Source: a virus
Strand: one strand, 5' to 3'
Virus record (IMG/VR): IMGVR_UViG_3300037137_000573
Location: 1-23,037 of that record
Length of the DNA: 23,037 nucleotides
Notes under the pieces: model-generated
What the model saw: the letters and a program-made list of their open reading frames with translations, nothing else
Database searches by the model: none
What the model was told of the DNA's origin: nothing
Shown: in pieces, positions 1 through 23,037 of the stretch
How positions within the stretch are numbered: the stretch's first letter is position 1
Layout of the letters: the number at the start of each line of letters is the position of its first letter
Position numbers and translations under genes: made by a program

Positions 1-307
1 GGAACTCGCCGGTACTCATCGGAGCCCGATGCACCCGTTCCGGGCCCTTTCTTCCCAGTTCTCGAGTAATCCTACGACGATCGTGCTCCCTCATATGCGG
101 GAAAGCTGCGGCCGTAATACGTGACGAGGTTTCCAAATTCAAGTATTCCTGCGCCCGAGCGACGTATGCCTCCCAGCGCCCCAGAGGCATGTGGAGTTGC
201 GCCTCGTCCGTAAATCCATAGCAGTAGCTCACTAGGGTTAACCCGCCCGAGATATCGGTTTGCGAGAGCGCCTCGTCTGACGATTTTCCGTCGGGACCGC
301 TTCCGCT
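1..307 (-). CDS. Tail assembly chaperone, -1 frameshift extension (GT-like), partial
   Basis: In the -1 frame after the slippery heptamer at 307-313, the minus strand stays open for 102 codons to the window edge, so the product is truncated here. Joined to residues 1-141 of the upstream chaperone frame it would give a protein of at least 243 residues. The extension has a plausible composition, with a Gly/Ser/Asp-rich linker followed by a helical-looking segment (for example GFTDEAQLHMPLGRWEAYVA, then an Arg-rich stretch). There is no good ribosome binding site for independent translation. In siphophages the frameshifted long form (lambda gpGT-like) binds the tape measure and tail tube proteins during tail assembly; the tape measure gene would be expected just beyond the left edge. 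The open frame and heptamer are seen; the function is inferred from position. Confidence 0.65.
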
Positions 308-729
308 TTTGGGCTTTGACGCTGCTGAAAAAGTCCGATGATCATGACCCTTTGCCACCAAGGAAGTTCTGCTAAGATCTCGCGTGGAACGTCAGTGACC
401 GCCTCCGCGAAATTGGTCAGTGCTTCTTCGAGCTGTGAGGCCTCTTCCTCGTTGAGTTCCCCTCCACGAAAACGGGGCATCAGTGCATTAAAAATGCGGG
501 CGTTCTTGTCGGATCGAGCAGTATCGAGTAGGTTCAGTTGCAGGGCATGTTTTACGTGATAGATCGTTCCTTTCACCTCGAGGGGTTTTCCCTCGTAGAT
601 TAGATCCGACAGCCGAATTGTGCCATCGCCTGCAGGCGGTTTTCCCTCAACCAATTCGGCTACGGTTGTTTCGGGTTCGACCACTTTCGTTTCCGACTCT
701 TCGACCGGCTCGCCGTCCTTGTTAACCAC
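238..729 (-). CDS. Tail assembly chaperone (G-like, zero-frame product)
   Basis: This 163-residue protein starts at a GTG (729) with AGGAGG seven bases upstream. It has an acidic, Pro/Glu/Val-rich N-terminus, then a folded domain (residues about 38-130) with the segments LSDLIYEGKPLEVKGTIYHVKHA and FNALMPRFRGG, and an Arg/Ser-rich tail. Length, composition and position downstream of the tail terminator fit a siphophage tail assembly chaperone, which escorts the tape measure protein and is absent from the virion. The in-frame CCCAAAA slippery site near the 3' end strongly supports this. The assignment is by context and architecture, not by an unmistakable motif. Confidence 0.75.
   Translation of the reverse strand: MVNKDGEPVEESETKVVEPETTVAELVEGKPPAGDGTIRLSDLIYEGKPLEVKGTIYHVKHALQLNLLDTARSDKNARIFNALMPRFRGGELNEEEASQLEEALTNFAEAVTDVPREILAELPWWQRVMIIGLFQQRQSPKAEAVPTENRQTRRSRKPISRAG
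307..313 (-). promoter_or_regulatory. Programmed -1 ribosomal frameshift site CCCAAAA
   Basis: On the minus strand the zero frame reads AGC CCA AAA GCG, which places C_CCA_AAA exactly in the X_XXY_YYZ register for tandem -1 slippage. It lies 22 codons before the zero-frame stop at 238. The -1 frame is then open to the window edge. Only a modest hairpin (GACG-GAAAAT-CGTC) is visible downstream. Siphophage tail chaperone genes are a classic location for such sites. Confidence 0.65.
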
Positions 730-749
730 TGTGAAACCTCCTGGAAAAA

Positions 750-1367
750 CTAAGCTGCGACTTCGCGAGCCCGTCGATAGGGTCCGTGCGCTAGGATTGC
801 TTCTACGTACGGCCTTAGTTGCTCTTTGCGTCTTGGGGAGATAACGTCATCGTACAACTTGAAGGTCAGTTCACGCGCATTCTCCCCGCAGATGTTGAGT
901 TCGTACCTGACACTGTCTTTCTTGAAACCACCGTTCGGGTACGGGCCGTTGATGTTACCCACACCCAGGTATCCGTAAATACGTGTCAGGTTGGTGACGT
1001 TAGCTTCTGCCTGACCGAAGCCAACCTTCGGCCATGCCGGGTTGTAGTTACCCCTTTCGATTGTACCATCACCTTCCCAAAAGCCAACTACCCATAACCA
1101 CGTAATTGGTTGTTCTAGGAAGTGCACGTATAGTGTTTCAGCGGCGACGTTCACTTGCCACTCCCAGTTCTTGCGAGTCTTACCCCAACGGACACGGCCG
1201 ACGTCGTAGTAATCACGTAATACGTCGAGCCAGTAACGTTCTGTCTGACCGACCCTGAAACTTGTCCTACGGTACACGTAACCCGTACTTGGCGCAACAT
1301 CGCCTTCCAAGTGGAAGTGCCCCTCTGCAGCGAAGAAGCCCGCAGCTTGCTCGTCGAAGTTACTCAT
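750..1367 (-). CDS. LAGLIDADG homing endonuclease (HEG1)
   Basis: This is a 205-residue single-chain protein with two LAGLIDADG-type motifs: AAGFFAAEGH (residues about 8-17) and WVVGFWEGDG (about 92-101). The acidic residues E15 and D100 are in the metal-binding positions. Such enzymes cut long DNA sites and spread their own gene by homologous repair. I start it at ATG 1367 (MSNFDEQ); an in-frame TTG two codons earlier has no better ribosome binding site. It is clearly a paralogue of HEG2 at 15372-15965: both share FDEQAAGFFAAEGHFHL near the N-terminus and a related C-terminus ending in VISP(R/K)RK-QL-PYV. It sits free-standing between the tail terminator and tail chaperone genes, with no intron visible around it. 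Confidence 0.9.
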   Translation of the reverse strand: MSNFDEQAAGFFAAEGHFHLEGDVAPSTGYVYRRTSFRVGQTERYWLDVLRDYYDVGRVRWGKTRKNWEWQVNVAAETLYVHFLEQPITWLWVVGFWEGDGTIERGNYNPAWPKVGFGQAEANVTNLTRIYGYLGVGNINGPYPNGGFKKDSVRYELNICGENARELTFKLYDDVISPRRKEQLRPYVEAILAHGPYRRAREVAA

Positions 1368-1409
1368 ATCCAACCTAATTGTATAGAAGCGGCCACACCC
1401 AAAGCCATG

Positions 1410-1817
1410 TTACACCGTTGCGGCATACACACTGAAGATTAGTAACTCGTAGGGCACATCATTGAGTGTAGGGTCTCTGGCCATAGTCGGTCCAGAGGCC
1501 AGTACAATTGAGCCGATCTTAACACTGTCCACGTTAATATTCGATCTGCAATGCAGAGCTTTGTACGCCTCCAGCCCCAGGTAGTGAGCGTCAATATCGT
1601 CTCTGCCGTAGCAGTTGACCAGTACTCTGTACCTGTGCATCGGGAGGTACGGTTCAGCAACACCACCCGCACCAATAATTGTGATTACGCCCGTAGGCAT
1701 CTGGGCTACGAGCACTGAAGGCAATCTTCCGACATATACTCGTCCGTCGGTACGAGCCTTAACGGCAGAGTCCAACGCGAGTATATGCCGTAATGCCGGT
1801 AACACCGACGGGATCAC
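1410..1817 (-). CDS. Tail terminator-like protein
   Basis: This 135-residue protein starts at GTG 1817, which overlaps the upstream stop (GTGA), with GGAGG seven bases before it. It begins with a helix (PSVLPALRHILALDSAVKA) and continues with short beta strands such as GVITIIGAGG and YRVLVNCYG, then a helix (LGLEAYKAL) and a terminal strand PYELLIFSVYA. This helix-strand pattern, the length and the place after a gp10-like gene match the siphophage tail terminator (lambda gpU/DUF3168-like) that caps the tail tube and joins it to the head. No catalytic motif is expected. The call rests on fold pattern and synteny. Confidence 0.65.
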   Translation of the reverse strand: MIPSVLPALRHILALDSAVKARTDGRVYVGRLPSVLVAQMPTGVITIIGAGGVAEPYLPMHRYRVLVNCYGRDDIDAHYLGLEAYKALHCRSNINVDSVKIGSIVLASGPTMARDPTLNDVPYELLIFSVYAATV

Positions 1818-2278
1818 GGGGCTCCCTCCGCGTAGGCTAGTGCTTCGCGGCCCGCGGACGCAGATTTCGCGTAGTCCGCCGCAGGTCCCATAAAGACATG
1901 CCGGCGAGAGTACTCTTCGACCGCGGAGTAAGGAGCGAAGGCACCAACGTCTACGTCGGCGATCTCGTAACCGCGACGGCCCCAGGAACGTACCTTTTCA
2001 GTCGCTTCGTCTGGTGAGGACACTCCATACTCACGGGGTGCGTCTCGAACCCCAACATCGATGTCCTCACCGGGCGATACGACTGCGATAGCTCCGTACA
2101 TTCGTCCCGTTATCACGTGGGCCAATTCTTTAGCAACCTGCTGCTGCTCGTAAGCGAGGTAACCGATGTACCGCCGATGAACTCCGAGCATTCTCTCTTT
2201 CATCCGAGGCACACGGTTATAGTAAAAGGTGTCTACCCGTATCGGGCCCGTACCGGAGACGAAATGTTGTACCGGCAT
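1814..2278 (-). CDS. HK97 gp10-like neck/tail completion protein
   Basis: This 154-residue protein has an ATG directly abutting the stop of the head closure gene (TAG-ATG). After a short N-terminal strand region it has helices (RYIGYLAYEQQQVAKELAHVI), a variable middle with many Val/Asp residues, and a C-terminal segment EEYSRRHVFMGPAADYA, which resembles the 'P-F-P' ending region of gp10-like proteins. These proteins sit between head closure and tail terminator genes and help complete the neck or tail. It is followed by the tail terminator gene with a four-base overlap. Assigned mainly by gene order; it could be another neck protein. Confidence 0.5.
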   Translation of the reverse strand: MPVQHFVSGTGPIRVDTFYYNRVPRMKERMLGVHRRYIGYLAYEQQQVAKELAHVITGRMYGAIAVVSPGEDIDVGVRDAPREYGVSSPDEATEKVRSWGRRGYEIADVDVGAFAPYSAVEEYSRRHVFMGPAADYAKSASAGREALAYAEGAP

Positions 2279-2641
2279 CTAACCTTGACCCCCCACGAAG
2301 TTCACGACGCTAGCCTGGATGAACTGAACTCTGTCCGTAACTGAAGGCGCTACGTCTGTCACTACTACAGACCCGAGACTCGCACCATCGTAATTACGAA
2401 CAGCAACCCGATCTCCAAGAAGGACGTCGGCATTCTTCAAGAACCACAACATCTGTTGTCCAATACCGACGTCCTTCTCCACTGCTTCGACCAGACGAGC
2501 CCGCGCACGACTCACCTCGCCTAGACGACAGACCACGTTGGTGTACACCGACGTCCAGACTACTAGTGGACGACCGAAATCGTCGGTTCCATCCGGCATC
2601 TGCCGAGTGATGTCACATCGGTGACGGAGGTAACCATACAC
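2279..2641 (-). CDS. Head closure (head-tail adaptor) protein
   Basis: The open frame extends upstream to 2875, but that part overlaps the connector gene and has noncoding-like, Arg/Cys-rich composition. The likely start is GTG 2641, which shares one base with the connector stop (TAGTG) and gives 120 residues. The ribosome binding site is weak, consistent with translational coupling. The product begins with a strand (YGYLRHRCDITRQ) and a DDFGRPLVVWT turn, and ends in beta-rich sequence (GDRVAVRNYDG, VQFIQASVVNFVGG). This is the usual look of SPP1 gp16/HK97 gp7-type head closure proteins, which form the ring below the connector and keep DNA in the filled head. Confidence 0.7.
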   Translation of the reverse strand: MYGYLRHRCDITRQMPDGTDDFGRPLVVWTSVYTNVVCRLGEVSRARARLVEAVEKDVGIGQQMLWFLKNADVLLGDRVAVRNYDGASLGSVVVTDVAPSVTDRVQFIQASVVNFVGGQG

Positions 2642-3267
2642 TAGATCACACCCATCCGCTCCCGTGTGTAAGGGCTCATCAGCTCCAGAACCGTCGGGGG
2701 CCAAGCAGAAAACTCGTAGAAGTCTTCGTTGAGGTCCCCGACACGGAAGGACTTCAGATCTTGATCCCGGCCCAACTTCCCGAACCAATGCGCAACTAAC
2801 ATCGCGCAAGCTCGGCTCGCACTGGCGGGCGTAGTCGTGTACCCAGCGGTATAGGCGACCTCGACACGGGCCCACTCACCTGGAGCAGACGCCATAGAGG
2901 TCTCAAGACCCGTGGGGACGATATCGACGGTGATCAGAAACTCGAGCAGCCCCGATTCAGGGTCGATGAGCTTCCAGTGCTCGTTCTCGTTCAGGGCCTC
3001 AGCAGTAGAAGTCATTCCCGCGTAACCGTTAACCGAGGTGATGCTTACCACGGGGATCCGTTTGAGAGTGATGACCTCATTTGTTAACACCTGATAGTGA
3101 GGCTCAGCGGTGATAGTCTCAACGGAGCTGAAATTGCAGGCGTACCGAGCACGTAACTGTTCACTCGCCACTTCCAGAAGGCGCGTCAGAACCAGATCGT
3201 GCTCAGTTTCCTCTGCCGGGATACCTGCTTCCTCCCGGATCTCATCCAGGGTAGTGAGGTCGGCCAT
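2641..3267 (-). CDS. Head-tail connector protein (gp6-like)
   Basis: This 208-residue protein starts at ATG 3267 with GGGGAGG well placed upstream. The N-terminus (LTTLDEIREEAGIP, then LLEVASEQLRARYACNF) is the typical opening of gp6/YqbG-type connector proteins, followed by a beta region (VITLKRIPVVSITSVNGY), a strand-turn ARVEVAYTAGYTTTPA and a C-terminal helical region ending VLELMSPYTRERMGV. Such proteins form a dodecameric ring docking below the portal. It is followed by head closure, gp10-like and tail terminator genes, the standard siphophage order. Confidence 0.8.
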   Translation of the reverse strand: MADLTTLDEIREEAGIPAEETEHDLVLTRLLEVASEQLRARYACNFSSVETITAEPHYQVLTNEVITLKRIPVVSITSVNGYAGMTSTAEALNENEHWKLIDPESGLLEFLITVDIVPTGLETSMASAPGEWARVEVAYTAGYTTTPASASRACAMLVAHWFGKLGRDQDLKSFRVGDLNEDFYEFSAWPPTVLELMSPYTRERMGVI

Positions 3268-3282
3268 TGGCGCCTCCCCGGG

Positions 3283-3657
3283 CTACACCTCGAGATAAAA
3301 AGTGGCTGTTACAGCAGGATCAAGAGCATTACACTGCGCAACTGCGACCGTCAAGTCGGAACGTACAGGAAGCCCCACGAGATACACGTTAGCGATTGCG
3401 GTCCCCGCCGCGTCGTGACCCTGGCGTGCAGGGTAAAACGCTCCATCCGTAGCAGTGTCAGTTCGGGTCAAAACGGGCGTCCCTGCGCCATCAGTGATTG
3501 TTACATCAGTCGTCGCGGGGGCCGTTCCAGCGTAGTCGAGGTAGATCCCAAGGACCTTCGCTTCACCCCCAAATGCCGCAAGGGAGATCGAACCGGATCC
3601 GACAGCTACGCCGTTAGCCCCAACCGTGGTGACCGCGACTGTTCTGACCTTCAACAT
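3283..3657 (-). CDS. Beta-rich structural protein of unknown function
   Basis: This 124-residue protein starts at ATG 3657, three bases after the stop of the 318-residue gene, with GAGTAGG as a moderate ribosome binding site. It is rich in Ala, Thr, Val and Gly and looks almost entirely beta-stranded (KVRTVAVTTVG, AKVLGIYLDYAG, TTDVTITDGAG, ATFYLEV). It has no transmembrane segment or catalytic motif. Its place between capsid and connector genes suggests a virion component, perhaps a head decoration or fiber-associated protein. I do not recognise the family. Confidence 0.7.
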   Translation of the reverse strand: MLKVRTVAVTTVGANGVAVGSGSISLAAFGGEAKVLGIYLDYAGTAPATTDVTITDGAGTPVLTRTDTATDGAFYPARQGHDAAGTAIANVYLVGLPVRSDLTVAVAQCNALDPAVTATFYLEV

Positions 3658-3661
3658 CAGC

Positions 3662-4618
3662 CTACTCGTAGATCATGATGTAGACCGTGTGGGCTGCGGT
3701 CCACTTGACAGTAGTGCCATCTGTGAGAGTCACGTACGCGGGCTTCGGAGCCGCTGCAGCAGTGATTGTAATCGCTCCGTCCCACTTCTGGACTGCGTTA
3801 GCGGCAGCTGTCTCTAGTTCCTTGCCGTCGGCCGTCACTACCACACGTACCAGAACGCCGATCGGGTCAAAGTCCACCGGAATACTGAACGCGGTGAGTG
3901 TGGCCTCGTTTGCTGTGGGGACGTGCGAATAGACAGCGACTCTACCACGACTCGCAGCCTTTCCGCCTGCCATCGCCGCAGCCTGCCAGGCACCGTTGGC
4001 CAGAGTCTCGGTCGTAGCAAGCGCAAGAGCGCCGCGCTCTCTAGCAGCGATCATCAGGTGGGCGGCACTGAGCTTAACCGCGCTAACGGCCTTGATGCCG
4101 GTGATTACTGTTCCGCGATCGCCAGCGTTGATCTCTGCCTCGAGAGCTGTAAGAAGATCGGTTGCAGCCGTACTGGCGATCGGGAGCGGAAGCCTCGTAG
4201 CGGTCACTACGGAATCGTAGATCTTGTCGGTCGAGACATGCGCTCCGATAGTTGTACCACAGCGCGCGCGCTTGGCGACGAAACTAAGGGTGTCCGGAAC
4301 GTACGTGATCAGAAGGACTTCGGTCCCGATCAGAACCATCTGCCCGGCGACGAGAGCGTGCGCGGTAGTTGTCGGAACGTTCACCGGATCGGTAACGTTA
4401 TCGACCCCGGCCAGGCCAACCGTCTCGGTGGAGTCGTGAGTCATGGTGTCGATTTCGAGAACATCGGCACCGATCGTGATTGTGTTGGTATCCGCGCAGA
4501 CCCCAGATTGATACAACATCTGGGACGCACGTTCGCCGGAGGTGTTGAACAGTTCCAGCAGCTTCTGGATTCGGGCTGCTCCACGCCCTAGGTCCAGATC
4601 AAGTGAAGTACGTGCCAT
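3662..4618 (-). CDS. Large structural protein of unknown function
   Basis: This 318-residue protein has AAAGGAG eight bases before ATG 4618. The N-terminus is helical (GRGAARIQKLLELFNTSGER). It is followed by beta-rich modules: one around residues 40-75 (NTITIGADVLEIDTM), one around 90-120 (GQMVLIGTEVLLITYVPD), an Ala-rich helical middle (about 150-220), and a terminal beta region ending AHTVYIMIYE. No enzymatic motif is evident. Length, composition and position in the head operon indicate a virion protein; a capsid-associated or decoration role is possible but not shown. I do not recognise the family. Confidence 0.75.
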   Translation of the reverse strand: MARTSLDLDLGRGAARIQKLLELFNTSGERASQMLYQSGVCADTNTITIGADVLEIDTMTHDSTETVGLAGVDNVTDPVNVPTTTAHALVAGQMVLIGTEVLLITYVPDTLSFVAKRARCGTTIGAHVSTDKIYDSVVTATRLPLPIASTAATDLLTALEAEINAGDRGTVITGIKAVSAVKLSAAHLMIAARERGALALATTETLANGAWQAAAMAGGKAASRGRVAVYSHVPTANEATLTAFSIPVDFDPIGVLVRVVVTADGKELETAAANAVQKWDGAITITAAAAPKPAYVTLTDGTTVKWTAAHTVYIMIYE

Positions 4619-4719
4619 CGAAGGTACTCCTTTCGGCCATAAGCGGCCCTGTCTCTCGGCGCCACCCGGCCGTCCACGAGCGGCGCCAGTCCGATTAAAT
4701 TACGTCCCTACGTGAACGA
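4619..4719 (-). other. Intergenic stretch with short repeated GC-rich words
   Basis: This roughly 100-base gap lies between the 103-residue gene and the 318-residue gene. It contains two copies of the palindromic word GGCGCC about 20 bases apart and the ribosome binding site for the downstream gene. No convincing terminator (no U tract) and no small open frame with a ribosome binding site were seen. The AT-rich part near 4694-4702 could hold a weak -10 but no matching -35 is visible. Confidence 0.3.
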
Positions 4720-5031
4720 CTAGGGCGTCTTCCTTCCCGCTGCGGTACCACCAACTTTCTTCAAGTGAGCAGAAGTGAGCGGGGGTTCTGGCGTGAACTC
4801 TTCAGGCTCAGGGAACTCGTTACCTACGGCTGACTCAGCGACCTCGGCCACCGGTTCGGGTGCAGAAGCACCGGGCGCGGGACGTCGGGCCTTAATCGGT
4901 ACCCCGGCGTTAACGCTAGAGACCACGTCAGCCCACAGGGACTCGTTCTCGATATAGTGTTCGCCGCCGGCGTAAACAGTTCCGCCCAGAACGAACTGAC
5001 TACCCTTAGACACTTCCAAGTAAAACCCCAT
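4720..5031 (-). CDS. Small Pro/Glu-rich protein of head region
   Basis: This 103-residue protein starts at ATG 5031 with AAAGGAG eight bases upstream. Residues 1-45 form a compact beta-like domain (MGFYLEVSKGSQFVLGGTVY, then ESLWADVVSSVNAG). The rest is a disordered Pro/Ala/Glu-rich tail ending with Lys/Arg residues. Small proteins with this shape occur after capsid genes in many siphophages. It follows the tail-tube-like gene by 11 bases, so it is probably co-expressed with it. The function is not known. Confidence 0.65.
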   Translation of the reverse strand: MGFYLEVSKGSQFVLGGTVYAGGEHYIENESLWADVVSSVNAGVPIKARRPAPGASAPEPVAEVAESAVGNEFPEPEEFTPEPPLTSAHLKKVGGTAAGRKTP

Positions 5032-5042
5032 CAGGGACTCCT

Positions 5043-5615
5043 TTACGAAGCTGCCTGGTCGACCGCGTAGACCTTACCGAACTTATTTGTCGGATCCAGG
5101 AGCGCGTGGAACTCGATCGGGATCAACACCTTGCTGTCCTTTACGAAGGACAGCCCCATGTCCCCAAAGTATGCCCCGCGCGGAATCCAGAATCGCAAGA
5201 TCTCGAGCTCTACGTAAGGGCTCGGCCCCTCAAAGACGATTGCCTTTTCAGGCACGTCTCCGGGACCACGATACAGATCCATCCAGCGGTAACCCTTGGT
5301 GCCGGTCCCCGGAGCAACGTCCGTGACCAGGTTACCGAAGATCTTGCCCAGGTTCTCGAGCGTGACGATCGCCAGGTTAGTAACGATCGTCAGCCCTTCA
5401 GCGGAACGGATCGCTCGAATCGGGGTGATCGCCTGGTCGACCGTGTGTTCGTCCACCGTCTGAGTGGCCGTGATCGTTACTCCGCCGTCGGTCTCGCCCA
5501 TGAAGGCCCAAGTCGCACTCGGCAGGACCGTATCGGCGGAGGGCATCGCGGTGCCAGACGGTGCGATGAAGAGTGCACCTGCACCAACTATCAGAGTCAG
5601 AGGCTCAACCGCCAT
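5043..5615 (-). CDS. Major tail tube-like protein
   Basis: This 190-residue protein starts at ATG 5615 with AGGGAGG upstream. It has the recurring layout of siphophage tail tube proteins: an opening strand, a W-x-F-x-GETDGGVTIT turn (about residues 36-50), a DEHTVDQAITPI stretch, then TIVTNLAIVTLENLGKIFG, and a late region KVLIPIEFHALLDPTNKFGKV resembling the conserved 'I-P-x-E-F-x-A-L-x-D' strand. Tail tube subunits polymerise as stacked hexameric rings along the tape measure. Its place is unusual: it lies upstream of the connector genes instead of after the tail terminator. An alternative is a tube-fold neck protein. Confidence 0.7.
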   Translation of the reverse strand: MAVEPLTLIVGAGALFIAPSGTAMPSADTVLPSATWAFMGETDGGVTITATQTVDEHTVDQAITPIRAIRSAEGLTIVTNLAIVTLENLGKIFGNLVTDVAPGTGTKGYRWMDLYRGPGDVPEKAIVFEGPSPYVELEILRFWIPRGAYFGDMGLSFVKDSKVLIPIEFHALLDPTNKFGKVYAVDQAAS

Positions 5616-5628
5616 AGTCTGCCTCCCT

Positions 5629-5964
5629 TTACAACTGAACCGCTACGTACTCAAGGACCGTCCCTGCAGCTGCCGGGGTCGCATCGATGAGCACCAAATC
5701 ACCTTGGTTGAAGCCCGACTGGTACAGGGGGCCGACCGCGGAATACAGAACAGTACTAGCCGGGACCATGATAGTACCACCACGACCGTGCATGTCCGAT
5801 ACGCCCATGAACATCGCAGTTGCGCCAGCGCCAATACCACGTACCAGAACCAGTACCTCACCGTCGTTAGCAACTTGTGCTCCATCGGCGGTCCCGGCCG
5901 TCCAGGTGACCGTTGCCTTACTGGCGCCAGGGGGCGATATTGCAGTGATTACTGCTCGTGCCAT
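5629..5964 (-). CDS. Small beta-rich head protein (decoration-like)
   Basis: This 111-residue protein starts at ATG 5964 with AGGAGGAGG upstream. The sequence is beta-rich with Ala/Gly/Val/Thr throughout (KATVTWTAGTADGAQ, GEVLVLVRGIGAGATAMFMG), with a HGRGGT loop and a C-terminal strand VLEYVAVQL. It directly follows the major capsid gene by 18 bases, which is the usual place of capsid decoration or head stabilisation proteins, and its size matches. There is no diagnostic motif, so the role is inferred from position and composition. Confidence 0.6.
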   Translation of the reverse strand: MARAVITAISPPGASKATVTWTAGTADGAQVANDGEVLVLVRGIGAGATAMFMGVSDMHGRGGTIMVPASTVLYSAVGPLYQSGFNQGDLVLIDATPAAAGTVLEYVAVQL

Positions 5965-5982
5965 TTACAACCTCCTCCTAAA

Positions 5983-6960
5983 TTACGGGGCCGTTACGCC
6001 GGTTGCGACTACCGTGGCGGGCACATGCACGACCTTGCAGTCGGCACGGGCCGTCACGATAAAGCTTGTGCCACCCTCACGCGGGTCGCGGAACGTCTCC
6101 AACTTGACCTGACGCCTAAAGCCGACGAGTAGGTTCCGAGGATGGACGAGCAGGATCTTGTCGTCGCAAGCGTACTCATCAGTCTCTGCCGCAGCCATCA
6201 TCGGAACACCAACGACCTTGATCCCCTCGTAGGTGAGCGGCATAATGCCCATCAGGTACTGGTCGCCGAGTGGAGTACCACGAGCAGCGATCTGCTCGCG
6301 ATAAGCGAGGGCAACCTTCCAAGGACAATAGAACCGCATACCCTGAGGGTCGGTGAAGAACTGGCTGGGAAGGGACCGAACCATCGCAGCGAAGATCGAC
6401 TGGTAGTCCTTACCATAGGTCCCCGAGGCGACGACGTTGTACCCCGCGCCTGTAGCGGCCTGGATTACGAAGCCGTCAAGCAGCCCGTAGTAAGTGTTGG
6501 CCGCGGCGTCCTTCCCCCGGATGAATAGCGCCTCGAGGTCCAGTCCGGCACGCTCAGCGATCAACGCTACGATCGTGTCCGCGAACCCCTCGCGCTCGAT
6601 GTTGTCTTCGAACACCTCGTCGGAGATCGGAACCTCACCGCGCACCAGTTGGGTACTGACCTCGATACCACTGAGAGTCGGCTCAGATCGCTCTTGCCCT
6701 CCGGCGTCCGACAGACGCGTAAATTCGATTCCAGCCCTCAGGATACGAGAACCGAAAACGATCTTAGGCTCCTGCCACTTCGGGGTGTCCATGATCTTGA
6801 TCGTAGCCTCTTTCGAGACTATGGTCGATTCGATTGCCAGCCGCAGGAACTTTTCAGCCTGCGCAGGGTTCAGCAAACCGGTGTACCCGTAAGTGAGATC
6901 ACCGGTAGTCATCGCCACCTTGCGCAGCCGTTCGAGCAGCTGTTCGTTGGTCATCGTCAT
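5983..6960 (-). CDS. Major capsid protein, HK97-like fold
   Basis: This 325-residue protein starts at ATG 6960 with GAGGAGG upstream. Features typical of HK97-fold capsid proteins include an N-terminal helical arm (residues 1-45), then beta segments with charged loops (KIVFGSRILRAGIEF), the RGEVPISDEVFEDNIE region before a long spine-like helix (TIVALIAERAGLDLEALFIRG), a mid-domain with GTYGKDYQSIFAAMVRSLP, and late 'LVHPRNLLVGFRRQVKLETFRD' strands characteristic of the A-domain and P-domain junction. It lies immediately after the scaffold-like gene and downstream of the XkdF-type protease, the canonical order for a processed prohead. Confidence 0.87.
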   Translation of the reverse strand: MTMTNEQLLERLRKVAMTTGDLTYGYTGLLNPAQAEKFLRLAIESTIVSKEATIKIMDTPKWQEPKIVFGSRILRAGIEFTRLSDAGGQERSEPTLSGIEVSTQLVRGEVPISDEVFEDNIEREGFADTIVALIAERAGLDLEALFIRGKDAAANTYYGLLDGFVIQAATGAGYNVVASGTYGKDYQSIFAAMVRSLPSQFFTDPQGMRFYCPWKVALAYREQIAARGTPLGDQYLMGIMPLTYEGIKVVGVPMMAAAETDEYACDDKILLVHPRNLLVGFRRQVKLETFRDPREGGTSFIVTARADCKVVHVPATVVATGVTAP

Positions 6961-6961
6961 A

Positions 6962-7354
6962 CTAGACCTCCTCGTTGTCCCGAATCAGCTTCCCGGCGAC
7001 GTACTGCGCCCGGGCAGAGGAAAGAACGTTATCGAACATCCCGGCACCGAAGTCCTTCTTCAGAGGCTTCGTCTCCGGTTCCGGTTCCTTTTCCTGACCG
7101 TCCTGACTCTTGCGAATCCCGCGGGCACTCTCGATCGCCTCGACGCGCTGGGTAAGCCCCGGTACGCCCTCGATCGCCTTGGCCAAGTCGGTGAGCTGAC
7201 CCGCGATCGGCGACACAGCCACATTGATCGCCGCACGTAGCTCGTCCAGACTCAAGCCCGAAGGCGGAGCCGAAGTTTCCTCGGACTTGTGGGCAGCCGC
7301 TGGTACGGCCGCAGCCTCTTCCTTCTTCTCCCCGTCTGTTGTCTGATCGGTCAT
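6962..7354 (-). CDS. Nested short scaffold form (internal in-frame start)
   Basis: An internal ATG at 7354, in frame with the long form, is preceded by GGAAGGAG with about six bases of spacing, better than the ribosome binding site of many genes here. It would yield a 130-residue protein: a disordered Lys/Glu/Ala/Pro-rich start followed by a helical segment (SLDELRAAINVAVSPIAGQLTDLAK) and a conserved-looking tail DFGAGMFDNVLSSARAQYVAGKLIRD. In-frame scaffold forms nested in a longer protein are known from lambda (Nu3 within C). The intermediate start 7669 (GGGAGGGAAGT before it) would give 235 residues. Confidence 0.55.
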   Translation of the reverse strand: MTDQTTDGEKKEEAAAVPAAAHKSEETSAPPSGLSLDELRAAINVAVSPIAGQLTDLAKAIEGVPGLTQRVEAIESARGIRKSQDGQEKEPEPETKPLKKDFGAGMFDNVLSSARAQYVAGKLIRDNEEV

Positions 7355-7783
7355 AGCATCTCCTTCCGGGCCCCGAAGATGAGAAGTAATCCACGAGGCC
7401 ATCTTCGTAACTACCGACTGCGCGAGTCGCTTTCGGCGTCCTTCAGGCGGTTCGTAGTAAGCGTAATCACCCCGCTTGCGACGCTGCTCCTCGAGACTGT
7501 TCAGGAGCGTCTGCAACTCTGCGACCGATGCCTTAGCACCCTCGGGCAACTCCTCCTTGTTTAGCCGTTCTATAAGAGACCGGAACGCTCCGGCCCAGTC
7601 CTCAGCTTCGAGGAGGCTCTCGATCTCCTTCTGGAGATCAGCTTCCAGCTCATCATCGGTTTGAGCCATACTTCCCTCCCTCTTTACCAGGAGGAACCGC
7701 CGACGCGTCGCAGGACGGTCAACCAAATCGGCCCGTGCCGCGCGCATCGCTACTAGCACGCTGTGGGCGTCCTGATCGTCCAT
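6962..7783 (-). CDS. Scaffold-like protein, long form
   Basis: This 273-residue acidic, coiled-coil-rich protein lies directly upstream of the capsid gene. I start it at ATG 7783 because GGGGAGG stands about five bases before it; the open frame reaches GTG 7813, but that codon lies inside the hairpin at 7805-7826. Residues about 39-120 are predominantly helical (DELEADLQKEIESLLEAED, ELQTLLNSLEEQRRKRG). A disordered Ala/Glu-rich linker follows, then a helical C-terminus ending near the capsid gene. Two further in-frame ATGs, 7669 (residue 39) and 7354 (residue 144), have strong ribosome binding sites. Scaffold proteins direct capsid assembly and are removed by the prohead protease. Function is inferred from position and composition. 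Confidence 0.7.
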   Translation of the reverse strand: MDDQDAHSVLVAMRAARADLVDRPATRRRFLLVKREGSMAQTDDELEADLQKEIESLLEAEDWAGAFRSLIERLNKEELPEGAKASVAELQTLLNSLEEQRRKRGDYAYYEPPEGRRKRLAQSVVTKMASWITSHLRGPEGDAMTDQTTDGEKKEEAAAVPAAAHKSEETSAPPSGLSLDELRAAINVAVSPIAGQLTDLAKAIEGVPGLTQRVEAIESARGIRKSQDGQEKEPEPETKPLKKDFGAGMFDNVLSSARAQYVAGKLIRDNEEV

Positions 7784-7792
7784 CCACTCCTC

Positions 7793-7826
7793 CCCAAACA
7801 AAAAGGCTAGCACCTACGTGCCAGCC
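7793..7826 (-). terminator. Hairpin plus U-tract before the scaffold gene
   Basis: Read on the minus strand, GGCTGGCAC pairs with GTGCTAGCC (9 base pairs including one G-U) across a four-base loop, followed by TTTTTGTTT. This is a good intrinsic terminator. It lies after the 85-residue gene and directly before the scaffold start, and downstream of a candidate promoter, so it may end upstream transcripts, attenuate the capsid transcript, or stabilise its 5' end. Confidence 0.65.
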
Positions 7827-7848
7827 TCAGCTGCACCTTTCTGTCTTG

Positions 7849-7877
7849 ATTGTACTCGTTCTAGAACACGAAAACAA
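7849..7877 (-). promoter_or_regulatory. Candidate promoter for scaffold-capsid transcription
   Basis: On the minus strand TTGTTT is followed, after exactly 17 bases, by TACAAT (five of six matches to the -10 consensus). The predicted start is near 7842, giving a leader of about 60 bases that contains the 7805-7826 hairpin before ATG 7783. The -35 matches the consensus at only three positions, so this is a candidate only. Confidence 0.4.
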
Positions 7878-7901
7878 CCCCGAAACGAGTGGTTCCTGGG
7901 G

Positions 7902-8159
7902 TCACCTCCTCCCTTGACGACTACTCACCGAATCTCTTACGGACACTTCCGGAACATGTACGACACGTCCCCGGGTACTTTTGAGTATGATGTCCAGTTG
8001 CGCCTGTTGGTTGAGTCGGATAGTGCCCACGAATCGTTCGTCAGTAGACAACAGCAGTATCCACTGTCGGACGACTTCTGGTAAGGTCGTCCACACAGCC
8101 TGAATCTCGGGCAGACGCCGTAAAGTACTAACCTCAGGTACAGTGGAAAGTGTTGTCAT
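7902..8159 (-). CDS. Small protein of unknown function after XkdF protease
   Basis: This 85-residue protein starts at ATG 8159 in a four-base ATGA overlap with the protease gene, so the two are translationally coupled. It is helical in the middle (LPEVVRQWILLLSTDERF) with a beta-like segment (QAQLDIILKSTRGRVVHVPEV) and a basic C-terminus. No motif is recognised and there is no signal peptide. It is the last gene before the structured intergenic region and the scaffold/capsid genes. Confidence 0.6.
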   Translation of the reverse strand: MTTLSTVPEVSTLRRLPEIQAVWTTLPEVVRQWILLLSTDERFVGTIRLNQQAQLDIILKSTRGRVVHVPEVSVRDSVSSRQGRR

Positions 8160-9247
8160 GCGGGTTTCCTCTGGGCCACCCCGTGTAACGATAGTCCCGT
8201 CATCTCGCCGCTCTTGATTCGTTCCCAGTACTCAGGCTTCCAAAGAACCCCTACCAGCCAGTCGCCCGGGTCAACTTCCTCACCGCCAATGTTCCACTTA
8301 GGTCCCCTATAGACGTAACTTTCCACGACGTCTCCAGCCTCTTCATAATCGGGTGACTCGTCGTGCATGTATCCGACCTTGCCTCCGCGGCGCAAATAAT
8401 ACCACGCGGCTTCTTCAACCGTACGTGCATCAGCGGTCTCACCGTGGGCATCCACTTCGTCGACGGGGTAGGCGATACTTAGAGTGTAACGATCCTCGTC
8501 ACGCTTCTCCAGCAAGGCCCCCAAAGAAGCACTCTTAGTCAGTCCTTCCACTTGCGGGTTCTTGATCTTTCCTTGATGAGGTTGCTGAGCTGCCTCCGCC
8601 GGCAAGTCACCGATCACCAACGCTTCCCGCAAAGTCCCGCCGGAATGCTGTTCGATCCACTTGCGGGCCTTATCTTTTGTCCAATCGGCTTCCTTGTCGA
8701 AACGAATCGCCTGGACCACCATACTATCAGGACTGTGGCCCTCAGGCACCTTGTCGGAATTAAGTTTTCCGATTATGCTCGACGCGCCCTTCGTCCCGGT
8801 CAGCTGAATGGTTCGAAAAGTGTCAGAACGAAAGTCTTCAGGCTCCCGGACTCGATAACGGATCTGGTTTTCTGTTTCTTCAAAACCGATCGCCTCTTCG
8901 AGTACCTCGGATTCGTCTAAGGCCCCATGCGAATGATGGGCGGCTCCGCGGCGTCCGATTTCTTCAACCACCTGGGAGTGAACGGCGATAATATCTCCAG
9001 CCTCTCGGCTCAACCGCAGCCTCGTAGCGTACAACTGATGTAGCCGAAGATGCAGACGTTGCAGGGCGAGAGTCGACAGCTGGTCGAGCTTTTTCACTTC
9101 GCGAGCGTAGTGTTCAAGCTGTTCCTCAGTCATTCCATCATACATTACCTTAGCCGCCCCCGTGAGAGTCTTAGGGTCCTTCTGGCCTCGTTTAGCAGCG
9201 AGCGCCATCGCGGCACTTGTGCGCTGGGCTTCTGATCTAGCAGGCAT
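8156..9247 (-). CDS. DUF3008-XkdF fusion: putative prohead serine protease
   Basis: This 363-residue protein starts at ATG 9247 with GAGGTAA about seven bases upstream. Residues 1-55 (MPARSEAQRTSAAMALAAKR, then a KVMYDGMTEEQLEHYA segment) resemble DUF3008. Residues about 130-215 form a mixed domain, and residues about 260-363 match the XkdF-type phage serine protease: YPVDEVDAHGETADARTVEE, then GYMHDES with H295, VVESYVY with E309, GDWLVGVLW, and GEMTGLSLHG with S353 as the likely nucleophile. This class processes scaffold and capsid during maturation. The downstream neighbours, scaffold and capsid genes, fit. The DUF3008 N-terminus is an unusual attachment. Confidence 0.82.
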   Translation of the reverse strand: MPARSEAQRTSAAMALAAKRGQKDPKTLTGAAKVMYDGMTEEQLEHYAREVKKLDQLSTLALQRLHLRLHQLYATRLRLSREAGDIIAVHSQVVEEIGRRGAAHHSHGALDESEVLEEAIGFEETENQIRYRVREPEDFRSDTFRTIQLTGTKGASSIIGKLNSDKVPEGHSPDSMVVQAIRFDKEADWTKDKARKWIEQHSGGTLREALVIGDLPAEAAQQPHQGKIKNPQVEGLTKSASLGALLEKRDEDRYTLSIAYPVDEVDAHGETADARTVEEAAWYYLRRGGKVGYMHDESPDYEEAGDVVESYVYRGPKWNIGGEEVDPGDWLVGVLWKPEYWERIKSGEMTGLSLHGVAQRKPA

Positions 9248-9305
9248 AGTATTACCTCAGAAGGGGCCAACTTCGCGACACGCAAAGAGCCCGTCTCCCG
9301 TCAAA

Positions 9306-9344
9306 CCGGACCGGGAACCAATCCTTAATTGGTTCCCGGTCCGG
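9306..9344 (-). terminator. Perfect 17-bp GC-rich hairpin
   Basis: CCGGACCGGGAACCAAT (9306-9322) pairs perfectly with its complement at 9328-9344 around the loop CCTTA. It lies just after the stop of the 152-residue gene (9358) and before the protease gene (9247). The minus-strand U run after it is short (TTTGAC), so termination may be partial; it could instead be an RNA processing or stability element. The strand assigned is that of the surrounding genes. Confidence 0.6.
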
Positions 9345-9357
9345 CCGGAAAAAGTTT

Positions 9358-9816
9358 TTAGGTCTCCTTCGTCACCCCCATCTCGGTCAGCGTTGCAACG
9401 ACGATCGACTTGATCGCGTCGAGGTAGAACTTCGGCAGCACCTCGGCCTCTGCAGCCGCCTCGTGCGGCTCCAAGTTCCACTGCTGGTCGACCGCAAAGT
9501 CGGCGTGCCGAACGGTCTGCTTGCTGACCATGTTCGCAGTCTCCACAGCGTTCTGAAGCGCCTGGTTGGCGATGATCTGACGCGCGTTGTCGAACTGCTG
9601 GGCGTCTGTCAGGATCTTGGTGAACAGGGTACGCTGTTGCTTGATAGTCTCCAACGACTCCTGCTGGTACTCGTCGTAGGTCCTCTTCAGGTTACTGAAA
9701 AGGACCCGAGAGTCCTCCCGCCAGTCCTCGTAAGTGGCGTTGACCTTCGCGTCCCACGATCGCTCCTGGGTATCCCCCTCGTACCGCTCCCTTGTTGCAT
9801 CTGGGTCTTGTGCCAT
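9358..9816 (-). CDS. Helical structural-module protein of unknown function
   Basis: This 152-residue protein starts at ATG 9816, preceded by AAGGAGG with six-base spacing. The frame extends upstream to GTG 9900/ATG 9897, where GGAGGTGATG is too close to be ideal, so a 179-residue form is possible. The protein is charged and mostly helical: a Glu/Asp/Arg-rich N-terminus, a long helix with SNLKRTYDEYQQESLETIKQ, then NARQIIANQALQNAVETANM, and a C-terminal helix before VVATLTEMGV. No membrane segment or catalytic motif is visible. It lies between the membrane-protein genes and the prohead protease. It may be a minor virion or assembly protein; the family is not recognised. Confidence 0.65.
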   Translation of the reverse strand: MAQDPDATRERYEGDTQERSWDAKVNATYEDWREDSRVLFSNLKRTYDEYQQESLETIKQQRTLFTKILTDAQQFDNARQIIANQALQNAVETANMVSKQTVRHADFAVDQQWNLEPHEAAAEAEVLPKFYLDAIKSIVVATLTEMGVTKET

Positions 9817-9826
9817 TGGTTCCTCC

Positions 9827-9847
9827 TTCGGACCTTCAGGGTCCGAA
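9827..9847 (-). promoter_or_regulatory. Leader hairpin abutting the ribosome binding site of the 152-residue gene
   Basis: TTCGGACC (9827-9834) pairs perfectly with GGTCCGAA (9840-9847) over a five-base loop. On the minus strand its 3' arm runs directly into the AAGGAGG of the downstream gene, sharing the AA. A TATAGT box (9848-9853) lies next to it without a recognisable -35. The structure could protect the transcript end or modulate initiation. Confidence 0.4.
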
Positions 9848-9909
9848 CTATACTTAAACCGCCCCGTTGTTCTCGATCGCTCGGCACTCAAGAGCATCAC
9901 CTCCTACTA

Positions 9910-10017
9910 CTACCGCAACTTCTGAAATATCATCAGCGCCCCCAGGATGATGATCACAACCAACGCCACTACCACCAGCGTCTCGGTGGTAACCACTATG
10001 TCCAATACAGGTAACAT
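9910..10017 (-). CDS. 35-residue single-pass membrane peptide
   Basis: ATG 10017 is preceded by AAGGAGGAGAGGTAAACGAA, an excellent ribosome binding site that overlaps the stop region of the upstream gene. The 35-residue product reads MLPVLDIVVTTETLVVVALV at the start and ends MIFQKLR, so it has one long hydrophobic span (about residues 13-30) and a short basic tail, suggesting N-out/C-in insertion. It follows another membrane protein by five bases. Small phage membrane proteins of this kind include holin-like or antiholin-like peptides and virion membrane-active peptides; which applies here is not known. Confidence 0.65.
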   Translation of the reverse strand: MLPVLDIVVTTETLVVVALVVIIILGALMIFQKLR

Positions 10018-10022
10018 TTCGT

Positions 10023-10565
10023 TTACCTCTCCTCCTTCACTGTCTGGACTGTAGTTATCTCGCTGTGTATCGGGGCTTCTTTACACTTCTCAGCCGCCTT
10101 GTCCGCCTCCCGCTCAGCTGCTCGTTGGGCTGCCAGGGCGGTTGCCCGCGCTACTGCACGCTGCTCTGACGCACTCACAATCGCGGCCTGAGCAGCGGCC
10201 ACGGCTGCGGCTGCTGCTGCTGCTGCGTTAGCTGCCGATGCCGTTGAAACCAGGGTTACCGAGATGTCACGGAGGAGATCGTGATCCCGTTCACCACCTG
10301 ATACCAGTTGTTGCAGTAGGACAGTGTGCTTTTCTGTCTCGTCGTTCAAGTGGTCTATGTGGCTCCCCATCATGTCCATGACCCTACCCACCATTTTGAG
10401 ACCCTGTCGCCCCATGATGAGGACACAAACGAGAACGAACAGGGCAATTCCCACAGCTCCCGCTTCGGTAAAGTTGGTGTAGTCGATGGCTGTGTCGAGT
10501 AGAGGATTCAACACAGTAGCGTCCGCAGACAAAAAACACTCGATCACCTTCCCCGGGTCCCGCAA
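10023..10565 (-). CDS. Membrane-anchored coiled-coil, Ala-rich protein (holin-like?)
   Basis: The open frame from TTG 10565 encodes 180 residues: an N-terminal segment, one membrane span (AGAVGIALFVLVCVLIMG, residues about 35-52), a coiled-coil-like stretch (HIDHLNDETEKHTVLLQQLV), then a long Ala-rich helix (about 100-155) and a charged tail. The start is uncertain: the only good ribosome binding site (AGGAGG near 10603) points to a GTG at 10591 in another frame that stops after 15 codons, while TTG 10565, GTG 10547 and TTG 10532 have weak sites. One membrane span plus coiled coil fits some phage holins and spanin-like proteins, but no family is recognised. Confidence 0.55.
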   Translation of the reverse strand: MRDPGKVIECFLSADATVLNPLLDTAIDYTNFTEAGAVGIALFVLVCVLIMGRQGLKMVGRVMDMMGSHIDHLNDETEKHTVLLQQLVSGGERDHDLLRDISVTLVSTASAANAAAAAAAAVAAAQAAIVSASEQRAVARATALAAQRAAEREADKAAEKCKEAPIHSEITTVQTVKEER

Positions 10566-10601
10566 GTGTTGTCGGATAGCGGTCTGAACACTTAATACCT
10601 C

Positions 10602-11348
10602 CTATTGTGTCGCTACTTGTAGGTCCTGCTGGAAGTCGCCAAGATTCAGGGCCAACTGAAGCATCGTGTCACGGGCGTCGATAACACCGTAGGCCTCATC
10701 GCAGTAGGCCGTAATATAGGGCCACGAGAGTTGTCTTGGCCCAAAGCCGGCCCAAGTGTCAGCGATCCAAACACCACACTCGTCATAGCCGATAGCGCAG
10801 ATGGCGTGCCCTCCGAGCAATCTATCTGCGTCGGAAGTCTGGATAAGTCCTGTGCGTTGCTTGTACATGGTTTCGGTAACCATCACACCCAAGTCTAGCA
10901 CGCGCATGGCTACCATCGACCGTTTCATCTCCGGGTCATTAATTGCTACCTCAACGAACCCGTCGATCTTATACCTGTATTTGCGCCTTAGCCACGGAAA
11001 CCAGCCCACCTCGCCCACATACCCAAGGGTACGCCACTGCTTAAGCAGGTCAAGCATGTACGCGCCCCCGCCAGGCTGAGCGATCCGCTCGTACTTGGCA
11101 ACAAGTTCTGCTCGAGCGAACGTTGGAGTCCGCGTCTGTTCCAGACGCTCGAAACGCAGTTGGGCGGTAGCGGCGCTGAAGACCGTACAGGCAGGGTACC
11201 CGTTCTGGTCCAGCAACGGGAATCTGCGTCGCCCCTTGTCGAAGTGGTATTGCGTCGGAGGCTCTGCTACGAGCAAATACTTTGCGGCCTGCAAGTTACG
11301 ATCATCGGGTTTCTTCGGTAGTCGGCCTAGGCCTCTATAGTCGGTCAT
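10602..11348 (-). CDS. Papain-like (C1) cysteine protease
   Basis: This 248-residue protein starts at ATG 11348 in an ATGA overlap with the portal stop. It shows the papain triad in order: DQNGYPACTVFSAA with Q48 (oxyanion hole) and C54 (nucleophile), GGHAICAIGYDE with H181, and IADTWAGFG with D197 in place of the usual Asn of the N-S-W-G motif. The stretch GGGAYMLDLLKQWRTLGYVG between them also matches the C1 layout. There is no signal peptide or prodomain. Such proteins occur in some phage head modules with unknown role; this one is followed by two membrane proteins, so a role in lysis or entry is as plausible as virion processing, especially as a separate XkdF prohead protease is present. 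Confidence 0.8.
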   Translation of the reverse strand: MTDYRGLGRLPKKPDDRNLQAAKYLLVAEPPTQYHFDKGRRRFPLLDQNGYPACTVFSAATAQLRFERLEQTRTPTFARAELVAKYERIAQPGGGAYMLDLLKQWRTLGYVGEVGWFPWLRRKYRYKIDGFVEVAINDPEMKRSMVAMRVLDLGVMVTETMYKQRTGLIQTSDADRLLGGHAICAIGYDECGVWIADTWAGFGPRQLSWPYITAYCDEAYGVIDARDTMLQLALNLGDFQQDLQVATQ

Positions 11349-12910
11349 CCTGGCTCTCCTACGGATCCCTCGACCGCCAAGTGATCTATTCCCTCACGTA
11401 GTTCAACGAGTTCCTGCGACAGCCGTTCAAAGAGATCCTGCGTACCCCGAGGAACTGCACCGTTCCCTGAGGTGACCCGCGGTGCCGAGGGCCCAAGAGG
11501 CATCAATACGTCTCCGTCCGGCCGTGTCGGTAGCCCGAGGCGCACGCGCGCTTCATTGACGGTCATTATGTGTCCATCAACCGCCTCCACCACCGTTTCC
11601 ACATCAGCACGGAAATCGGTCGTGTCCAGCTCTTCCGGCTGCCAGGTCCAATTATTGATCTTGAACTCCTTGCTGAAGAACCGGTTCCAACGTTGCCCCA
11701 AAACATTCTGTGCAGGAGCAATAACACCGTACTTGTACACAACGTCAGACTGCTTAGCCGTAGAACCTCCGAGGGAACCCACAATCGGCCACCCAATGCG
11801 ATACGGCGGCACGCGATGCGCGATGACGATTTCAAGGTTAATGGCTTGAGTGTACCATCTGAAGCTCATGTCCCGGATCTGGTCAGAGAGCCGTTCGAAC
11901 CGCACCTTCACCCGGTTTTCGCCGCTCGGCCGCGAGGGTATATAGGGGATCTCGGCCACGAACGTTCGGTGCGGTTGGCCCCGAACCTCACGCTTGAAGA
12001 ACACCTCCAAGTTCTCCTGGAACTTGGGAGACATCTTAGCACCCTCGACCAGTACCGCCCACGCGGGCATCGCCGAGTGAGTGAAGTATTGGAGGTTGAA
12101 ATCACGCGCTGCTAGAGACGCAGTGATGGACCCAATCGCCGCTATGTATTCCGGGATCCCGTAGTAACTGGAACGAGACACGGGGCGCCGGAACACAAAC
12201 ACCTCGTTCGCTCGCTGTTCATCCGGGAGGTTCTCCTTCGTGAAACGACCGGACTTAACGTCTACTATCTGTTTCTCGCCCCACTTCTTGAAGTACGCGA
12301 ACTTACCCTGGCGAAACTGACAGTAGCGAACCTTGTCTTTGTGCACCCGCATCGTGTGTCCAGGAATGTGATACAGCTCTGCAACCTTACCGCCACCGTC
12401 TCGCACAATCTCAACGTAGGCGTTCCCGAGAGTTTCACGATCGTCCTGAACACTCTCCAGGAGTTCCTGGAAAGTCATATCCTCATTGGGCCAAGCGAGC
12501 AGTTCCTCGACGACCTCAAGTTCCCCGCGGTCAGTCCCTTCAACCTTCGGCACCCATTTCCACCCCTTACCGATAGTATCCGCCGTCTTCTGAGACAGGC
12601 ACGAGCTGTGAAGGGTCTGCATCTCCTTAAGATACAACAGCTGATCCAGGTTATAAGGGGGCTGTATAAGAGCAAAAGGGGTTTCGTAACGAGCACTAAA
12701 GGGGTCCTCAGGAATCTGCTTCGACGCCTTCCGTAGAGTGGTCTGTGTGGCCCGTTTCGTCAACTCGTCGTAGAGCTTCGTGGGCTCAGTCACAGCCCCG
12801 TCTTCAAAGATGTACGCAGCTACTTCACCCTCGAACTCCGGGTCTTCGGGCACTTCGGGCACTTCGGGCACTTCGGGCACTTCGGGTACTTCGGGTACTT
12901 CGTTAGTCAT
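11345..12910 (-). CDS. Portal protein
   Basis: This 521-residue protein starts at ATG 12910 with GGAG at normal spacing. After a short repetitive V-P-E N-terminus it has the typical portal core: FALIQPPYNLDQLLYLKEMQ (about residues 77-96), SCLSQKTADTIGKGWKWVP, FQELLESVQDDRETLGNAYV, a YHIPGHTMRVHKD strand, the VFVFRRPVSRSSYYGIPEYI segment, and later LEIVIAHRVPPYRIGWPIVG, which corresponds to the conserved stem/wing region. The portal ring is the DNA entry channel and nucleates capsid assembly. It follows the large terminase and precedes the protease genes, as expected. Confidence 0.93.
   Translation of the reverse strand: MTNEVPEVPEVPEVPEVPEVPEDPEFEGEVAAYIFEDGAVTEPTKLYDELTKRATQTTLRKASKQIPEDPFSARYETPFALIQPPYNLDQLLYLKEMQTLHSSCLSQKTADTIGKGWKWVPKVEGTDRGELEVVEELLAWPNEDMTFQELLESVQDDRETLGNAYVEIVRDGGGKVAELYHIPGHTMRVHKDKVRYCQFRQGKFAYFKKWGEKQIVDVKSGRFTKENLPDEQRANEVFVFRRPVSRSSYYGIPEYIAAIGSITASLAARDFNLQYFTHSAMPAWAVLVEGAKMSPKFQENLEVFFKREVRGQPHRTFVAEIPYIPSRPSGENRVKVRFERLSDQIRDMSFRWYTQAINLEIVIAHRVPPYRIGWPIVGSLGGSTAKQSDVVYKYGVIAPAQNVLGQRWNRFFSKEFKINNWTWQPEELDTTDFRADVETVVEAVDGHIMTVNEARVRLGLPTRPDGDVLMPLGPSAPRVTSGNGAVPRGTQDLFERLSQELVELREGIDHLAVEGSVGEPG
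12845..12898 (-). repeat. Six tandem 9-bp units encoding V-P-E in the portal N-terminus
   Basis: Six 9-base units (GT[A/G] CCC GAA) run back to back just after the first four codons of the portal gene, followed by a diverged D-P-E unit. Copy number changes would keep frame and only change the length of an acidic, extended N-terminal tail. The two 5' units use GTA and the other four GTG. Confidence 0.95.
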
Positions 12911-13052
12911 ATCACTCTCCAGTAAAGCCGCGGAAACGGCCCGAGAGAAGGGGATAGCGAGCCGTCCCGCGACTTCCTGCGGGGATCTGCCGTCATACTA
13001 GGCGAGTGGGGGGTGCGGCCACCAACCACGGCTAGCGCAACAGGAAATCTCC
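12911..13052 (-). other. Intergenic region between large terminase and portal
   Basis: This 142-base gap on a strand otherwise packed with genes contains the portal ribosome binding site and a weak hairpin (CCCGC/GCGGG around 12966-12983). A 29-codon frame from ATG 12996 ends at 12907 in an ATGA overlap with the portal start, but it has no Shine-Dalgarno sequence. No terminator or clear promoter is seen. Confidence 0.4.
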
Positions 13053-14459
13053 TCACAGCAACATCGATTCTTCCAGCTCCGTGCTTGTTGAGCCTGTAGG
13101 CTCAATGCCCAGTTCGTGACACATGGTCAGTGCAAGAGCATCTCCGCGGTCCGGAGAGGGCACACCCCGTCTTCGAGCCGCCTCCTTACTTTCCATCAGG
13201 AGTCCCTGCCGCCCGTAAGAGTACTTGACGCTAGTCAGCTGGGCACTCAGAAAGTCATCATCAGGAAGCTGCGCAGGGCCTTGAAGCCAAGTACGTAGGG
13301 CCCACCACATCTCGGCTCGCAGGTTTGCGAAACGTTGCGGATCGGACGCTCTCTCAGACACAACGATCCCGACAACCACGTCGTCAAGGCCGTCCGCAAC
13401 ACAAACGTCTACCACTCCGGCGCCAATACCAATTGCGTCGACGTATACAGCCTCGGGTTCCTCTTCGTCGATCAGGGCCTTCAAGCGACCTACGACCTCG
13501 TTCTGATCCCAACCGAAGTAAGCCTCAGGCTCCTTGATCCAGTTTCCGCGTCGCACTTGGAAAACCGTTTCTGCACCTCCAGCGCGCGCAACGTCGACGC
13601 CGATAACGCAGGGCACGTCCTTCGACGGAGGTTCGGCAGACCATCGAGTCTGTGCCGCTTCTACCCACGATAGCAAAACCAGAGAATCAGCGGACTGCGA
13701 AGGAAAGTCCCCGAGGATATGCACCTGCCACAGGGGAGTGTCCTCGCCCCACTTAGTTCTCTTGTCCTCCACCCAGGAAGGCTTGATCAGGTAGGGTCGA
13801 ACGACGGCACCTGGCTGAAAGTTCGGGGTATCGAAGGCCCCATAGTGCAGAGTCTTATAAGAGTTCCGGTTCTTGTGGAAAGCGTCATAGAACGCCCCTT
13901 GAAGGGTGGTAGGGTTCCCAAGGAGCAGCACTCGGGCATCACCGCCAGCGGCCAGAGTGTCCACGCCGTCCATGACGTCTTCACTCATGCCCGACGCTTC
14001 CGTGATGATAACCAATAGGTGAGGACTGTGGAGACCTTGTACTCTCTCCTTAGTGTCTGTGCTTAATCCTACCGCGAACCGTTTTTCAGATAACTGCAAA
14101 CTGGTCTGGTTCAGAGTACCCCCAATTGGGACAGCGGCTCTGTGATAAGCGTAGTGGAGGTCTCTCCAGTGCAGGTCGTGTACCTGGTGCCACGAGGGGG
14201 CCAACGTCACTACTGCGCACTCTTCCCAAATCATTAGCCACCACAACGCGAGTTGTGCAGCAAGCCAATCCTTTCCAACAGCGTTGCAGCTCCTCACCGC
14301 GACCTGCTCGCCCTGAGCAACAGCTCGAGCGATCTCCTCCTGCCCAGTCCAAGGATCTCCCCGCAAAGCTCCACGAATGAACGGTATCGGATCCCGACGC
14401 CAAGTCTCTAGGAGGTCCGAGGCTTGGGCGGTGTCGATCGTACCAGCCGGGCTCTTCAT
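13053..14459 (-). CDS. terL: Terminase large subunit
   Basis: This 468-residue protein is counted from ATG 14459 (a GTG lies one codon upstream). The ATPase domain has a Walker A-like motif VRSCNAVGKDW (residues 55-65), an adenine/arginine-side region VVTLAPSWHQVHDLHW, and a Walker B-like strand LLVIITEASGM (148-158), in which the usual Asp before Glu is Thr153; E154 is the catalytic carboxylate. The C-terminal RNase H-like nuclease begins at CVIGVDVARAGGAETVF (about residue 283) with further acidic strands AVYVDAIGIGAGVVD and PDRGDALALTM. It translocates DNA into the prohead through the portal and cuts the concatemer. The small subunit gene is directly upstream. Confidence 0.95.
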   Translation of the reverse strand: MKSPAGTIDTAQASDLLETWRRDPIPFIRGALRGDPWTGQEEIARAVAQGEQVAVRSCNAVGKDWLAAQLALWWLMIWEECAVVTLAPSWHQVHDLHWRDLHYAYHRAAVPIGGTLNQTSLQLSEKRFAVGLSTDTKERVQGLHSPHLLVIITEASGMSEDVMDGVDTLAAGGDARVLLLGNPTTLQGAFYDAFHKNRNSYKTLHYGAFDTPNFQPGAVVRPYLIKPSWVEDKRTKWGEDTPLWQVHILGDFPSQSADSLVLLSWVEAAQTRWSAEPPSKDVPCVIGVDVARAGGAETVFQVRRGNWIKEPEAYFGWDQNEVVGRLKALIDEEEPEAVYVDAIGIGAGVVDVCVADGLDDVVVGIVVSERASDPQRFANLRAEMWWALRTWLQGPAQLPDDDFLSAQLTSVKYSYGRQGLLMESKEAARRRGVPSPDRGDALALTMCHELGIEPTGSTSTELEESMLL

Positions 14460-14483
14460 CACACAGGCACTCGCTCTTCGAAC

Positions 14484-15107
14484 TCAGTCATCGTCTTCAT
14501 CTTCACCGTCCGTCCGAGACCCGGGCTCGTTATGAGGCGTCGAGACTAGCTCGCCCTCAACAACGTGCCCGGGTTTCGCAGACAGAGCTTTCGAAGTGTT
14601 CCCGGCTAGCACTGCGAGTTGTCCTAGAGTCCCGATATTGAACGTATTGCCCCTTTGTTCAACCTCAGGCTCCAGATCGACACCCATCGCCAGTGCTTTA
14701 GCCCGGGCCACCTCTTTTGCTAAACTTAGAGCCTTCACCCTATCCTTATAGTCAAAGGCATCAGTATGGTCGCGCATACTTTGTTCGTAGAGGTAGTCGA
14801 GACGCCCCACGTACTCGTGCAGAGAATCCTCTGCGGTAGTAGCGCTCACCGTCCGGCGAAAACGTTTCTCGATTGCCCGGACGTCTCGAAGCACACACTG
14901 GTACTGTACGCGGTTGATCTGCTGAGGAACTGTGAGTTCGCCTGCCTCCGGGAACACATGCGCAACGAGCTTCGCGAGAGGCTCGTTGGTAACAAGGGCC
15001 TTAGCAATATTGTAGATAGTCCAGCCGCGCCTGAGATAATCATCGACCACCGCGAGACGCTGCTCACGAATGGCCTGATCCTCCTGGTACTTAGGTTGTC
15101 GGGACAT
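14484..15107 (-). CDS. Terminase small subunit-like protein
   Basis: This 207-residue protein starts at ATG 15107 with GGGAG eight bases upstream, overlapping the preceding gene by 17 bases. Its N-terminal region has a helix-turn-helix-like segment (EQRLAVVDDYLRRGWTIYNI, continuing IAKAL). The middle is helical (VQYQCVLRDVRAIEKRFRR, then YEQSMRDHTDAFDYKDRVKA), suited to oligomerisation, and it ends in an acidic tail (DGEDEDDD). Small terminases bind the packaging site and load the large subunit. The assignment relies on the adjacency to terL, the DNA-binding N-terminus and the size. Confidence 0.7.
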   Translation of the reverse strand: MSRQPKYQEDQAIREQRLAVVDDYLRRGWTIYNIAKALVTNEPLAKLVAHVFPEAGELTVPQQINRVQYQCVLRDVRAIEKRFRRTVSATTAEDSLHEYVGRLDYLYEQSMRDHTDAFDYKDRVKALSLAKEVARAKALAMGVDLEPEVEQRGNTFNIGTLGQLAVLAGNTSKALSAKPGHVVEGELVSTPHNEPGSRTDGEDEDDD

Positions 15108-15375
15108 TTTTCAGCTCCCACAAGTGCTGTACGGTCACTTGTGAAATACCTAACTCCCGCGCAACCTCAGCAGAAGTAAGGCCCTTTTTCTTTAACTGCC
15201 ACGCACGCTCCAGACGAATCCGGTGACGCACGCTCTTCAGAGACAAGTCGTGTCGACACGAGGGGAGAGGACAAGCGAGGCAAGAGGGGAAAAAGTAGCA
15301 GCCGGCATCCTTGTAGCGAACAAACTCGGGCAGCGCGTCTGCCCGAGGACGTGGCTTCACGCGTGCCTCAGTCAT
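15091..15375 (-). CDS. Cys-rich HTH DNA-binding protein
   Basis: This 94-residue protein starts at ATG 15375 in an ATGA overlap with HEG2. It has a cluster C26-x5-C32-x2-C35-x4-C40 (in AGCYFFPSCLACPLPSCRHD) that may bind a metal, followed by a clear helix-turn-helix: AWQLKKKGLTSAEVARELGI, then SQVTVQHLWE (residues about 58-87). It could be a transcription regulator of the late operon or a packaging accessory protein; its position just before the terminase genes fits either. No specific family symbol can be given. Confidence 0.75.
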   Translation of the reverse strand: MTEARVKPRPRADALPEFVRYKDAGCYFFPSCLACPLPSCRHDLSLKSVRHRIRLERAWQLKKKGLTSAEVARELGISQVTVQHLWELKNVPTT

Positions 15376-15965
15376 GTCCGATTCCGGCTCCGAACCGCTT
15401 TCACGTAAGGTCCCAGTTGCGCTTTACGTTTCGGTGAGATCACTTCTCTATACAGCCCGAGGGTCAGCTCACGTGCATCCTCTCCATAAATAGCCAGGAC
15501 ATGTTTGGGGTTACCCCTACGGTTAACTCCGGAATAGATCGAACCGGTCCCTAAGAAGGTCTGAATGGGCTCTAGCCACCCACGAACGGAGTTACAGAAC
15601 TTTACCGTCGGGGTCGCAGGATTAACGTTATTCTCCTCTATTGAACCGTCACCCTCCCAGAAACCAACCACCCAATGCCAAGTAGTAACCGGCGAGAGGA
15701 AGTGAGCGTAAAGGGCTTCGGCCGCTTCGGCACTGACCACCCAACACCAACACAACGAACCAGGAACAAAGCTCGCCTTACCGTTCCTGCGAAGATAAAG
15801 TCCGCCGAGACCGTAGCGCTCTTTGAGAAGCGCAGGCCAGTACTTTTCTTTCTGGCCAACGTAGAGTTGGGTCTGCCGATACACTTTCTTTTTACGGGTA
15901 ACGTCCCCCTTCAAGTGAAAGTGGCCCTCAGCAGCGAAAAAGCCCGCAGCCTGCTCGTCAAACAC
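15372..15965 (-). CDS. LAGLIDADG homing endonuclease (HEG2)
   Basis: This is a 197-residue protein if started at GTG 15965 (just before FDEQAAG). The frame extends to TTG 16013, but that codon lies within the promoter region, upstream of the predicted transcription start near 15978. It has two LAGLIDADG-type motifs: AAGFFAAEGH (residues about 6-15) and WVVGFWEGDG (about 98-107), each with acidic metal ligands. It is a paralogue of HEG1 (750-1367), differing mainly in the middle. As first gene of the leftward operon it shares a four-base overlap with the HTH gene, so it is transcribed with the packaging genes instead of standing apart. Confidence 0.88.
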   Translation of the reverse strand: MFDEQAAGFFAAEGHFHLKGDVTRKKKVYRQTQLYVGQKEKYWPALLKERYGLGGLYLRRNGKASFVPGSLCWCWVVSAEAAEALYAHFLSPVTTWHWVVGFWEGDGSIEENNVNPATPTVKFCNSVRGWLEPIQTFLGTGSIYSGVNRRGNPKHVLAIYGEDARELTLGLYREVISPKRKAQLGPYVKAVRSRNRT

Positions 15966-15984
15966 CGCTTCCGTTACCCCCTTC

Positions 15985-16013
15985 AGTATACCATGATCTT
16001 TCCGGAAAAGCAA
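15985..16013 (-). promoter_or_regulatory. Leftward promoter with extended -10
   Basis: On the minus strand TTGCTT (16013-16008) is followed after 17 bases by TATACT (15990-15985), with TGG directly before the -10 (extended -10). The predicted start near 15978 lies just upstream of the HEG2 GTG. It would drive HEG2, the HTH gene and the terminase/head genes. Confidence 0.6.
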
Positions 16014-16091
16014 CAGAGACCAAGACCCCAGTGAAATGATTCAAGAATAACCCTAAAATACGAATAGAACATAGCTGATTTTAATTGGTAC
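16014..16091. other. AT-rich divergent intergenic region
   Basis: The bases between the two divergent promoters are noticeably richer in A and T than the coding sequence on either side. No open frame with a ribosome binding site was seen. No clear inverted-repeat operator was found, though the location is where an early/late switch would act. Confidence 0.5.
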
Positions 16092-16100
16092 TGGTATAGT
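16092..16100 (+). promoter_or_regulatory. Rightward extended -10 promoter
   Basis: TGGTATAGT is an extended -10 element (TG-N-TATAGT) 15 bases before the first rightward ATG at 16116. No good -35 lies 16-18 bases upstream, which is common for extended -10 promoters. GGAGGG for the first gene follows directly. It mirrors TGGTATACT on the opposite strand and would drive the whole plus-strand operon. Confidence 0.55.
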
Positions 16101-16115
16101 CGAGAGGAGGGACAC

Positions 16116-16442
16116 ATGAAATTCGTTAAAGTAGACCCCCATGAGGCGCAGGACTTACTGACCCGGGAAGCGATACACCGAGGTCGCGTATCTTATCCGC
16201 TTCTGAAAAGTTTCCTGGAGTGTAAGATGTTTCTTGCTCGCCTCGACAAGGAGGGGCTAGGTCAGAAGAGCTACGTGCTCACCGCATCTTTGCGAGCCTA
16301 CGCCAAGAGTCACAACCTTCCCGTCGAAGTTTTCACTAGGCAGGGCGAGGTGTACTTTAGACGCCTGGATATTGACGAAGACGGCAAGCCCGTTGAGCAG
16401 GCCCGATTGATCGACCCCGATGTCGTCGCCGAGCACGCGTAA
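16116..16442 (+). CDS. First gene of rightward operon, unknown function
   Basis: This 108-residue protein starts at ATG 16116 with GAGGAGGG at good spacing. It appears folded: a helical N-terminal half (HEAQDLLTREAIHRG, LLKSFLECKMFLARLDKEG), then SYVLTASLRAYAKSHNLPVE and strands VEVFTRQGEVYFRRLDI. The first-position location and mixed alpha/beta pattern are common in small early phage regulators or host-takeover proteins, but no DNA-binding motif is obvious. It overlaps the next gene by 23 bases. Confidence 0.7.
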   Translation: MKFVKVDPHEAQDLLTREAIHRGRVSYPLLKSFLECKMFLARLDKEGLGQKSYVLTASLRAYAKSHNLPVEVFTRQGEVYFRRLDIDEDGKPVEQARLIDPDVVAEHA

Positions 16443-17094
16443 GCCACGGGCTCTCCTAGTAGTAGCGAGCGAGTTTAACGGCATCGAGCTGTTCGGAGCT
16501 CTGAAGGTACTGCGGCGCGAAGGAGCCGAGTGGACAATCGCCTCCCGAAACATCCGTATCAGTGACGAGGACACTCACGAGTACTTCAGTGCCAATATCA
16601 CAATCGATGATATGCTCAGCGATCTCAAGGAGCCCTTAGCCGATTACGACATGCTGTTTTTAGTCGGGGGCGAGACCGCCGACGTCATGTGGATGTGGGT
16701 GAGCCCTCAGATCGAACACATTGTCCGCAAGATGTACGAGGATGGTAAAGTCGTCGCTGCCACTTGCCGAGCCGCACCCTGTATTCGGTACGTAGCCCGA
16801 GGTAAACGAGTGACGGGGTTCCCTGTCGTAGACGTACTCGACTACTTACGCTCTGCAGGAGGCCACATCACGGGGCAGTCCCTGGAGTGCGACGGCCGGG
16901 TGGTAACTGCTGAGGCTCCGGCACTGACAGAGTACTGGGCCCAGGCGGTGGTAAACATCTTCAGAGGAGAGGACCCCCCAGAACTACCTGAATCGGCCTG
17001 GCAACAGATTGACTTCTGGCGACGCTTCAGAACCTACGTCTATAATAACACAGACGATACGCCCACGATCAAGAAACCGAAAGAGGCCAAATGA
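16420..17094 (+). CDS. DJ-1/PfpI-like (class I glutamine amidotransferase-fold) protein
   Basis: This 224-residue protein starts at ATG 16420, inside the end of the previous gene. It has the DJ-1/PfpI layout: an opening strand RALLVVASEFNGIELFGALK carrying the conserved acidic position (E18/E23), ADYDMLFLVGGETADV (about 74-89), the nucleophile-elbow region KVVAATCRAAPCIRYVARGK with Cys116, then VTGFP and a VECDGRVVTAEAP-like strand (LECDGRVVTAEAPAL). In PfpI the residue after the Cys is His; here it is Arg117, so protease activity is doubtful. Family members include chaperones, glyoxalases, deglycases and amidases. C-terminal residues beyond about 185 are an extension. Its phage role is unknown. 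Confidence 0.8.
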   Translation: MSSPSTRKPRALLVVASEFNGIELFGALKVLRREGAEWTIASRNIRISDEDTHEYFSANITIDDMLSDLKEPLADYDMLFLVGGETADVMWMWVSPQIEHIVRKMYEDGKVVAATCRAAPCIRYVARGKRVTGFPVVDVLDYLRSAGGHITGQSLECDGRVVTAEAPALTEYWAQAVVNIFRGEDPPELPESAWQQIDFWRRFRTYVYNNTDDTPTIKKPKEAK

Positions 17095-17276
17095 TCTCCA
17101 AAGAAACAGAGGAAGCGTGTCAAGTCGCAAGCACGGCCTTGCCGGACCCGCGACTCATCGAACTGTGGCGAAGGTACGAGATCTGTGTTCGTAATACTCG
17201 GATCTATCCGTACCTGCCGTCGTGGCCCGAGGCAACGCGGGTCATCCTGGAGAAAGCGAGCGAGCTGACCAAATGA
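17091..17276 (+). CDS. Small hypothetical protein
   Basis: This 61-residue protein starts at ATG 17091 in an ATGA overlap with the DJ-1-like gene and ends in another ATGA overlap with the next gene, so it is held in an overlapping operon. The sequence is probably helical (DPRLIELWRRYEICVRNTRI, then SWPEATRVILEKASEL) with no recognisable motif or membrane segment. Confidence 0.6.
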   Translation: MISKETEEACQVASTALPDPRLIELWRRYEICVRNTRIYPYLPSWPEATRVILEKASELTK

Positions 17277-17566
17277 AAAACAGGGGACTCGTATACATTA
17301 ATGGCCAACTGCTAGTGGACCTCTTCAAGGAAGGTGAGATACACGCCAGACTCACCGGAATGCCTAAGGACGCCCATATCCGCAGTGCTAGCTGGAACGT
17401 CAAGAAGCGCGCGGTCGTGCTATTCGTCGAGTCCAAAGAGCTGCCCGAGATCGGCCCCGAGAATCGTAAGCCTACCGTCATTGAGGTGACCGTCCATCAG
17501 TTACAGTGTCAGCAGCCCTTCGAACTACTGGATCACCCCATCACTTATCCTGGAGAGGACATATAG
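17273..17566 (+). CDS. Hypothetical protein
   Basis: This 97-residue protein starts at ATG 17273 (ATGA overlap). The frame reaches 17222 upstream, but that part overlaps the previous gene and looks noncoding. It seems mainly beta-stranded (GLVYINGQLLVDLFKEGEIH, AVVLFVESKELPEI, KPTVIEVTVHQLQ) with a short Pro-rich end. The next gene starts on its stop codon (TAGTG). No family recognised. Confidence 0.6.
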   Translation: MKNRGLVYINGQLLVDLFKEGEIHARLTGMPKDAHIRSASWNVKKRAVVLFVESKELPEIGPENRKPTVIEVTVHQLQCQQPFELLDHPITYPGEDI

Positions 17567-18048
17567 TGGACTGGTCGTTCATGGAAGCCGTTCAGCAAAA
17601 GCACACTGAGGCCCAGGATCTTATCGGTAAGGTCCGAGAGTTCTCCTTACCCCCCATCCGTTCCCAAAAGGCTGAGGAGACCTTTCACGACCCCGCGTTC
17701 CAGTTTGCTCTGGTGCGTGCCATAGGTCATTCAGCGACCCCAGAGCAAATGGAGTATCTGGCTCAGAACGAGGAACTCTTTAGGGGGTTCATGTGGGCTA
17801 CGTACTTCGTCCTCTTCTGCGGGTACATGAAGGGGTACGAGAAGGCTTTCGAGCCGGAGCATGCGGCCTTCGCAGAGTGTCTGAAACGCAAGTGTGACGT
17901 TGAGTACTGGTACGCTCTGGCTAAACAAGCCTGGGTAGTACGACACGGGAACAAGAGCCGAACGTTCCCCGAGATATGGTCTATTGAGCCCGATCGAATA
18001 TCGGCCGAAGTAAAAGAGTGGCTCCAGAGTCTGCACGAGGAGAGCTGA
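17566..18048 (+). CDS. Hypothetical helical protein
   Basis: This 160-residue protein starts at GTG 17566, which shares a base with the preceding stop and has GGAGAGGA upstream; ATG 17581 is an alternative. The product is rich in helices and aromatic residues (FQFALVRAIGHSATPEQMEYLAQ, FRGFMWATYFVLFCGYMKGYEKAF, VEYWYALAKQAWVV). The middle part is hydrophobic but too interrupted by charge to be a clear membrane span. No motif is recognised. It ends one base into the next gene's ATG (TGATG). Confidence 0.6.
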   Translation: MDWSFMEAVQQKHTEAQDLIGKVREFSLPPIRSQKAEETFHDPAFQFALVRAIGHSATPEQMEYLAQNEELFRGFMWATYFVLFCGYMKGYEKAFEPEHAAFAECLKRKCDVEYWYALAKQAWVVRHGNKSRTFPEIWSIEPDRISAEVKEWLQSLHEES

Positions 18049-18233
18049 TGAGTTGCGATAGGTGCCCAGCTTGTGGCGAATCGACGAACGGGACCGTCCC
18101 ACATCACTGCTCGCCGCTGACGCCGAAGGTCTTGTTTCTGAGCCCGGAAATGGTCTCGTTGATCGAGGATGTCGCCGAGCTCCGACGCCGTATCGACGCC
18201 CCAGAACGCATGCTCGGAGTGCCACTGAGGTGA
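18048..18233 (+). CDS. Small zinc-finger-like protein
   Basis: This 61-residue protein starts at ATG 18048 (TGATG coupling, GAGGAG upstream). The N-terminus carries C3, C6, C9 and H19/H20/C21 (SCDRCPACG, then PHHC), a likely metal-binding knuckle. The remainder is helical (MVSLIEDVAELRRRID). Small CxxC proteins like this are common in phage accessory operons and may bind nucleic acid or protein partners. Function unknown. Confidence 0.6.
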   Translation: MSCDRCPACGESTNGTVPHHCSPLTPKVLFLSPEMVSLIEDVAELRRRIDAPERMLGVPLR

Positions 18234-18236
18234 GTA

Positions 18237-18707
18237 ATGGAAGTCATTAAAGCACCCACCCATTGGGACGAGAACGACGAACGTCAGTTCGTGTTCCTGT
18301 CGGGAAGTATCGAGATGGGCACGGCACCGAACTGGCAAGATAGGGTCATCGAGGGCTTAAAGGGCCAGAACGTCGTAATTCTCAACCCCCGACGCGACGA
18401 TTGGGACTCCTCCTGGATACAATCCATCGATAATCCTCAGTTCTACGAGCAGGTGACTTGGGAACTCGATGCTATGGACGTTGCGGACTTCATTATCATG
18501 CACTTCGAGCCTGGAACCAACTCACCAATCACTCTCCTGGAGTTGGGATTGTGTGCTCCCGACCCGAAGGAGCTTTGGGTGCACTGTCCGGAGGGCTTCT
18601 GGCGCAAAGGGAACGTCGACATCGTGTGCGCGAAGTACAAGGTTCCGCAGTATGACACAATGGACGAGATCCTGGAGAGGGTTCGTGCTCGGATCACCGC
18701 GCCTTAG
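18237..18707 (+). CDS. Nucleoside 2-deoxyribosyltransferase-like protein
   Basis: This 156-residue protein starts at ATG 18237, three bases after the preceding stop. It matches the phage/bacterial nucleoside 2-deoxyribosyltransferase-like family throughout: FVFLSGSIEMGTAPNWQ (residues 18-34), VVILNPRRDDWDSSW (46-60), WELDAMDVADFIIMHFEPGT (75-94), SPITLLELGL with E102 as the likely nucleophile, and CPEGFWRKGNVDIVC (117-131). Classical members swap bases on deoxyribonucleosides; relatives hydrolyse deoxynucleotides. In a phage this could serve nucleotide salvage, base-modified nucleotide supply or depletion. The exact reaction cannot be read from the sequence. Confidence 0.87.
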   Translation: MEVIKAPTHWDENDERQFVFLSGSIEMGTAPNWQDRVIEGLKGQNVVILNPRRDDWDSSWIQSIDNPQFYEQVTWELDAMDVADFIIMHFEPGTNSPITLLELGLCAPDPKELWVHCPEGFWRKGNVDIVCAKYKVPQYDTMDEILERVRARITAP

Positions 18708-18939
18708 GTACTGGCTCAAGGGCCATTGGGGGTGGTTCAACCCGAACACTCAGTGGTGCGCGGTCTGCCGGCGGTATGAACGTCCGCACGAGCACTTCGA
18801 CTTCATCGTTCCCCTGGCTCAGGCGTTCCAGGAGCTCGTGATCGTCCTAGTAGATACCCTGACTCCAGTGATGAAAGCCGTCGGGGAAACTTGCGCAGAT
18901 CTAGCCCGAGCCCTGAAAGAGGTTACGAAAGATGAGTGA
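18685..18939 (+). CDS. Small protein with CxxC-HxH cluster
   Basis: The likely start is GTG 18685 with GGAGAGG just upstream, overlapping the end of the deoxyribosyltransferase-like gene; this gives 84 residues. It carries C25-x2-C28-x6-H35-x-H37 (WCAVCRRYERPHEH), which could bind zinc, and a hydrophobic stretch (FIVPLAQAFQELVIVLVDTL) that may be an amphipathic helix or weak membrane segment. It overlaps the next gene by eight bases. Start choice is uncertain; later starts would lose the CxxC. Confidence 0.5.
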   Translation: MLGSPRLRYWLKGHWGWFNPNTQWCAVCRRYERPHEHFDFIVPLAQAFQELVIVLVDTLTPVMKAVGETCADLARALKEVTKDE

Positions 18940-19321
18940 CAAGGTCTACCGACGAGCAGTGTGGCATCAGGACCCACGTATAGACGGATGGCTTCTAACC
19001 GAGGCCGGATATTATGACACAGATACAAAACCAACCACCAAAGTCGAGTTGTGCGGTGAGGACGTTCGTAGTCTCATCACGGCTTTGGACAAGGCTGGCT
19101 GGATTCAACCGCGACTCGACGAGCGTCTACGCACAGAGGACCTGAAGATTACACACCGACTACTTGACCTGTTGGACAAACACGTTTACGCATTCGTCAC
19201 TCAAACACCCGACGAGCCTCAAACCGTCTGTTACCAGTGCCACCAGTCGTTTTCGTTCGACAGGTTCGGGTGTTGTCCCCACTGCGGAGCATCACTTCCC
19301 GAGGTACGAAATGATCCGTAA
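18932..19321 (+). CDS. Protein with C-terminal zinc ribbon
   Basis: This 129-residue protein starts at ATG 18932 inside the end of the previous gene. Residues 1-90 are mixed alpha/beta (VYRRAVWHQDPRIDGWLLTE, VELCGEDVRSLITALDKAGW). Residues 100-118 form a zinc ribbon: C100-x2-C103 ... C115-x2-C118 (CYQCHQSFSFDRFGCCPHCG). It may bind nucleic acid or a host protein. It overlaps the next gene by 11 bases. No specific family recognised. Confidence 0.65.
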   Translation: MSDKVYRRAVWHQDPRIDGWLLTEAGYYDTDTKPTTKVELCGEDVRSLITALDKAGWIQPRLDERLRTEDLKITHRLLDLLDKHVYAFVTQTPDEPQTVCYQCHQSFSFDRFGCCPHCGASLPEVRNDP

Positions 19322-19646
19322 CGACCCAGGCGATCCACGTTGTCAGGAGCTGCTGTTCGACTTCACTAGACGAATACGTAACTGTCTTGACAAGTTCCCG
19401 TTCGGACAGATGATAAGTCTTGAGACCGAGCACGAGGGTGGCCTAGGTATCCGTTTCCATAGCCTACGCGTCCTGGGACGAATACGTGCAGGGCCCGCAG
19501 ATTTCGCGCGGGGTTTAACCGTGAGCGACTCAATGACCGAAGAAGTCTATCAAGAGGAGCCCGACCGTATCGCCGAGGGCCTAGCAACACGCATCATTTA
19601 CAATTGTGCCTTTGCGCAGACCGAGGCTGATAGGAAGGGCGTATGA
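19311..19646 (+). CDS. Hypothetical protein
   Basis: This 111-residue protein starts at ATG 19311 with GAGGT six bases before it. The open frame upstream of this point is a shadow of the zinc-ribbon gene. The protein has a helical start (CQELLFDFTRRIRNCLDKFP), a beta-like middle (GLGIRFHSLRVLGRIRAGPA) and a helical end (RIAEGLATRIIYNCAFAQTE). It ends in an ATGA overlap with the next gene. No motif recognised. Confidence 0.6.
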   Translation: MIRNDPGDPRCQELLFDFTRRIRNCLDKFPFGQMISLETEHEGGLGIRFHSLRVLGRIRAGPADFARGLTVSDSMTEEVYQEEPDRIAEGLATRIIYNCAFAQTEADRKGV

Positions 19647-19873
19647 AGTTCGAGGATAAGTACCCGGACTGCCCGTTTAACGGAGAGCCGTTCCAAAGTA
19701 TGGTTCGGTTGCTGGAGGAAAAGTCCCCTTGTTGGCACTGCGGGGAACTCACCCAATGGGTTGACCTAGACTTTGAAGCTCCGCTGTGCAGTGAGGAGTG
19801 TCTACAAGCCAAGGTGCACGAGTGGGCGGAGGCAAGCAGAGAGGCCGACAGAAAGTATGGGAAACCGAAGTGA
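19643..19873 (+). CDS. Small zinc-finger protein
   Basis: This 76-residue protein starts at ATG 19643 (ATGA overlap). It has a clear four-Cys cluster C30-x2-C33-x15-C49-x3-C53 (SPCWHCGELTQWVDLDFEAP, then LCSEEC), resembling short treble-clef or zinc-ribbon domains found in phage-encoded proteins, followed by a charged helix (LQAKVHEWAEASREADRK). Probably binds nucleic acid or a protein partner; role unknown. Confidence 0.7.
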   Translation: MKFEDKYPDCPFNGEPFQSMVRLLEEKSPCWHCGELTQWVDLDFEAPLCSEECLQAKVHEWAEASREADRKYGKPK

Positions 19874-20247
19874 TCCCGTCGTTCCCCGAGATGAATGTCC
19901 GAACGTACCGACTCGAACGGAGAGCTTATCGGCTCCGATTGAAGCGGAGCCACGATCCGGACCATCTAGGGTTCGTTGCACAACGTTGGGCCAACCGCGC
20001 AGGGCGCCGACGCGGGTACGCGGTGGGTAAGATCTTCTGGGACATTGACTGGCCGGACAGATCAGTAACGTGGCCAGTAACGTGGCGTTGGTTGTGCGTG
20101 TACTTCTCGACAGTCGAGGTCGAAGAACAGGACTACGAGCAGGTCGACGAGATCTTGAAGCGGGAATGCTGGAAGGGTCCGACGATTAGTATCGCCCGAT
20201 TGGTCCCGATAAGAATCGAGGAATACCGTGAACATCCAGGACATTGA
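19870..20247 (+). CDS. Hypothetical protein with tandem duplication
   Basis: This 125-residue protein probably starts at GTG 19870 (GTGA overlap); ATG 19891 is an alternative. It is basic at the N-terminus (YRLERRAYRLRLKRSHDPDH) and has several Trp residues (FWDIDWPDRSVTWPVTWRWL), then strands and an acidic helix (EVEEQDYEQVDEILKRECWK). The VTWP-VTWR pair comes from a perfect 12-base tandem repeat. It overlaps the next gene by 20 bases. Function not recognised. Confidence 0.55.
   Translation: MIPSFPEMNVRTYRLERRAYRLRLKRSHDPDHLGFVAQRWANRAGRRRGYAVGKIFWDIDWPDRSVTWPVTWRWLCVYFSTVEVEEQDYEQVDEILKRECWKGPTISIARLVPIRIEEYREHPGH
20063..20086 (+). repeat. Perfect 12-bp tandem duplication
   Basis: CAGTAACGTGGC occurs twice back to back within the 19870-20247 gene, adding four residues without shifting frame. 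It is consistent with a recent slippage duplication. Confidence 0.9.
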
Positions 20248-20473
20248 CGCTAAGGTGCAACGCATCCGAGAAACCGTGGAGAAAGGCGACTGGCACCGTG
20301 CCCGCATGCTAGAAGATCACCTGTACTGGGACGTACTCGGGGCTATTGCGGACGACGAGGTTATTGATCCGGGCCGAGCAGCTACCGCAGCTCTCATAGC
20401 AGCCGAAATCATGATTGATATGCCCATGAGCATCGAAAGCCGTTGTTGCCGAAGCCCGCAGGAGCCCGAATGA
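20228..20473 (+). CDS. Small hypothetical protein
   Basis: This 81-residue protein starts at GTG 20228 with GAGGAA suitably upstream, overlapping the previous gene. It is helical (IDAKVQRIRETVEKGDWHRA, AATAALIAAEIMID) and ends with CCRSPQEPE, in an ATGA overlap with the phosphoesterase gene. It is coupled to the DNA repair pair downstream, but no motif suggests a function. Confidence 0.6.
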   Translation: MNIQDIDAKVQRIRETVEKGDWHRARMLEDHLYWDVLGAIADDEVIDPGRAATAALIAAEIMIDMPMSIESRCCRSPQEPE

Positions 20474-20925
20474 ACGCTGACGTACTACTCTTCGTCGTCC
20501 AGAAACACGCCGCTCGACAGCTCCATTACGACTTCCGTCTAGAGGTGAACGGCGTCCTTAAGTCTTGGGCCGTGCCCAAGGGACCCTCCCTTAACCTCGG
20601 GGAGGCACGCTTGGCCATTCAGGTCGAAGATCATCCTCTAGACTATGCCTCCTTCGAGGGAGTCATCCCCGAGGGAAGCTACGGTGCCGGCCGAGTCATC
20701 GTCTGGGATACCGGTACTTACTCTCTTGACGAGGGCCGCACGGATGAGGGCAAGCTCTCTTTGACCCTGTACGGCCACAAGCTTAAAGGTTCCTGGACAC
20801 TGGTACATTCAAATCGCCGTCCCACACACTGGCTCCTGACTCGTCGCAGCGGCGACGAGGAGTCGGTCGACGAGCGCTCCGTCCTTTCAGGACTGACCCT
20901 CGACGATCTGAAGGAGAGACCCTAA
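20470..20925 (+). CDS. Stand-alone LigD-type 3'-phosphoesterase
   Basis: This 151-residue protein starts at ATG 20470 (ATGA overlap). It is a clear match to the phosphoesterase domain of bacterial LigD: FVVQKHAARQLHYDFRLEVN (8-27), VLKSWAVPKGPSLN (29-42), EDHPLDYASFEGVIPEGSYG (53-72) and GRVIVWDTGTY. The catalytic residues known from Pseudomonas LigD (H42, H48, D50, R52, H84, Y88) align with H13, H19, D21, R23, H55 and Y59 at identical spacing. The enzyme removes 3'-phosphates and 3'-terminal ribonucleotides so ends can be extended and sealed. No ligase or polymerase domain is attached and no Ku gene is in view. It abuts the EndoIII-like gene (TAATG). Confidence 0.93.
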   Translation: MNADVLLFVVQKHAARQLHYDFRLEVNGVLKSWAVPKGPSLNLGEARLAIQVEDHPLDYASFEGVIPEGSYGAGRVIVWDTGTYSLDEGRTDEGKLSLTLYGHKLKGSWTLVHSNRRPTHWLLTRRSGDEESVDERSVLSGLTLDDLKERP

Positions 20926-21671
20926 TGAACCAAGCGGTTGAACTCATCCTCAAGTTCCGAGACCAACTCCGCGAAGAGGGCCGTCTAGGGATCACGCGTC
21001 ACAGCATACCTGAAGAGGCGGCAGCATTCCTGAACGAGGAACCCCTAGCATTCCTAATCGGGGTACTCTGCGACCAGGGGATACTCGCTGAAAAAGCATG
21101 GGTGATACCGTGGAAGCTCAAGGAACGCCTCGGTTACTTCTCGGCCGGGCAGCTTGCCTCGGTGAACTACGAGGACCTCACGAAGGCGATGGCAGGGCCC
21201 CCTGCACTACACCGCTTCCCGAACCGCATGTCCGAGTTCATCACAGCCGCCTGTAGGAAGGTGGTCGAGAGGTACAACAGTCTCGCGGGGAACATCTGGT
21301 TTCCCGGGAGCACCTGTGCTGAGATCCAAGCGCGCCTAGAAGACTTCTGGGGTATCGGGCAGAAAAAGGCCTCGATGGCTGTGAACATCCTAGTCCGAGA
21401 CATGGGGGTCGAAGTTACTGATTACGAGAATATCGACGTATCCTATGATGTTCATGTTCGACGAGTATTTCAGCGAACAGACTTAGCCCAGTCTGACACT
21501 GAGAAGGCGATCGTAGAGGCAGGACGATTACACAACCCCGAGTATCCTGGTGCATTAGACCTGCCCTGCTGGGTCGTTGGCCGTGAATGGTGCCGCCCGA
21601 CGACGCCGGACTGTTGGAACTGCCCATTAACCTCAGGATGCCCGCAGCTGATTGAGAAGACTTCAGAATGA
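20925..21671 (+). CDS. Endonuclease III-like DNA glycosylase/AP lyase with [4Fe-4S] motif
   Basis: This 248-residue protein starts at ATG 20925, sharing a base with the phosphoesterase stop. It has a helix-hairpin-helix FWGIGQKKASMAVNIL (141-156) with K147 at the position of the EndoIII catalytic Lys120, a YDVHVRRVF motif with D175 at the position of Asp138, and a C-terminal C223-x6-C230-x2-C233-x5-C239 cluster (CRPTTPDCWNCPLTSGC), which is exactly the EndoIII [4Fe-4S] spacing. Both Lys and Asp present imply a bifunctional glycosylase/lyase acting on damaged bases. The N-terminal 60 residues and the Lys-Asp spacing (28 against 18) diverge from E. coli Nth, so the substrate may differ. Confidence 0.88.
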   Translation: MNQAVELILKFRDQLREEGRLGITRHSIPEEAAAFLNEEPLAFLIGVLCDQGILAEKAWVIPWKLKERLGYFSAGQLASVNYEDLTKAMAGPPALHRFPNRMSEFITAACRKVVERYNSLAGNIWFPGSTCAEIQARLEDFWGIGQKKASMAVNILVRDMGVEVTDYENIDVSYDVHVRRVFQRTDLAQSDTEKAIVEAGRLHNPEYPGALDLPCWVVGREWCRPTTPDCWNCPLTSGCPQLIEKTSE

Positions 21672-22153
21672 TGGAAAGACCGCTAAAGCCAACCAGAACT
21701 CCGAGGCCTACTAAGACGCCTACTCGAACGCCAACACCGTCTCCTACACCGACATCGACGCCTAGTCCAACAGCTACACCCGCGGAGGATCCAATGGATC
21801 ATGTAGAGACGAGCTTCACTCTCCTGATGCAGGAAATGGAGGCCGTGTGCGTGCCGCCTCAGTCCGACGACGTCCTGCGCCGGACAGAGACCTGTGTCTG
21901 GGGCGCAGCGAAGAAGGAGCTGTGTCAGAACTGTCAGGAACGTGAGGCAACAGAAAACTGGACGGGCGAAGGCGGCACTCTCGCTTACGTTCACGGAATG
22001 TACGACCGCTGGTGCAGAGTGTGTGTCCTCAGGGCCCAGATCGCCCATATACGCGAGGCAAACACACGGCTCCCCGAACTGGAAGCGGAACTCGCGAACC
22101 TCCTAGGCGAGGTTGGAGTGTTACGAGCGGAGCGCAAGGAGAAGGCAACATGA
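21668..22153 (+). CDS. Pro/Thr-rich tail plus zinc-finger and coiled-coil protein
   Basis: This 161-residue protein starts at ATG 21668 overlapping the glycosylase stop. Residues 6-39 are a low-complexity T-P repeat (such as TPTRTPTPSPTPTSTPSPTA). Residues 86-119 carry a zinc-binding pattern C86-x2-C89 ... C116-x2-C119 (LCQNCQEREATENW, then WCRVC), and residues about 121-158 form a coiled coil. ATG 21794 (M43) has GGAGG six bases upstream, so a shorter form lacking the T-P tail is likely made too. The zinc region suggests nucleic acid or protein binding; function unknown. Confidence 0.7.
   Translation: MMERPLKPTRTPRPTKTPTRTPTPSPTPTSTPSPTATPAEDPMDHVETSFTLLMQEMEAVCVPPQSDDVLRRTETCVWGAAKKELCQNCQEREATENWTGEGGTLAYVHGMYDRWCRVCVLRAQIAHIREANTRLPELEAELANLLGEVGVLRAERKEKAT
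21794..22153 (+). CDS. Short form of the zinc-finger protein from internal start
   Basis: ATG 21794 is in frame with the longer gene and is preceded by GCGGAGGATCCA, the best ribosome binding site in this gene. It gives a 119-residue protein starting MDHVETSFTLLMQEME that retains the zinc cluster and coiled coil but omits the T-P-rich segment. It may be the main product, with the long form produced by coupling to the glycosylase gene. Confidence 0.5.
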   Translation: MDHVETSFTLLMQEMEAVCVPPQSDDVLRRTETCVWGAAKKELCQNCQEREATENWTGEGGTLAYVHGMYDRWCRVCVLRAQIAHIREANTRLPELEAELANLLGEVGVLRAERKEKAT

Positions 22154-22503
22154 AACAAGGCGACAATCCCGCGCCCAGGACAGTCTGCCTGGACTTCGAT
22201 GGTGTACTGGCTGACTATCACGGCTGGAAGGATAAGGACACGCTTGACCCACCCTACCCTGGGGCCAAGGAATTTGTGGAACGGGTCTTAGCGGCGGGGT
22301 ATGCGGTGGTCGTTCATACAACGCGGCATCCTATCCGAATCGAGAGTTGGCTGCACGAACATGGATTTCCTTTCATAGAGGTCCACAGCCGCAAGCCCAA
22401 GGCCCTGGTCTACATCGACGACCGCGGCTTCAGGTTCACCGGCAACTGGGATGCGGCCTTCGAGGCGATACGACAGCCAGCGCACTGGGAGAAAGAGACA
22501 TGA
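22150..22503 (+). CDS. Minimal HAD-superfamily phosphatase
   Basis: This 117-residue protein starts at ATG 22150 (ATGA overlap). It has HAD motif I CLDFDGVLAD (D15 nucleophile, D17 acid), motif II in VVVHTTRH (T57/T58), a Lys in SRKPKALVYIDDRGFRF (K82/K84) and motif IV-like D90-D91. There is no cap domain, as in PNKP-type or small-metabolite phosphatases. It could remove phosphates from nucleotides or from 3' DNA/RNA ends, fitting the neighbouring phosphoesterase and deoxyribosyltransferase-like genes. The substrate cannot be told from the sequence. Confidence 0.82.
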   Translation: MKQGDNPAPRTVCLDFDGVLADYHGWKDKDTLDPPYPGAKEFVERVLAAGYAVVVHTTRHPIRIESWLHEHGFPFIEVHSRKPKALVYIDDRGFRFTGNWDAAFEAIRQPAHWEKET

Positions 22504-22886
22504 GCAACGAGCCCTACGAGGCCTTGATGAACGCGGTCGGGCGCCTCTACGCAATGGCGCACCGTCTCAAAGAAGACCGAAAGTGGTCAGGCCAAATGCA
22601 GGGTGATGGGGGTAACGGCTCGTCCTGGATAGAAGAGGAAATCACCGCCCTCGCCCTCGACCTCGATCCGACGGGCAAGCTAGGGCACGTTCTCAACCCT
22701 CGAGTACTCAAGGTGGTGGAGCGACTGAAGGAGATACGGGAACTAGACGAGGCAGGCTTCGAGATAGGCAAGAAACTCGACGCCCTCATCGCTGACCTAG
22801 AGGATTCCAAGATACGTTTTGACCACTCCTACACAATAGGTATTGATAAGGACGGTTATCTCCGTACTGAGGAGGTAGAGCCGTGA
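22500..22886 (+). CDS. Hypothetical helical protein
   Basis: This 128-residue protein starts at ATG 22500 (ATGA overlap with the HAD gene). It is predominantly helical and charged (YEALMNAVGRLYAMAHRLKE, then EEEITALALDLDPTG, LKVVERLKEIRELDEAGFEI) with a beta-like tail (HSYTIGIDKDGYLRTEEVEP). The lengths and repeated helices suggest an oligomeric or partner-binding protein. No family recognised. Confidence 0.6.
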   Translation: MSNEPYEALMNAVGRLYAMAHRLKEDRKWSGQMQGDGGNGSSWIEEEITALALDLDPTGKLGHVLNPRVLKVVERLKEIRELDEAGFEIGKKLDALIADLEDSKIRFDHSYTIGIDKDGYLRTEEVEP

Positions 22887-23026
22887 AGGTCATCGTAGCG
22901 ATAGACACGCTCCAGCAGGGCTACCAATTGGAGGGCACTGGCGCTGCCCTGGCCGTGGGACCGCGCGGCGTATCTAGGCAACTGAGGAGGTCCTCATGGT
23001 GCGAGCCTTTCACTTTCTCAACGTAG
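22883..23026 (+). CDS. Small hypothetical ORF
   Basis: This 47-residue frame starts at GTG 22883 (GTGA overlap) with GAGGTAGAG upstream and stops at TAG 23024-23026. The N-terminus VKVIVAIDTLQQGYQLEGTG looks foldable; the C-terminus is Arg/Ser-rich and overlaps the next start in another frame. Real or not cannot be settled at the window edge. Confidence 0.45.
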   Translation: MKVIVAIDTLQQGYQLEGTGAALAVGPRGVSRQLRRSSWCEPFTFST

Positions 23027-23037
23027 ATATGACCTCT
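22996..23037 (+). CDS. Start of a further gene, truncated at the window edge
   Basis: ATG 22996 is preceded by CTGAGGAGGTCCTC, a strong ribosome binding site, and the frame is open to the window end (14 codons, MVRAFHFLNVDMTS). Too short to classify; it continues beyond the right edge. Confidence 0.5.
   Translation, partial: MVRAFHFLNVDMTS

Follow-up and report, generated by a model that had tools for sequence, protein, structure and literature searches.

An uncultivated tailed phage carries, side by side in one operon, genes for two known kinds of DNA repair enzyme: a stand-alone LigD-type 3'-phosphoesterase (PE) and an EndoIII-type HhH-GPD DNA glycosylase. The pair is real and slightly unusual; a dedicated pathway joining the two enzymes is not supported. 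With a probability of roughly 60%, we read them as two separately acquired host-type repair enzymes, each of which would perform the chemistry of its own family on phage DNA. The DNA analyzed here, which we call the window, is a single 23,037-base virus record from IMG/VR; since the record is linear, it is probably a fragment of the phage genome.

Genomic setting of the pair

Minus-strand genes for head, portal, and terminase proteins occupy the left two thirds of the window; from about 16.1 kb up to its right end, the plus strand carries an operon of small, closely packed genes (Table 1). The best terminase matches were 27 to 35% identical, and no close relative of the phage was found through them. 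The PE and glycosylase genes sit in this operon, to which they are tied by the small phage gene that overlaps the PE start. Downstream, a gene whose product has an N terminus rich in proline and threonine leads to a small HAD-family phosphatase gene, one of whose matches, phrog_415, is a polynucleotide kinase. The preliminary description of this DNA had placed the HAD gene some 480 bases beyond the glycosylase gene, and we measured 478 bases from the glycosylase stop; the phosphatase is a possible functional partner of the pair. We rejected host contamination at the contig edge as the main reading, since genes of phage families lie on both sides of the pair within one operon of overlapping genes.

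Table 1. Features of the window (coordinates in bases from its first letter)
Feature	Position	Strand	Evidence or context
Virion structural/head protein, phrog_1623	5983..6960	-	phage context
Portal protein	11345..12910	-	phage context
Terminase large subunit	13053..14462	-	phage context
Small phage gene, phrog_10733	20228..20473	+	4-base overlap with PE start
Stand-alone LigD-type 3'-phosphoesterase (PE), 151 aa	20470..20925	+	Pfam, NCBIfam, AlphaFold2 model
EndoIII-type HhH-GPD DNA glycosylase, 248 aa	20925..21671	+	Pfam, AlphaFold2 model, alignment
Gene between glycosylase and HAD	21668..22153	+	overlaps both, 4 bases each
Small HAD-family phosphatase, 117 aa	22150..22503	+	phrog_1238 (1.4e-16), phrog_415 (5.9e-8)

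The coordinates and frame of the two genes, and the single base they share (..CCCTAATGAACC.., A at 20925), were exactly as first described. From the gene upstream of PE to the window end, overlap with the next gene is nearly universal, so the shared base says little.

Other genes in the window were also recognizable. Two LAGLIDADG homing-endonuclease-like open reading frames (ORFs; 750-1373 and 15372-16013, both on the minus strand) lie among the structural genes, and another minus-strand gene (8156-9247) encodes an XkdF-type head protease (PF14550) with a DUF3008 domain at its N terminus. The phage arm holding the pair contains a nucleoside 2-deoxyribosyltransferase-like gene (18237-18707, plus strand) and a DJ-1/PfpI-like gene (16420-17094, plus strand), each with a phage-family match.

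A minimal LigD-type phosphoesterase

The upstream gene of the pair encodes a genuine member of the LigD 3'-phosphoesterase family. Its product matched Pfam LigD_N (PF13298) at 3e-42 (143.5 bits; cutoff, 31.1) and NCBIfam TIGR02777 at 179.3 bits (cutoff, 144). The ATG at 20470 is preceded by AGGAG, and no ribosome-binding site was found at TTG 20443, the only longer start. An AlphaFold2 model (pLDDT, 92.6) adopted the beta-barrel PE fold and resembled the LigD PE of Pseudomonas aeruginosa (3N9B; Z = 23.0, 52% identity over 143 aligned residues), the PE of M. paludicola (5DMP; Z = 21.9), and the minimal PE of the archaeon Ca. Korarchaeum (CkoPE, 3P4H; Z = 19.9, 1.0 Å over 117 residues). Besides the fold, the phage PE has in common with these enzymes the six catalytic residues that had been listed for it, H13, H19, D21, R23, H55, and Y59, which were invariant across a 15-member alignment. 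Their equivalents in P. aeruginosa are the metal ligands H42, H48, and D50 and the phosphate-site residues R52, H84, and Y88. A BFVD search with the model gave no match at an E value of 0.001, and a PE tree did not settle the placement of the phage PE.

Unlike bacterial LigD PEs, the phage enzyme is encoded alone and lacks the N-terminal KRDFxxTxEP segment (R14, D15, and E21 in P. aeruginosa), an absence that the preliminary description overlooked while naming the catalytic residues correctly. Residue 1 of the model aligned with residue 30 of 3n9b, and residue 5 aligned with residue 1 of 3p4h. The motif RD(F/L/P)..(T/S).EP was absent from all frames just upstream of the gene, as was KR..T.EP from the protein itself. 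KRDFxxTxEP occurred in 25 of the 26 cellular, plasmid, or prophage-edge PEs that were scored, although the segment is not universal in the family and is not a criterion for membership. A review ties the segment to 3'-phosphatase activity and not to ribonucleoside removal. PEs that lack the N terminus may depend on another phosphatase (PMC4797286).

Glu53 of the phage PE, the counterpart of P. aeruginosa Glu82, is also a phosphatase-linked residue and was kept. Because the phosphatase-linked segment is missing, the prediction is stronger for the removal of 3'-terminal ribonucleosides than for that of 3'-phosphates. On sequence grounds, we predict a phage PE biased toward ribonucleoside removal. 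CkoPE likewise lacks the N-terminal segment and yet reportedly has end-healing activity, and loss of phosphatase activity in the phage enzyme should therefore be taken as a prediction. The absence of the segment makes the phage PE a natural case in which to ask whether the two PE activities are separable.

An EndoIII-fold glycosylase from a widespread branch

The second gene, whose ATG at 20925 is preceded by AAGGAG, encodes a protein that scored 33.2 bits against Pfam HhH-GPD (cutoff, 26.2). The solved structures nearest to its AlphaFold2 model (pLDDT, 93.2) were those of EndoIII, with a Z score of 18.1 and a root mean square deviation of 2.6 Å over 205 residues for the Escherichia coli enzyme (2abk). 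These matches and those of the PE uphold the family first proposed for each gene. Like EndoIII (Nth) of E. coli (2ABK) and EndoIII-1/-3 of D. radiodurans, the glycosylase has the predicted fold, the catalytic Lys/Asp, and an identical 4Fe-4S spacing, but it is about 20% identical and belongs to a separate branch. The C-x6-C-x2-C-x5-C [4Fe-4S] loop spans residues 223 to 239. K147 in the HhH motif, the downstream D175, and the four cluster cysteines, all as previously noted, were invariant in all 44 sequences aligned, which came from many phyla. Judged from the alignment, conservation across so many lineages is far above chance.

The glycosylase stayed below the cutoffs of two NCBIfam families: the Nth equivalog TIGR01083 gave 24.8 bits (cutoff, 211.7), and the best match, TIGR03252, gave 98.1 bits (cutoff, 136.5). 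TIGR03252 describes actinobacterial HhH-GPD base excision repair proteins, which have a similar N-terminal domain with a PPALHRF-type motif; in contrast to the window glycosylase, an aligned actinobacterial protein annotated as such (L006) has no C-terminal Fe-S loop. Halogranum tailed virus 1 is another tailed virus with an EndoIII-fold protein (R4T712), although the latter is 17% identical to the window glycosylase.

Used alone as the query, the glycosylase sequence gave no match in a genome scan. A profile that included two phage homologs (L042 and L044, with a core identity of about 40%) detected 105 cellular loci; the top one was 51% identical. This branch, which has a DVHVRRVF signature, spans Actinomycetota, Chloroflexota, and many other phyla, and we found no characterized member of it. 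The window glycosylase grouped with Actinomycetota/Chloroflexota homologs (support, 100/100), and the second of the two large groups held the L042 and L044 proteins, so uptake of the branch by phages has probably occurred at least twice. Among Coriobacteriia and their relatives, the gene occupies a conserved chromosomal neighborhood, with a ribonucleotide-reductase-like gene close by at 20 loci; this setting suggests that the enzyme serves ordinary housekeeping repair. A Rhizobium plasmid (L007:1174-2462) carries a thymidylate-kinase-like gene directly followed by a gene for a small HhH protein that shares the PALHRF motif with the window glycosylase but lacks the Fe-S loop; from their sequences, these two genes are a possible base-modification or repair pair.

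Occurrence of the pair elsewhere

Recurrence of the gene pair, to which the preliminary description had looked for support, was not seen. A PE lay within about 5 kb of the glycosylase gene in none of 80 cellular loci. An HhH-GPD gene was found in none of the 21 other PE-bearing viral records, and neither a PE nor a glycosylase was found in 23 terminase relatives; many of the loci and records in these three sets are fragments, and the searches may have omitted near relatives of the window. In the genome with the closest glycosylase homolog (G027), about 0.86 Mb separates the PE from the glycosylase. At the level of whole genomes, PE was present in 22 of 32 that carry the glycosylase, versus 106 of 198 in the background of the phylum. 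We rejected linkage of the two genes in cells, as this difference is small and confounded by kinship and the genes are not close. With the adjacency missing from all other loci examined, the PE-glycosylase pair is so far a single case.

Phosphoesterases in other phages

Viral contigs were scanned for PEs with peptide patterns. A more diverse PE profile yielded 26 viral contigs with a PE, a few of them stand-alone, and contigs L002, L003, and L010 held a host LigD at a prophage edge. A tblastn search of 50,697 phage records with the window PE and two divergent phage PEs produced no match, and in the literature, a survey of about 3,000 actinobacteriophages did not find components of nonhomologous end joining (NHEJ).

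The most informative of the stand-alone PEs lies in contig L165 (2575-10560), where a primase, a UDG-3'-5'exo-PolA fusion, SbcD, PE, and SbcC are encoded in one direction. This PE has 149 amino acids, includes KRNF..T.EP, and sits between SbcD and SbcC. The genes after SbcC encode a gp32-like SSB, GTP cyclohydrolase I, a radical SAM protein, and QueC (preQ0/7-deazaguanine pathway). The module thus contains both a PE and a glycosylase domain, the latter of another family, and it speaks for a role of phage PEs at DNA ends. In contig L181, RecA-like and DnaB genes are near the PE.

Several phage PEs have unusual architectures. In three short ones (L179:7998-8420, L180:2461-2895, and L181:7989-8432), KR..(T/S).EP occurs in the loop after the HWDxRFE strand rather than at the N terminus, as if, to judge from the motif placement, the phosphatase segment had moved; the short PE of L178 lacks the motif. 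In L175 (8001-8327), an intein-like C-terminal motif, HNYFAGGILVSN, directly precedes the active-site strand (HFDLRLE), so that an intein likely interrupts the PE active site. Elsewhere (L166-L171, L173, L174, L176, L177, and L011), the PE is contained within ORFs of 280 to 3360 residues, in records of 17 to 340 kb, usually with KR(D/E)F..T.EP preceding it; these are possibly multidomain virion or polyprotein-like proteins.

Alternative explanations

The preliminary description read the pair as a compact excise-and-heal route. On this reading, the glycosylase would nick the DNA at damaged bases, and the neighboring PE, possibly aided by the HAD phosphatase, would free the blocked 3' end for completion by polymerase and ligase. 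The families and intact active sites behind this proposal stand, but the route itself we consider doubtful. The genes are adjacent with one base in common, the HAD gene of the operon could provide the phosphatase step that the PE may lack, and the L165 PE belongs to one module with a UDG-polymerase fusion. In mycobacteria, moreover, LigC and Prim-PolC are NHEJ-type enzymes that work with base excision repair (PMC5663958). Weighing more heavily with us, the adjacency recurred in none of the cellular loci, PE-bearing viral records, or terminase relatives searched, the two genes are far apart in G027, the PE is without its N-terminal segment, and overlapping genes are the norm in this operon. The 3' end left by an EndoIII-type lyase is an unsaturated aldehyde, and we know of no report of this group as a PE substrate. 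A coupled route would need either PE action on the aldehyde or the HAD protein as phosphatase. A phage-specific three-enzyme patch, in which the glycosylase would nick at oxidized bases, the N-terminally minimal PE would clear the blocked 3' remnant or nucleoside to leave a 3'-phosphate, and the HAD protein would remove that phosphate, is rather unlikely; if true, it would be a base excision route with the phosphatase half of the PE ceded to a separate enzyme.

About as likely as the coupled route is a role in end joining, with the PE trimming phage ends for host Ku/LigD or a ligase during circularization or repair and the glycosylase an unrelated neighbor. As precedent, the part of PMC7719229 that cites Pitcher et al. 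2006 describes mycobacteriophages Omega and Corndog as expressing Ku and using host LigD. Given how often PE domains occur in genomes of the phylum of the closest glycosylase homolog, potential hosts with enzymes of this kind are common there, and the position of the L165 PE between SbcD and SbcC also fits. Against this, bacterial NHEJ partner genes were not seen beside the phage PE in this fragment, and, as had been noted before, neither Ku nor an ATP-dependent ligase had a match within the window, a linear fragment of the virus genome. It is very unlikely that the glycosylase serves in offense or defense by excising modified bases from the DNA of the host or of a rival phage. DNA glycosylases can be antiphage weapons, as with Brig1-3 (PMC13160076), but Brig3 has a mixed alpha/beta AAG-like fold whereas the window enzyme is EndoIII-fold with an Fe-S cluster, and many of its cellular relatives lie in the ordinary chromosomal context described above. 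Still less probable, to the point of being hardly credible, is repurposing of the HhH-GPD protein for base hypermodification, as in phage alpha-glutamyl/putrescinyl thymine pyrophosphorylases. Phage hypermodification proteins of related fold were among the weak viral structure matches, but Pfam matches to those families were absent even at an E value of 10, the catalytic Lys/Asp and Fe-S cysteines are kept, EndoIII structures are the nearest, and no modification genes were recognized in the window.

Proposed function and implications

We therefore prefer to see two separately acquired enzymes at work on phage DNA, and we infer their activities, their substrates, and the benefit to the phage from what is known of each family. 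The glycosylase would flip out a damaged base, most likely an oxidized pyrimidine; Lys147 would attack C1', and the abasic strand would be nicked. The PE would act as a minimal beta-barrel enzyme like CkoPE, with one Mn2+ held by H13, H19, and D21, and would take 3'-terminal (ribo)nucleosides off nicks and ends; we predict little or no removal of 3'-phosphate. Acting with a host polymerase and ligase, or with phage ones still unseen, the two enzymes would keep the ends of phage DNA ligatable.

LigD-type phosphoesterases in phages have hardly been noticed so far. Judging by the window, the L165 module, and the short PEs of L178-L181, uncultivated phages may enlist the PE to process their own DNA ends; this little-noticed wider use is a more interesting lead than the pair itself.
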